Part shown: positions 1-64,000 of the stretch, in pieces
How the letters are laid out: each line of letters opens with the position of its first letter
Position numbering within the stretch: the stretch's first letter is position 1
Origin: Flavobacteriales bacterium
GTDB taxonomy: Bacteria; Bacteroidota; Bacteroidia; Flavobacteriales_D; Crocinitomicaceae
NCBI GenBank assembly: GCA_018883325.1
Contig: VEQH01000002.1
Span: 1 to 64,000 of the forward strand
Direction of reading: 5' to 3'
Length of the DNA: 64,000 nucleotides
Program-made: the position numbers and the translations under genes
The notes under the pieces: model-generated
What the model was told of the DNA's origin: nothing
Database searches by the model: none
The model's input: only the letters and a program-made list of their open reading frames with translations

Positions 1-2339
1 TTTAATGCATTGAAGATAAAATGCGTTTTTATTTGAGATTTTATGGAAGAAAGTAAGGACGTACTTAAGTTTGATTCTAGTTTAATTTTATCTTTATTCT
101 AGTTATTTCTGATTTTTATTAAGATCAATTGATAGCGATAATACAGTAATGAAAAAAGCAACACAAACACAATAATGGAACTTAAAAACCAAGGAGTTAG
201 CCAAAAAGGAGCTGCGATTCTAAATTGAATTGAATGAAAATTTTCCTCTTTTCCATTTACTAAACCTTTGAATCGAATTTCGTAATCGCCAGCAGCTAAA
301 GCAGGAAAATTTATTGTTCTTACCTGAGGATCAATTTGTTCCCATTTCCCATCATTGATTTGATAGTATAAATTTTCAATGGATTTAATTCCAAAATCTA
401 ACAATGCGAAGTCAATCGTTATATAGTTTTGGGTGTGATTTAAGAACAACTTTTTATCTGTTTTAAAATTTTGTTCGTTTACATTCAATGCCAAAAGTTG
501 AAATTTTCCTTTAGGACGTTTAGATATTTCATTTTTAATGTTCCAATTAATTAAACCCGTTGAGGTAGAGATGATTAAATTGGATTTTATCAAGGCGAAA
601 TCGTTGCATTCTAAGTTTGAAATATCAAAACTGCTTAACAAAATATTATCCTTTTCTTGAAAAACTAAAATAGTTGTGCGTGTGCGTACAATCAACTTTC
701 CTTCCTGTACTTTTACTTGTTTTAGGTCATTATGAAGCAGTAAATTTTCGAATTTCTTAATTGAATTATTTGAGTTAAAAGGGATTGTTCGCAAAACTCC
801 ATTAATTCCAAATCCAAACAATTGCTTGTTCCATTTAAACATATTGCTCAATACGACTGATTTTCCATTTTCTTTCTGTTCAACTAAAATTCCATTTTTC
901 CACGAAAAAAGTCCATTGTTTGTGATGAAATAAAGCGTATTATTTGCTTCATCTTTGAATACAGATTTTGCTCGACTTGAAAGTGGAATTCGATAAAAAA
1001 TATAACTTCCTATTTCTTCTACGGGTAATTTCTGAATATAAGTATCGTATTTTGACTTTGTGTTAATCGCTGATTTTTGAAGGTAGAACCCCATATATCC
1101 TGTTGCCGCAAACGCAGTATATTTCTCATCAAATTTTACGATTTTTTTAATGGCAGCATTGACTTTAGCTACTTGTTTATAATTACTAAATTTGGTAAAA
1201 TAACTAAAGCCATCGCTTTGAACATATACAAATTCATCTTTGCTTTCATCCAAATAATGATAATAGGGAATGGCATTATTTACACCAGAATGAATGACAT
1301 TTACTTCTTTGGTTGAAGGGTTGAAACGCACAATTTTTTCATTTTTTGACGTGAAAATTAGTTCATCATCAACACTCAATATTTTATACGGAAATAAATT
1401 TTCAAATGTTGTAATAGTAACTTTTGTGTCTGGGACAATGAGTATTCCTTCAACGGTTGAACTCAACCAATAATTGTTTTTATTATCGATAATTGCGTCG
1501 GATATATTTTTGTTTTTGAAAAGTATATTGATAAATTTCCCCTCTTTGGTGAAGCGATAAAAACCCTGTGTAGTCATTAAAGACAACTGATTGTTTAATA
1601 CACGTGCTTTCTGAACAATAATATCAGAAGGCAAACTAACGAGCTTGTTTAGATTATTTTCATTCACTTTCCAAATTGCATTTCCTTCACCTGTTTTCTT
1701 GGTGAAATAAATGTTTCGATTATCTGTGAAAAAGAATGGGTATTCGATCGTTTCGTATGGCAATTTTGCACATTTGACTAACTTCAAATTGGATGAAATT
1801 TTATATAAATTTGATCCAGCTGAAAAGTAATACTCGTCTTTAAAAACAACTCCAGCTAAAATTGACCCTTTATTAATAGGAAAAGATTTAACTTGTTTCT
1901 TTGTTTTAAAATCAACCGCAACAATTGATTTATCCTCTAAAAGAAAAAGGTATTTTGAATTAGCATGAAGTGTAAAATAGATTGGATTACCTTGGTTTTG
2001 ATATTGCTTGAGAGAATCATTTTTTGAGACATAATACGTAAAACCATCAAAATTCTGATACCAAATTTTACCCTTGCTATCCTCAATTATACCGCTACCA
2101 GAGTAGGATTCTTGCTTCCTTGAACGATAAGATTTAAAATGAACTCCATCGTATCGAAACAATCCTTCATCGCAACTAAACCAAATGAAACCTTTTGAAT
2201 CTTCTAAAATGGTATAAACCGAGTTTGATGGAAGACCATTATTTATGTTTAGCGATTGGTAAAAAGCATCTTGAGCAACAAACACAAATGGAATGAAAAG
2301 AAAAAAACAAAAAAATAATTGTTGAAAAACTTTATTCAT
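1..2339 (-). pseudogene. LytS-type sensor histidine kinase (two-component-regulator-propeller N-terminus, Y_Y_Y-like region, TM helix), interrupted by an in-frame TAG at 99-101 and running off the window
   Basis: ORF 99..2339 has NGLPSNSVYTILEDSKGFIWFSCDEGLFRYDG propeller motifs and a C-terminal TM. Reading the same frame past the TAG gives NKDKIKLESNLSTSLLSSIKSQIKTHFIFNAL, the LytS-type His box. Confidence 0.8.
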
Positions 2340-2561
2340 TCAAATTTAATTTGTGAACCAAATGGTTCAATGCATTTTAGGTTGCTCGAAGGTAAGCACT
2401 TGTATTTGATTTTATTTCGACAATTGATAAATCGAGCGTTTTCAGTAATGAAATTACCATTTGAATTAACGAAAACCATTTTAAAATCAGATTATTATGT
2501 GTTGAGGTTTGTGCGATGAAAATTTAATTAAATCTTTCTTTGATTTGTTCAGTGTATAACT

Positions 2562-2595
2562 AAAAAGTCCGCAACCAATAAAGATTGCGGATTTC
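2562..2595 (-). terminator. Intrinsic terminator downstream of the delta-60 repeat gene
   Basis: TCCGCAA/TTGCGGA stem followed by a T-run on the minus strand. Confidence 0.6.
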
Positions 2596-2617
2596 AAGTA
2601 GAAGTAGGTATTTTGTT

Positions 2618-4465
2618 TTATTCAATAATTAATTTTTCAACCGCTGTTTCTCCATTTGTGTCTGAAACACGAACGAAATAAACACCAGTTGTTAAAATAG
2701 TTGTTTGCATTTCAACTTTAGAAGTTGGAGCGATTATAGTCGAAATAGTCTTTCCAGTAAGGTCAATAAAAGCAACAGTTGAACCAATTTCGATGTTTGA
2801 AACCGTTACAAATTCTTTAGCTGGGTTTGGAGAGATTGAGAACGAAGTTTGTTTGTTTTCCTCAAAACCAACTAACCCCACATAAATACATTCTGAAATA
2901 ACATTGCATTCTTCCCAGTTGGATCCAATTGCTACAGAGTAATTTCCACTTGTGGTTGGTGTGAAACTTGAACTCGATGCACCAGCAATTGGATTATCCG
3001 TATCACATTCAGCATACCATTGAAAAAAAGGCTCCTGAGCTGGAATTGTTGTCACTGTAATAGTATTTCCTGATAAGGTAACTGCATTGCTAAGCGGACA
3101 GATGTAGAAATTTTTACAATCACTAATTACTTCACATTCGTCAGTTGTAATTCTAACAGCATAATCACCATTTGTGGTAGGCGCAAAACCTTTTGTTGTT
3201 GCCAATATTGCAGTCGAATCACTGCAATTAAACCATTCATAAGTTGCATTCGTTTGAACTGCTTCCAAACTATTTTGTCCATTAAGACCACCGTTATAGA
3301 TTAATGAAACAGTTTTATTTGCAGTACAATTATTTAGTCTTCCAAAAAAGTTCATTGATTCACCATCGAATTCTGTAAATTCTCCTCCAACTAATATTTT
3401 ATTGTCTGATTGAACTTTAATTGCAAAAGCTCTTGAATTTAAACCTGTTCCAACTGTAAAAGTATTGTCTAATGATCCATTTGTGTTTAATCTTAAAATT
3501 TTATTAACTGGGATGGTATTTTGAAAAAGTGTGAATTGTCCACCAACGATAACTTTACCGTCAGGCTGAATGCAGATTGCTGTGATTGCTGTGTTAAAGT
3601 CAAATGGAGTAAAAGAGGAATCAACTGTTCCATCTATATTAATTCTATAAACTCTGCCACCACCGATAAAAGGAACGATTAAAATTTTACCATCTGATTG
3701 AATTTCAAAATTTCTAACTTTTACATTTCCACCTATCACAATATTAGCCCCAGCTAAATTAAAATCAGCATTTAGCGTTCCATCTGAATTTAAAATCACA
3801 AGACCCTCTACTGTTGTTCCGTTGAAAGAAGAAAAATCGCCTGCAACAAGAATTTTGTCGTTTGCAAGTACTTTTATTTTATTCACTTTTGCATCAAAAC
3901 CAGTACCAATAGAAAATGTATTGTCATAAGTTCCATTTGCTGTTAATCGTGCTATTCTATTGACAGTATTTCCAGCATAATCCGTGAATAAACCTCCAAC
4001 TATTATTTTTCCATTACTTTGAACATCTATTGAATTGACAACATCATTGAATCCTTGTCCAATCCCAGGTACAAAAGAAGTTACTGGAAAACCGTCTGCA
4101 TCAATTTTAGCAATTCGAGATTGAACTTGAGTATCAAAACGTGTAAAATTTCCACCAACTAAAATGTCTCCATTACTTAACTCTTTCAAGCAAGTGATAT
4201 AGTCATTGGTTCCTGTAGTCGAGTTATTTCCAGCACCAGAAGCAAAAGTACTTGGTGTACCATCTGCATTGTAACGATCAATTCTAAGTGCACTGCTGCC
4301 ATTCATGTTAGTAAAACCACCAGCAACAACAATTTTTCCATCGGATTGTACTAAGATATCAAATACGGAACTATTTCCACCTACAATTGAATTGTCCTTA
4401 GTGATAGTTTGAGAAAATCCACTTAATGAAGCGAACAAGGTTAAAGAAAGTAATAATTTTTTCAT
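2618..4465 (-). CDS. Delta-60 repeat domain protein with C-terminal T9SS type A sorting domain
   Basis: Repeated 'VQSDGKIVVAGGFT...RLNADGT' units; C-terminal FSISPNPAKEFVTV...TGVYFVRVSD...EKLIIE. Confidence 0.88.
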   Translation of the reverse strand: MKKLLLSLTLFASLSGFSQTITKDNSIVGGNSSVFDILVQSDGKIVVAGGFTNMNGSSALRIDRYNADGTPSTFASGAGNNSTTGTNDYITCLKELSNGDILVGGNFTRFDTQVQSRIAKIDADGFPVTSFVPGIGQGFNDVVNSIDVQSNGKIIVGGLFTDYAGNTVNRIARLTANGTYDNTFSIGTGFDAKVNKIKVLANDKILVAGDFSSFNGTTVEGLVILNSDGTLNADFNLAGANIVIGGNVKVRNFEIQSDGKILIVPFIGGGRVYRINIDGTVDSSFTPFDFNTAITAICIQPDGKVIVGGQFTLFQNTIPVNKILRLNTNGSLDNTFTVGTGLNSRAFAIKVQSDNKILVGGEFTEFDGESMNFFGRLNNCTANKTVSLIYNGGLNGQNSLEAVQTNATYEWFNCSDSTAILATTKGFAPTTNGDYAVRITTDECEVISDCKNFYICPLSNAVTLSGNTITVTTIPAQEPFFQWYAECDTDNPIAGASSSSFTPTTSGNYSVAIGSNWEECNVISECIYVGLVGFEENKQTSFSISPNPAKEFVTVSNIEIGSTVAFIDLTGKTISTIIAPTSKVEMQTTILTTGVYFVRVSDTNGETAVEKLIIE

Positions 4466-4759
4466 GCTTTTAATTTTTTTGTAAATATTCTGATTTCATT
4501 TCTGAATATTTTTGACCGCTTTACGAAACCATAGATTCGACATATCAAATGTGGTTTTGGGTTTATATCAAAATTGCAACGAATACTAAATCACTCTTTA
4601 AAATCACAAAAATCTCTTTTAGAAATAATACTAAGCGAAGGAGGAATATGCCTAATAGAGAATGCTACAGATTAAAAAACAAAAAATTAATTAAAAGATT
4701 ATCAAATGAATAATCATTGATTGATGAATATTTATCCGAAAGGAAATGAAAAAACAAAT

Positions 4760-4789
4760 CAAAAAAAAACCAGCCTATTACAGCTGGTT
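4760..4789 (-). terminator. Intrinsic terminator of valS
   Basis: AACCAGC...GCTGGTT stem plus poly-T on the minus strand. Confidence 0.65.
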
Positions 4790-4818
4790 CAATTCTAAAA
4801 ATTGTAAATTCTTTATTT

Positions 4819-7446
4819 TTAATTCAAAGACGCCAATTTTTCCTCCAACAAAGCAATCTTAGCCAAAGCATCCGCTTCTTTGTTGCGCTCGTTGGTAATG
4901 ACAGCTTCTGGTGCTCCTGCAACAAAACGTTCGTTACTCAATTTCGTTTGAACACTTTTCAAGAATCCTTTGGTATAATTCAATTCTTCTGTGATTTTCG
5001 CTTTTTCTGCTTCCACATCAATCGTATCTCCGAAAGGAATAAAATATTCGTTTCCAGCAACGATGAATGAATTTGCATTGGCTACTTTATCCTGAACATA
5101 TTCCAGAACAGAAAGATTACCCATTTTCACAATGATTGAGTCAAAACCGGTTTCAATTGCTTGTGTTTTGCGAATGAATAATTCCAACTTCACTTTCGTT
5201 GCGATATTGTTGCTTTTGCGAATGTTACGAATATTTGTAATCACATCCGAAGCCAAATCAAATTGTTTTAAGTTTTGCGCATCAAATGATTTTACTGTTG
5301 GCCAAGCTGCAATGATGATATCGTCACCTGCTGCTCTTTCGCGCAAAGCGTGCCATAATTCTTCAGCAACAAATGGCGTGAATGGATGCAACACTTTCAA
5401 TAAATTCTCAAAGAAAAATTTCGTTGCTTCCAACGTTTTAGCATCGATTGGTTGCTCGTAACCTGGTTTTACCATTTCTAAATACCACGAACAGAAATCG
5501 TCCCAAACCAACTTGTAAATTGCCATCAAAGCTTCAGAAATTCTGAATTTATCGAACAAGTCATTGATTTCAACCAATACTTTTTGGAAACGATTTTCAA
5601 ACCATTCAATCGCTACAGCTGATGATTTTGGTTGCTCAATTTCGCGCACTTCCCAAGAAGAAACCAAACGGAATGCATTCCAAATTTTGTTCGTGAAATT
5701 ACGTCCTTGTTCACATTGAGAACTGTCAAAAGGCAAATCATTTCCGGCAGGCGAAGAAATTAAAATTCCAACACGAACACCATCAGCACCATATTTTTCA
5801 ATCAACTCAATTGGATCCGGCGAATTCCCTAAAGATTTAGACATTTTACGTCCCAATTTGTCGCGAACAATCCCTGTGTAATATACATTTTTAAAAGGAA
5901 TATCTCCCAAGTATTCGTTTCCAGCAATTATCATTCTTGCCACCCAGAAAAACATAATTTCAGGAGCTGTCACCAAATCATTTGTTGGATAATAATATTT
6001 TATTTCTTCGTTTTCAGGTCGTGTCAATCCGTTGAAAACAGAAATCGGCCACAACCAACTTGAAAACCAAGTATCTAATACATCTTCATCTTGTCTCAAA
6101 TCAGCTAATTCAACTGCTTTTCCTGCTTTCTCACAAGCTAAAACCAAGGCTTCTTCTGCTGTTTTTGCAACTACATAATCATTTGTTCCATTACCAAAAT
6201 ACCAAGCAGGAATGCGATGTCCCCACCACAATTGACGTGAAATACACCAATCTTTTACGTTTTCCATCCAATGACGGTAGGTATTTTTAAACTTATCAGG
6301 ATGAAATTGAATGTTTCCATTCATTACATTATCCAAAGCAGGTTGCGCTAATTCTTTCATCGACACAAACCATTGCAAGGACAATTTTGGTTCAATCACT
6401 GCATTTGTTCGTTCAGAAAAACCAACTTTATTGATGTGGTCCTCTGTTTTTACCAAATATCCTTTTTCGTCTAATTCTTTTTCAATCAATTTACGAACTT
6501 CAAAACGATCTTTTCCTTCGTAGTGCAAGCCGTTTTTGTTCAACGTTCCATTCTCATTGAAAACATCAATCGTTTCCAAATTGAATTTAATTCCTAATTC
6601 ATAATCGTTGATGTCGTGTGCAGGCGTAACTTTCAAACATCCCGTTCCGAATTCCATATCAACGTATTCATCAGCAATGATTTGAATTTCACGGTTAACT
6701 AATGGAACAAGTGCTTTTTTTCCGTGCAAATGTTTGTAGCGCGCGTCGTTTGGATTCACACAAATCGCAGTATCGCCTAAAATAGTTTCAGGTCGCGTTG
6801 TTGCAATTGTCAACCATTCATCGTCAGAACCTGCCACTTTGTAGCGCACATAAAACAAGCGAGAATTTACCTCTTTGTACAATACTTCTTCATCGGAAAC
6901 GGCAGTCAAAGCTTCTGGATCCCAGTTGACCATTCGAACACCGCGGTAGATTTTACCTTTTTTAAACAAGTCCACAAAAACATCTAAAACAGATTCAGAA
7001 TATTCTGCGTCCATTGTGAAATGTGTGCGTTCCCAATCACATGAAGCTCCTAATTTTTTCAATTGCTCCAAGATGATTCCACCGTGTTTGTCTTTCCATT
7101 CGAAAGCATGTTTCAAAAATTCATCGCGCGTTAAATCTGTTTTTTTGATTCCTTCGGCTTTCAATTTTTGAACAACTTTTGCTTCTGTAGCAATCGATGC
7201 ATGGTCCGTTCCGGGAACCCAACATGCGTTTTTGCCCAACATTCTAGCTCTTCGAACCAAAACATCTTGAATCGTATTGTTTAACATGTGACCCATGTGC
7301 AAAACTCCTGTCACGTTTGGTGGAGGAATGACGACTGTATAAGCTTCTCTGCTGTCAGGTGTTGAATGAAAATAATTCTTTTCCATCCAGTATTTATACC
7401 ATTTTTCTTCCGCTGCTCCAGGCTCGTACGTCTTTGGGATTTCCAT
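4819..7446 (-). CDS. valS: Valine--tRNA ligase
   Basis: [57 protein letters not shown] (HIGH/KMSKS motifs). Confidence 0.97.
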
Positions 7447-7466
7447 ATTAAATAATTTTAAGGTTG

Positions 7467-7474
7467 CAAAGATA
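7467..7474 (-). promoter_or_regulatory. Bacteroidota -7 element (TATCTTTG) upstream of valS
   Basis: TAnnTTTG consensus just upstream of the start codon. Confidence 0.5.
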
Positions 7475-7527
7475 AGGAATTGAAAAGTGTAAAGTTAAAA
7501 GTGAAGAACTAAAAGTGAGAAATTGAG

Positions 7528-7640
7528 TTGAAAGTGAAAAACTAACACTTCGAAGTACTCAGCGTAAAAAGTGAAGAACTGAAAGTTGAAAGTGAAAAGC
7601 TAACACTTCGACGGGCTCAGCGTAAAAAGTGAAAAGTTGT
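7528..7640. repeat. Two imperfect copies of a ~60 bp intergenic repeat with core AACACTTCGAnGnnCTCAGCGTAAAAAGTGAA
   Basis: 'gctaacacttcgacgggctcagcgtaaaaagtg' and 'actaacacttcgaagtactcagcgtaaaaagtg'; related core at about 10630. Confidence 0.7.
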
Positions 7641-7990
7641 ACTCTGATTAAAATCAGTAACAATTCTCGTCGACCGATGCACCAAAAATCAAAACTTCTT
7701 TTTTCGAATTAAAATAAAAACTGTCATCCTCCTTCCGTCCTTCCGTCAATTGACGGAGAGGAAGCCTAATCTCACTTCGAAATAAGTAATAATAAATCTT
7801 TTCTTCGAGTAGTAAACCCCAATCAAAAATCAAGCACCAAAATCAAAAATTCTTTCCTTGACCCAAAAATCCTAATTAAAAATTAAGCATCAAAAATTCA
7901 AAACTCAGAGGTAAACAAGGAAAAACTAAACTTATAAATCCCTTCTTGATTTTTAAGATTTATTATTTACTCGAATTGAAATTTGAAGAG

Positions 7991-7998
7991 TAACTTTG
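7991..7998 (+). promoter_or_regulatory. -7 element TAACTTTG upstream of rpe
   Basis: TAnnTTTG match 14 nt before the ATG. Confidence 0.5.
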
Positions 7999-8011
7999 TA
8001 GAAAAAACAAA

Positions 8012-8656
8012 ATGATTATTTCTCCCTCAGTTCTTTCGTGTGATTTTGGTAATATTCAACGCGACACAGAAATGTTGCATCAATCGGAAGCAGATTGGCT
8101 ACATATCGATGTTATGGACGGTGTTTTTGTACCTAATATCTCGTTTGGCTTTCCTGTTTTAGAGGCGATTCGCAAGCATTCCAACAAAGTAATGGATGTT
8201 CATTTAATGATTCAAAATCCCGACAAATACATTTTAGACTTCAAAAAATCAGGTGCAGATATTTTAACTGTTCATTACGAAACTTGTCCTCATTTACACC
8301 GAACAATTGGCGCAATAAAAGAAGCTGGAATGAAAGCTGGCGTTGCTTTGAATCCGCATACACCTGTTCATTTATTAGAAGAAATAATTCAAGATTTGGA
8401 TTTGGTATTGATTATGTCTGTCAACCCTGGTTTTGGTGGACAAAAATTCATTCACGCTTCAATTGCTAAAGTTGAGAAATTGGCAAAATTGATAAAAGAG
8501 AAAAATTCACACGCAATAATTGAGATTGATGGAGGTGTTAATTTAGAAACTGGGGAATTGTTGGCTGAAGCAGGTGCTCAAGCTTTAGTTGCAGGAAGTT
8601 TTGTTTTTAATTCAGCCGACCCACAAGCAACGATTTCAGCATTGAAAAAATTGTAA
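8012..8656 (+). CDS. rpe: Ribulose-phosphate 3-epimerase
   Basis: MIISPSVLSCDFGNIQRD, LHIDVMDGVFVPNISFG, MSVNPGFGGQKFI, EIDGGVN. Confidence 0.97.
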   Translation: MIISPSVLSCDFGNIQRDTEMLHQSEADWLHIDVMDGVFVPNISFGFPVLEAIRKHSNKVMDVHLMIQNPDKYILDFKKSGADILTVHYETCPHLHRTIGAIKEAGMKAGVALNPHTPVHLLEEIIQDLDLVLIMSVNPGFGGQKFIHASIAKVEKLAKLIKEKNSHAIIEIDGGVNLETGELLAEAGAQALVAGSFVFNSADPQATISALKKL

Positions 8657-8693
8657 TCAGTAACAAAACCAATTTGTTTGCGTTAGTAAGACT

Positions 8694-9797
8694 ATGAAAA
8701 TCTTAGGTGTCACTTTCTTGGTATTTTTAAATTGTTTCTCTTTCTTTTCTCAAAAAGATTTAACTGAAAAAGAAGCAGAACTAAATGTCAAACTACTAGC
8801 GCTTCGTGGCGCAAAAACAGATGAAGAAATCGATGATTTGAATGCAAATTTTAGAAAAGCGATGGAGGCTTTTTTGAAAAATGAAGATGCTTTCAATTAT
8901 AAATTTACACAATTAAAAACAGTTGCAATACTTGACAGTCCTGATGGGAAGATTAGAATTGTAAATTGGAATTTGGAATATACAGATATGACTTATCGCT
9001 ATTGCGCTTTTGTGATGCGAAAAGACGAAAACAAAGATAAAATCATCACGACTGAATTAGTAGATAATTTGGATGCTTATGAAGCTAAACCTGAAGGTGT
9101 AATTGACGCAAAAAACTGGTACGGAGCACTTTATTACAAAATAATTCCTTTTGAGCGCAACAATAAAATGGAATACGTTTTATTAGGTTGGGATGGTGGA
9201 ACGCCTGGAAGTAATTTCAAATTAATCGACGTGCTTTCCTTTACTGGTAACAATTTAAAACTTGGAAGTCCTGTTTTTAAAGTGAAAAAATCAACTTTGA
9301 AACGCGTAATCTTCGAATATTCCGACAAATCAAATATGACAGTGAAATTTGAAGAAAAATACGGTCGCATTGTTTTCGATCATTTATCGCCTGAATCTCC
9401 AAGTTTAGCTGGGGTCTACTCCTACTATGTTCCTGATATGTCTTACGATTCTTACAATTATTCGGAAGGAACTTGGGTTTTAAACGAAGATGTTATTGCT
9501 GTAAATCCTGAAGAAGACAAAAACAAAAAGTACTTTTACGCTTTGAATGATAAAACGGGGAAACCTGAAAAAGTTCCTTTGAAAAAAGATTGGATTGACC
9601 CGACAGATATTAACAAGGCTGAAGACATAAAGCACGTTGCTCGAACGCCTGAAAGTGAAGCCGCTTTAGCAGCGTCTATGATGGAAGAACCTGTGATTGA
9701 AAAAGTTAAACGCAAGCGAAGAGACAGAAGAAAACCTGAAAATATGTCGGTGACAACAGGTAAATACAGATCAAAAAAAACTAAAAAATTAGATTAA
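8694..9797 (+). CDS. Hypothetical secreted protein
   Basis: Intact 367-aa ORF with signal peptide; stop overlaps the start of the next gene (TAATG). Confidence 0.75.
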   Translation: MKILGVTFLVFLNCFSFFSQKDLTEKEAELNVKLLALRGAKTDEEIDDLNANFRKAMEAFLKNEDAFNYKFTQLKTVAILDSPDGKIRIVNWNLEYTDMTYRYCAFVMRKDENKDKIITTELVDNLDAYEAKPEGVIDAKNWYGALYYKIIPFERNNKMEYVLLGWDGGTPGSNFKLIDVLSFTGNNLKLGSPVFKVKKSTLKRVIFEYSDKSNMTVKFEEKYGRIVFDHLSPESPSLAGVYSYYVPDMSYDSYNYSEGTWVLNEDVIAVNPEEDKNKKYFYALNDKTGKPEKVPLKKDWIDPTDINKAEDIKHVARTPESEAALAASMMEEPVIEKVKRKRRDRRKPENMSVTTGKYRSKKTKKLD

Positions 9798-10624
9798 TGC
9801 AGTTAGGTGTTGTAAATAAATTAAAAATCAATCGATTTACTCCTCCTGGAGCATTTTTAGAAGATGAATTTGGAAACGAAGTATTATTGCCAAACAAATA
9901 TGTGGAAGAACATTTTGAGTTGGAAGATGAAGTTGACGTTTTCGTTTTCAAGGATTCAGAAAATAGAATTGTAGCAACAACCGAAGTTCCGCATTTATAT
10001 TTAGGCGATTTTCGCTACTTAAAAGTTATTCACGTCAACCCTTATGGCGCTTTTGTTGATTGGGGTTTAGATAAAGATTTGTTGGTTCCTTTCAGCGAGC
10101 AACTTCATCGTTTGGAGCAAGAAGAAAAATATCTTTTTTCGCTTCAATATGATAATGCAACAGATCGTTTGTATGGAACAATGCGTGTGAAAAAACTCCT
10201 TGAACCTTGCAAAGAAGATTTGAATGGTCAAGAAGTTGACATTATGATTTGTGAAGAAAACGCACTTGGTATAAGTGTAATTGTGAACAATCGCTACGAT
10301 GGATTGATTTTCAGAAATAACATTTCAAAAATGTTACCTCGAGGTTCTTTCGCGAAAGCTTATGTTCGTTTAGTTCGCGAAGATGGCAAACTCGACATTC
10401 AATTTGAACCTTTAACATTTGAAAAATTTGACCAAGCAAGTTCTTTTCTTTTGGAAGAACTTCAAGCGAATGATGGATTTCTACCACTAAACGACCACTC
10501 TGGTCCCGATGATATTCGCGAACAATTAGGAATGAGTAAGAAATTATTCAAGCAAGCGGTTGGGAAATTATACAAGCAACAAAAAATTACAATTGAAGAA
10601 AACGGGATTAGGATTAAAAATTGA
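9797..10624 (+). CDS. S1 RNA-binding domain protein, CvfB family
   Basis: S1-like repeats (FRYLKVIHVNPYGAFVDWGLDKDLLVPFSEQ) and C-terminal winged helix. Confidence 0.88.
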   Translation: MQLGVVNKLKINRFTPPGAFLEDEFGNEVLLPNKYVEEHFELEDEVDVFVFKDSENRIVATTEVPHLYLGDFRYLKVIHVNPYGAFVDWGLDKDLLVPFSEQLHRLEQEEKYLFSLQYDNATDRLYGTMRVKKLLEPCKEDLNGQEVDIMICEENALGISVIVNNRYDGLIFRNNISKMLPRGSFAKAYVRLVREDGKLDIQFEPLTFEKFDQASSFLLEELQANDGFLPLNDHSGPDDIREQLGMSKKLFKQAVGKLYKQQKITIEENGIRIKN

Positions 10625-10671
10625 GAATTGACACTTCGACGAGCACAGTGTAAAAAATTGAGAATTGAAAA

Positions 10672-10790
10672 TGTAGAATGTAAAATTCAAAATCCTACAT
10701 CCTACATTTTACATCCTAAATTCTACATTTTACATTCTACATCCTACATCCTACATTCTACATCCTACATTTTTCATCCTACATTCAAAA
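10672..10790. repeat. Low-complexity tandem repeat of the 'CATCCTACATTYTA' type with short inverted match
   Basis: Serial 'atcctacat / ttctacat / ttttacat' units; 'aatgtagaatgtaaaatt' upstream is complementary to 'attttacattctacat'. Confidence 0.75.
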
Positions 10791-10792
10791 AA

Positions 10793-11584
10793 CTATCTTC
10801 CGTCACCATCAAATAAATTTCCTAATCCACCAAGTACACTTCCTTCTTCTTTACGTGGACCTGTTCCGTATTGTAAAATTCGAGATGCCAAACGAGAAAT
10901 TGGTAAAGTTTGCAACCAAACTTCTCCTGGCCCTCTAAGTGTTGCAAAGAAAACTCCTTCGCCGCCGAAAAGTGTATTTTTAATTCCTCCAACAAATTGA
11001 ATGTCATAATCCACTTCTTTTGTATAGGCAACAATACATCCTGTATCCACACGTAAAGTTTCTCCCGGTTTCAATACTCTTTTCATGATGTGACCACCTG
11101 CGTGACAAAATGCCATCCCATCACCTTCTAATTTTTGCATGATAAAACCTTCACCACCAAAAAGCCCTGTTCCAAGTTTTCGTTGGAATTCAATTCCAAC
11201 TGCAACTCCTTTAGCTGCACATAAAAATGAATCTTTTTGACAAATCAATTTCCCACCATATTGTATCAAATCGATAGCTATGATTTTACCTGGGTAGGGA
11301 GACGCAAATGCAACTCTAGCTTTTCCAATGCCCGTGTGAGTAAAGGCTGTCATAAATAAACTTTCACCCGTCAACAAGCGTTTACCCGCGCTCCAGATTT
11401 TGCTCATAAATCCTTGCTGCTGCTGAGATCCGTCGCCAAAAATCGTCTCCATTTGGATTCCTTCGTCCATGTACATAAAAGCACCAGCTTCCGCAATTGC
11501 CGTTTCATTTGGATCCAATTCTATTTCTACCATTTGCATTTCTTCACCGTGGATGAAGTAATCTATTTCGTGATTTGTTCTCAT
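10793..11584 (-). CDS. TIGR00266/AIM24 family protein
   Basis: [43 protein letters not shown]...; ATG at 11584 preferred over the longer ORF. Confidence 0.88.
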
Positions 11585-11957
11585 ATTAATTTTTTTTATC
11601 AAAATTATTTGAATTGAAGAAATGAATGGAGATTTTGAAAAAAATATTTTAAGTGTACTCGGTTTTACCAATCGTTTTTCTCTCTGAGCCTAACGGTTAT
11701 CTTTCAGTCGAAGAGACAACTTACGTATATGTTTCAGCAACAATTCTTCGCATTTCCTCATTTTTCTGCTATGAAAAGTCATTTCTTCTGGTGGAATCTT
11801 CTGTTACAATTTTGTACCTTCCTTTTAGTCTCAATGATTTTATACTTCTACTGTTTTCTCGACAATAAATCGATGTATATTTTCTTTAAGTGGCAATAAA
11901 TCAATCCCTAATTTTTTGTTTTTTTTTCTCGTATTTGCAAAGTTTAACTTAAAAACA

Positions 11958-11965
11958 TACATTTG
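11958..11965 (+). promoter_or_regulatory. -7 element TACATTTG upstream of hppA
   Basis: TAnnTTTG match. Confidence 0.45.
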
Positions 11966-12000
11966 CTTGCTAATATTTTAAAATAATTTAACAAATTAAT

Positions 12001-14469
12001 ATGGAATCAATAATGATTTATGTGCCAATAGTAATGGCAATTATCGGATTGCTATTTATGGCAATGAAGCGAGCTTGGGTATTAAAGCAAGACGCAGGAG
12101 ATGGTAAAATGAAAGAAATTTCAGATTACATTTATGAAGGAGCACTTGCATTCCTTAAAGCAGAGTATCGACTTTTAGCAGTTTTTGTGCTAATTGCGAG
12201 TATAGTTTTAGCGGGAATTACTTTTGTTCCTGGCGTTAAAACACATTTATTAATTATTGTTGCTTTTATTTTCGGAGCAATTTTCTCGGCATTAGCTGGA
12301 AATATGGGGATGAAAATCGCCACAAAAACAAATGTTCGTACTACACAAGCTGCTCGTACAAGTTTACCACAAGCATTGAAAGTTTCTTTTGGTGGTGGAA
12401 CAGTTATGGGATTAGGAGTTGCTGGTTTAGCAGTTCTTGGTTTGACAGCTTTCTTTATTTTCTTTTTCCATTTCTTCATGGGAGGAAAATGGACAAATAC
12501 AGAAGATATGACTGTTGTTTTGGAAACTTTAGCTGGTTTCTCTTTAGGTGCTGAATCAATTGCATTGTTTGCTCGTGTGGGTGGTGGTATCTACACAAAA
12601 GCTGCGGACGTTGGTGCGGACTTAGTTGGAAAAGTTGAAGCTGGAATTCCTGAAGATGATCCACGTAACCCAGCAACCATCGCTGATAACGTTGGTGATA
12701 ACGTTGGTGACGTTGCGGGAATGGGTGCCGATTTATTTGGTTCTTATGTTGCAACCGTTTTAGCTGCAATGGTTCTTGGAAACTATGTAATTAACGACAT
12801 GGGTGGTGACATTACAGAAAACGGATTCGGTGGAATCGGTCCAATTTTATTACCAATGGCAATTGCTGGTTTTGGTATTTTATTCTCAATAATCGGAACC
12901 TTATTAGTTCGTATTTCAAGCAATGACGCAAAAGAAAAACAAGTTCAAGGTGCATTAAACTTAGGAAACTGGGTTTCAATTGCATTGACAGCTGTTGCTT
13001 GTTACGGTTTGGTTACCTGGATGTTGCCTTCAACAATGACAATGGAATTTTTCGGTGAAGGTGCACAAGAAATTTCTTCTTTGCGTGTATTCTTCGCTGC
13101 AATTGTTGGTTTAGTAGTTGGTGGTGTAATTTCATCAGTTACTGAATATTACACAGGTTTAGGTACACCTCCTGTTTTAAAAATCGTTCAAAAATCTGCA
13201 ACTGGAGCTGGAACAAATGTTATCGCTGGTTTGGCAACAGGTATGATTTCAACTTTCCCAACGGTGATTTTATTCGCTGCTGCAATTTGGGGTTCTTATG
13301 CATTAGCTGGTTTCTACGGTGTGGCTTTGGCTGCTTCGGCAATGATGGCTACAACTGCGATGCAATTAGCAATTGATGCTTTCGGACCTATTTCTGACAA
13401 CGCAGGTGGTATCGCTGAAATGAGTGAATTACCAAAAGAAGTGCGTCAACGTACGGATATCTTAGATTCAGTTGGTAACACAACTGCTGCAACAGGAAAA
13501 GGTTTTGCGATTGCTTCTGCGGCTTTGACTTCTTTGGCTTTATTTGCAGCTTACGTGACCTTCACAGGAATTGACGGAATCAATATTTTTAAAGCGCCTG
13601 TACTTGCAATGTTATTTGTTGGAGGTATGATTCCAGTTGTATTCTCAGCTTTAGCGATGAATTCAGTTGGAAAAGCAGCAATGGACATGGTGTATGAAGT
13701 ACGTCGTCAGTTTAAAGAAATTCCAGGAATCATGGAAGGAACAGGAAAACCTGAATACGGAAAATGTGTAGAAATTTCTACAAAAGCAGCTTTACGCGAA
13801 ATGATGTTGCCAGGAGTTTTAACAATAGGTTTTCCAATTGTAATTGCGACTTTACCGATGTTATTAGGTTACAGTAATCAATTAATCGCTGAAATGTTGG
13901 GTGGTTACATGGCTGGTGTTACTGTATCAGGTGTACTTTGGGCAGTATTTCAAAACAATGCTGGTGGAGCTTGGGACAATGCTAAAAAATCATTTGAAGC
14001 AGGTGTTGAAATCAATGGTGAAATGACATTCAAAGGTTCTGATGCACACAAAGCTGCTGTAACTGGTGATACAGTTGGAGATCCTTTCAAAGATACTTCA
14101 GGTCCATCAATGAATATTTTAATCAAATTGACTTGTTTAATTGGTTTGGTTATCGCACCAATCTTAGGAAGCGGACACGAAGGTGGAAGCAAAGAAGCTG
14201 GATGTGGAACGAAATGTGAAATGAACGAAGGTAAGTGTGATGCTAATTGCAAAGACAAAAAAGCTTGTCACGGTGAAGCAACTTGCCACAGTAAAGAAAT
14301 GAAGTGCGACATGTCAGAATGTGCAAAAATGACAAAAGAAGAGTGTGCAAAAATGTGTGACGAAAAAGGTTGCTCTGATGAAGAAAAAGCAATCTGTATG
14401 GCGCACTATGACGAAAATGGGAATTGGAAAGGTGGAGAAGGCAAAAAAGATTGTTGTAAAAAACACTAA
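12001..14469 (+). CDS. hppA: Membrane-bound H+/Na+-translocating inorganic pyrophosphatase with a Cys-rich C-terminal extension
   Basis: DVGADLVGKVEAGIPEDDPRNPATIADNVGDNVGDVAGMGADLFGSY core motif; C-terminal ~95 aa with 14 Cys. Confidence 0.96.
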   Translation: MESIMIYVPIVMAIIGLLFMAMKRAWVLKQDAGDGKMKEISDYIYEGALAFLKAEYRLLAVFVLIASIVLAGITFVPGVKTHLLIIVAFIFGAIFSALAGNMGMKIATKTNVRTTQAARTSLPQALKVSFGGGTVMGLGVAGLAVLGLTAFFIFFFHFFMGGKWTNTEDMTVVLETLAGFSLGAESIALFARVGGGIYTKAADVGADLVGKVEAGIPEDDPRNPATIADNVGDNVGDVAGMGADLFGSYVATVLAAMVLGNYVINDMGGDITENGFGGIGPILLPMAIAGFGILFSIIGTLLVRISSNDAKEKQVQGALNLGNWVSIALTAVACYGLVTWMLPSTMTMEFFGEGAQEISSLRVFFAAIVGLVVGGVISSVTEYYTGLGTPPVLKIVQKSATGAGTNVIAGLATGMISTFPTVILFAAAIWGSYALAGFYGVALAASAMMATTAMQLAIDAFGPISDNAGGIAEMSELPKEVRQRTDILDSVGNTTAATGKGFAIASAALTSLALFAAYVTFTGIDGINIFKAPVLAMLFVGGMIPVVFSALAMNSVGKAAMDMVYEVRRQFKEIPGIMEGTGKPEYGKCVEISTKAALREMMLPGVLTIGFPIVIATLPMLLGYSNQLIAEMLGGYMAGVTVSGVLWAVFQNNAGGAWDNAKKSFEAGVEINGEMTFKGSDAHKAAVTGDTVGDPFKDTSGPSMNILIKLTCLIGLVIAPILGSGHEGGSKEAGCGTKCEMNEGKCDANCKDKKACHGEATCHSKEMKCDMSECAKMTKEECAKMCDEKGCSDEEKAICMAHYDENGNWKGGEGKKDCCKKH

Positions 14470-14486
14470 TCAAATTTGAATAAATG

Positions 14487-14521
14487 AAAAAGCCACTTGA
14501 GAAATTTAGTGGCTTTTTTTA
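14487..14521 (+). terminator. Intrinsic terminator of hppA
   Basis: AGCCACT...AGTGGCT followed by T7. Confidence 0.75.
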
Positions 14522-14626
14522 TTGAATATAATTATAGAGGAAATTACTTTCCTATTTAAAAATTCAATCATTTCACTTTTTTCTAATTGATAATTTTACA
14601 GTTAAATATTATAACTTTGATTTTAA

Positions 14627-14935
14627 ATGTATAATATAATAAAAGACAATCTTAACAACATAATTGAATTATGTAAATCACATAGTGTTTTGTCGATTTC
14701 TTTATTTGGTTCTGCAGCTAAAGGATTGATGACAGACAAAAGTGATTTAGATTTTTTAGTGATTTTTTCTAGTGAAATAGATGTGTTAAATTATGCTGAT
14801 AATTATTTTTCATTTACAGAAAAAATGGAAAATTTACTCGGTAAAAAAGTTGATGTTGTTTCAAAAAAATCACTTAGAAATCCCATTCTAATCAGAGAAA
14901 TTGAAAATACTAAAATAGACTTATATGTAGCCTAA
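14627..14935 (+). CDS. MntA-type nucleotidyltransferase (antitoxin of a MntA/HepT pair)
   Basis: GSAAKGLMTDKSDLDF matches GSX10DXD. Confidence 0.88.
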   Translation: MYNIIKDNLNNIIELCKSHSVLSISLFGSAAKGLMTDKSDLDFLVIFSSEIDVLNYADNYFSFTEKMENLLGKKVDVVSKKSLRNPILIREIENTKIDLYVA

Positions 14936-15263
14936 ACTGTTAAAGTACATATTAGATATTGAGCAAGTAATTATTGAAATAGAAACAATTAAATCAAAAA
15001 CTAAAAATAATTTCAATAGCTTCAAATCAGATTTCATTTTACAACGAGCAGTTGAAAGAGATCTTGAAATCATTGGTGAAGCAGTAAAAAAAATGGTCGA
15101 GATAGATCCCCAAATAAATATATCATCTGCAAAAAACATAATTGGTTTGAGAAACGTAATTTCTCACGCTTATGATTCAATTGAACCAGAAATGATTTGG
15201 GGAATTATTCAAAGTAATATTCCACTTCTTTCAGATGAAATAAAAAAAATGAAAGAAACCTGA
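14928..15263 (+). pseudogene. HepT-like HEPN toxin partner; frame opens with ATG-TAG so no canonical start
   Basis: Frame PKLLKYILDIEQVIIEIETIKSKTKNNFNSFKSDFILQRAVERDLEIIGEAVKKMVEIDPQINISSAKNIIGLRNVISHAYDSIEPEMIWGIIQSNIPLLSDEIKKMKET*; RNVISHAY = RX4HXY. Absent from the ORF track. Confidence 0.8.
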
Positions 15264-15275
15264 ATTATTGTTCTG

Positions 15276-16439
15276 TCACAACGCGTTTTTAACAATCAAT
15301 TCCACCTCATCTAAAGCTAAATCTTGTCGTTCTCCCATTGCAACCCAATTGCGTTCTGCAAAACGATTACGAATGATTGTTGGAGCATCTGAACAAGCGT
15401 CGGAATAGTCAGAAAGATGCGTTTTTATTCCTAAAGATTGGAAGAAAGTTTCAGTTTGTTGAATGGCCTCTTGCGCTCGATTTTCACCTGTCAAATTCCA
15501 AACTCGTTTAGCATATTGCGCTAATTTTTCTTTTTTATTTTCGAATTTTACTTCCAATAAACGCGGACAAACTATCGCTAAAGACTGAGCATGGTCAACT
15601 CCATATAAAGCTGTTAACTCGTGACCAATCATATGAGTTGCCCAATCCGTCGGAACACCACATCGTAGATTGCCATTTAAAGCGTGGTTGGCACACCACA
15701 TCAAATTCGACGCTGCTTTGTAATCACTTGGGTCTTCCAATACTTTTGGTGCAATTTCTATCAATGTTGACAAAACTGCTTCCGCCTCTCTTTCTTGTAA
15801 TAAATTATCCGTTGGATACGTTAAATATTGTTCCAATGTGTGCATAAAAGCGTCTGTGATGCCATTTGCTAATTGACGTTTTGGTAGAGTTGCAACAACA
15901 GATGGATCTAAAAACGAAAATACTGGAAAAAATAAAGGTCCGCCCATTGTTCGTTTTTCTTTCAATGAAGAACGACTGATAACAGCACCACTGTTCGCTT
16001 CAGATCCTGTTGCAGGAATGGTTAACACTGTTCCAAAAGGTACTGCTGACGTAAAAAGTTTTCCTTCCAAACGCAACAAAACTTCCCAAGGATCGCCTTC
16101 GTAATTAATTGCTCCAGAAATAAACTTCACTCCGTCGATTACCGAACCACCACCAACTGCAAGGATAAAACCGATTTGCTTTTCGCGACAAATTTCAACG
16201 GCTTTCATTAAGGTGTCAAATTCTGGATTGGGTTCAATTCCACCAAATTCTGTGATTTCAAAATCTTTTAGTTCTGCTCTAATTTTTGCCAACAATCCAA
16301 TTTTCTCAGCACTTCCACCACCGTAAGCTATTAAAATTTTCTTTGAAGTGGTAGCATTTGAAAGGTATTGCGGCAATTTTGGCAATTGATCTTTTCCAAA
16401 AACGATTTTTGTTGGATTTTGTATCTCGAAGTTTAACAT
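15276..16439 (-). CDS. Iron-containing alcohol dehydrogenase (YqhD-like)
   Basis: MLNFEIQNPTKIVFGKDQL, AVGGGSVIDGVKFI, GLITDAFMHTLEQYLT-like, GVDHAQSLAIV. Confidence 0.92.
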   Translation of the reverse strand: MLNFEIQNPTKIVFGKDQLPKLPQYLSNATTSKKILIAYGGGSAEKIGLLAKIRAELKDFEITEFGGIEPNPEFDTLMKAVEICREKQIGFILAVGGGSVIDGVKFISGAINYEGDPWEVLLRLEGKLFTSAVPFGTVLTIPATGSEANSGAVISRSSLKEKRTMGGPLFFPVFSFLDPSVVATLPKRQLANGITDAFMHTLEQYLTYPTDNLLQEREAEAVLSTLIEIAPKVLEDPSDYKAASNLMWCANHALNGNLRCGVPTDWATHMIGHELTALYGVDHAQSLAIVCPRLLEVKFENKKEKLAQYAKRVWNLTGENRAQEAIQQTETFFQSLGIKTHLSDYSDACSDAPTIIRNRFAERNWVAMGERQDLALDEVELIVKNAL

Positions 16440-16790
16440 ACTGATTAATTTAATTTGGCTTCAATATTACTTTAAATGGAGATTGCAAGTTTAGATTTAA
16501 GAAAATTTGTGGTTGTTGACTTCCTTTATCGGATTTCGCTTCAAAATTCTCAAGAAAATTTATTGATTCAACTCTTAAACATCCTGTTTAGTTCAATTAC
16601 TATCTATAACCTAAAACTCGAAAAAACTTTTAGAATTTAACTTCCTAACTTATCAAAGACTACTCATTCAAATAACTTATTTTAAAGTATTTTTGAAAGA
16701 AAAAAATCGAATCTTAGTAAGAGTAAATTAGTGCTACTACTGAAAGAAGGTTTTTAGGAATTTCACTTACAAATTTGAATAACAATTTAT

Positions 16791-16912
16791 AAGACCGTTT
16801 CAAAAGTTGATAATTTAGGCTTTCTAAAAATTTAATCCCGGAGTTTACCCATGTAAATGAGGATTTTAAATTTTTAGAGTAACGACAAGTAGCGAGTTTT
16901 GCAACGGTCTTT
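16791..16912. repeat. ~122 bp nested imperfect palindrome (MITE-like / hairpin element)
   Basis: Outer AAGACCGTTTCAAAA/TTTTGCAACGGTCTT, inner CTAAAAATTTAA/TTTAAATTTTTAG, centre GGAGTTTACCCATGTAAATGAGGA. Confidence 0.75.
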
Positions 16913-16926
16913 TTATCTGAAAATTA

Positions 16927-17700
16927 ATGGAAATTATTATCATTCCACTTGTTGCTTTTTTAGTTTCAATACTCACCTTTTTCTCAGGGTTTGGACTTGG
17001 GACCATTTTAACTCCTGCTTTTATGTTGTTTTTTCCTGTCGAATTGTCGATTGGATTAACAGGAATTGTGCATTTTCTGAATAATTTGTTCAAGCTTTTC
17101 TTAGTTGGGAAAAATGCCAATAAAGAAATTCTTATTCGCTTTGGAATTCCAGCAATCGTAGCAGCATTCATCGGTGCTTGGGTTTTAGTGCAAATTCCAA
17201 CATCACAAATACTTTACAGTTACACTGCATTTGAAAAAATAGTTGAAGTGTCAGTTTTAAAATTTACAATGGCCTTGTTGTTGGCTTTTTTCGCTGTTTT
17301 AGATTTAATTCCTTTTTTAAACAGCATTCAATTTGGTAAAAAACAACTCCCAATTGGTGGCATTTTAAGTGGTTTCTTTGGCGGATTGTCAGGAAATCAA
17401 GGTGCTTTAAGAAGTGCCTTTTTAATAAAAATTGGATTAAGCAAAGAAGTTTTTGTGGCAACAACAGTTGTGATTTCTTGTTTTGTTGATTTCACGCGAC
17501 TTTCTGTTTATGCTAGTCATTTAAAACTATCAGACTTAAATGCAAATGCAACTTTAATTGTTGTTGCGACACTTGCTGCCTTTCTTGGTGCATTTTTAGG
17601 AAACAAATTATTAAAAAAAGTAACATTAAAATTTGTGCAAACGACTGTCGCTATTTTATTGATAATAATGAGTTTAGGCTTAGGATTGGGAGCAATTTAA
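16927..17700 (+). CDS. Sulfite exporter TauE/SafE family protein
   Basis: Multi-TM protein with GFFGGLSGNQGALRSAFLIKIG. Confidence 0.85.
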   Translation: MEIIIIPLVAFLVSILTFFSGFGLGTILTPAFMLFFPVELSIGLTGIVHFLNNLFKLFLVGKNANKEILIRFGIPAIVAAFIGAWVLVQIPTSQILYSYTAFEKIVEVSVLKFTMALLLAFFAVLDLIPFLNSIQFGKKQLPIGGILSGFFGGLSGNQGALRSAFLIKIGLSKEVFVATTVVISCFVDFTRLSVYASHLKLSDLNANATLIVVATLAAFLGAFLGNKLLKKVTLKFVQTTVAILLIIMSLGLGLGAI

Positions 17701-17725
17701 AATTTGAAAGTCTCGATAATTTCTT

Positions 17726-18934
17726 TCAATTTTTCAAATTACGCATTCTAAGTTGAATGATAATTGCCGAGAGAAATGTAAGAACTGAAATAAATAGAAT
17801 TGCGGTATTAATATTCCACCAATCAGCAATAATTCCGGTAATAATAGCTCCAATTGCGTAACCTAAATCGCGCCACAATCTAAAAATTCCAATACTTTTC
17901 GCGCGATCTTGAGGATGCGTATTTTCAGCGACAGTAGCTAAAAATGTTGGATAAACCATTGCTGTTCCCCAACCTAAAACTGCAGCTAAAACAATGTATT
18001 GTATTTTATTCTCAGCATAAATAATGAACAACAAAGCGATTGCTTGCAACAACATTCCCCAAAACAAAAGTAGTTTCTTCGGAAGAACGTCTGCCATTTT
18101 ACCTGTTACCAATTGACCCAAGCCCCAAACGGCAGGATAAACAGCAGTTATGATTCCAATTTCCGCAAGTGAGAAATTTTTAACTGCTAAAACGATTGGA
18201 AAAATTCCCCAAATCATTCCATCGTTCAGGTTATTTACAAGTCCTGCTTGCGTAACAGCACCAAGGTTTCGATGTTTCCAAGTTGTTTCCCAAAAAACAG
18301 ATTGTAAACGAGGAACACTACTCGAACTACTTTCACTTGCAACGTGTTGTTTTGTGTCTTTAACCAAAAATATACTACCAACAAGTCCAAGAAAAACCAA
18401 GACAAAACCAATATAAAATGGATAAGGTCGAACTCCATAATTTGAAGCAATCCAACCGGTTAAGAAAGCAACAATCGCAACAGAAATATAACCTGCAAAC
18501 TCATTCAGTCCCATTGCCAATCCGCGTTGCTTGTCGCCAACTAAGTCAATTTTCATTACGACAGTTGAAGACCACGTTAAACCTTGACTTATTCCTAAAA
18601 GAACATTTGTTGCAATAATCCAATTCCAAGTGGGCGCATACATCAGTAAAAACGGAATCGGAATCGCGATGAACCAACCAATAATTAAGAGATTTTTTCT
18701 TCCGACTTTATTCGATAAAGCACCCGTGTAATAATTTGTTAGTGCTTTGACAATCCCAAAAACAACAATAAATGAAAGTAAAGCTGTTTTGGCTGCAATG
18801 TGAAATTCTTCTTCCGCAATTTGTGGCAAAATACTGCGCTCCAATCCAACCATTCCGCCGACGAAAGCATTGATTATTACTAGGATTGTAAACTGTCGCC
18901 AATTCTCTCGAAGACCTAAGATTGCTTGATTCAT
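17726..18934 (-). CDS. MFS transporter
   Basis: 12-TM-type protein; ALSNKVGRKNLLIIGW, GWGTAMVYPTFLATVAENTHPQDRAKSIGIFRLWRDLGYAIGAI. Confidence 0.92.
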   Translation of the reverse strand: MNQAILGLRENWRQFTILVIINAFVGGMVGLERSILPQIAEEEFHIAAKTALLSFIVVFGIVKALTNYYTGALSNKVGRKNLLIIGWFIAIPIPFLLMYAPTWNWIIATNVLLGISQGLTWSSTVVMKIDLVGDKQRGLAMGLNEFAGYISVAIVAFLTGWIASNYGVRPYPFYIGFVLVFLGLVGSIFLVKDTKQHVASESSSSSVPRLQSVFWETTWKHRNLGAVTQAGLVNNLNDGMIWGIFPIVLAVKNFSLAEIGIITAVYPAVWGLGQLVTGKMADVLPKKLLLFWGMLLQAIALLFIIYAENKIQYIVLAAVLGWGTAMVYPTFLATVAENTHPQDRAKSIGIFRLWRDLGYAIGAIITGIIADWWNINTAILFISVLTFLSAIIIQLRMRNLKN

Positions 18935-19012
18935 TTTTAAATTTTAAGACTTGAAAGAAGCTGCAAACTTGAATTAAATGCGCTAGTACAAAAGCTATTG
19001 TTGCTTTTCAAG

Positions 19013-19873
19013 TTAAATCCCAAGCTCCCTTTCCCAATAATCATTGAGAAGCACAACCAATTTTCTCGACATATTATTAAAGAAGCGTTTCGTTCTATAT
19101 CCTCCAATCCAATTGATTCCACGAATGGCATTTGTCACAAATATTTCATCTGCAGCAAGAAGATTTTGTGGTAAAATAGTACACTCATAAACTTTGATTC
19201 CGTTTGTAATTGCAAGATTTATAATTTGCATTCGCATCGTTCCCGCCAAACATCCTTCGTCTAATCCAGGAGTGTAAAGTACGCCATTACTAACAATGAA
19301 TATATTACAACAAGAGGTTTCGAGGATATTTCCTTTATCATTGGATAAAAACAAATCATCTAAATTTTTCTCTTTAGCAGCAATCGCAGCCATCACGTAA
19401 GTCAAGCCTGCTTTCGTTTTATAGTTTGATAGAAAGTTTTTTTGAATTTTAATATCTTGGTAAATATCAACTTCTAAACCTTTGGCGTTCAATTCAAAAT
19501 GACTTACCTCATACGGATAAACTTCTATGTAAAAAGTACACTCATTTGAATCAGGAAGATAAGATCCACCCGTTGCGCGATCCAAAGACATACGACATCT
19601 GCCTCCTTCAGTGATATTTGACATACGGAGCAACTCAATAATTTTCTCCTCAAAAAATGCAGTTGTATAAAATGCAGGAGTTCTCATTTTGATAACTTTT
19701 GCTCCTTCCAGCATTCTTTTTACGTGATTGACCACATTCAAAGGTCTGCCATTCATTACACGAATACTTTCAAAAACGCCATCTCCATATAAATGACCTC
19801 TATTTCCAGGGTGAATTGTCGGCGCATCTGCCGTTAAAATTGTACCGTTGTTGTTGACGTAAAGTGTTGCCAT
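19013..19873 (-). CDS. Aminotransferase class IV (branched-chain aminotransferase / ADC lyase-like)
   Basis: HPGNRGHLYGDGVFESIRV, ETSCCNIFIV, CLAGTMR. Confidence 0.88.
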   Translation of the reverse strand: MATLYVNNNGTILTADAPTIHPGNRGHLYGDGVFESIRVMNGRPLNVVNHVKRMLEGAKVIKMRTPAFYTTAFFEEKIIELLRMSNITEGGRCRMSLDRATGGSYLPDSNECTFYIEVYPYEVSHFELNAKGLEVDIYQDIKIQKNFLSNYKTKAGLTYVMAAIAAKEKNLDDLFLSNDKGNILETSCCNIFIVSNGVLYTPGLDEGCLAGTMRMQIINLAITNGIKVYECTILPQNLLAADEIFVTNAIRGINWIGGYRTKRFFNNMSRKLVVLLNDYWERELGI

Positions 19874-19876
19874 AGT

Positions 19877-20488
19877 TTAAAATATCGCTTGAAAAAATTC
19901 CAAACCCTTGTTGGGATTCAGCAATAAAACAAAGAAAATTCCGAATAAAGCTCCGCCAATGTGCGCATCGTGAGCAATGTTTGTTGTTCCTCTTTTCATT
20001 GCAAAATATTCAAATGCCAAATAAATTGGACCAAAGATATAAGCAGGAATTGGAAATGGTATAAAAAACAAATATAAATTCATCGTTGGATTCCAAAAAA
20101 TAGCTGCGAAAATCACTGCCGAAACCGCACCTGAAGCACCTAAACTTCTATAATAAGGATCTTCTTGATGGCGAATAAATGGATAAATTTCAGCCGCAAC
20201 TCCCCCGATTAAGTACAACAAAAGAAAATTAATGCTTCCCAACTGAACGCCATAAATTTGAATCATTTGTTGCTCAAAAAGATTTCCTAAAAAATAAAGA
20301 GAAATCATATTAAAAACCAAATGATTGAGGTCAGCATGAATAAAAATAGAACTTATCATTCGTTGATATTCGCCGTTATGCTTGATGCGATTGGGCATAA
20401 AAAGCATTTTTTCTTTTAAATCTGGCTTGTTTTCCACTGAGAATGAAATCAATACTGTTATTCCAATAATTATTAAAACAAGACTCAT
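19877..20488 (-). CDS. Rhomboid family intramembrane serine protease
   Basis: FIHADLNHLVFNMISLYFLG, SLGASGAVSAVIFA (GASG), HIGGALFG. Confidence 0.9.
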   Translation of the reverse strand: MSLVLIIIGITVLISFSVENKPDLKEKMLFMPNRIKHNGEYQRMISSIFIHADLNHLVFNMISLYFLGNLFEQQMIQIYGVQLGSINFLLLYLIGGVAAEIYPFIRHQEDPYYRSLGASGAVSAVIFAAIFWNPTMNLYLFFIPFPIPAYIFGPIYLAFEYFAMKRGTTNIAHDAHIGGALFGIFFVLLLNPNKGLEFFQAIF

Positions 20489-20549
20489 TCTTTAAATTTA
20501 GTTGTATCTTGAGTAAAATTAATAGAACTTAGCGTTCAAATAACTTACG

Positions 20550-22124
20550 ATGAAAATTATTCCCCTTTTTTTAATGTTCTTTTTACTTTTCGCATGTGCA
20601 TACAAGCAAGCGGAAGTCGAAAAAAACTTCCTCAAGGATAAAAAACTTAGTGCGGCTTCAAAACTGAAACAAATTGCAACAGTTTCTTACCTTTCATCAT
20701 TGGGGATTTCCGAAAAAGTAAGCACAACCCTTATTAAATTCTATTCGGAAAGGGGATTCAAACCTGTGTTTTCTAACGATTCAACGATTTCTAAAAAAGG
20801 CATGAAATTGCAAGCTGAATTAAATCAATCACTTTATTATGGGATTCCAAATCAACGCATTAAATCAATAAAAGAAAACTTACATCCGCTTGAAAAAGAA
20901 GCTTTAATGCTAGCAAATTTCGCAGTGATTGTAAACGACTTAAATCTTGGTTTTTTTGATTTTTCCGCAAAAAAAGTAAAAGCAATTTCAACAATCTCTC
21001 ATCAAGAATTGCGTCTAAAAATCAAAGAATTGGATACAATTCCGGCCTCTAAACTCTTACTGAAACAAGGGCCAATTGACACCAATTATCACTTTCTTGC
21101 AAAACATTTGTATAACTACTGTAAAAAATACACAATCGACACCACTTCATTTTCATTAAAAACAGAAAAAGAAGATTCAATAAATGTTTTAGAAAGAGTG
21201 AAAAAAGTGCTTGTTTCCAAAAAATACCTGTCAGAAGAGGCTGATAGTGCAATGACAATTGAAACTTTAAAAGCCTTTCAGTTGGAAAATGGAATTGGTG
21301 CAGATGCAAAATTGGGATTCAATACCGTAAAAGCCTTGAATGAAAGCACTTATGACAAAGTTTTAAGAGCCTCTCTTGCGTTGGATAAGTTGAGAAGTCA
21401 AGCAAAAAAACCTTCCAAGCACGTTCGAATCAATTTACCTGAGTTCAAATTATATTTTTTCTCGGATGACACCTTGAGAAGTGAACATCGCATTATTATT
21501 GGAAAAGTTACCAATCAAACTCCAGAATTGGTTTCAAATATTAATCGAATCACCTGCTATCCGTTTTGGCGAGTACCGTATTCAATTGCCTCCAAAGAAA
21601 TTTTACCTGATTTAAAACGCAATAAAAACTACTTAGCCAAAAACCATTACAAACTTTATTCAAAAGAAAAAGAAGTGGACCCAACAACAATTAATTGGTC
21701 GAAATACAGCTCTTTCCCATTTCAAGTGGTGCAGCAACCCGGAAAATGGAACAGTTTAGGCTTAGTGAAATTTGAATTTAGTAATTCGCACAGTGTTTAC
21801 GTTCACGACACACCAACAAGAGGTTTGTTCAATAATACTTTTAGAAGTTATTCCCACGGTTGTATGCGTTGTGAATACCCGCAGGAATTGGCAAAAACGA
21901 TCTTGAAATACGATAGCATTGGGAGAAAACAACCAATTACTAGTGAAATATTTGATAGCATTATGAAGTTGGAACGCAATTATCCCATTCCTCTAAAAAA
22001 TTCAGTGCCGATTTTTATCGAATATCAAAGTGTTGTTGCTTATCGTGATCGGATGGTTTTTTACATTGATTTATACAACCGAGAAAAAGACTTAGTAGCG
22101 ATTTTAAAAAGAGAAAGTTATTGA
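20550..22124 (+). CDS. L,D-transpeptidase (YcbB-like) with peptidoglycan-binding region
   Basis: Lipoprotein signal (LLFACAYK); VYVHDTPTRGLFNNTFRSYSHGCMRCEYPQELA (HXX14-17SHGCMR). Confidence 0.92.
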   Translation: MKIIPLFLMFFLLFACAYKQAEVEKNFLKDKKLSAASKLKQIATVSYLSSLGISEKVSTTLIKFYSERGFKPVFSNDSTISKKGMKLQAELNQSLYYGIPNQRIKSIKENLHPLEKEALMLANFAVIVNDLNLGFFDFSAKKVKAISTISHQELRLKIKELDTIPASKLLLKQGPIDTNYHFLAKHLYNYCKKYTIDTTSFSLKTEKEDSINVLERVKKVLVSKKYLSEEADSAMTIETLKAFQLENGIGADAKLGFNTVKALNESTYDKVLRASLALDKLRSQAKKPSKHVRINLPEFKLYFFSDDTLRSEHRIIIGKVTNQTPELVSNINRITCYPFWRVPYSIASKEILPDLKRNKNYLAKNHYKLYSKEKEVDPTTINWSKYSSFPFQVVQQPGKWNSLGLVKFEFSNSHSVYVHDTPTRGLFNNTFRSYSHGCMRCEYPQELAKTILKYDSIGRKQPITSEIFDSIMKLERNYPIPLKNSVPIFIEYQSVVAYRDRMVFYIDLYNREKDLVAILKRESY

Positions 22125-22511
22125 AAAATTCATTTTCGAAAAAATGGTTTTTAGTAGAAATGAAACTTGTTCATTTTAAATGACTTGCAGAATTTCAATA
22201 ATAGAAATCGGATTGACAATGTCTGTGGATAGAATAATTGGCGAAAATGGGTAGCATTTTCGCAATACCCTCCCAATTTATAGGTCATTCCGAGTAAAAC
22301 GAGGAATCTTTTTAGATGTCATTTCAACTTTTACTGTTTTTAAAAGTGACATCTCTGAATTACTTTTCACGATAGATAAATTGTGAAAATACTTCGCGTT
22401 TTTTTTTTACTGAAACATCAAAACAAATTGTCATTTCTGAAAGGAGACTGCGCAACAACTCCAAAGGAAAAATTATTGGAATGAAAGCGAATTCATCTGA
22501 TTAATACATTG

Positions 22512-22994
22512 CTAATTATAGTTCATCACATCGCCAGACTCAAGTGCTTCCACAAAAACTTCTCTCATTTTTTCGAGTTTTAATTTCGAGGTTGGATCGC
22601 CATTTTTTGCTTCTGCTTTAAGCGAATAATAAACATGAAGTGATTGCCCAAATAAATCTTGTTCAAGTTTTCCCTTGATTTCCATTATTTTAGCGTTAAC
22701 ACCAATAAGATAATGCTCAATATCTCCAAGTTCCTTTAATTCTTGATTACTCAAATCAGTCCTTTTCAAAAGTTGGTGATATTGCGGCAAGAGTTTATTC
22801 AACAACATTATAAATTGATTTAACTCTTTGTCGAGCTCTCTTTTTGTGTTTTTAAATTCTTCCAAACTTGTAATTGATTTATAAAAATAGCATTTAATTT
22901 GAGTAAGCCAATTTGTGAGGCAATTTTTAACATTTGGAGATGAAGGAGTTTTGATTTTTGAGTATACGCTTTTGTTCAAGTAACATGAAATCAT
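22512..22994 (-). CDS. Hypothetical protein
   Basis: 160-aa ORF with coherent helical composition; start uncertain. Confidence 0.55.
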   Translation of the reverse strand: MISCYLNKSVYSKIKTPSSPNVKNCLTNWLTQIKCYFYKSITSLEEFKNTKRELDKELNQFIMLLNKLLPQYHQLLKRTDLSNQELKELGDIEHYLIGVNAKIMEIKGKLEQDLFGQSLHVYYSLKAEAKNGDPTSKLKLEKMREVFVEALESGDVMNYN

Positions 22995-23150
22995 CAGCTA
23001 TAAATCATGGTTTAAGCTAATAAGTTTTTTGACTTTCTTTTTCCATGATAAAAAAGAAACACCACGTAGTAGCAGCGAAGCTAAAAAATCTAGGCTCTGA
23101 ATTTCTATTTTGTTCGCAAACTATTGTTCATCAAATACTTACAACTCGTC

Positions 23151-23281
23151 GCGAACAATTTTAACTCCTTCCTAAAACTGAATTTTTTTAAGTCCGTCAG
23201 CTGACGGAACAGAAATTCTAAAAATTAACAGTTTCAGTTCAGTAGCTAAAACCATGAAATTCAAGGCCGAGAATTGTTCGC
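23151..23281. repeat. ~130 bp imperfect palindrome centred on TCCGTCAGCTGACGGA
   Basis: GCGAACAATT (23151) / AATTGTTCGC (23272); perfect 16-bp palindrome at 23193-23208. Confidence 0.65.
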
Positions 23282-23494
23282 TTATATTTACAAAACAGTT
23301 CTCACTTCGATGAAATTCTTGGTTTTCAGAATAAATTACTTTTACAGGTACGATTACTGATCCTCAATTTTGATTATTTCTCTTTGCTTTATTTTTCCTT
23401 AAACATGGCTTGAATGAATAGGAATAAGAGCTAAGTGAAATATTTTGGACTAAATTCTTCAAAAAGGCATTACCTTTAATTTTAAAAATTAAAA

Positions 23495-23716
23495 ATGACT
23501 GAAATAAACTATACCGAGGCGTTTGATGAACTACAAGAAATTGTTTCAGATATGGAAGATGGACAAATAAATGTAGATGAATTAGCACAAAAAGTAAAGC
23601 GAGCAACAGAATTAATTCGCATCTGCAAAAATAAACTCACAGCAACAGAAGGCGATGTTCAGAAAATTTTAAAAGAATTAGAAACGCAAAACTCCGAAGA
23701 CAGTTCAAATTTCTAA
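23495..23716 (+). CDS. xseB: Exodeoxyribonuclease VII small subunit
   Basis: YTEAFDELQEIVSDMEDGQINVDELAQKVKRATELIRICKNKL. Confidence 0.92.
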   Translation: MTEINYTEAFDELQEIVSDMEDGQINVDELAQKVKRATELIRICKNKLTATEGDVQKILKELETQNSEDSSNF

Positions 23717-23721
23717 CTTTG
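23714..23721 (+). promoter_or_regulatory. -7 element TAACTTTG overlapping the xseB stop codon, upstream of purM
   Basis: TAnnTTTG match, 17 nt before the purM ATG. Confidence 0.45.
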
Positions 23722-23737
23722 TGCCTTAAATTTATTT

Positions 23738-24910
23738 ATGTCCGATAAACGTTACCAATCAAGAGGTGTATCAGCTGGAAAAGAAGATGTGCACAACGCT
23801 ATCAAAAACATTGACAAAGGATTATTTCCAAAAGCTTTTTGTAAAATCGTACCAGACTATTTGACTGGTGATGATAACTATTGTGTGGTGATGCACGCTG
23901 ATGGAGCTGGTACAAAATCTTCTTTAGCATACATGTATTGGAAAAAAACAGGTGACTTATCTGTTTGGCGCGGAATTGCCCAAGACGCTTTGATAATGAA
24001 TCTCGATGATTTACTGTGCGTTGGAGCAACGGGTCCTATCCTACTCTCTTCAACAATTGGTCGCAATAAAAATTTAATTCCGGGTGAAGTTTTATCTGCA
24101 ATTATCAATGGAACTGAAGATTTATTAACTGAATTACGTTCGTTCGGAATAGAAATTTATTCAACAGGTGGCGAAACAGCAGATGTTGGCGATTTAGTTC
24201 GCACAATCATCGTTGATTCAACTGTCATTTGTCGTATGAAGAAAGCCGATGTTATTTCAAATGACCGCATTCAACCAGGAGATGTTATTGTTGGATTGGC
24301 TTCTTATGGTCAAGCGACTTATGAAAAAGAATACAATGGAGGAATGGGTAGCAATGGTTTGACGAGCGCGCGCCACGATGTTTTTTCAAAAAAATTAGCG
24401 CATGAATTCCCAGAAAGTTTTGACCCCAACGTTCCGAGTGAATTGGTTTACAGTGGCACAAAAGATTTATTGGACACAGTTGAAGGTTCGCCAATAGATG
24501 CTGGAAAGTTGGTTTTATCGCCTACGCGAACTTATGCTCCAGTTATCAAAAAAATGCTCGAAAATCACCGAAATGATATCCACGGAATGGTACATTGTTC
24601 GGGAGGAGCTCAAACGAAAGTTTTACATTTTATTGACGAGTTACATATTATAAAAGATAATTTATTTCCAATTCCACCACTTTTTGAAATGATTCAACAA
24701 GAATCTGGCACAAGTTGGGAAGAAATGTACAAGGTTTTCAATATGGGGCATCGTATGGAATTATATGTGAATGAGGACATTGCAAAAAGTTTAATCGCAA
24801 TCTCGGAAAGCTTTGGAATAACAGCAAAAATCATTGGAAGAGTTGAGTCTGCACCGAATAAAAAGGTCACGATAAACGGCGAAAAAGGTAATTTTGAATA
24901 TTCAGCTTAA
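23738..24910 (+). CDS. purM: Phosphoribosylformylglycinamidine cyclo-ligase (AIR synthetase)
   Basis: MHADGAGTKSSLAYMYWK, GGETADVGDLV, SGGAQTKVLHF, FNMGHRMELYV. Confidence 0.93.
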   Translation: MSDKRYQSRGVSAGKEDVHNAIKNIDKGLFPKAFCKIVPDYLTGDDNYCVVMHADGAGTKSSLAYMYWKKTGDLSVWRGIAQDALIMNLDDLLCVGATGPILLSSTIGRNKNLIPGEVLSAIINGTEDLLTELRSFGIEIYSTGGETADVGDLVRTIIVDSTVICRMKKADVISNDRIQPGDVIVGLASYGQATYEKEYNGGMGSNGLTSARHDVFSKKLAHEFPESFDPNVPSELVYSGTKDLLDTVEGSPIDAGKLVLSPTRTYAPVIKKMLENHRNDIHGMVHCSGGAQTKVLHFIDELHIIKDNLFPIPPLFEMIQQESGTSWEEMYKVFNMGHRMELYVNEDIAKSLIAISESFGITAKIIGRVESAPNKKVTINGEKGNFEYSA

Positions 24911-24949
24911 TTTTTTCAAAAAAAACGATTTTTAAATAAATTTAATTTA

Positions 24950-24957
24950 TACTTTTG
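24950..24957 (+). promoter_or_regulatory. -7 element TACTTTTG upstream of tRNA-Ser
   Basis: TAnnTTTG match. Confidence 0.5.
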
Positions 24958-24977
24958 CCGTCCGTTCATTGAACAAA

Positions 24978-25064
24978 GGAGGGATGGGTGAGTGGCTGAA
25001 ACCACCAGTTTGCTAAACTGACGTACGGGTAACTGTACCGCGGGTTCGAATCCCGCTCCCTCCG
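24978..25064 (+). tRNA. tRNA-Ser (GCT)
   Basis: GGAGGGA/TCCCTCC acceptor, TTTGCTAAA anticodon loop, long variable arm, GGGTTCGAATCCC T-arm. Confidence 0.95.
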
Positions 25065-25156
25065 CAACGAAGTAAAGGAGTAGCTGGATGAGAATCCGCA
25101 GGGTTCGTCCCGTAGCGTAGCGAAGAGCACCGAAGGTAATCCCGCTCCCTCCGCAA
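25065..25156 (+). repeat. Partial duplication of the tRNA-Ser 3' end, interrupted in the T-loop by a 30-bp insert
   Basis: 19-bp AATCCCGCTCCCTCCGCAA repeated at 25049 and 25138; second copy reads GGGTTCG-[TCCCGTAGCGTAGCGAAGAGCACCGAAGGT]-AATCCCGCTCCCTCCGC. Confidence 0.85.
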
Positions 25157-25213
25157 AAAAAAATGAATGAAAGTTATTTATTTCAAATCTATTGTTTATT
25201 AGAAATAAATTAC

Positions 25214-25221
25214 TACTTTTG
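25214..25221 (+). promoter_or_regulatory. -7 element TACTTTTG upstream of tRNA-Pro
   Basis: TAnnTTTG match. Confidence 0.45.
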
Positions 25222-25274
25222 CACTCGCTTTCCGAAAGACGTTTGGAAAGAATTGAAATAACTAGATGATTACT

Positions 25275-25349
25275 CGGGGCGTAGCGTAGTCCGGTCATCG
25301 CGCCTGGTTTGGGACCAGGAGGTCGCAGGTTCGAATCCTGCCGCCCCGA
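25275..25349 (+). tRNA. tRNA-Pro (TGG)
   Basis: CGGGGCG/CGCCCCG acceptor; CCTGGTTTGGGACCAGG anticodon arm; GGTTCGAATCC T-loop. Confidence 0.95.
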
Positions 25350-25350
25350 C

Positions 25351-25383
25351 AAAAAGGGGGATGATCTTTCATCCCCCTTTTTT
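25351..25383 (+). terminator. Intrinsic terminator after tRNA-Pro
   Basis: AAAAGGGGGATGA-TCTT-TCATCCCCCTTTTTT. Confidence 0.85.
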
Positions 25384-25446
25384 GATTAAACTAGTTGTTA
25401 CATTTTTAGTTGAAAGAATTATTCTTACGACTGCGAAATAAATTCT

Positions 25447-25495
25447 GGTCCCGTAGCTCAGCTGCCTGTCTACCGACAGGTAGAGATAGAGCAAC
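25447..25495 (+). pseudogene. Truncated 5' copy of tRNA-Arg with a ~21-bp palindromic insertion in the D-loop
   Basis: GGTCCCGTAGCTCAGCTG-[CCTGTCTACCGACAGGTAGAG]-ATAGAGCAAC vs intact GGTCCCGTAGCTCAGCTGGATAGAGCAAC at 25750. Confidence 0.85.
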
Positions 25496-25514
25496 AGAGA
25501 ATAAATAATTGACA

Positions 25515-25772
25515 ATGAAACATTTTGTTTATGTGTTAAAAAGTCAAATTCACTGGAGGTTTTACGTTGGAATGACAACCAATGTAGATAAAAGAGTGGG
25601 AGAACATAATCGTGGATATACAAAATCCACAAAGGCTTACAGACCTTGGGTTTTATTCTTTTTTGAAGAATACGAGACAAGAGAAGAGGCAAGGAAACGT
25701 GAAATATATCTCAAAAGTGGGATAGGAAAAGAAAAAAATAAAGAATTTTGGTCCCGTAGCTCAGCTGGATAG
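25515..25772 (+). CDS. GIY-YIG nuclease family protein; C-terminus (WSRSSAG*) encoded inside tRNA-Arg
   Basis: MKHFVYVLKSQIHWRFYVGMTTNVDKRVGEHNRG...EEARKREIYLKSGIGKE; stop TAG at 25770-25772. Confidence 0.9.
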   Translation: MKHFVYVLKSQIHWRFYVGMTTNVDKRVGEHNRGYTKSTKAYRPWVLFFFEEYETREEARKREIYLKSGIGKEKNKEFWSRSSAG

Positions 25773-25823
25773 AGCAACTGCCTTCTAAGCAGTAGGTCTT
25801 TGGTTCGAATCCAAACGGGATCA
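25750..25823 (+). tRNA. tRNA-Arg (TCT)
   Basis: GGTCCCG/CGGGATC acceptor, CTGCCTTCTAAGCAG anticodon arm, GGTTCGAATCC. Confidence 0.95.
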
Positions 25824-25833
25824 CACAAACACA

Positions 25834-25866
25834 AGCCTTTCAAGAGAAATTTTGAAAGGCTTTTTT
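25834..25866 (+). terminator. Intrinsic terminator after tRNA-Arg
   Basis: GCCTTTCAA...TTGAAAGGC + T6. Confidence 0.8.
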
Positions 25867-26065
25867 GTTTATCCCCATTTTTATTGACCTTAGAACAATT
25901 TCAGATAACCCAATCAATCAAAGTGATATTTGCTGATTTGGTAGTTCTTGCAATGAAATTTGGTTTGGTGTGTCAAAAAGTGTGCACATTATTTTGATGA
26001 AAGGTGTGAATTAAAGAACTAGAGGAATTAATAACTATTTTTGAAAATATCAGTAATTTGCACCC

Positions 26066-27637
26066 ATGTCAGAAGAACAAAAAAAACAACTCGAACAACA
26101 GCTTTGGAATATAGCAAACACCCTTAGAGGCAAAATGAATGCTGATGAATTTCGTGATTACATTCTTGGATTTATCTTCTTCAAATACCTTTCAGAGAAA
26201 ATGGAAATCTTCGCTGATGCAATATTGAAACAAGACAAGATAGCATTTAAAGCTATCAACGAAAACACAGCTCAAGGTCAAGAATTAATCCAAGCAATTC
26301 GTGAAGAATCTTTAGAACAATTAGGGTATTTCTTAAAACCAAGCGAACTATTCAGTGAAATTGCAAAACGTGGAAACAGTGATGTAGAAGGTCAAAGTAA
26401 TTTCATTATTGAAGACTTACAAAAAGTGCTGATTAATATTCAGCAAAGCACCATGGGAACTGAAAGCGAAGATGATTTTGATAATCTCTTTGAAGACATG
26501 GACCTCAATAGCACCAAATTAGGCAAAACACCTGTTGATAGAAATGAAATCATTGCTAAAGTACTTTCGCACCTTGACAAAATAGATTTTGCATTAGAAG
26601 ATACAGAATTAGATGTTTTGGGTGATGCCTACGAATATTTGATAGGTCAATTTGCCAGTGGAGCAGGAAAAAAAGCAGGTGAATTCTATACACCGCAACA
26701 AGTAAGCACCATTCTAGCAAGAATTGTAACACTCGGAAAAACAAAACTTAAATCTGCTTACGATCCCACATCGGGAAGTGGTTCGTTGCTCTTGAGAATC
26801 GCTCGGCAAGTAAAAGAAGTAAACATGTTCTACGGTCAAGAAATGAACAGAACCACTTACAACCTTTGCCGAATGAATATGATTTTACACGGCGTTCATT
26901 ACCGTAAATTCGACATAAAACAAGAGGACACATTAGAACACCCACAACATTTAGGTTTAACCTTTGAAGCAATCGTTTCAAATCCACCTTTTTCCGCTGA
27001 GTGGAGTGCCAGCCAATTATTCACAACCGACGACCGTTTTTCACAATACGGAAAATTAGCCCCAAGTAGCAAAGCAGATTATGCGTTTGTGCAACACATG
27101 ATTCATCATTTAGCAGAAAATGGCACAATGGCAATTGTTTTACCGCATGGTGCATTGTTTCGTGGAGGAGCCGAGCAACACATACGCAAATACCTTATCC
27201 AAGAAAAAAATTACCTAGATGCTGTGATTGGTTTACCTGCAAATATTTTTTACGGCACCAGTATTCCAACTTGCATTTTGGTCTTTAAGAAATGTAGAGA
27301 AAACCCTGAAAATGTTCTGTTCATTGATGCAAGTAATAATTTTGAAAAAGTAAAAACACAAAATACGCTGAGCGATGAACATGTTGATGCCATTATCGAA
27401 ACATACAGCAAGCGAACAGAACTAGAAAAATACAGTAAAATTGTACCACTTTCAGTTATTGAAGAAAACGACTACAATCTCAATATTCCTCGTTATGTAG
27501 ATACCTTTGAAGCAGAGGAACAAATTGATATTGAAAGCATTGCAAAAGAATTACAAGCATTTAAAAAAGAAACACAAAACACCGACAAAGAATTAGCTGC
27601 TTTTTGTAAAGAATTAAATATCTCAACACCGTTTTAA
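26066..27637 (+). CDS. hsdM: Type I restriction-modification DNA methyltransferase subunit
   Basis: LWNIANTLRGKMNADEFRDYILGFIFFKYLS, GEFYTPQQVSTILARI, DPTSGSGSLLLRI, VSNPPFSAEW. Confidence 0.96.
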   Translation: MSEEQKKQLEQQLWNIANTLRGKMNADEFRDYILGFIFFKYLSEKMEIFADAILKQDKIAFKAINENTAQGQELIQAIREESLEQLGYFLKPSELFSEIAKRGNSDVEGQSNFIIEDLQKVLINIQQSTMGTESEDDFDNLFEDMDLNSTKLGKTPVDRNEIIAKVLSHLDKIDFALEDTELDVLGDAYEYLIGQFASGAGKKAGEFYTPQQVSTILARIVTLGKTKLKSAYDPTSGSGSLLLRIARQVKEVNMFYGQEMNRTTYNLCRMNMILHGVHYRKFDIKQEDTLEHPQHLGLTFEAIVSNPPFSAEWSASQLFTTDDRFSQYGKLAPSSKADYAFVQHMIHHLAENGTMAIVLPHGALFRGGAEQHIRKYLIQEKNYLDAVIGLPANIFYGTSIPTCILVFKKCRENPENVLFIDASNNFEKVKTQNTLSDEHVDAIIETYSKRTELEKYSKIVPLSVIEENDYNLNIPRYVDTFEAEEQIDIESIAKELQAFKKETQNTDKELAAFCKELNISTPF

Positions 27638-27639
27638 CC

Positions 27640-28893
27640 ATGGAAAATAAAACACCAAAATTGCGCTTTCCAGAGTTTAAAGGAGAATGGGAAAAGAAAA
27701 AATTGGGTGAAGTTGCGCAATTTTCTAAGGGAAAAGGTATTTCAAAAGCTGATATTACCGAAAATGGTGAATTTGAATGTATTCGATACGGAGAGCTTTA
27801 CACTGTTTATGGAGAGACAATTGACTTGATAAAATCAAGAACTAATATCCCTTCAAAAGATTTAGTTTTTAGCGAATCAAACGATGTAATTATTCCAGCT
27901 TCTGGTGAAACACAAATCGATATTGCGACTGCTTCATGTGTATTAAAATCTGGAATTGCATTGGGTGGAGATTTGAATATCATTAAGTCTAATAAAAATG
28001 GTGTTTTTCTTTCATATTACTTAAACAGTTCTAAGAAAAAAGAAATTGCAAATTTAGCACAAGGTATTTCCGTAGTTCATTTATACTCGAGTCAATTAGC
28101 ATTATTAAACCTTAACTTTCCCTCCCTACCCGAGCAAACCAAAATAGCTTCTTTCCTTACAGTTGTAGATAAAAAAATTAGCGAACTCAAAAAAGAAAAA
28201 AGTCTGTTAGAGCAATATAAGAAAGGCGCAATGCAACAAATTTTCTCGCAAAAACTTCGCTTTAAACCATCACCAATTGAAGCTCTCGAAATCGGCAATG
28301 CTTACCCTGATTGGGAGGAGAAGAGATTGGGGGAGATAGGCGAAACCTATAATGGTCTTACAGGTAAAACGAAAGAAAATTTTGGATTTGGAAAACCATA
28401 TATTCAATACAAGCAGATTTTTGATAATAGTCAAATTGATATGTCAAGATTTGAAATGGTTGATATTTCAGAGAATGAGAAGCAAAATAAGGTAAAATTT
28501 GGTGATGTATTTTTTACTGTTTCATCTGAAACCCCAAAGGAAATAGGTATGAGTTCGGTGTTATTAGATAACGTTGAAGAATTATATTTGAATAGCTTTT
28601 GTTTTGGCTATCGAGCAAATTCATTAGAAATATTAAGCCCATATTTCTCTCGATACTTATTTAGAAGTGAAATTTTTAGAACTGAAATTATAAAATTAGC
28701 ACAAGGTAGTACACGCTATAATATGTCTAAAGTTGAATTAATGAAATTAAAAATTAATTTACCCTCCCTTCCCGAACAAACCAAAATCGCTTCATTCCTT
28801 TCCAGCATTGACAAAAAGATAAGTGATGTTGATTTTCAATTGGAGAAAATAGTTGTTTGGAAAAAAGGTTTGTTGCAGCAGTTGTTTGTGTAA
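27640..28893 (+). CDS. hsdS: Type I restriction-modification specificity subunit (two TRDs)
   Basis: TPKLRFPEFKGEWEKKKLGEVAQFSKGKGI; LPSLPEQTKIASFL...DKKIS repeated after each TRD. Confidence 0.95.
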   Translation: MENKTPKLRFPEFKGEWEKKKLGEVAQFSKGKGISKADITENGEFECIRYGELYTVYGETIDLIKSRTNIPSKDLVFSESNDVIIPASGETQIDIATASCVLKSGIALGGDLNIIKSNKNGVFLSYYLNSSKKKEIANLAQGISVVHLYSSQLALLNLNFPSLPEQTKIASFLTVVDKKISELKKEKSLLEQYKKGAMQQIFSQKLRFKPSPIEALEIGNAYPDWEEKRLGEIGETYNGLTGKTKENFGFGKPYIQYKQIFDNSQIDMSRFEMVDISENEKQNKVKFGDVFFTVSSETPKEIGMSSVLLDNVEELYLNSFCFGYRANSLEILSPYFSRYLFRSEIFRTEIIKLAQGSTRYNMSKVELMKLKINLPSLPEQTKIASFLSSIDKKISDVDFQLEKIVVWKKGLLQQLFV

Positions 28894-28894
28894 T

Positions 28895-29647
28895 ATGGAC
28901 AATAATTTAGTATCAAAATATTATTTATTCATCGACGAAAGTGGTGATCACGGTTTGGTTAGCCTTGATAATTCTTTCCCTGTGTTTTTACTATGCGGTT
29001 TATTAACATCGGAAGAAAATTACGATTCTATAAAATCCAACATAAATGAACTGAAACATTTCTTTTGGAAAAATAAATCAGTTATTCTTCACTCTAGAGA
29101 CATAAGAAAATGTGAAAAAGAATTTCAAATTTTATTTGATTTAGATGTTAAAAAACAATTTTATGAAAAATTAAATAACGTCATTATAAATAGTAATTAC
29201 CGAATAATATCTTCTGCAATTAACAAATCTAAGTACATTAGCACTTACGGAAAACTATCAAATGACGTTTATGAAATTGCATTGTCTTTTATTATCGAAA
29301 GAGCAATTTTTTGTTTAGATGAAATTAAAAGTCATCAAAAGCAACTTGAAATTATAATAGAAAAAAGAGGTAAAAAAGAGGATAAAACCTTATCAGAACA
29401 TTTTCAACGTTTAGTTGCCAGAGGTACTACTTATGTTACTCCTGATAGATTAAAAGCAATCGGGATAAAAATCACTTTTAAGGATAAAAAAGACAATATA
29501 AATGGTTTGCAAATGGCAGATTTATTGGCTTATCCATTAGCTAGATATGTTATTGATTCAAAGCGTGCAAATCCAGCGTTTGACATATTAGAAAACAAAA
29601 TTTATCACAAAAATGGAAAACGCTATGGTCTTAAAATTTTCCCTTAA
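28895..29647 (+). CDS. DUF3800 domain-containing protein
   Basis: KYYLFIDESGDHGL N-terminus, NGLQMADLLAYPLARYV C-terminus; ATG 1 nt after the hsdS stop. Confidence 0.88.
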   Translation: MDNNLVSKYYLFIDESGDHGLVSLDNSFPVFLLCGLLTSEENYDSIKSNINELKHFFWKNKSVILHSRDIRKCEKEFQILFDLDVKKQFYEKLNNVIINSNYRIISSAINKSKYISTYGKLSNDVYEIALSFIIERAIFCLDEIKSHQKQLEIIIEKRGKKEDKTLSEHFQRLVARGTTYVTPDRLKAIGIKITFKDKKDNINGLQMADLLAYPLARYVIDSKRANPAFDILENKIYHKNGKRYGLKIFP

Positions 29648-29705
29648 AAGCAAAAGCCAAGATTACTCTTGGCTATCACTCGACCGGGGACACCCCAATC
29701 CTTTA
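29645..29705 (+). ncRNA. Candidate DUF3800-associated structured RNA (two hairpins)
   Basis: GCCAAG-ATTACT-CTTGGC (29656-29673) and GGGG-ACA-CCCC (29686-29696) separated by TATCACTCGACC, immediately 3' of the DUF3800 stop. Confidence 0.5.
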
Positions 29706-29800
29706 TGTTTCGTTTATTATATCTAATTATATATGCAAAAATATGTAAATATTTGTATTTTTCAACACAATATCGCTTTAATTAACAATATGTCTCAATA

Positions 29801-29866
29801 ATGGCTAAACAATCAGAACAAGTCCTAGAAAAACACAATTGTGTATTTTTGGAAATATGTAAATAA
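29801..29866 (+). pseudogene. Truncated copy 1 of the hsdR 5' end; leaves a 21-aa mini-ORF MAKQSEQVLEKHNCVFLEICK*
   Basis: ATGGCTAAACAATCAGAACAAGTCCTAGAA identical to the hsdR start at 32102. Confidence 0.88.
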
Positions 29867-29946
29867 GATTGTTTCATTGGTTCGAATATATTTTTTAAAA
29901 AATAAATAAATGATTCCTAAAAAGTACCTACATTTGTCGCGACAGT
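29867..29946 (+). repeat. Conserved leader copy 1 upstream of Abi gene 1
   Basis: '...aagattgtttcattggttcgaatatattttttaaaaaataaataaatgattcctaaaaagtacctacatttgtcgcgacagtac', near identical to 31041-31120. Confidence 0.9.
29929..29936 (+). promoter_or_regulatory. -7 element TACATTTG in front of hairpin RNA 1
   Basis: TAnnTTTG match, conserved in copy 2. Confidence 0.6.
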
Positions 29947-29998
29947 ACACACCACGCTACCCGTCAGATCAGCGTCCCAGGGTGTGTCTTTTGCTTTT
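29940..29998 (+). ncRNA. Candidate abiF-type small structured RNA 1
   Basis: ACACACC/GGTGTGT + ACGCT/AGCGT stem, 12-nt loop ACCCGTCAGATC, followed by a T-rich tract; compensatory changes vs copy 2. Confidence 0.72.
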
Positions 29999-30043
29999 AT
30001 ACCCTTTGTTATTTCTCACTTTTTCCTTGTTTAATTAACTTTT

Positions 30044-30979
30044 ATGTTCACAAAACAAGCTTTTACAATTGAGGAGCAAATCGCACTACTTCAAGAAAGA
30101 GGATTACTATTTGATAATCTCAAAATTGCAGAAAGATACTTTCAAAATATAAGTTATTATCGTTTAGGAGAGTATTGGTACGTGATGCAGGAAGACAAAG
30201 AAAAGCACATTTTCAAACCCAACAGTCATTTTAAAGATGTTTTGGCGTTGTATAATTTTGATGCAGAATTAAGAATATTATTATTTGATGTTATTGAGAA
30301 AATTGAAATTAGTCTTCGCACAAAATTGATTTATCATTTGTCCTTAGAATATGACCCTTGGTGGTTTCAAAATTTTAACTTATTTACTGATAGTCAGGCG
30401 CTTGTTAAAACCCTATCAAGTTTAGATGAAGAACTATCAAGAAGCAAAGACGCATTTATAAAAAATCATTACAGTAAACACAAAGATGATAAAAGGTTTC
30501 CTCCTGCTTGGAAATCCTTAGAACAAACTAGTCTGGGTTCTCTATCAAAACTTTATGGTAACTTAAGAAATACAGTTAAATCTAAAGATTCAATTGCAAA
30601 AGAATTTGCAGCTGTTAATCACACTTTTTTACCCAGTTGGCTACAATCAATTGCTCAAATTAGAAATTTTTGCGCCCATCACAGCAGATTATGGAACAAG
30701 AATCTCCCAGGAACTGTAAAATTACTTCCTAAACCGCCTAATAATTGGATTTCTGACATCCCAAAGCAACACGAATTTAATAAAATCTATGTTCATTTAT
30801 GTTTGATGAAATATTTGCTTAATACAATAAAACCAAATGATTTCACCGAAAAATTAAACGAATTATTTGTGAAATATCCCAATGTTGATCCGAACGCTCT
30901 TGGAATGAAAAATAATTGGCAAAATGAAGCTCTTTGGCTAACAAAATATGAAGAAGCAAAAAATGAAGTAAATGGCTAA
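30044..30979 (+). CDS. Abi family (Abi_2, AbiD/AbiF-like) HEPN protein 1
   Basis: FTIEEQIALLQERGLLFDNLKIAERYFQNISYYRLGEYWY; IRNFCAHHSRLWNK (RX4H HEPN motif). Confidence 0.92.
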   Translation: MFTKQAFTIEEQIALLQERGLLFDNLKIAERYFQNISYYRLGEYWYVMQEDKEKHIFKPNSHFKDVLALYNFDAELRILLFDVIEKIEISLRTKLIYHLSLEYDPWWFQNFNLFTDSQALVKTLSSLDEELSRSKDAFIKNHYSKHKDDKRFPPAWKSLEQTSLGSLSKLYGNLRNTVKSKDSIAKEFAAVNHTFLPSWLQSIAQIRNFCAHHSRLWNKNLPGTVKLLPKPPNNWISDIPKQHEFNKIYVHLCLMKYLLNTIKPNDFTEKLNELFVKYPNVDPNALGMKNNWQNEALWLTKYEEAKNEVNG

Positions 30980-31040
30980 ACAATCAGAACAAGTCCTAGA
31001 AGAACAACACGATTGTTTAATTTTGAAAATATGGAAATAA
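30972..31040 (+). pseudogene. Truncated copy 2 of the hsdR 5' end; leaves a 22-aa mini-ORF MAKQSEQVLEEQHDCLILKIWK*
   Basis: First 36 nt identical to hsdR at 32102; overlaps the Abi1 stop codon. Confidence 0.88.
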
Positions 31041-31120
31041 GATTGTTTCAGTGGTTCGAATATATTTTTTAAAAAATAAATAAATGATTCCAAAAAAGTA
31101 CCTACATTTGTCGCAACAGT
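31041..31120 (+). repeat. Conserved leader copy 2 upstream of Abi gene 2
   Basis: Near identical to 29867-29946. Confidence 0.9.
31103..31110 (+). promoter_or_regulatory. -7 element TACATTTG in front of hairpin RNA 2
   Basis: TAnnTTTG match, conserved with copy 1. Confidence 0.6.
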
Positions 31121-31166
31121 ACCCGCTTTGCATACCGTAAGATCTGCAAGCGGGTCGTTTTTTTTA
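31114..31166 (+). ncRNA. Candidate abiF-type small structured RNA 2
   Basis: ACCCGCTTTGCA / TGCAAGCGGGT stem, 12-nt loop TACCGTAAGATC, T8 tract. Confidence 0.75.
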
Positions 31167-31171
31167 TAGCT

Positions 31172-32101
31172 ATGGCAACTAAACCTGCATTCACTATAGC
31201 CGACCAAATAGTCTTGCTAAAACAGCGAGGAATGCTTTTTCGCAATGAGGCTTCAACTCCCCACTTTTTAGAAAACATTAGTTACTACCGACTAAAAGGT
31301 TATTGGTGGGATATGCAAGATGATTATTCGTTGCATACCTTAAAACCAAACACCTATTTTGAAGATATTGTTGACCGTTATAACTTCGACCGGCATTTAA
31401 GATTGATTTTATTTGATGCTATTGAACGTATTGAAATTGCTTTACGCACCAAAATGATTTATCATTTGGCAATAAGCTATGGTGGTTTGTGGTATTTAAA
31501 CACTGCCCTTTTTGAAAGTACAACAATAACACTCCCCGATGGAACAGTTAAAACCATTCATCAAAATACTTTAGATGAACTGAAAAAAGAGTTTAACAGA
31601 AGTCAAGAGATTTTTATAAAAGACCAACGATACCGCTATCCCAATCAAGATGCCGATGCTTGGAAAACTTTGGAAGTCGCATCAATGGGAACACTTTCAA
31701 AACTGTATAAAAACTTAAAGCATCAATTACCTGAAAAAGCCAGCATTGCCAAAGAAATGGGTTTGAATTTACATAGTGAACTTTCAAGTTGGTTAGAAGC
31801 TATTACTTACGTTAGAAATATTATTGCTCATCATTCAAGAATATGGAGCAGAAATATGGTAAAAAGACCAACGGAGCAATTAAATAATCCAGTTGGAAAA
31901 TGGTTTGTAAACCCACTATCAGCAGTACAAACAAAAAAGCCTTTTCTAACCATTTCGAGTATGGTTTACTTGTGTAATCACATAACGCCAAATCACCATA
32001 TAAAAAGTAAAATTCTCGAACTTTTTAAAACCAATCCAACTATACCAATCTACAAACTTGGTTTCTTGAATAATTGGCAAAACGAACCCCTTTGGAAATA
32101 A
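31172..32101 (+). CDS. Abi family (Abi_2, AbiD/AbiF-like) HEPN protein 2
   Basis: FTIADQIVLLKQRGMLFRNEASTPHFLENISYYRLKGYWW; VRNIIAHHSRIWSR (RX4H). Confidence 0.92.
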   Translation: MATKPAFTIADQIVLLKQRGMLFRNEASTPHFLENISYYRLKGYWWDMQDDYSLHTLKPNTYFEDIVDRYNFDRHLRLILFDAIERIEIALRTKMIYHLAISYGGLWYLNTALFESTTITLPDGTVKTIHQNTLDELKKEFNRSQEIFIKDQRYRYPNQDADAWKTLEVASMGTLSKLYKNLKHQLPEKASIAKEMGLNLHSELSSWLEAITYVRNIIAHHSRIWSRNMVKRPTEQLNNPVGKWFVNPLSAVQTKKPFLTISSMVYLCNHITPNHHIKSKILELFKTNPTIPIYKLGFLNNWQNEPLWK

Positions 32102-34981
32102 ATGGCTAAACAATCAGAACAAGTCCTAGAAGAACAATTAATCGATCAACTGCAAAAGTTGGGGTATAGTTTGGTGCTTTTGAAAGATGAAAAAGATTTA
32201 ATTTCCAACCTCAAAAAACAACTCGAAAAGCACAACAATATTTCTTTTACAGATAAAGAGTTTGATAGAGTAATGAATATTCTTAGCAAAGGTTCTGTAT
32301 ATGAAAAAGCAAAGACGCTCCGAGAAAAACAACACATCATTAAAGACAATGGTGAAAATCTGTATTTTGAATTCATCAACACAGAACATTGGTGTCAAAA
32401 TCAATTTCAAGTAACGCATCAAATAACAATTGATGGTACTTACAAAAACAGGTACGATGTAACGCTTTTAATCAACGGTTTGCCAATGGTTCAAATCGAA
32501 CTCAAAAGAAAAGGCCTAGAACTGAAAGAAGCTTTCAATCAAGTAAATCGTTACCAACGTCATTCTTTTGGGGCAAATGCAGCTCTTTTTCAATACGTAC
32601 AACTTTTTGTTATCAGCAACGGAGTAAACACAAAATACTATGCAAACAATAAAACCCAATCATTCAAACAAACATTCTATTGGACTGATAAAGAAAATAA
32701 AAGACTTACCAATATCCTAAATGGTTTCACTTCTGATTTCTTAGAACCATGCAACATATCAAAAATGATATGCAAATACATCGTTTTAAATGAAACCTAT
32801 AAAGCATTAATGGTTTTGCGTCCTTACCAATTTTACGCTGTTGAATCATTAATAGAAACCGTAAAAAACACTAACAAAAACGGTTACATCTGGCACACAA
32901 CAGGTTCAGGGAAGACCTTAACTTCTTTCAAGGCAAGTCAAATTTTAATGAACCTACCACAAGTTAAAAAAGTGGTTTTTGTAGTGGATAGAAAAGATTT
33001 GGATTACCAAACAACGAGAGAATTCAATAGCTTCAGTAAAGGAAGCATTGACGGTACAGACAATACAAATGCACTAGTCAATCAATTTGGTGATGATACT
33101 AAACTCATCGTTACCACCATTCAAAAATTAAATACAGCAATAAGTAAAAAGCAGTATTTAACACGCATGGAAAAACTAACAAACGAAAAAATTGTATTCA
33201 TTTTTGATGAATGTCACCGTTCGCAATTTGGAGAAACACATGCAAGGATAAAGTCTTTTTTCAACAACACACAATTATTTGGTTTCACAGGTACACCCAT
33301 TTTTGCAGACAATGCTGTAAAAAATGAACTTGGAAAGCGCACAACAACAGAATTATTTGGAGAGTGCTTGCACAAATATGTAATCACCGATGCAATCAAG
33401 GATGAAAATGTACTAAAGTTCTCAGTTGAATATGTTGGTCGTTACAGACAAAAAGAAACAACGTCAGAAATAGATATTGAAGTAGAAGACATTGATGTAA
33501 AAGAATTAATGGATTCCCCCATTCGTTTAGATAAAATAACTGATTATATAATTGCTAACCATAGCAGAAAAACGCACAACAAAGAATTTACAGCTATGTT
33601 TTGCGTAAGTAGTGTCGATGCTTTGATAAAATATTACGAATTGTTTCAATCAAAGAAAGTTGCAGGTCAGCACAAGCTTAAAATTGCGACCATCTTCAGT
33701 TATGGAACAAATGAAGAAGACAAAGATGCCAATGGAATGTTAATTGATTCTTTTGAAGAAGAAACATCAATTGGAATGGCAGCAGAACCAAAAGCAGCCT
33801 ATGGTTTAAACGTTCACACAAGAGAAAAATTGGATGAATTTATTTCAGATTACAACCTTTTGTTTGGTTCCAATTTCTCAACCAAAGACAATGATTCATT
33901 CTATAAATATTACAACGATATTTCAAAAAAAGTAAAAGAAAAGAAAATTGATATACTTTTAGTTGTAAACATGTTCCTTACTGGATTTGACAGCCCAACA
34001 TTAAACACACTTTACGTCGATAAAAATTTAAAATACCACGGATTGATACAAGCATACTCTCGTACAAACCGTATTTTAAACGACCTTAAATCACAAGGCA
34101 ACATAGTTGTGTTTAGAAACCTAAAGTTTCTTACAGACCAAGCAATTGCCTTATTCTCCAACAAGGATGCGAAAGACATTATCATCATGGAGCCCTATGA
34201 AGATTATGTAAAAAAATTCAACGAAGCTTTTAGTGCTTTATTAGAAATAACCCCAACGGTTGACAGCGTAAATGAACTAAAAAACGAGGAAGAAGAATTA
34301 GAATTTATCAAAGCTTTCCGTGAGTTAATGCGTATCAAAAATGTATTAAACACTTTTTCTGACTTTGAATTGGAAGACCTTGATATGGAGGAACAACAAT
34401 TTGAAGATTACAAAAGCAAATACCTAGACCTCTACGAAAAAGTAAAACCAGGAGCGGCCAAAGAAAAAGTATCAATACTTGAAGATGTAGATTTTGAATT
34501 GGAACTTATTCATAGAGACGAAATTAATGTAACATACATTTTAAAACTACTAGCCAATTTAAGAAACGCAGAAGAAGACGAAGATAAAGCCAAGAAACAA
34601 AAAGAAATCATTGATTTACTTACCGGAGAGGCAAACCTAAGAAGTAAACGTGAACTCATAGAACGCTTTATTAAAGAGAATTTACCTTTAATTGAAGACG
34701 CAGACACCTTACCTAATGAGTTTGAAAAATTCTGGAGCACTGAACAAATCAAAGCATTTAAAAAAATTGTTCAAGAAGAAAACCTTTCAGAAGAAAAAAC
34801 AGAACTGCTCATTGAAAACTATCTTTTCGCTGAAAGAGAACCACTTCGCACAGAAATCCTCGACTTAATAGAAGGAGAAAAACCCTCTGTTCTTCAACGT
34901 AAATCCACAGGTGATCGCATCTTAAACAGAATCATTTCTTTTGTGGAAACATTTGTCAATGGGTTTAATAAAGTGGCTTGA
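32102..34981 (+). CDS. hsdR: Type I restriction endonuclease subunit R
   Basis: YIWHTTGSGKTLTSFKAS (Walker A), FIFDECHRSQFGETH, GFTGTPIF, VNMFLTGFDSPTLNTLYVDKNL. Confidence 0.97.
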   Translation: MAKQSEQVLEEQLIDQLQKLGYSLVLLKDEKDLISNLKKQLEKHNNISFTDKEFDRVMNILSKGSVYEKAKTLREKQHIIKDNGENLYFEFINTEHWCQNQFQVTHQITIDGTYKNRYDVTLLINGLPMVQIELKRKGLELKEAFNQVNRYQRHSFGANAALFQYVQLFVISNGVNTKYYANNKTQSFKQTFYWTDKENKRLTNILNGFTSDFLEPCNISKMICKYIVLNETYKALMVLRPYQFYAVESLIETVKNTNKNGYIWHTTGSGKTLTSFKASQILMNLPQVKKVVFVVDRKDLDYQTTREFNSFSKGSIDGTDNTNALVNQFGDDTKLIVTTIQKLNTAISKKQYLTRMEKLTNEKIVFIFDECHRSQFGETHARIKSFFNNTQLFGFTGTPIFADNAVKNELGKRTTTELFGECLHKYVITDAIKDENVLKFSVEYVGRYRQKETTSEIDIEVEDIDVKELMDSPIRLDKITDYIIANHSRKTHNKEFTAMFCVSSVDALIKYYELFQSKKVAGQHKLKIATIFSYGTNEEDKDANGMLIDSFEEETSIGMAAEPKAAYGLNVHTREKLDEFISDYNLLFGSNFSTKDNDSFYKYYNDISKKVKEKKIDILLVVNMFLTGFDSPTLNTLYVDKNLKYHGLIQAYSRTNRILNDLKSQGNIVVFRNLKFLTDQAIALFSNKDAKDIIIMEPYEDYVKKFNEAFSALLEITPTVDSVNELKNEEEELEFIKAFRELMRIKNVLNTFSDFELEDLDMEEQQFEDYKSKYLDLYEKVKPGAAKEKVSILEDVDFELELIHRDEINVTYILKLLANLRNAEEDEDKAKKQKEIIDLLTGEANLRSKRELIERFIKENLPLIEDADTLPNEFEKFWSTEQIKAFKKIVQEENLSEEKTELLIENYLFAEREPLRTEILDLIEGEKPSVLQRKSTGDRILNRIISFVETFVNGFNKVA

Positions 34982-35134
34982 TACAAAAGCAAAAAAGAGT
35001 AATAACCTCAGCTTATAAAAATTACATTCATAAAAAACCATTTTTTTAAATTTCAAAATCAATTCCTTTTCAGCTCAAAGTACAATTCTTTTATTCATTA
35101 AACTTTCAAAATTTTCTTTTACGCTTTAAAATCT

Positions 35135-35142
35135 TAACTTTG
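35135..35142 (+). promoter_or_regulatory. -7 element TAACTTTG just before hpt
   Basis: TAnnTTTG match 9 nt before the ATG at 35152; nearly leaderless. Confidence 0.5.
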
Positions 35143-35151
35143 CACTCCAAT

Positions 35152-35694
35152 ATGCTTAAAGAACGACAACTTCACGACAAGATTTTCACTCCTTTCATTT
35201 CTGAAGCGGAAATACAAGCGAGCATAACAAAGCTAACCCAAGCGTTAGAGAAAGATTATGAAGGAAAGGATTTACTCTTCATCGCAATTTTGAATGGTGC
35301 ATTTATGTTTGCATCTGACCTAATGAAGAATTTTGTAAATGATGTTGCGATTTCTTTCGTTAAAGTAAGTTCATATCACGGAACGCAAACTACTGGAAGA
35401 GTTGATGAATTGATTGGTCTAAACACTTCACTTCATGGAAAACATGTCGTTATCCTTGAAGATATTGTTGACACAGGAATTACAATCGATAAAGTAATAA
35501 CACTTTTAAATTCAAATTATCCTGAATCCGTTGAAGTTTGTACCTTGTTGTATAAACCAGATGCATATAAAGGAAAACACAAACCAAAATATATCGGGTT
35601 TGAAATCCCAAATAAGTTTGTTGTAGGTTATGGATTAGACTATAATGAATTAGGGAGAAATCTTAAAGAATTGTACCAATTAAAAGAAGAATAA
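35152..35694 (+). CDS. hpt: Hypoxanthine phosphoribosyltransferase
   Basis: VVILEDIVDTGITIDKV PRPP-binding motif; FVVGYGLDYNELGRNL. Confidence 0.95.
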   Translation: MLKERQLHDKIFTPFISEAEIQASITKLTQALEKDYEGKDLLFIAILNGAFMFASDLMKNFVNDVAISFVKVSSYHGTQTTGRVDELIGLNTSLHGKHVVILEDIVDTGITIDKVITLLNSNYPESVEVCTLLYKPDAYKGKHKPKYIGFEIPNKFVVGYGLDYNELGRNLKELYQLKEE

Positions 35695-35696
35695 AA

Positions 35697-36272
35697 ATGT
35701 TAAACATCGTGCTATTTGGCCCTCCAGGAGCAGGGAAAGGAACACAATCCGAACGATTAATTGAGAAATATGATTTAGTACATCTTTCAACGGGAGATAT
35801 GTTCCGCGCACATATTGAAAATGATACTGAATTAGGGCAACGTGTGAAACAAATTATGGCAGATGGATTTTTGGTTCCTGACTCTGTAACAATCGATATG
35901 TTGGAAGAAGAAGTTCAAAAACATCCAAATGCAAAAGGATATATATTTGACGGCTTTCCAAGAACAGTGGTGCAAGCCGAAGCTTTAGATTCTTATTTAA
36001 ATGGAAAAGGCCAAGCAATCAATACTGTTTTGCAATTGGACGTGCCTGAAGAAGTAATTAAAGAAAGAATTGAGCTTAGAAGTAAAGTGAGTGGTCGCGC
36101 TGATGATGCAGCAGAAAAATTATTGAAACGTATCAATGAATATTTCACCAAAACGATTCACGTATTGCCTTACTATGTTGCTCAAAATAAAGTAACTACA
36201 ATCAATGGAGTGGGCGAAATCGACGCCATTTCAGAAAAATTATACGCGGCAATCGATACGCATTTAAATTAA
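35697..36272 (+). CDS. adk: Adenylate kinase
   Basis: MLNIVLFGPPGAGKGTQSERLIEKY; GYIFDGFPRT; SGRADDA. Confidence 0.97.
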   Translation: MLNIVLFGPPGAGKGTQSERLIEKYDLVHLSTGDMFRAHIENDTELGQRVKQIMADGFLVPDSVTIDMLEEEVQKHPNAKGYIFDGFPRTVVQAEALDSYLNGKGQAINTVLQLDVPEEVIKERIELRSKVSGRADDAAEKLLKRINEYFTKTIHVLPYYVAQNKVTTINGVGEIDAISEKLYAAIDTHLN

Positions 36273-36275
36273 ATA

Positions 36276-37277
36276 ATGGCTTCAGATAATTTTGTTGACT
36301 ACGTAAAAATCCATTGTACATCAGGTAATGGCGGTGGAGGTTCTACGCATTTTCGACGTGAAAAATACATCCCAAAAGGTGGACCTGATGGTGGTGATGG
36401 CGGAAGAGGAGGACATGTGATTTTGCGTGGCAATAAACAACTTTGGACCTTATTACACTTAAAATTTAAAAAACACATCAAAGCTGGACATGGCGCTCAT
36501 GGCGCTGGAAATCTTAAAACAGGTTCTCAAGGTGAAGATGTGTACATCGACGTTCCTCTAGGTACTATCGCAAAGGATGGTGAGACTGGAGAAATCTTGT
36601 TTGAAATCACAGAGGACGGTGAAGAGTTTATCATTCAACGTGGCGGAATGGGTGGAATGGGAAATAACTTCTTCAAATCACCAACCAATCAAACCCCTCG
36701 CTATGCACAGCCTGGTGAAGAAGGTTTGGAAGGATGGAAGATTTTAGAAATGAAAATCCTTGCGGACGTTGGTTTAGTTGGATTTCCAAATGCTGGAAAA
36801 AGCACTTTACTTTCGGTTATCACCGCTGCAAAACCAGAAATTGGCGATTATCCGTTTACTACCTTGCGTCCAAATTTAGGAATCGTTTCCTACCGCGACC
36901 ACCGATCGTTTGTAATGGCTGATATCCCAGGTATTATCGAAGGTGCACATGCGGGTAAAGGTTTAGGTTTACGCTTTTTACGTCACATCGAACGAAATTC
37001 ATTGTTGTTATTCATGATTCCTGCGGATAGTGACGACATCAAGAAAGAATACAACATTTTGTTGAACGAGTTGAAACAATACAATCCTGAATTATTGCAC
37101 AAAGAACGCTTGCTTGCAATAACAAAATCAGATATGTTGGATGAAGAATTGATGAAAGCTTTGAAAAAAGAATTACCTAAAATTCCTGCTGTTTTTATCT
37201 CTTCTGTTGCACAACAAGGTTTGGTTGAGTTAAAGGATTTAATCTGGAAACATCTTAATGCTGATGAACAAGCTTGA
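36276..37277 (+). CDS. obgE: GTPase ObgE/CgtA
   Basis: [70 protein letters not shown]. Confidence 0.97.
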
Positions 37278-37854
37278 GTCGATTGACCGAGCTATAGTTC
37301 TTTTTATTAACGGTTTACACACTCCGTTACTTGATGAAATTATGTGGTTTATTTCTGGAAAATTCAGCTTGCTCCCACTCTATCTCTTGCTACTTTTTTT
37401 ATTAAAAAGAGCCTATTCATGGAAAGAATTTGGAATCATTCTCGCGGGCTTGCTAGTTGTTATTTTAATAACTGATCAAACTTCCGTTCATTTATTCAAG
37501 AATTTATTTGAACGTTATCGTCCGTCCCACAATGAGCACATCAAAGATTTATTACATTTTTACGAAATAAAACCCGGCGAATTCTACACCGGAGGAAAAT
37601 ATGGATTTGTTTCTTCACATTCTGCTAACTTTTTTGGGCTTTTAAGCTTTATTTACCCTTTTTTCAAAAAAGAAAAACCAATCATTTTCAGTATCTTACT
37701 CGTGTTAGGAATACTTGTATGTGTAAGCAGAATGTACCTTGGCGTTCACTACTTTTCAGATGTTACTGTCGGCGCTTCACTCGGTATTTTGATTGGTTAT
37801 TTAATCCGAAACCTTGTTAAAATAACCCTAAGGAAAAACAACAATTTGATTTAA
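37258..37854 (+). CDS. Phosphatase PAP2 family protein
   Basis: [37 protein letters not shown]. Confidence 0.93.
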
Positions 37855-37962
37855 AATTCAAGAATAGAAAAGACAATTTACCTAAATTCCTTAATCTTAT
37901 AAATATAATAAAGAACATTCTTTTCATCTCATTTGTCCATAAAATACAAAAATTCCAATTCA

Positions 37963-39708
37963 ATGAAAATACTTTTAAATTATCTTTCCAGATATAAAAT
38001 GCTGGTTTTCTTAGCGCTTGTTCTTGCAAGTATCAATCAGGTTTTTTCTTTATTGGATCCATATATTTTTGGTAAAATTCTAGACGGTTTTGCTTCACAT
38101 CCAAAAGATTACACTGAATCTCAGTTTGTCAAAGGTGTTTTATTGTTAATCGGAGCGGCGATGGGCGTTGCAATGGTCAGCCGAATTGCGAAAGCTTTTC
38201 AAGATTACTTTATTAACTTGATTATTCAAAAATTAGGAGCTGATATTTACACCGATGGTTTGAAACACACTTTGCAAGTTGCTTACAATGAATTTGAAGA
38301 TCAAAGAAGTGGGGAGACATTGAATATTCTTCAAAAAGTGCGCACAGACTCGGAACGCTTCATAATGAGTTTCATCAACGTTTTATTTGTTTCAATCGTT
38401 GGTATTATTTTCGTGATGGTCTATGCTTTTACCGTTCAACCGGGTTTGATTTTATTGTATTTACTTTCAGCAGCTGGTTTGAGTTTCTTTATTAGCTTTC
38501 TTTCCAAGCGCATCAAAAAAGTGCAAACAACAATTATGAGCGAAACCAAACAGTTAGCAGGAAGCACCACTGAAAGTTTGCGCAATATTGAGTTAATTAA
38601 AAGTTTGGGATTAACGCAACAAGAAACGGCACGACTGAATGATCGCACACGAAAAATCCTAGTGCTTGAGCTTAAAAAAGTGCGACAAATACGAAGTATC
38701 AGTTTCATTCAAGGAACAACAGTGAATCTTTTGCGTCAGTCGATTATGTTTGTTTTGTTGTATTTACTTTTTAAAGGAAATTTGACACTCGGACAAATTA
38801 TGACTTTACAATTCTATTCCTTTTTCATCTTTGGACCATTGCAAGAAGTTGGAAATGTGATTATTGCTTATCGTGAGGCAGAAGCATCCTTGAATAATTT
38901 TGAAAAAATCATCAACACGCCAATTGAGCTTAAACCTAAAAATCCAGTTCCTTTAAATGCAATTCAAAAATTAGCTTTTGAAAATGTTACTTTTCGCCAC
39001 AAATCAGCAAATTACGACGCTTTAAGTAATATTTCCTTTGAAGCTCAAAATGGAGAAACAATTGCATTCGTTGGGCCAAGCGGTTCTGGGAAAAGCACTT
39101 TAGTGAAGTTACTCGTTGGTTTGTACGCGACGCCTACTGGTACGATTTTATACAATGATATCGATTCAAATTCAATTGATAAAGATGAATTACAGCAACA
39201 ATTGGGATTTGTGACACAAGACACACAACTCTTCGCAGGAACAATTCGCGAGAATTTACTCTTCACCAAACCAGACGCGACGGAGGAACAATTGAATTTT
39301 GCATTAAATCAAGCTGCTTGTGAAAGTTTAATTGCTAGAAGCGAATTTGGAATCGATACTGTTATCGGTGAGGGAGGAATGAAACTTTCGGGTGGAGAAA
39401 AGCAACGATTATCCATTGCTCGCGCCTTGTTGCGAACACCGAAATTATTGGTTTTTGATGAAGCTACCTCAGCATTAGATTCAATTACAGAAGAAGCTAT
39501 TTCAAATACAATTCGCTCTATTGGCAATCAAAAAGAACACATTACTGTTCTGATTGCGCACCGTTTATCGACAATAATGCATGCCGACAAAATCTTTGTA
39601 TTGGAAAAAGGTGTCATTGTTGAAACTGGAAAACACAGCGAATTATTAGCTGAAAAAGGATTGTACTACGCGATGTGGCGTCAGCAAATCGGAGAAAGAA
39701 GAGATTAA
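37963..39708 (+). CDS. ABC transporter ATP-binding protein/permease
   Basis: VGPSGSGKSTLVKLLVGL; LSGGEKQRLSIARALLRTPKLLVFDEATSALD; TM domain. Confidence 0.95.
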   Translation: MKILLNYLSRYKMLVFLALVLASINQVFSLLDPYIFGKILDGFASHPKDYTESQFVKGVLLLIGAAMGVAMVSRIAKAFQDYFINLIIQKLGADIYTDGLKHTLQVAYNEFEDQRSGETLNILQKVRTDSERFIMSFINVLFVSIVGIIFVMVYAFTVQPGLILLYLLSAAGLSFFISFLSKRIKKVQTTIMSETKQLAGSTTESLRNIELIKSLGLTQQETARLNDRTRKILVLELKKVRQIRSISFIQGTTVNLLRQSIMFVLLYLLFKGNLTLGQIMTLQFYSFFIFGPLQEVGNVIIAYREAEASLNNFEKIINTPIELKPKNPVPLNAIQKLAFENVTFRHKSANYDALSNISFEAQNGETIAFVGPSGSGKSTLVKLLVGLYATPTGTILYNDIDSNSIDKDELQQQLGFVTQDTQLFAGTIRENLLFTKPDATEEQLNFALNQAACESLIARSEFGIDTVIGEGGMKLSGGEKQRLSIARALLRTPKLLVFDEATSALDSITEEAISNTIRSIGNQKEHITVLIAHRLSTIMHADKIFVLEKGVIVETGKHSELLAEKGLYYAMWRQQIGERRD

Positions 39709-39741
39709 TATTTCTTTAAAATCAGCCTGTTTTTTTTGACA

Positions 39742-40734
39742 TTAAGCCATTTTCTTCACCAAATCAATCAAACGATTTGAATAACCTGCTTCATTGTCGT
39801 ACCATCCTGAAACTTTAATCAATTTACCCAATACGATTGTCAATTGTGCATCAAACAAACAACTAAAAGAACTTCCTAAGATGTCAACAGAAACAATTGG
39901 ATCTTCTGTGTAACCTAAAATTCCCTTCAAATTTGTCTCAGAAGCCTTTTTGAAAGCAGCGTTTATCTCTTCAACAGTTATTTCTTGCTCTGTAAATAAT
40001 GTCAACTCTGTCATCGAACCATCAGCAACAGGCACACGAACGCTTCCGCCTGTTAGTTTTCCTTTATATTCGGGAAAGATTTTGATAACCGCTTTAGCCG
40101 CACCAGTTGAGGTGGGAACGATGGAATTAGCTGCCGCACGAGCTCTTCTTAAATCTTTATGTGGTGCATCGTGTAAACGTTGATCGGAAGTATAACTATG
40201 AACTGTTGAAATATAGGCGTAATCAATTTTCAACAAAGAGCGCAAAACAGCAATCATCGGAGCAACATTGTTCGTTGTACAAGATGCATTTGAAATAATT
40301 GAATCATTTCCATTTAAAACTTCATCGTTTACACCAAGTACGATTGCAGGAATATCAGCGTCGGTTGCAGGTGCTGAAATAACAACTTTTTTTGCGCCTC
40401 CAGCCAAATGTTTAGAAGCTGCTTCTCTGGTTAAAAATAATCCTGAAGATTCAATAACGATGTCGATATTATTTTCACCCCATGCAATTAATTCAGGATT
40501 TTTCTCGTGCGAAAAAACTAATTTCTTTCCATTATCAAAAGTTACTACGTCGCCATCAATGGTGAAATCAAGAGGAAATGTACGATGAACACTGTCATAT
40601 TTCAATAAATGCATGAGCGTTTTCGTATCAGCCGGATCGTTAATCATTGTAATATTCACAGCATTATCCAATAAAGCCAAACGTGTAAAATAACGACCAA
40701 TTCTTCCAAAACCATTCACTCCTACATTTTTCAT
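39742..40734 (-). CDS. gap: Type I glyceraldehyde-3-phosphate dehydrogenase
   Basis: MKNVGVNGFGRIGRYFTRLAL; SNASCTTNNVAPM; WYDNEAGYSNRLIDL. Confidence 0.95.
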   Translation of the reverse strand: MKNVGVNGFGRIGRYFTRLALLDNAVNITMINDPADTKTLMHLLKYDSVHRTFPLDFTIDGDVVTFDNGKKLVFSHEKNPELIAWGENNIDIVIESSGLFLTREAASKHLAGGAKKVVISAPATDADIPAIVLGVNDEVLNGNDSIISNASCTTNNVAPMIAVLRSLLKIDYAYISTVHSYTSDQRLHDAPHKDLRRARAAANSIVPTSTGAAKAVIKIFPEYKGKLTGGSVRVPVADGSMTELTLFTEQEITVEEINAAFKKASETNLKGILGYTEDPIVSVDILGSSFSCLFDAQLTIVLGKLIKVSGWYDNEAGYSNRLIDLVKKMA

Positions 40735-40825
40735 AATCTCAAGTTTAAAGCACAAATGTAAATAACAATAAGAATTAGAATAAGTTTAGTGTCTTTAGTA
40801 ATCATAATTTATTCTAATTATTTGC

Positions 40826-40854
40826 AAAAAAAAAGCACCCATTAAAGGTGCTTT
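40826..40854 (-). terminator. Intrinsic terminator of panD
   Basis: AAGCACC...GGTGCTT with T-run on the minus strand. Confidence 0.75.
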
Positions 40855-40876
40855 CGTAAGTTTTATGAATTAGAGC

Positions 40877-41242
40877 TTATAAATACTCTTCAATTGATTG
40901 CACTTGATTGTTTCCATCGGTAAAAACAACGATAGGAACGAATGTTTCTAATTCTTCATCATTTAAAGAACAGAAAGTTAGAATATGAACTGTGTCACCT
41001 TCACTTGCATGAAGTGCTGCGCCACCATTCATACAAACCATTCCAGAACCTCTTTCTCCTGGCAGAACATAAGTCATAATTCTTGAACCATTTGAAGCAT
41101 TATTTACATAAACTTGCTCGTATTTTTTGAGATTTGCAGCTTCCATTAAAGCTACATCAATTGTAATAGAACCTTTGTATTCAACATTAGCTTCGGTTAC
41201 GCGTACTGTATGAATTTTTGATTTTAAAATTGTATATTCCAT
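40877..41242 (-). CDS. panD: Aspartate 1-decarboxylase
   Basis: LKSKIHTVRVTEANVEYKGSITIDVALMEAANL; GSG region. Confidence 0.95.
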   Translation of the reverse strand: MEYTILKSKIHTVRVTEANVEYKGSITIDVALMEAANLKKYEQVYVNNASNGSRIMTYVLPGERGSGMVCMNGGAALHASEGDTVHILTFCSLNDEELETFVPIVVFTDGNNQVQSIEEYL

Positions 41243-41290
41243 TTTGTTAATTTGTTGCGAAATTAATAATTAAAATGTTAATCCAAGAAA

Positions 41291-42316
41291 CTAAGATTTA
41301 ACACTAAAAAAATCCGTTACAAAAGGGTGATCTAACCAACCTTTATCGAATTGTGCAGCCACCGTACCGCAACCAGCATTGATTTCTAAAATTAATGGTT
41401 TTTGATCCGTTAATGCAATGTCAAAAGCTATTAAAGGAAGTTCTGAATATACATCACATGTTTTTTCCACTAAATCCAAAACCTCACTCCAAAGAGGCAT
41501 TTGAAACCCAAAAATCTCTATTCCTGAAATTGGATTTTTATCTAAAATCTCACCCGTTCTGTCCAATCCTTTAGTGGAAATTTTACCTGTTTTTAGGTCA
41601 ATGGAAGCACTGTAAGAACCACCATTAACCATGTGATCTGTGATTTTTCCTCCATTCATTTGAATTGATGCAGCAACAGGGAATTTTTCCTCTTTCGATT
41701 TATTGTAAATAACGTATCTTATTGTGCCACAAAAATCTGAACCTTGTAACTCAATAATTTCCTTGTGGTTATAAACGAAAGCTTGATAAATATGATTATC
41801 TAAAATTGAATCGTTAGGAGCTAACAAATGAATACCTACTCCACCGTTAGAAAATCGAGGTTTTACAAGAATTCGTTCTGATGCTGATAACTTTAATAAA
41901 TCATCAAAAGACTTGTTTTCGATAAGAATACTTTTGTTTTCGCCAGTTACTAAAAAGATTTCGGGTATTGCAATACCAGCCTTGAGCATCCTTTCGTACA
42001 TTTTGTGTTTATCGTAGGTAATTTCTTTACGTTCTAATTTTATCTTCTCGTAAATTCCATGGGTGATACTCCTCGGAATTACCTTCATTAATTCTTCGTG
42101 CGAAATACCTGAAAACAGATTGACTACTTTGGTGTAAAATGCTGAATGAAACAGTATAGTTTTAGTATTTACTTTTATTCCATTTTGCTTCAATAACTTG
42201 TAGTAAAATCGATTGTATTTTATTAACTCGTTAATGGTTTTTAGTAAACCAATTTTGTTAACACGTTTGTTAATACTTTTGAAATATCCTGGGATTTTTT
42301 TTACTTTTTTAAGCAT
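41291..42316 (-). CDS. Sugar-transfer-associated ATP-grasp domain protein
   Basis: ILVKPRFSNGGVGIHLL; LPLIAFDIALTDQKPLILEINAGCGT. Confidence 0.82.
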   Translation of the reverse strand: MLKKVKKIPGYFKSINKRVNKIGLLKTINELIKYNRFYYKLLKQNGIKVNTKTILFHSAFYTKVVNLFSGISHEELMKVIPRSITHGIYEKIKLERKEITYDKHKMYERMLKAGIAIPEIFLVTGENKSILIENKSFDDLLKLSASERILVKPRFSNGGVGIHLLAPNDSILDNHIYQAFVYNHKEIIELQGSDFCGTIRYVIYNKSKEEKFPVAASIQMNGGKITDHMVNGGSYSASIDLKTGKISTKGLDRTGEILDKNPISGIEIFGFQMPLWSEVLDLVEKTCDVYSELPLIAFDIALTDQKPLILEINAGCGTVAAQFDKGWLDHPFVTDFFSVKS

Positions 42317-42394
42317 GATAGTTTTAGGTGAATAGGCTAGATTTTCTGTAGAACAAGTGCGTTTGACAAATTACAATTTTGCAACAAAAATAAC

Positions 42395-42402
42395 TACATT
42401 TG
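42395..42402 (+). promoter_or_regulatory. -7 element TACATTTG upstream of the EPS locus
   Basis: TAnnTTTG match. Confidence 0.45.
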
Positions 42403-42435
42403 CGTTTCAAATTACAATTAACTACTACACATACA

Positions 42436-43500
42436 ATGTTTGCATCGCAATCTGAACTTACAAAGCATAAAATTAACCCGCACGAAGACGAGATAGAGGA
42501 AATAAAAAATATATTGAAAAATAGTTTGAATGCTGATTTTCAAAATAATCCTACTCCTGAAAATGCAAAAAAAATAATCCTTAATTCATTAGAAGGAAGT
42601 AAATTTTCATTCCAAATAGATGATGGTTTTCTTCAAAATCAAAAGCACTTAAATGCCCACTTGAACCGTATTAATCAATCATTAAAAAATAAAAATAGTG
42701 ATTATTACATAGGAATAGTTGAGACACTTGATGATTGGAAAAAGAAAAAAATCATTTTAAAAAAACCAATTATTGGTAAAATAGTACGATTCCTTTATTT
42801 TGTTTGTTACCGAATTTTACCGAAATTAAAATGGTACCAATTTTTAACTTTTAATAAATCAAAACGTTTATTGTCAAAGGCTGAAATCTTAGGTCGATTT
42901 GTTTATAATGGATTTGAAATTTGCGACTTTTTTCCTATAAAATCAAACTATCATGTTTTTATTTTAAAAAGAAAAGGAGAACCACTGAAACAATCCACAA
43001 GTGAAGGCGTAATACTAAAGATTAAACGTATCGGTAAAAACGGAAAACTTTTCACAGTGTACAAACTAAGAACCATGCATCCTTATTCAGAATATCTTCA
43101 TGAATACATGATTAATACACATGGTTTCAATGAAAAGGGCAAAATAAAAAATGATTTTAGAGCTGCAAAATGGGCAAAAATATTCCGTAAATATTGGCTT
43201 GATGAACTTCCTCAATTATTGAATTTATTAAAATTTCAAATGAAACTTGTTGGAATCAGACCCGTAAGTCAGAGTTACTTTAACTCTTTACCAAAAGAAA
43301 TTCAAGAGAAAAGAATTCACCACAAACCTGGCTGTATTCCACCATACGTTGCCCATGATTTTGGAACCTCCAAAGAAAGTGTACTTGAAGCAGAATTGGT
43401 TTATATGGACGAGAAATTAAAAAATCCATACACAACAGATATAAAGTACTTTTTTGTTGCTATTTTTAAAATTGTTTTCAAAGGAAAACGTTCTTCTTAA
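42436..43500 (+). CDS. Sugar transferase (undecaprenyl-phosphate glycosyl-1-phosphate transferase family)
   Basis: FTVYKLRTMHPYSEY, WLDELPQLLNLLKFQMKLVGIRPVSQSYF. Confidence 0.87.
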   Translation: MFASQSELTKHKINPHEDEIEEIKNILKNSLNADFQNNPTPENAKKIILNSLEGSKFSFQIDDGFLQNQKHLNAHLNRINQSLKNKNSDYYIGIVETLDDWKKKKIILKKPIIGKIVRFLYFVCYRILPKLKWYQFLTFNKSKRLLSKAEILGRFVYNGFEICDFFPIKSNYHVFILKRKGEPLKQSTSEGVILKIKRIGKNGKLFTVYKLRTMHPYSEYLHEYMINTHGFNEKGKIKNDFRAAKWAKIFRKYWLDELPQLLNLLKFQMKLVGIRPVSQSYFNSLPKEIQEKRIHHKPGCIPPYVAHDFGTSKESVLEAELVYMDEKLKNPYTTDIKYFFVAIFKIVFKGKRSS

Positions 43501-43511
43501 CAACCCATTTA

Positions 43512-44288
43512 ATGAATTATAATTTTTTAAAACTCTTTTTTGTTTCTATTTTGATAGCAAGTTTATTTTCATGTAAGACTGCTGAAAAAACACTTTATTT
43601 CCAAGGTGAATTATCCCAACAAAATCTTCAATTACACGAAAAATACACACCCACAATTCGAATAAATGATTTACTTGAAATCAAACTAACAGCATCTAAT
43701 GAAGAGGCTGTCAAGATGTTAACCCCTGAAATACCGAATGCACGTTCAACAATTACTTATTCTTCTGGAGGTGTTGCAAAAGGAGGTTTTTTGGTAAATA
43801 GTCAAGGAGAAATCGAACTTCCTTTTATTGGGAAATTCCTTGTAGCAAATAAAGGTAGAGAGGAAGTAGAAAATGAAATTGAAAAAAAACTGAGTGAATA
43901 CATTCAAAATCCAATTGTTCAAATTCAAATTATAAACTTTAAAGTGACAATTTTGGGTGATGTTAAAGTGCCTGGTACATACAATGTTCCAAATGAAAAA
44001 ATGACAATCATGGAATTAGTTGGAATTGCAGGAGATTTGAATATTTCTGGAAAAAGAAAAGAAGTTAAACTCTTACGTGAAGAGAATGGAATTTTAAAAG
44101 AATACAATTTAGACTTAACACAAAAAAGCATTTTCAATCAAAACACTTATTTTCTTCAACAAAATGACATTGTCTATGTAAAACCAAATAGAGCAAAAAT
44201 GAGTAACGCCAACGTTAGTCAAATATTCCTGCCAATAATTTCTACTGTTTCAATCTTACTCAGTGCAATAAGTATACTATCAAAATAA
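43512..44288 (+). CDS. Polysaccharide biosynthesis/export outer-membrane lipoprotein (Wza-like)
   Basis: Lipobox SLFSCKT; SQGEIELPFIGKFLVANKGREEVENEIEKKL; VTILGDVKVPGTYNVP. Confidence 0.92.
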   Translation: MNYNFLKLFFVSILIASLFSCKTAEKTLYFQGELSQQNLQLHEKYTPTIRINDLLEIKLTASNEEAVKMLTPEIPNARSTITYSSGGVAKGGFLVNSQGEIELPFIGKFLVANKGREEVENEIEKKLSEYIQNPIVQIQIINFKVTILGDVKVPGTYNVPNEKMTIMELVGIAGDLNISGKRKEVKLLREENGILKEYNLDLTQKSIFNQNTYFLQQNDIVYVKPNRAKMSNANVSQIFLPIISTVSILLSAISILSK

Positions 44289-46729
44289 TGGAAGATAATC
44301 AACTTAGTTTTTTTGACAATGAACCAAGTCAAAAAATAAATTATAAAGAAATTGCGCTTAAATATGTCCAAAGATGGAAACTTTTTGCCATTCTAATAGG
44401 AGGTGCGCTAGTATTTTCCACTATTTATCTGAGATATAAAGTTCCTCAATTTGAGGCTTCAACAACCATTTTAATTAAAAACAATCAAAAAGGAGGTTCG
44501 GGAATGTCTGAAACTTCCGCATTTGAAGATTTATCCATTTTCGCAGATGGAAATTCAATTGAAAACGAGAAAGCTATATTAAGTTCTCGAAATTTAATGA
44601 GGAACGTAATCAACCGATTAAAACTGAGAGAGGAATATTACGCCGTAGGAAAAGTAACCGGTTTTAAAAGAAGAGAAATCTATAAACTAAGTCCTATAAA
44701 TGTAAATATTTCAAAAAGTGATTCAGCGACAACTGATGAATTTTCTTTCAGTACAGGCATTACAATTTTAAACCACCAAAACATTTCACTTCAATTGGTT
44801 AATGGAGGTAAAAAAAGAACTTATCCGCTCAATAAATGGCTGAATGTTAAGAAAGGAGTTAAAATTAAAATTTCTAAAAATGAATATTTTAATGATGATG
44901 TAATAGGTAGAAATTATGAGTATAAATTCATACCCCTTGAATCGGCCGTAAATAAATATTTAGGTAAAATCACCATTGCGCAATTAGGCGCTGGATCTAC
45001 GATTCTAACCATTAAAATGAAGGACAATTCTAAAGAAAAAGCACAGGATATTTTGGATGAATTGGTAAATCAATATAATGAAGACGCCATAAGTGACAAA
45101 AACATTATTTCCAAAAACACTTCCGACTTCATTAGTGACCGTGTTCGAGTAATTTCAAAAGAATTAGGTGATATTGAGGATTCGGCAAAGATTTTTAAAA
45201 ACAATAATGATTTAACTGATGTACAATTTGAAACAGAATCAGGAGTTTACTCCGCAAAAGACATCCGTTCAAAGTATATAGATGCGAATACGCAATTACA
45301 GCTAAGTTATATGATGCTCGATCATTTACAAACGAATAATCGACCTGATGATTTAATTCCAATCAACCTTGGACTCTCTGATAATAGAATTGAAAATATC
45401 ATTCAAGAACATAACAAATTGGTAATGGAACGCATTGAGGAATTAAAAACCACAACGCTTAAAAACCCTAGAATTATCAATCTATCAAACCGAATTAGTG
45501 AGTTTAAAATCAATATTGAAACAAGTATTAAAAACTTAATTCAAGCTAAAAAACGAATCCTCATAGAAATCGAAAAAGAAGAGGCAAGAATAGACAGAAA
45601 TCTTGCTAGAATGCCTGGTTTTGAAAAAGATTTGAGAGGAATTATTCGTCAACAAGAAATTAAGGAAGCGCTTTATATTTACCTGCTTCAGAAACGAGAA
45701 GAAGCACAGATTGCTTTAGCTGTTGGCGTTGGAAATGCGAAAATCGTTGACTCTGCCTATAGTAATGGAAGTATCGTTTCTCCTAAAAAAACGTTTATTT
45801 ACGCAGGCTCATTGGTTTTTGCATTGATGTTTGGTGTTATTATAATTTATCTTGGTGAAACACTTTATGACAAAGTAAACTCCAAACAAGATATTGAAAA
45901 ATTTAAACTTCCATTCATAGGAAATATTCCTTTAGGACAAGCTGGACAACAAATTGTTATTTCTAGAGGTAGTAAAACAGCAATTTCAGAAGCATTTAGA
46001 ACGCTCCGAACAAACGTTGATTTTATTTTAAAAAACAAAAAAGGTCCAAAATTCATCTTTGTTACATCCTCTGTTGCAAAGGAAGGAAAATCATTCACTG
46101 CTGTTAATCTATCATTATCTATTGCATTATCGAATAAAAAAGTTCTTTTAATTGGTCTTGATTTACGAGCTCCAAAATTAGAACAGTACATTGGAAAAGA
46201 TCGTTCAAAAGGAATCACAAACTTTATTATCGATGAAGAACTAACGCTTGATGATTTAATTTACACAACTGAATTAAATAAGAATGTTGATATTCTTCCT
46301 TCTGGAGATATTCCACCAAATCCTTCTGAATTAATAATGAGTGACCGAATCGATCAAATTTTCAAAGAAGTTGGTGAAAAATATGACTATATAATCGTAG
46401 ATACAGCACCCGCAGGTATTGTTACAGATACCTTTCTTTTAACAAAATACGCTGATATTTTCTTGTACATAGTTCGTGCTCATGAACTACCGAAAAAAAT
46501 GCTGAATATCCCTGCTGAGATAAATAAAGAAAAGCGTTTGCCAAATATGAATATTCTTTTAAATGGTACGCAAGCAAGTAAAGGTTATGGTTACGGTTAT
46601 GGCTATGGTTATGGCTACGGTTACGGTTACGGCTATACGCAAGGGTATTACGAAGATGATACAAACAAGCCAAAAACTTTCGTTCAACGTTTAAATCCGT
46701 TGAATTGGTTTAAGTCCAAATCCTCTTAA
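44288..46729 (+). CDS. Polysaccharide biosynthesis tyrosine autokinase (Wzc-like)
   Basis: FVTSSVAKEGKSFTAVNLSLSIALSNKKVLLIGLDLRAPKL; YDYIIVDTAPAGIVTD; GYGYGY tail. Confidence 0.95.
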   Translation: MEDNQLSFFDNEPSQKINYKEIALKYVQRWKLFAILIGGALVFSTIYLRYKVPQFEASTTILIKNNQKGGSGMSETSAFEDLSIFADGNSIENEKAILSSRNLMRNVINRLKLREEYYAVGKVTGFKRREIYKLSPINVNISKSDSATTDEFSFSTGITILNHQNISLQLVNGGKKRTYPLNKWLNVKKGVKIKISKNEYFNDDVIGRNYEYKFIPLESAVNKYLGKITIAQLGAGSTILTIKMKDNSKEKAQDILDELVNQYNEDAISDKNIISKNTSDFISDRVRVISKELGDIEDSAKIFKNNNDLTDVQFETESGVYSAKDIRSKYIDANTQLQLSYMMLDHLQTNNRPDDLIPINLGLSDNRIENIIQEHNKLVMERIEELKTTTLKNPRIINLSNRISEFKINIETSIKNLIQAKKRILIEIEKEEARIDRNLARMPGFEKDLRGIIRQQEIKEALYIYLLQKREEAQIALAVGVGNAKIVDSAYSNGSIVSPKKTFIYAGSLVFALMFGVIIIYLGETLYDKVNSKQDIEKFKLPFIGNIPLGQAGQQIVISRGSKTAISEAFRTLRTNVDFILKNKKGPKFIFVTSSVAKEGKSFTAVNLSLSIALSNKKVLLIGLDLRAPKLEQYIGKDRSKGITNFIIDEELTLDDLIYTTELNKNVDILPSGDIPPNPSELIMSDRIDQIFKEVGEKYDYIIVDTAPAGIVTDTFLLTKYADIFLYIVRAHELPKKMLNIPAEINKEKRLPNMNILLNGTQASKGYGYGYGYGYGYGYGYGYTQGYYEDDTNKPKTFVQRLNPLNWFKSKSS
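46585..46634 (+). repeat. Hexanucleotide (GGTTAY)n tandem repeat encoding (GY)n
   Basis: ggttatggttacggttatggctatggttatggctacggttacggttacggctat. Confidence 0.9.
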
Positions 46730-47484
46730 ATTTCTATTGCTACAGGGCAATGATCTGAACCTAATACTTCGTTCAGTATAAATGCATCTTTAATATTTGT
46801 TGAGAATTTTTCGGAAACCAAAAAATAGTCAATACGCCAGCCAACATTTTTCTGTCTTGCTCCTGCGCGATAACTCCACCAAGTGTATTTGATCGTTTCA
46901 GGATGATGTAATCTAAATGAATCAATTAAACCATTGGAAACAAAATTATCCATTCCATCAATTTCAGCTTGCATGTAACCAGCTGATTTATTGTAATTTT
47001 CCTTTGGTCGAGCTAAATCAATTGCCTTGTGTGCCACATTAAAATCACCACAAACAACCACAGGTTTTGATTTTTCCAAGTTTTTCAAATAACCTAAAAA
47101 ATCGGCATCCCATTTTTGGCGATAATCTAAACGCGCTAACTCACTACCCGAATTTGGAACGTAAACACAAATCAAGAAAAAATCGTCAAATTCCAAATTG
47201 GTAATTCTACCTTCTTGATCATGCTTTTCAATTCCCATGTCATAAGTGACATTTAAAGGTAGTTTCTTCGTTAAAATAGCAGTTCCAGAATAACCTTTTC
47301 GCTCAGCACCATTTGCATAAACAGCATATTCTTTTAGGTCAACAACAGCTTCTTTTACTTGTTCTGGTGTAGCTTTCGTTTCTTGTAAACAAATAACATC
47401 AACATTTAAATCAAGCATATCTTGTGCAAACGTACGTCCAGTTATTGCACGAATTCCGTTTACATTAAAGGAAATAATCTTCAT
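46726..47484 (-). CDS. xth: Exodeoxyribonuclease III
   Basis: MKIISFNVNGIRAI; VICLQETKA; VVCGDFNVAH; GSDHCPV. Confidence 0.94.
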   Translation of the reverse strand: MKIISFNVNGIRAITGRTFAQDMLDLNVDVICLQETKATPEQVKEAVVDLKEYAVYANGAERKGYSGTAILTKKLPLNVTYDMGIEKHDQEGRITNLEFDDFFLICVYVPNSGSELARLDYRQKWDADFLGYLKNLEKSKPVVVCGDFNVAHKAIDLARPKENYNKSAGYMQAEIDGMDNFVSNGLIDSFRLHHPETIKYTWWSYRAGARQKNVGWRIDYFLVSEKFSTNIKDAFILNEVLGSDHCPVAIEI

Positions 47485-47487
47485 AAA

Positions 47488-47679
47488 TTAGCTGTTGCTT
47501 TTGCATTGTTCTTCAGGTCTTGCTCCACACAGTCCGCATGCAGCACCTTCTTTTTGTAACATCGGATTATTACTTGCACAAGTACCTGCAAATTTTCCAT
47601 CTTTCTTTACCAATATTTTTATAGCAATTCCCGCAAAAGCAAGTCCTAGCAATAATATAGTTAAAAGTACAACTTCCAT
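47488..47679 (-). CDS. Small membrane or secreted protein
   Basis: 63-aa ORF with N-terminal TM and Cys-containing C-terminus (CASNNPMLQKEGAACGLCGARPEEQC). Confidence 0.7.
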   Translation of the reverse strand: MEVVLLTILLLGLAFAGIAIKILVKKDGKFAGTCASNNPMLQKEGAACGLCGARPEEQCKSNS

Positions 47680-47714
47680 TTTTTGATTTATTTAATTCGT
47701 AAAATTAGTTTTTA

Positions 47715-48455
47715 TTAATTCTTTTGAATAACTCGTCCTGAATTATATTCGTTTTTTAACAAAATTGTAGGATTGCCAAAATACCACAAATCACCCGTGC
47801 CATTCAACTCTACCTTTAATTTGCAATTCTCAGCATTGATTTTAGAAAGTATTGGAGAAACAGAAATCACAGCGATTGAATCTTGAACCTGTAGATTACG
47901 TGTGTCAAAATAACCACTACCATCAATATCAACACTAAAAACATTAGCTAATCCTTTCAATTTAAAATCTCCCCAACCGTGCGGAATTACAAAGTATAAA
48001 CTTTTCGCATTCAAATTAAAATCAACTGAACCTGCCCCATCTTCAATTTTAACTTTGAGATTTTCAAGATTCAAAATACCTTTATTAATCAAGGAATCTG
48101 TACCACGAAAATAAATTTCCTTTAAATCTCTAACGTGAATTTCTACGGCTACTTTCCTTTTTTGATAACCAAGAAAATTACACTTATTCAAATTTTGAAT
48201 TTTTAGTGTCGAGTTTTCTGAACTAATATCAATTAAGTCAATCAGATTTTTGCCTGCGAAAATTTCTACAAAATCCATTGAATCTTGAATCAAGGTGTAT
48301 TTTATGTGCTCGTACAATTCCAATTTTTCAAATGAATTAATTGGAATTATTTTAGATGTTTGTTCTCCGGCTGATTTCCAACAACTGCGCTCATTGGGCT
48401 TTTTACAGCTTGAAAAGCACAAAAGAAGTAAACCAAAAACAATTATCTGCTTCAT
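47715..48455 (-). CDS. DUF2807 (auto-transporter adhesin head GIN domain)-like lipoprotein
   Basis: Lipobox CFSSCKK; beta-helix-like pattern. Confidence 0.72.
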   Translation of the reverse strand: MKQIIVFGLLLLCFSSCKKPNERSCWKSAGEQTSKIIPINSFEKLELYEHIKYTLIQDSMDFVEIFAGKNLIDLIDISSENSTLKIQNLNKCNFLGYQKRKVAVEIHVRDLKEIYFRGTDSLINKGILNLENLKVKIEDGAGSVDFNLNAKSLYFVIPHGWGDFKLKGLANVFSVDIDGSGYFDTRNLQVQDSIAVISVSPILSKINAENCKLKVELNGTGDLWYFGNPTILLKNEYNSGRVIQKN

Positions 48456-49606
48456 CTCTGCTTGTAATTTAACGTGTAACCAAGACCTAATTCCAAGTAA
48501 TCTGCTTTTGCAAAATGTGATTTCAAAGTGAAGTTCAATAAAATACCATTTGGAAATTGATAGCGACTACCAATTCTAAAATAAACAGGACCATCCGGTT
48601 TATAAACATCTCGAACATAAGCACCAGCTCCAAAAAGAAAACTAAAACGTTCAAGTGGAACAATGTATCCAGCGAACAAAGCAGCTTGAATAATACTTAA
48701 TTGACTTTTAGGAACGAGAGGTTCAACGCCGAGAATTGATTGTTTTGAAAACAAATCAAGTGACAATTCCAAACCAGCCTTTTGACTAAAAATTCTTCTT
48801 GCAAATAAACTCATTGAATAAACTGGATATCTTTTGGTTCCAATTGGATTCATTTCTTTCATTGAAAAAATTCCAAGACCACCAAACAACCATTTTTTCA
48901 GTGGAAGGTTGCTTGTTATTGCTGTGTTTAATGTCCGTTCCTTGCTGATCGTTCTTCCATATCCAACTGATAAATAAGGAAGATTTATTCCAAAATTTGG
49001 AACTTTAAATGCTGCGTTACTAAAATGTGTCAAATCTAAACCTAATGTCACAAAATTCTTTCCGAAATTGTAATTCACTTTTGTTCCAATAACAATTGTT
49101 GCATTTATTTTTGAGGCAATTGCGTTATTTTTCGGATTGTAAATTGGATTAAAAGTTTTAGTTGTGTATCCAAAACCAAACCCCATTTTCCAATTCCATT
49201 CAACGTTTTTTGTTTTGAGCATTGGTAATTCTGCAAATCCAGCTAAACTTACATAACGTCCTAATAAATCATTATTTCCGACCGACCCCACGAATAATGT
49301 TGCTCCAACTTTTGGTTCTCGGTAGGCTTGATGCCATTTTTTTGAACTTCGAGTTTGAATGAAATAAGTAAATTCCATCGCTTTAGCAGACGCTTGAGGC
49401 AAATGCCCTAAAGTTCCTCTGTGCGCAGCCAAAAAACCGATCTTTTGTCGAAACTCAAAACCATGTTCACTGGCAACTTGTCCATAATAAAACGGAATCA
49501 GAAATAATAGATTCAGAGCTAAAAGCAAGGTTTTCACAATTAACAAAGTTAAACAAAGGAAAATGAGTTTTAACCTTAATTTTGCAGAAAAAAAATATGG
49601 ATGCAA
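48452..49606 (-). CDS. Acyloxyacyl hydrolase (PagL-like lipid A 3-O-deacylase)
   Basis: LDLTHFSNAAFKVPNFGINLPYLSVGYG resembles PagL catalytic HxSN; true start probably further 3'. Confidence 0.75.
   Translation of the reverse strand: MHPYFFSAKLRLKLIFLCLTLLIVKTLLLALNLLFLIPFYYGQVASEHGFEFRQKIGFLAAHRGTLGHLPQASAKAMEFTYFIQTRSSKKWHQAYREPKVGATLFVGSVGNNDLLGRYVSLAGFAELPMLKTKNVEWNWKMGFGFGYTTKTFNPIYNPKNNAIASKINATIVIGTKVNYNFGKNFVTLGLDLTHFSNAAFKVPNFGINLPYLSVGYGRTISKERTLNTAITSNLPLKKWLFGGLGIFSMKEMNPIGTKRYPVYSMSLFARRIFSQKAGLELSLDLFSKQSILGVEPLVPKSQLSIIQAALFAGYIVPLERFSFLFGAGAYVRDVYKPDGPVYFRIGSRYQFPNGILLNFTLKSHFAKADYLELGLGYTLNYKQR
49577..49584 (+). promoter_or_regulatory. -7 element TAATTTTG upstream of mazG
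   Basis: TAnnTTTG match 12 nt before the ATG at 49597. Confidence 0.5.
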
Positions 49607-50370
49607 GACTTGTTGCTTTTGAACGCTTATTGAATGTTATGGATGAGCTTCGCGAAAAATGTCCTTGGGACAAAAAGCAAACGATGGAAACCTTGCGAAA
49701 CCTCACTATTGAAGAGACTTATGAGCTTGCCGATGCTATCACCGAGAATGATTTAAATGCTGTAAAAGGTGAGTTAGGTGATTTGTTTTTACACCTAGTT
49801 TTTTATTCGAAAATTGGTCAAGAAAAAGGTGCATTTGATGTTGCTGATGTTTTAAATTCCATTTGCGAAAAACTTATTTACCGTCATCCTCACATCTATG
49901 GAGACGTTGAAGTGAAAGACGAAGAAGAAGTAAAAGCAAATTGGGAAAAATTAAAATTGAAAGAAGGAAAAAAATCAGTTTTAGAAGGTGTTCCCTCTTC
50001 CCTACCCGCTTTGGTTAAGGCAACTCGCATTCAAGAAAAAGCAAAAGGAATTGGTTTTGAATGGAGTAATCGCGAAGATGTTTGGAAAAAAGTAGAAGAA
50101 GAATTAGCTGAATTTAAAGTGGAAGTTGATTCCAATTCAGAGCACATTGAAGAAGAATTTGGCGATTTATTATTTTCATTAGTAAACTACGCTCGCTTCA
50201 TTGATGTTTCACCAGAGAGTGCCTTGGCATTTACCAATCAGAAATTTATTCAGCGTTTTCAACTGATGGAAGAGTTGATTATTTCAAATTCAAAAGACAT
50301 AAAATCAATGGATTTAGAAGAAATGGACACTTATTGGGAAAAAGCAAAATTGATTTTAAAGAATAAATAA
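49597..50370 (+). CDS. mazG: Nucleoside triphosphate pyrophosphohydrolase
   Basis: LREKCPWDKKQTMETLRNLTIEETYELADAI; RHPHIYGDVEV. Confidence 0.95.
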   Translation: MDARLVAFERLLNVMDELREKCPWDKKQTMETLRNLTIEETYELADAITENDLNAVKGELGDLFLHLVFYSKIGQEKGAFDVADVLNSICEKLIYRHPHIYGDVEVKDEEEVKANWEKLKLKEGKKSVLEGVPSSLPALVKATRIQEKAKGIGFEWSNREDVWKKVEEELAEFKVEVDSNSEHIEEEFGDLLFSLVNYARFIDVSPESALAFTNQKFIQRFQLMEELIISNSKDIKSMDLEEMDTYWEKAKLILKNK

Positions 50371-50371
50371 A

Positions 50372-50863
50372 ATGACAGAAGTTGAAATTCAAATCATAGA
50401 AACTGCCATTCTCGCAGCAATTGTTATTGGTATTAAACTAATCTCAAGAAATTCGGTAAATCGTCTGTTGAATAAAATGGATTTCGATTTGAAACGCAAA
50501 CAAATTTCACATCGAATTATTAACCTTTTCTTGACGATTTTTGTAGTCACGGTGCTCGCTGGAATCTGGAATATCCACCGCGATCAATTGATTGTTTTTA
50601 TGACTTCTGTCGTAACCGTTCTTGGTATTGCCTTTTTTGCCCAATGGTCGATTCTTTCAAACATTACTTCAAGCCTCATTTTGTTTTTCAATCATCCTAT
50701 GAAAATTGGTCAACGCATTCGAGTTGTTGACAAAGAATATGATATTTCTGGAGAGTTAATCGACATTTCTTTTTTCTTTCTTTACATCAAAAGTGAAGAT
50801 GGTGAATTGATAACCATTCCAAACACCATCGTTCTCCAAAAAACTATTGTCACCAAAATCTAA
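50372..50863 (+). CDS. Small mechanosensitive ion channel (MscS-like) family protein
   Basis: GIAFFAQWSILSNITSSLILFFNHPMKIGQRIRV; LITIPNTIVLQKTI. Confidence 0.85.
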   Translation: MTEVEIQIIETAILAAIVIGIKLISRNSVNRLLNKMDFDLKRKQISHRIINLFLTIFVVTVLAGIWNIHRDQLIVFMTSVVTVLGIAFFAQWSILSNITSSLILFFNHPMKIGQRIRVVDKEYDISGELIDISFFFLYIKSEDGELITIPNTIVLQKTIVTKI

Positions 50864-52074
50864 GGTTTTTTAGCTAAAAATTTATGTAGGGGCATTAATT
50901 CAACAACGCCAAACTCATTCGTAAAAACATCTGATTGATTGACCGTTACGATTATTGCTTTCTTTAAATCAAAAAACTTCATAGCTTCATACGCACCGTT
51001 CAATTCGCGCTCTTGCGTTTCAAAATTGAAATCAAAACAAACTTGATAGAGTGCTTTGACTTGCTCTTTTTCAAAAACTATAAAATCGCATTCGTGCTTT
51101 TCCTGAAAATAATAGATTTGAGAATAGGAACGTCGTAAATGCAAGAACACTAAATTCTCTAATCTTCTTCCATTTTCTTCCGTAAAAACGACGGAAAGAT
51201 TGGTAAATAAGCCTAAATCGATTGTATAAACCTTCTTCGGATTGCGTACTTGTGCTTTCAATGAATAGCTAAACATTGGAACGCTGGCAACTAAATAGGC
51301 ATTTTCCAAATGAGAGATATATTCCAACAAAGTGCTCACAGATTTAAACTGAAAAAGCGCTGAAAGCTTGTTAGCGGAATACGTTTTTCCGATATTCGAA
51401 AGTAGATAGATTGCCAATTTCCGCAAGGTTTGTACGTCACGAACACCATATCTCACCGCTATATCTCGATATAAGATATCATCCCAAAGATGGTGCAAAA
51501 CCAATGGATTATTTGTTTTTAAATATTCAGGGAAACCACCAACTTGCATGTATTTTGAAGCACTTTCTGTGTTGCTTTCTAATTTGGAAAAAGTCAAAAA
51601 CTCGTTGTATGAAAACGGAAATAATTCAGAAGATAAATGACGACCTGTCAATTTAGTTCCTAATTCTTTGCTTAATAAATTCGCATTTGAACCAGTCACT
51701 AACACTTGAAAACCTTCATCTAGTTTTTGACGCACATACCATTCCCAATTCGAAAGCATTTGTATTTCATCAAAAAACAAGTGAGTGAATTTATCGCGTT
51801 CTATGATTGCATCCAAGCGACGAAAATCATCCAACTCGAAACCTGCGAGACGCGGATCTTCAAAATTTATGAATAAAGAAACATCTTTGTTTTGTGCGAT
51901 TAATTGATACATCAATGTGCTTTTTCCACAACGTCGTATTCCAGTTATGATATTTGCAAAATTCTCTGTAAGTACATAATTTTGAGCATCTTCACGCTCA
52001 GTTCCTAAAACACGTCGCTGTAAACTTTTCTTTTGAAATGCGATTACCTCCTCTATTTGAAACTGACTAACCAT
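50860..52074 (-). CDS. ATP-binding protein (AAA_14 + DUF4143)
   Basis: IITGIRRCGKSTLMYQL; FFDEIQMLSNWEWYVRQ; VLVTGSNANLLSKELGTKLTGRH. Confidence 0.92.
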   Translation of the reverse strand: MVSQFQIEEVIAFQKKSLQRRVLGTEREDAQNYVLTENFANIITGIRRCGKSTLMYQLIAQNKDVSLFINFEDPRLAGFELDDFRRLDAIIERDKFTHLFFDEIQMLSNWEWYVRQKLDEGFQVLVTGSNANLLSKELGTKLTGRHLSSELFPFSYNEFLTFSKLESNTESASKYMQVGGFPEYLKTNNPLVLHHLWDDILYRDIAVRYGVRDVQTLRKLAIYLLSNIGKTYSANKLSALFQFKSVSTLLEYISHLENAYLVASVPMFSYSLKAQVRNPKKVYTIDLGLFTNLSVVFTEENGRRLENLVFLHLRRSYSQIYYFQEKHECDFIVFEKEQVKALYQVCFDFNFETQERELNGAYEAMKFFDLKKAIIVTVNQSDVFTNEFGVVELMPLHKFLAKKP

Positions 52075-52204
52075 AACTTTATTTGATACAAAACTACAAT
52101 TTTATTCGTTACTATCAAATAATTTCATCTATTATTAAACAATATTTTTATTTGATAGTAAACTATAACTTTATTCGATAATAAACTATAACTTTATTTT
52201 ATAT
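52073..52204. repeat. ~5 imperfect copies of a ~22-bp unit AACTATAACTTTATTcGATAnT abutting the start of the DUF4143 ATPase gene
   Basis: ccataactttatttgatac / aaactacaattttattcgtta / tttttatttgatagt / aaactataactttattcgataat / aaactataactttatttta. Confidence 0.7.
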
Positions 52205-52734
52205 AAAAAATAAAATCTTTAATAAAAACTTGCTACTGATTCAATTATTTAAATCCTTTAGCTGTTAAAAATGATTTTATCTGGAAAATCATCAGTTGAT
52301 TGAAGCGAAAAAATGATCTTCGGAGGAAATATTTTGTTGAATGAATAAGGCGTTGATACTTTCAAATTGAGTTCGATTCTAAAATTGAAATTACCTGTGG
52401 TGCTGCTCCTATGTTTTAACAATCAATCCTTTTATTTCAATTTCCTTCTTCATATATCTATTTTTAATTAAATATACGAAAATATAATCTTGATTACGAT
52501 TGTTAACTAATCATTTATTTTAAAAACCAATTCAATAACACCACGCATTCCAATACCAACGGTTTAAAATAAGAATATGGAAACCTTGTCAAAATAAAAC
52601 CTCAGCAATATTGATTCATGCAAAAATGAATAAATGGTTGAAACCATTTTGAAATCCCATAATCCATTCAATTGGTGTATGTGTTTCAACCCTCTCCAAT
52701 CGAAAAAAACTTATTCCATAACTATTTTAAAAGT

Positions 52735-54588
52735 TTAATCCATCTTGATTTTAAAATCAATTCGTCTGTTTTTGGTTCTACCTGCTGCTGTATTATTATC
52801 CGCGATTGGTTTCGTTTCTCCAAAATAACTTGCTTTTATTCTGCTTGCTTCAATACCGTAACTAATCAATAAATTCCTTACTGTTTCAGAACGCTTTTTT
52901 GATAATTGTAAATTCATAGCTGCGTCGCCAACATTATCTGTATGTCCAGCAAATTCAATTGTCCAGGTTGGTTCTTCTTTCAGCACTTGAGCAATTTCTT
53001 GAAGCACTAATTTTGAATCAGCGGTGATGTCATTTTTACCTGTTTCACACACCAATTTCTTAAGCATCAAATCGTCAATATTTCGTTTTTTCTTTAATGG
53101 ACAACCTTTGTTTTCAATTACTCCTGCAACTTGAGGACACGCATCTTCTTTGTCAGCAATTCCATCCCCATCCGAATCTGGACAACCTTTAAACGTTGCT
53201 AGCCCTTTTTCTGTTGGACAAGCATCATCCTTATCGGCAATACCATCCAAATCAACATCTGGACAACCTTTCATTTCAATACTTCCTTTTTCTGTTGGAC
53301 AACTGTCTTCATCATCTTTTATTCCGTCTCCATCTGTGTCAGGACAACCCTTCAACGCAGTAAGTCCAGCTACATTTGGACAATCATCGTCTTTATCTGT
53401 AACTCCGTCACCATCTGAATCTGGACAGCCATTTAATGAAACAAGTCCCTTTTCATTCGGGCATTCATCTTTTGCATCTTCAATACCATCCGAATCGGAA
53501 TCAGGACAACCATTAAATTGTTTTAAACCTGCTACATCTGGACACAGGTCTTGGTTGTCTGCAATACTGTCATTGTCTTTATCAGGACATCCTTTTGCTG
53601 ACAACACACCTTTCAATTCGGGACATAAATCGTCACTATCAGCAATTCCATCGCCATCCTTATCTTTTATTTTTTCAACTTTTATTTTTGGTTGTTTTTC
53701 TTTTTGAGTGAATTGATAGGCCAATAATAATTCATGCGAACCTCCTGCATACTGACGCAATTTACTTACCATCACATCATAGCTGTAAGCCAACATAAAC
53801 TGTTTGTAATTTATTCCTGCTAGTAAAATAACCGATTCATTACTCCGATAACTTAATCCTGCTATCAAAAGTTTATTAAAGGTAAATTTTGAACCAATTT
53901 CAAACTGAGGTAGTCCTTTAAATGTTGTTCGCGCTAGAATAAATGGCTCTGCTTCTATTTTTTCATTTATGTTGAGAAGGTATGAACCTGATAAATAATA
54001 ATGTCGAATAAGTTGTGTTTCGCCTGCTAAGCTCAGTACATTGAATTTATTGAGTTTACTTTGAATCAATTGATTGCTTGAAATACCCACAAACAATTTA
54101 TTTTTCAAATGATACACCAAACCAAAATTCAAATCGGGAACCATCTGTTTTACATTGGTTTGAAGAACGGCATCTGGTTCTATATTTACCATTTGTGAAC
54201 CATTATAGGCATATTGATTCATTATTCCCGATACACCAAAATTAATACCTGAATTCTGATTTATCTTTAGATTGTAACTAAGATTTAACTGAAATCCATT
54301 TTGACGAATTGCCCCACCTTTATCATCTGAAAACAAAGCACCGCCAATACCTAAATTTAATTTCTTGATAGAGGTATGACCGCCAATATGAAACGTTTTC
54401 GGTGCACCATCAAAACCAACCCATTGGCTTCTATAGCCCGCTTGTAAACGATTGGTATTTTTGATGCCTGTAAAAGCAGGATTGATCATAAAATCATTCC
54501 AATAATACTGACTGAACATCGGCATTTGTTGACCAAATAAGGATTGACTAACGGCAACAACTAAAAATAATGCGACTAACTTTTTCAT
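52735..54588 (-). CDS. PorP/SprF-family protein fused to TSP type 3 repeats and a C-terminal OmpA domain
   Basis: QQMPMFSQYYWNDFMINPAFTGIKNTNRLQAGYRSQWVGFDGAPKTF; seven DxDxDGxxDxxDxCP units; FAGHTDNVGDAAMNLQLSKKRSETVRNLL. Confidence 0.93.
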   Translation of the reverse strand: MKKLVALFLVVAVSQSLFGQQMPMFSQYYWNDFMINPAFTGIKNTNRLQAGYRSQWVGFDGAPKTFHIGGHTSIKKLNLGIGGALFSDDKGGAIRQNGFQLNLSYNLKINQNSGINFGVSGIMNQYAYNGSQMVNIEPDAVLQTNVKQMVPDLNFGLVYHLKNKLFVGISSNQLIQSKLNKFNVLSLAGETQLIRHYYLSGSYLLNINEKIEAEPFILARTTFKGLPQFEIGSKFTFNKLLIAGLSYRSNESVILLAGINYKQFMLAYSYDVMVSKLRQYAGGSHELLLAYQFTQKEKQPKIKVEKIKDKDGDGIADSDDLCPELKGVLSAKGCPDKDNDSIADNQDLCPDVAGLKQFNGCPDSDSDGIEDAKDECPNEKGLVSLNGCPDSDGDGVTDKDDDCPNVAGLTALKGCPDTDGDGIKDDEDSCPTEKGSIEMKGCPDVDLDGIADKDDACPTEKGLATFKGCPDSDGDGIADKEDACPQVAGVIENKGCPLKKKRNIDDLMLKKLVCETGKNDITADSKLVLQEIAQVLKEEPTWTIEFAGHTDNVGDAAMNLQLSKKRSETVRNLLISYGIEASRIKASYFGETKPIADNNTAAGRTKNRRIDFKIKMD

Positions 54589-54590
54589 AT

Positions 54591-55853
54591 TTATCTTTTT
54601 AGTGTTACTGTACCTTTATACTTTTCTCCATTTCCTAATTCAATTACATAAAAGTAATCGGCACTTGGGAGTTCATTTCCATTGATTGTTCCATCCCAGA
54701 AATTAGTGTTGGCATCGCCTGTAAACACTTTTTTACCCCATCGATCAAAAACCAATAATTTCGCTTCTGGAAATTCCCACAAGCCTTCAATTTTCCACGT
54801 ATCGTTGACGTTGTCGCCGTTTGGAGAAAATCCGTTTGGTATGGAGAAACATTCCTTCACTTCGATTTGCAATTCGTCTGTTGCCGTACATCCGTTGCTA
54901 TCGGTTCCAGTAACCGTTAAGGTGGAAAGACCAAGTGCAGGCGCAAAACTCGCTCCATTGTTGAGGTTATTGCTCCACAAATACGTTTCTCCACCTGTTG
55001 CGTTCAGGGTTGCATTTTCGCCTTTACACAAACTAAAATCCTCACCTGCATTTAAAGTGGTAAAGCGATTTACAGTTAAATTCAAGGTGACCACCGAATC
55101 ACAACCATAGGCATTTTGAAGGGTAAAAGTGGCCGAATTGTTATCGGTGTAATACGTTGTTCCATCTATCCAAACGAGTGAATCGCAAACGGTGCGCGTG
55201 TCTGTTCCTGCGTTGGAATTGTGAACCGCTAGGTTGATGGTAATGGTACTATCACAGCCAACCGCATTGGGAATTATAGCCGTGTACGTTCCTGAGTTGG
55301 TGTAAACAGCGCCATCAGGAGCAGAGTACGAATTGCAAGCTATTGGTGAAATAGTGCTTGAAGTGGGTGAAATCAAATCCAAATAAACAGAAACCGTATT
55401 GGAGCAACCCAAGGCATCTGTTCCCACTACGGTGTAATAACCTTCTGTAGTAAAGGTGAAAGGCTGACCATTGGTAACGCCATTGTTCCAAGAATAGCTA
55501 ACAGCGCCCGTTGCCGTAAGTGTAAATTGTGTACCTGCACACACTTGTTGGTCTTGCCCAGCGTTGATTTGTGGATTGTTGACAACGATGGTCATGCTTT
55601 GCGTACACGAATTAACACCATCCGAAATTATGACATCGTAAGTGGTAGTTTGGGTAGGAAAAACTGCAATGCTATCAAAACCCACTGTACCATCCGACCA
55701 ATACACCGTTTCCGAAGGATTTGAAACGATGCTCAAAACGGCAGTATCACCCAAACAAATGGGATTTACAGATGCGGTGATGGTGCAATCGAGTGTTTGA
55801 GTAAAAGCAGAATAAGTAAAACTTAAGGTAAAAATGAGAAGGAAATATTTCAT
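54591..55853 (-). CDS. Gliding-motility-associated C-terminal domain (T9SS type B sorting) protein
   Basis: FSIPNGFSPNGDNVNDTWKIEGL...LLVFDRWGKKVFTGDANTNFWDGTINGNELPSADYFYVIEL. Confidence 0.93.
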   Translation of the reverse strand: MKYFLLIFTLSFTYSAFTQTLDCTITASVNPICLGDTAVLSIVSNPSETVYWSDGTVGFDSIAVFPTQTTTYDVIISDGVNSCTQSMTIVVNNPQINAGQDQQVCAGTQFTLTATGAVSYSWNNGVTNGQPFTFTTEGYYTVVGTDALGCSNTVSVYLDLISPTSSTISPIACNSYSAPDGAVYTNSGTYTAIIPNAVGCDSTITINLAVHNSNAGTDTRTVCDSLVWIDGTTYYTDNNSATFTLQNAYGCDSVVTLNLTVNRFTTLNAGEDFSLCKGENATLNATGGETYLWSNNLNNGASFAPALGLSTLTVTGTDSNGCTATDELQIEVKECFSIPNGFSPNGDNVNDTWKIEGLWEFPEAKLLVFDRWGKKVFTGDANTNFWDGTINGNELPSADYFYVIELGNGEKYKGTVTLKR

Positions 55854-55868
55854 GGATGGGGGTTGATG

Positions 55869-56384
55869 CTAAAAGATTTTTTCAAAGGATTTACCTAAAC
55901 CACTGAATGAATGGTAAGCATGGCAACGAACGCGGAGTTTGTAGCCGTTATTTAATTTTTCCATTACAGAATTTACACTCTCTTTTTGAGAGGATTTAGT
56001 CCTAGCTATTTTTAATAATTTGGTTCTATGTTCATTGATTATAGTACATTTAAACGTTCTTGAGTTATCTTTTTTACAAAACCATCCTCTTCGGGGTAAT
56101 ATCAAAAAATCATTTCGATCTGGATCTAAATGAATTGTTTTAGCTTCATCTTTCTCTTGAGTGATTGCACAAATTTCAATTCTTAAATTATTTGCATCAA
56201 AACAGCGACTTTTATTTACAACTTTAACTTTTATACAATCCTCATCTTTTATAAAAGATGTAATTTCAATTCTAGGGCGTAATTTCTGAATAATGAGGTA
56301 CGTTAAAAAAGGGACTATGAAAGTTGAAATCCAAAAACAAAGATCAACACAATCATAGCAAATTGAAATGGATTTATGACACAT
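55869..56384 (-). CDS. Hypothetical membrane-anchored protein
   Basis: 171-aa ORF with an N-terminal TM segment. Confidence 0.55.
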   Translation of the reverse strand: MCHKSISICYDCVDLCFWISTFIVPFLTYLIIQKLRPRIEITSFIKDEDCIKVKVVNKSRCFDANNLRIEICAITQEKDEAKTIHLDPDRNDFLILPRRGWFCKKDNSRTFKCTIINEHRTKLLKIARTKSSQKESVNSVMEKLNNGYKLRVRCHAYHSFSGLGKSFEKIF

Positions 56385-56435
56385 AAACTTGATATTATTG
56401 TTTAAAGGAATTTTTGATTGAATTTATCTAAAGCT

Positions 56436-59400
56436 TTAATATGAGATTACACAATAACCATTTTCACCAGCTGTTCCATCAAAACCATTCTGATATCCAA
56501 ACATACAGTTTCCATTTAATGCTGAAGAGTTTCCTCCGTTTCCTCCGCTTCCAGATGTTGAACAACAAGTTGCGGAAACAAGGGAAGTAACATAACCAAC
56601 TGGAATATAATTTCTTGCTGATGTATTAGACTGAATTGGGTAACTATTGTTTTGAAAGTTATTTACACTTCCACTAGCCCCATTAGCCCCATTTACACAT
56701 GAGTTCGTATTAGACAACCCCCTACTTCCACCAAGACCACCAGAAGCTATTAAAAATGAGTCAAAAGATGTATTCCCGCCATCTCCTCCATTTGTTGCAG
56801 AAGGTCCAGGAAATCCTGAATTGTTTGTTTGACCTAGACCTTTAGTACCACCTAGACCAACAGTTATTATATATGTTTGACCAGAAACAACATTTATAAT
56901 TGACTTATTATAACCACCTGAACCACCATTACCTCCTTTACCGCCAATATAATTGCACCCTACTGCACAGCCATTAGTTGCACCAGAAGCGGATGAAGCA
57001 AAGGAGCCTCCTCCTCCTCCTCCTCCAGCACCCCATAATTCAACAGTAATTTGTGTAACTCCTGCTGGACAAGTCCAAGTTGTAGAAGATGAAAAACCTA
57101 TTCTAACACCTTGGTTAGATGATGATGTAGCACTTGTTCCATTGCACACATATTGTGTTTGATTTGCATTTACCTCACTTGCATCCAACACGCCATTTGC
57201 ATTCGCATCCAAACCTGTTTCTATCTTCGTTCCTCCGTTGGTACAATTTGTTCCTGCAGGTTCTGTTGTGGTTTTTATTAATGCATTTAAGCCGTTCGTT
57301 CCATTAGTGCCATTTACACCTGCAACTCCTTGTGCACCAGTTGCTCCCGTTGCACCTACTGCTCCGTTACACACATATTTGGTTAAAGAAGCGTTGATTT
57401 CGCTTGCATCTAAGGTTCCGTTGTTGTTGGCATCTAAACCGTATTCAATCTTTACGCCGCCTGTTGTACAGTTTGCACCTGCCGTTTCAGTAGTGGTTTT
57501 CGCGAGTGTGTTTTTTCCATCAACGCCGTTCGTTCCATTTGAACCATTGGTTCCGTTTGTACCTGCAACTCCTTGGATTCCTTGAATACCTTGCGCTCCC
57601 GTTGCACCAACTGCTCCATTACACACATATTTGGTTAAAGAAGCATTGATTTCACTTGCGTCTAAAGTTCCGTTGTTGTTGGCATCTAAACCGTATTCAA
57701 TTTTGATTCCGCCAGTTGTACAATTTGCTCCTGCAGCTTCGGTGGTGGTTTTTGCTAAAGTATTTTTACCGTCAACGCCATTTGTTCCGTTTGTTCCGTT
57801 AGTTCCAGCAACTCCTTGGATTCCTTGAATACCTTGTGCTCCCGTTGCGCCAGTTGCTCCAGTAGCACCTACTGCTCCGTTACACACATATTTTGTCAAT
57901 GTAGCATTGATTTCACTTGCATCTAATGTTCCGTTATTGTTGGCATCTAAGCCGTATTCGATTTTGATTCCACCTGTTGTACAATTTGCGCCTGCGGCTT
58001 CGGTGGTGGTTTTTGCTAAGGTGTTTTTTCCGTCAACACCGTTAGTTCCGTTAGTTCCGTTGGTACCTGCTACACCTTGAATACCTTGTGCGCCCGTTGC
58101 ACCAACCGCACCGTTACAAACGTATTTCGTCAAAGAAGCATTGATTTCACTTGCATCTAAGGTTCCGTTGTTGTTAGCATCTAAACCATATTCAATTTTT
58201 ATTCCGCCAGTTGTACAATTTGCTCCTGCAGCTTCGGTGGTGGTTTTTGCTAAGGTGTTTTTTCCGTCAACACCGTTAGTTCCGTTTGTTCCGTTGGTAC
58301 CTGCTACACCTTGGATTCCTTGAGGGCCTTGCGCACCCGTTGCGCCAGTAGCTCCCGTTGCACCTACTGCTCCGTTACAAACGTATTTGGTCAAAGAAGC
58401 ATTGATTTCACTTGCGTCTAATGTTCCATTATTATTGGCATCTAAACCGTATTCGATTTTGATACCGCCAGTTGTACAGTTTGCACCAGCTGCTTCGGTG
58501 GTGGTTTTTGCTAAAGTATTTTTTCCGTCAGTTCCGTTTGTTCCGTTCGTTCCAGCAACTCCTTGGATTCCCTGCGCACCTGTTAAACCTTGTATTCCTT
58601 GTGGACCTTGTGCTCCCGTTGCACCTACTGCTCCGTTACATACATATTTCGTCAAAGACGCATTTATTTCGCTTGCATCTAATGTTCCGTTGTTATTGGC
58701 ATCCAAACCATATTCGATTTTTACTCCTCCTGTGGTACAGTTTGCGCCTGCTGCTTCAGTTGTGGTTTTTGCTAAGGTATTTTTTCCATCAGCACCGTTG
58801 GTTCCGTTGGTTCCATTTACACCAGCAACTCCTTGTGGGCCTTGGATTCCTTGAGGACCTTGTGCACCTGTTGCGCCAGTAGCACCTACTGCTCCATTAC
58901 AAACGTATTTCGTTAAAGTAGCATTGATTTCTGAAACGTCCAATGTTCCATTGTTGTTAGCATCTAAACCATATTCGATTTTTACACCGCCTGTTGTACA
59001 ATTTGCACCTGCGGATTCGGTCGTTGTTTTTACGAGCGTATTTTGTCCGTTCGTACCATTCGTTCCGTTCGTACCATTTGCACCAGCAACTCCTTGAGGA
59101 CCTTGCGCTCCTTGAGGACCTTGTGCACCTGTTGCGCCAGTAGCACCTACTGCTCCATTACAAACGTATTTCGTTAAAGTAGCATTGATTTCTGACAAAT
59201 CCAATGTTCCATTGTTGTTGGCATCTAAACCATATTCGATTTTTACTCCTCCCGTGGTACAGTTAGCCCCTGCGGATTCGGTCGTTGTTTTTACGAGTGT
59301 ATTTTGTCCGTTGGTTCCATTTGTACCATTTGCACCAGCAACTCCTTGAGGACCTTGCGCTCCTTGAATTCCTTGAGGTCCTTGTGCACCTGTTGCACCA

Positions 59401-59960
59401 GATGGCCCTACAGGTCCTTTGATATTTCCAGTAAGTACCCAAGTTGTTGCACTATTTTTATAATGAACTTCACCTGTAAGTACATTAAGGTAAAAGTCGC
59501 CAAGTAAACCAAGCGTCGATATTGGTGTTGTATTTCCATAACGCCATTGATTCAATTGCGCACCAGAAGTTTTTGCATAAAGAGCATAAGGAACACTCAT
59601 CAATTGTTGCGTCCCAAAGTCTTGGTAATTAACTCCATTTGAAAAATCGACAGCGAGATTCACGAAATAAGGACCTACTGCCCAATTGATTGCGTTAAAC
59701 GTTCCTGTCTGTGGTGTTCCTGCACCAATAACTAAATTTATTAAACCTTGACTTGATGTCAAAACACTATGTCTTTCCTGATAAACGGCACTTCCTGTGG
59801 CAGTTCCTTGGCGCACTTGCACACGAATAGCAACGGTTGTATTTGTTACTATATTACCACTACTGTTGCGTATTACCGCTTGGTAATTGATTCCATTCGG
59901 TGCTTGGGAATAAGCAATTGCAGAAACAAAAAGAGTCAATAAGAGAATTAATTTGTTCAT
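56436..59960 (-). CDS. Secreted collagen-like protein with nine ~55-aa Cys/EF-hand-like modules and a glycine-rich C-terminus
   Basis: [16 protein letters not shown] collagen triplets alternating with [50 protein letters not shown]. Confidence 0.93.
57140..59312 (-). repeat. Nine-copy coding tandem repeat within the collagen-like gene
   Basis: Nine 'KTTTE.AG.NCT.GG.KIE.GLDAN.NG.LD.SE.NA..T.YVCNG' modules counted in the translation. Confidence 0.93.
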
Positions 59961-59982
59961 TTTTTGATGTTTATTTAGTTGA

Positions 59983-60513
59983 TTAATTATTCATTTTGAT
60001 TAAGCGCGTTTGTTGAATGAACTGCCCGTTGGGGGTATAACAATTCAATAAGTATGTTCCCGGTGCGCAATGTGATGGGATTTCTAATTTGTGGTGCTTA
60101 GGAAGTAATAATTCCTGTAGTATCAATTTACCATTGATATCAATAAGCTGCACATTTATTTCTTCCTCATTTGAGGAGCTTGTGTTTAAGGTAATAAAGG
60201 TTCCAAATGGATTGGGATAAACAGCGATATCGCCGTCCATAAGTCCAAGCGCTGTTGAAGCTGGAGGACTAACCGCAATTACACCTATGGGTTGAATAAA
60301 ACCATTACTTAGAGAGTAGCTACTATTCGAACCTCTATAAATCAAGGGCTCACCAATTGTGTAGGTCATGAAACGCTGAGCGAGTCCAGTTAAACCATTA
60401 GAAGCATCTTTTCCTGCGCTTGAAATCACTTTTCTATCGAAAGTTTGAGCATTAGCTAATGAATTGATTAATAAGCAAATAAAGAGCGTATTAATTTTAA
60501 AAATTATTTTCAT
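59983..60513 (-). CDS. T9SS type A sorting domain-containing protein
   Basis: [38 protein letters not shown]...GTYLLNCY. Confidence 0.88.
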
Positions 60514-60786
60514 TTTAACTTTTCGTTTTTAAGGGTTTATCCTAGCTTAAACAAATGATTTCTGACATCACCAAATAACTCTCATTTATTAGAAAAGAAA
60601 TCAAGTTCACCATACAATCTTAATCTTGACAAGTGTTTCGAGCAATTCATATTGATCAAATCCAATTAATAATTAATTGTGAATGTGACAAATATAGTTA
60701 TAGTGTTAAATATTTCAAACGTTTATGTAATATTTAATAAACGATAATGTTTATGAATAATTCACAAGATGCAAGAATTTTGTTGC

Positions 60787-61098
60787 ATGGAAGAAATTCA
60801 TATTGGTCAGCAGATCAAAGTTGTTTTGGAAACAAGAGGTATAACCGTTACTGAATTTGCTAAACGGATTAATAAATCACGTGAGAACATTTATTCCATA
60901 TTTACGAGAAAAACGATCGACACAGGATTACTCACTAAAATATCAGAAGTATTAGAATTCGATTTTTTTAAACCATTAAGTAAATCTTATGGTGAAATCG
61001 AAACTGAATTACAACAAGTACGGGAACAAAATGAAATACTCAAAGAATATACTTCATTTCTTAAAAACAAATCTAAAAGCGAACCAATTGGCGATTAG
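60787..61098 (+). CDS. Helix-turn-helix (XRE-like) transcriptional regulator
   Basis: MEEIHIGQQIKVVLETRGITVTEFAKRINKSRENIYSIFTRKTIDTGLLTKISEVLEFDFF. Confidence 0.87.
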   Translation: MEEIHIGQQIKVVLETRGITVTEFAKRINKSRENIYSIFTRKTIDTGLLTKISEVLEFDFFKPLSKSYGEIETELQQVREQNEILKEYTSFLKNKSKSEPIGD

Positions 61099-61134
61099 TA
61101 AGATTAAATTGTTTAAACAACATAGCTTATTTTT

Positions 61135-62406
61135 TTACCGTTTAATCGGAAAACACAAGAAATACTTCTCAACAGGCTGAGCTAATGCTGAGATATTCAA
61201 ATTATCAGAAGCTTTAGTTAAGTCGATAATATCACCATTTTTCATTAGCATATTGATATTTTGTTTGTCTTGATTGTAAGCTTTGTTAGTTAAAACAGCT
61301 GAATAAACAAAATAATCAACTTCCTCGCCTTCTAAATCATAAAGCGAGCGAGCAAATTCTTTTTCAAATTCGATTCTTGCTTGTGTAAATGGCTCTTTAG
61401 AAATTTCGATTTTGAATAAATTTCGGTTGACAATTGCCTTTGAAAGTGTCGCTAATATTTTATCTGAATCATTTTGCCATTCTTTGATTGCTCCTAAAAT
61501 ATCATAGTCATCCAATTGCGCAAAGCAATCTAACACTTTTGGATTTTTCTCAAAATCTTCTTGCGTCACGTCATTTTCTAAGAAAAACGTCAAGGCTGTA
61601 CTTGCGAAAACAGAATGACCATTTTTCACCAATCGTTTTGCTCTTCGCAAAGCATGAATCAACATGTGTTCAGCGACAACAACTGTTTTATGAAGATAAA
61701 CTTGCCAATACATCAAACGACGCGCAACGATAAATTTCTCGATAGAATAAATCCCTTTCTCTTCTAAAACCAAATTTCCTTCGTGTACATTTATCATTTC
61801 AATCAAACGATCGGAGCCGATAATTCCTTCGCTAACACCCGAATAAAAGCTATCGCGATTCAAATAATCCAAGCGATCCATGTCTAACTGACTGGAAACC
61901 AATTGATGCAAAAAGGGTTTGGAATAGGTATTGTTAAAAATCAAGAGTGCACGACTTAAATCATCACCAAATTCTTTACTGATGCGCTCAATGAAATATC
62001 CTGAAATTTTTTCATGACTTACGCCACAAACAATATCGTATTCCAAAGCATGACTAAAAGGCCCGTGACCGATATCGTGCAATAAAATCGCCAAATTAAC
62101 AGCTCGCTCTTCTTCAATTGTGATTTCATGACCTTTGCGTCGAATCGTTGAAATAGCTTGTGTCATCAAATGCATTGCGCCCAAAACATGGTGAAAACGT
62201 GTGTGAATCGCACCAGGATAAACCAAATGACTCAAGCCCAATTGCATAATCCGACGGAGACGCTGCATGAAAGGATGTTCAATGATGTCAAAAATAAATT
62301 CGTCGGGAATCGAAATAAAACCATAAACTGGGTCGTTTACTATTTTCTTCTTGTTATTTTGGTTTAAACTAGGTCGCAAGTGCTTAACTTTAAATTTTCT
62401 ATTCAA
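61135..62406 (-). CDS. HD domain-containing phosphohydrolase (dGTPase-like)
   Basis: RFHHVLGAMHLM, LLHDIGHGPFSHALE, SSQLDMDRLDYLNRDSFYSG; likely TTG start near 62406. Confidence 0.9.
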   Translation of the reverse strand: MNRKFKVKHLRPSLNQNNKKKIVNDPVYGFISIPDEFIFDIIEHPFMQRLRRIMQLGLSHLVYPGAIHTRFHHVLGAMHLMTQAISTIRRKGHEITIEEERAVNLAILLHDIGHGPFSHALEYDIVCGVSHEKISGYFIERISKEFGDDLSRALLIFNNTYSKPFLHQLVSSQLDMDRLDYLNRDSFYSGVSEGIIGSDRLIEMINVHEGNLVLEEKGIYSIEKFIVARRLMYWQVYLHKTVVVAEHMLIHALRRAKRLVKNGHSVFASTALTFFLENDVTQEDFEKNPKVLDCFAQLDDYDILGAIKEWQNDSDKILATLSKAIVNRNLFKIEISKEPFTQARIEFEKEFARSLYDLEGEEVDYFVYSAVLTNKAYNQDKQNINMLMKNGDIIDLTKASDNLNISALAQPVEKYFLCFPIKR

Positions 62407-62426
62407 AACTATTAAAAATAAGACAA

Positions 62427-63974
62427 ATGCAGGGTAAAATTCTTTGGGCGGACGATGAAATTGAGTTGTTGAAACCTCACATTCTATTTTTAGAAGCAAA
62501 AGGTTACAGTGTTGACCCCGTTACAAATGGGATGGACGCAGTTGATAAAGTTCAAGAAAAATCCTACGATATTATCTTTTTGGATGAAAATATGCCAGGA
62601 ATTTCTGGACTTGAAGCATTGTCTAAAATAAAGGAAATCAACCCGTTGGTTCCCGTAGTGATGATTACTAAAAGTGAAGAAGAATACATTATGGAAGAAG
62701 CAATTGGCAGTAAAATTGCCGATTACTTAATCAAACCTGTGAATCCAAATCAGATTTTATTGAGCATTAAAAAGAATCTCGACCACAGCAAATTAGTTTC
62801 TCAAAAAACAAATTCGAACTATCAACAAGAATTTCGTCAATTGGGAATGTTGCTAAATGGACGTTTAGATGCACAAGAATGGAGCGATTTATATGCAAAA
62901 TTGTGTTTTTGGGAATTAGAATTGGATAAAATTGAAGATTCTGGAATGCGAGAAATTCTGGAAATGCAGAAAAAAGAAGCCAATCATTTGTTTGCTGATT
63001 TCATTGAAGATAATTATTTGGATTGGATGAATGGAACTGAAGAAGCGCCACAAATGATTCATTCTTTGATAAAAGATAAAATTGCACCGAAAATTGGACA
63101 AGAAAAACTGGCAGTACTTGTGATTGATAATCTACGTTATGACCAATGGAAGATGGTTGAACCAATTTTCTCCAAGTACTTTGTGAAAGAAGAAGAAGAA
63201 ATTATTTACTCTATTCTGCCAACAGCAACTCACTATGCACGAAATGCATTTTTTGCAGGTTTACTTCCTTCAGAAATCGAAAAACGTTTTCCTAATTTAT
63301 GGAAAAATGAAGAAGATGAAGGTGGGAAAAATATGCACGAAAAAGATTTCTTGGAGGCAAACTTAAAACGACTTGGTAAAAACGTAAAATGGTCGTATCA
63401 TAAAATTACGAATGTTGAAGCCGGGAAAAAATTGTCGGAAAACTTCAATACGATTAAGGAAAATGATGTGAATTTCATCGTTTATAATTTTGTGGATATG
63501 CTTTCTCACGCGCGAACAGAAATGGAAGTTATTCGGGAATTAGCAGAAAACGAAGCGGCATATCGTTCGATTACTGTTTCTTGGTTGGAGCATTCTCCGC
63601 TTCTAGAAATCATCAAAAAAATAGCTGATGCTGGAATTCGTTTGGTAATTACCACGGATCACGGAACAATTCGTGTGAAAAATCCAGTGAAAATCGTAGG
63701 AGAACGCAATACAAACACGAATCTTCGCTATAAAGCAGGTCGCGGCTTGAATTACAATACGAAAGAAGTTTTTGTAGTGAAAAATCCACAGGAAGCGTTT
63801 TTGCCAAAATTGAAAATGTCGGCGGAATTTGTTTTTGCAAGGGAGCAAGATTTCTTTGTCTATCCCAACAATTACAACCATTTCGTGAATTATTACAGCG
63901 ACACTTTCCAACACGGTGGAATTTCATTGGAAGAATTACTGATTCCTTATGTGGTTATGAAAGCAAGAAAGTAA
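62427..63974 (+). CDS. porX: PorX-type response regulator with PglZ domain (T9SS regulator)
   Basis: GKILWADDEIELLKPHILFLEAKGYSV...IIFLDENMPGISGLEAL receiver + VLVIDNLRYDQWKMVEPIF...THYARNAFFAGLLPSEI PglZ. Confidence 0.93.
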   Translation: MQGKILWADDEIELLKPHILFLEAKGYSVDPVTNGMDAVDKVQEKSYDIIFLDENMPGISGLEALSKIKEINPLVPVVMITKSEEEYIMEEAIGSKIADYLIKPVNPNQILLSIKKNLDHSKLVSQKTNSNYQQEFRQLGMLLNGRLDAQEWSDLYAKLCFWELELDKIEDSGMREILEMQKKEANHLFADFIEDNYLDWMNGTEEAPQMIHSLIKDKIAPKIGQEKLAVLVIDNLRYDQWKMVEPIFSKYFVKEEEEIIYSILPTATHYARNAFFAGLLPSEIEKRFPNLWKNEEDEGGKNMHEKDFLEANLKRLGKNVKWSYHKITNVEAGKKLSENFNTIKENDVNFIVYNFVDMLSHARTEMEVIRELAENEAAYRSITVSWLEHSPLLEIIKKIADAGIRLVITTDHGTIRVKNPVKIVGERNTNTNLRYKAGRGLNYNTKEVFVVKNPQEAFLPKLKMSAEFVFAREQDFFVYPNNYNHFVNYYSDTFQHGGISLEELLIPYVVMKARK

Positions 63975-64000
63975 TTTTATCTTGAAATTTAGAAGATTTC

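Follow-up and report, generated by a model that had tools for sequence, protein, structure and literature searches.

SegB, encoded by phages T4 and T6, is a free-standing GIY-YIG homing endonuclease found beside tRNA genes of many isotypes, and its report describes tandem amplification of the tRNA and nuclease unit, as well as microhomology between the 5′ end of the tRNA and the 3′ end of the nuclease gene (PMC13096335). Another example is given by the mobile ORFs of fungal mitochondria (Allomyces atp6; Glomus atp6, atp9, cox2 and nad3). There, an endonuclease ORF inserts into a gene and brings with it a replacement gene end, the native end being displaced beyond the ORF (PMC3630166). For tRNA-linked GIY-YIG elements of bacterial chromosomes, no description was found in the literature, as covered incompletely by open-licence papers. 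The locus described here points to what is apparently an undescribed and widespread family of very small mobile elements that target tRNA genes. Judged from sequence comparisons, its unit is probably (at roughly 70%) a minimal tRNA-specific element of the homing type, carrying a tRNA arm that restores the gene.

The inserted unit and its nuclease gene

The window, meaning the whole 64-kb stretch of DNA analysed, comes from a genome of 4.06 Mb and contains a cluster of genes for tRNA-Ser(GCT), tRNA-Pro(TGG) and tRNA-Arg(TCT) at positions 24978-25824, with the inserted unit lying between the last two (Table 1). Read towards the intact tRNA, the unit consists of tRNA-Arg nucleotides 1-18, a 20-nt palindrome, tRNA nucleotides 19-29, a 19-nt spacer and an 85-aa ORF; the copied tRNA sequence in the pseudo-tRNA-Arg thus amounts to 29 nt, split after nucleotide 18 by the palindrome. 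The longest exact repeat in the region 25351-25900 measures 19 nt, against 16 nt in the best of 500 Markov shuffles, and the 16-mer core of the palindrome has a single occurrence in the whole genome. The first-pass annotation had reported a repeat (GGTCCCGTAGCTCAGCTG) shared by the start of the unit and the 5′ end of the intact tRNA-Arg(TCT), a GIY-YIG ORF between the two copies, and final codons of this ORF within the tRNA. All three were confirmed, the 3′ end of the ORF overlapping the tRNA by 23 nt, with its last codons and stop being tRNA sequence. The truncated tRNA copy reported upstream is also present, but it is longer than claimed (29 nt, of which 18 had been seen) and contains the palindrome, which had been overlooked.

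Table 1. Features of the unit at tRNA-Arg(TCT), in window coordinates
Feature	Position	Strand	Remarks
Whole inserted unit, 303 bp	25447..25749	+	Missing from empty sites of the same genus
Pseudo-tRNA outer arm = tRNA-Arg nt 1-18	25447..25464	+	Identical to 25750-25767
20-nt palindrome CCTGTCTACCGACAGGTAGA interrupting the pseudo-tRNA	25465..25484	+	Hairpin fold, z -3.5 (50-nt region)
Pseudo-tRNA inner arm GATAGAGCAAC = tRNA-Arg nt 19-29	25485..25495	+	Match to intact tRNA-Arg
GIY-YIG nuclease ORF, 85 aa	25515..25772	+	ATG 25515, stop TAG 25770-25772; PF01541
Intact tRNA-Arg(TCT)	25750..25824	+	ARAGORN, Rfam

The ORF product belongs to the GIY-YIG family by its PF01541 score (55.5 bits, with a curated cut-off of 22.6), and residues Y5, Y16, G18, R26 and E62, which represent the conserved Tyr, the Tyr-x-Gly, the Arg and the Glu, are invariant in 20 aligned rows. 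The predicted structure shows a GIY-YIG fold (pLDDT 90) in which the tRNA-encoded tail is poorly defined, and the nearest solved structures are UPF0213 BH0048 (1zg2), Slx1 and the catalytic domain of I-TevI. Weak matches were obtained with the homing-endonuclease family phrog_314 of PHROGs (E=0.0022) and with NCBIfam grpIintron_endo, the latter under its cut-off. The early suggestion that the ORF end is shaped by the tRNA holds in so far as the tail is tRNA sequence; because model confidence is low at the tail and ORFs located 3′ of a tRNA have no such tail, it looks incidental. The 303-bp unit encodes no integrase, the GIY-YIG ORF being its sole gene, so the tyrosine recombinase by which tRNA islands are recognised is absent. 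A phage or plasmid origin was considered and rejected, relatives there being weak at best; 13 phage records gave weak partial matches, all of which covered less than 80% of the query.

Elsewhere in the window, HsdM and HsdS of a type I restriction-modification system and a DUF3800 protein are encoded 3′ of the tRNA-Arg (26066-29647). At 25066-25155, the 3′ end of tRNA-Ser(GCT), AATCCCGCTCCCTCCGCA, is repeated after that tRNA, and a tandem unit of about 95 bp with a tRNA-Ser(GCT) 3′ fragment and without an ORF was seen in relatives (L063, L067, L068, L036 and L080).

Occupied and empty sites in the genus

Comparison of the tRNA-Arg(TCT) loci of relatives, proposed together with the original annotation, found both occupied and empty alleles in the genus. 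Many same-genus genomes have empty sites with the order Ser-Pro-Arg, one intact tRNA-Arg and neither ORF nor duplicate, and in several of them the tRNA-Arg is identical to that of the window at 75 of 75 positions. In genome G148 (L068) both flanks match the window, and the empty site is therefore orthologous. Such sites support the proposal that an element inserted 5′ of the tRNA and rebuilt its target by partial duplication. At the orthologous gene, the unit is either absent or present; at the loci surveyed, it lies on the strand of the tRNA, with an intact tRNA left in place. A unit of the 303-bp type also occurs in four other related assemblies, with the same palindrome and split position, and forms tandem arrays with a 304-bp period in two of these four (L035 and L038/L007); the L038 contig stops short of the intact tRNA. 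The ORF is under strong purifying selection, with dN/dS of 0.05-0.09 across the window-type ORFs of related assemblies and 6 synonymous and 0 nonsynonymous changes between the tandem ORF copies of L035. One copy of the ORF, that of L037/G126, is broken by an in-frame stop.

Other members of the genus carry, at the same tRNA, a different GIY-YIG lineage (38-43% identity) on the downstream side, together with a 3′ tRNA fragment. Pseudo-tRNA-Arg copies without an ORF, with a palindrome (TCCGCCACGGCGGA or a decayed form), were observed 5′ of the intact tRNA at L079, L080, L082, L083 and L084, and L079 contains four of them in tandem with a length of 69 bp each (about 1225-1500). Over 28 loci from the genus, tRNA-Arg(TCT) shows a mean difference of 10%, against 1% for the tRNA-Pro next to it. 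This variability was rejected as proof of arm replacement and is suggestive at most, tRNA-Ser(GCT) being variable too.

Distribution across tRNA genes and ORF lineages

The first of two surveys collected relatives of the ORF from the family and from public genome contigs, giving 125 distinct ORFs. A tRNA gene lay within 400 bp of 97 of them, upstream of the ORF in 66 and downstream in 31; a pseudo-tRNA could be aligned for 75 of these 97, and in 63 of the 75 it contained a perfect inverted repeat of 6 bp or more. The second survey searched 247 Bacteroidota genomes, many of the surveyed genomes being metagenome-assembled, with a profile of 20 ORFs, which had hits in 158 genomes (up to 21 in a single one) and in 88 of 123 genera. 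A tRNA was found at 45 of 49 loci, a few of which overlap one another, and every one of the 45 had a pseudo-tRNA, 37 of them with palindromes. The nearby tRNA, where there was one, was always on the strand of the ORF in both surveys (97/97 and 45/45), counts that do not stand for as many independent events, because the loci were found through ORF similarity and are not independent draws. Because genomes assembled as one contig also contain arrays (3 to 5 units), these are not contig-edge artefacts.

The target tRNAs include those for Arg, Leu, Phe, Met, Asp, Asn, Ser, Ala, Gly, Pro, Glu, Gln, Val, Cys and His. Many different tRNA genes throughout Bacteroidota show this arrangement, which is also found in some other phyla, Chlorobiota and Patescibacteria among them. 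The family mostly adjoins tRNA genes with partial tRNA repeats and is not, as the first-pass annotation had allowed for, scattered over unrelated places. Several ORFs of the first survey without a nearby tRNA are surrounded by tRNA fragments or follow a same-strand tmRNA. At two such loci, L055 and L127, the ORF lies about 155-170 bp after the tmRNA gene on the same strand, and a search for a tmRNA fragment 3′ of the ORF found none at either. At L109 and L033 (also L095 and L021), family ORFs interrupt a transposase-like gene in antisense orientation, immediately ahead of a motif such as HPHIHMIVPAGG; this gene, named by motif alone, is a second conserved target of the ORF family.

The ORF lineages were followed on a tree of 92 ORFs, which has few columns and many open forks, with 300 shuffles for comparison. 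On this tree, tRNA species required 38 changes (lowest shuffle 58), palindrome family 10 changes over 49 rows (lowest shuffle 27), the side of the tRNA 15 changes (lowest shuffle 19) and host genus 55 changes (lowest shuffle 63). The few changes of palindrome family indicate that the palindrome tends to pass down with the ORF. In different genera, related ORFs adjoin one and the same tRNA species, and one Met lineage extends across eight genera, mostly with a TCCGTC-type palindrome. Within the limits of a few-column tree, target specificity appears to be retained within ORF lineages across hosts.

These distributions bear on an unlikely explanation in which nothing moves at present: old duplications of a tRNA with a resident GIY-YIG gene, unequal crossing-over and vertical descent would have produced the loci, the palindromes being ordinary dispersed repeats that happened to enter a tRNA copy the cell can do without. 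Tandem arrays would fit unequal crossing-over, some palindromes are indeed dispersed repeats and some ORFs are broken (L037). However, the many tRNA species, the several host phyla and the presence or absence at one locus of a genus would demand repeated gain or loss, the palindrome 16-mer is unique in the genome of the window, and the recurrence of related ORFs at one tRNA species in different genera also argues against it.

Palindromes, proposed mechanism and known systems

Where the ORF lies upstream of the tRNA, the outer arm of the pseudo-tRNA, which points away from the ORF, is 22 nt long at the median (quartiles 21-23); where the ORF lies downstream, the median is 24 nt. The identity of the outer arm to the intact tRNA is 98% and 96%, respectively, compared with 90% and 88% for the inner arm, on the ORF side of the palindrome (paired Wilcoxon p=6e-8, n=71). 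This contrast fits an outer arm that would be the displaced tRNA end of the host, the remainder being element-borne, but it is no proof of displacement, because gene conversion would likewise keep the outer arms identical. The palindrome lay in a tRNA loop in 43 of 86 cases, compared with 38% expected (p=0.015), positions that hinge on gapped alignments; the candidate rule that it always lies in a loop was weakly supported and was dropped for the outer/inner arm test. Palindrome sequences vary widely among lineages, and some genomes have scattered members of the same types without an ORF or tRNA in the vicinity. That the palindrome is a mere genomic repeat of the window host was rejected, its 16-mer occurring once in that genome and its family following the ORF. 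Some pseudo-tRNAs (L092, L136, L056, L025 and L142) have long hairpin inserts of 57-89 nt, and L025 and L142, at different tRNAs of one genome, have a near-identical 57-nt insert in common.

The frequency of palindromes in alignable pseudo-tRNAs and their inheritance with the ORF could also mean that the split pseudo-tRNA is the working part, its hairpin, as a DNA cruciform or single strand, serving as substrate of a structure-selective GIY-YIG nuclease (cf. Slx1), so that movement would start there and not at the intact tRNA. Slx1 is among the nearest folds, and ORF-less repeats of pseudo-tRNA and palindrome exist (L079); yet every GIY-YIG domain shares the Slx1 match, the palindromes of one lineage can be very unlike those of another, and similar palindromes occur scattered in some genomes away from any ORF, and this origin of movement is given a low probability. 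It is very improbable that the ORF is a host gene, such as a repair nuclease, kept by tRNAs for co-transcription with the tRNA fragments incidental, since strong purifying selection and constant co-orientation of ORF and tRNA, which would suit it, are met by patchy presence within the genus, many different tRNAs, several copies per genome, and related ORFs inserted within a transposase-like gene.

The homing-type reading is preferred because of the empty sites, the arrays, the co-orientation, the arm identities, the ORF tree, the dN/dS values, the GIY-YIG fold and the precedents, SegB (PMC13096335) and the fungal mitochondrial mobile ORFs (PMC3630166), which work in related ways. Cutting, its position and transfer are steps that we infer as follows. 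The nuclease would cleave the tRNA gene where the palindrome now lies, or close to it, and repair of the break would copy in the unit of an occupied allele. With this unit would come the tRNA arm on the ORF side, whereby a functional tRNA is rebuilt. The displaced arm of the host would persist beyond the palindrome, forming the outer arm of the pseudo-tRNA, and the cut site would there be interrupted by the palindrome. An ORF upstream of the tRNA would replace the 5′ arm, as in the window, and an ORF downstream the 3′ arm. If the rebuilt tRNA were cut again and repaired from the sister, further units and hence arrays would follow. Several points weigh against the homing model. The intact tRNA of an occupied allele should keep the target, unless the recognition site includes the flanks, so that self-protection is unaccounted for; breaking a cut site needs less than a palindrome; ordinary unequal crossing-over between direct repeats could yield the arrays; and the palindrome is not always in a tRNA loop.

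A bolder and tentative reading is that the units may constitute a class of minute tRNA parasites, so far undescribed, that occurs in Bacteroidota, Chlorobiota, Patescibacteria and other phyla; the palindrome-split tRNA would be needed for function and be recognised by a structure-selective GIY-YIG enzyme, and repeated arm replacement would have driven the divergence of tRNA genes. If the homing-type reading is true, a role would be found for the many short GIY-YIG genes listed in public records only as "GIY-YIG nuclease family protein", and the partial tRNAs and tRNA-linked tandem repeats of Bacteroidota genomes would be accounted for. The units would then be a bacterial counterpart of gene-end-replacing homing elements, using essential tRNA genes, and the rewriting of tRNA genes by such elements becomes testable from the unequal divergence of tRNA-Arg(TCT) and tRNA-Pro over the 28 loci.

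UPF0213 proteins are not known to be mobile or tRNA-linked. In sequence and fold, the single-domain GIY-YIG proteins of that group (1zg2, 1ywl) are the closest solved structures. REP-type dispersed palindromes (PMC3733652) resemble those of the units in being short and, in some hosts, scattered over the genome, whereas the palindrome described here lies inside a pseudo-tRNA, is inherited with the ORF and has no HUH transposase in its unit. The fungal mobile ORFs differ in that they concern mitochondrial protein genes, encode LAGLIDADG or GIY-YIG enzymes, have no tRNA target and, in the cases described, replace the 3′ end (PMC3630166). The likeness is greater with SegB, also a GIY-YIG enzyme next to many tRNA isotypes, with tandem tRNA and nuclease units; SegB is phage-borne, and the passages on it describe neither a palindrome-split pseudo-tRNA nor a rebuilt tRNA (PMC13096335). 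The present units, in contrast, lie in bacterial contigs, encode a protein of 85 aa and carry the split pseudo-tRNA.
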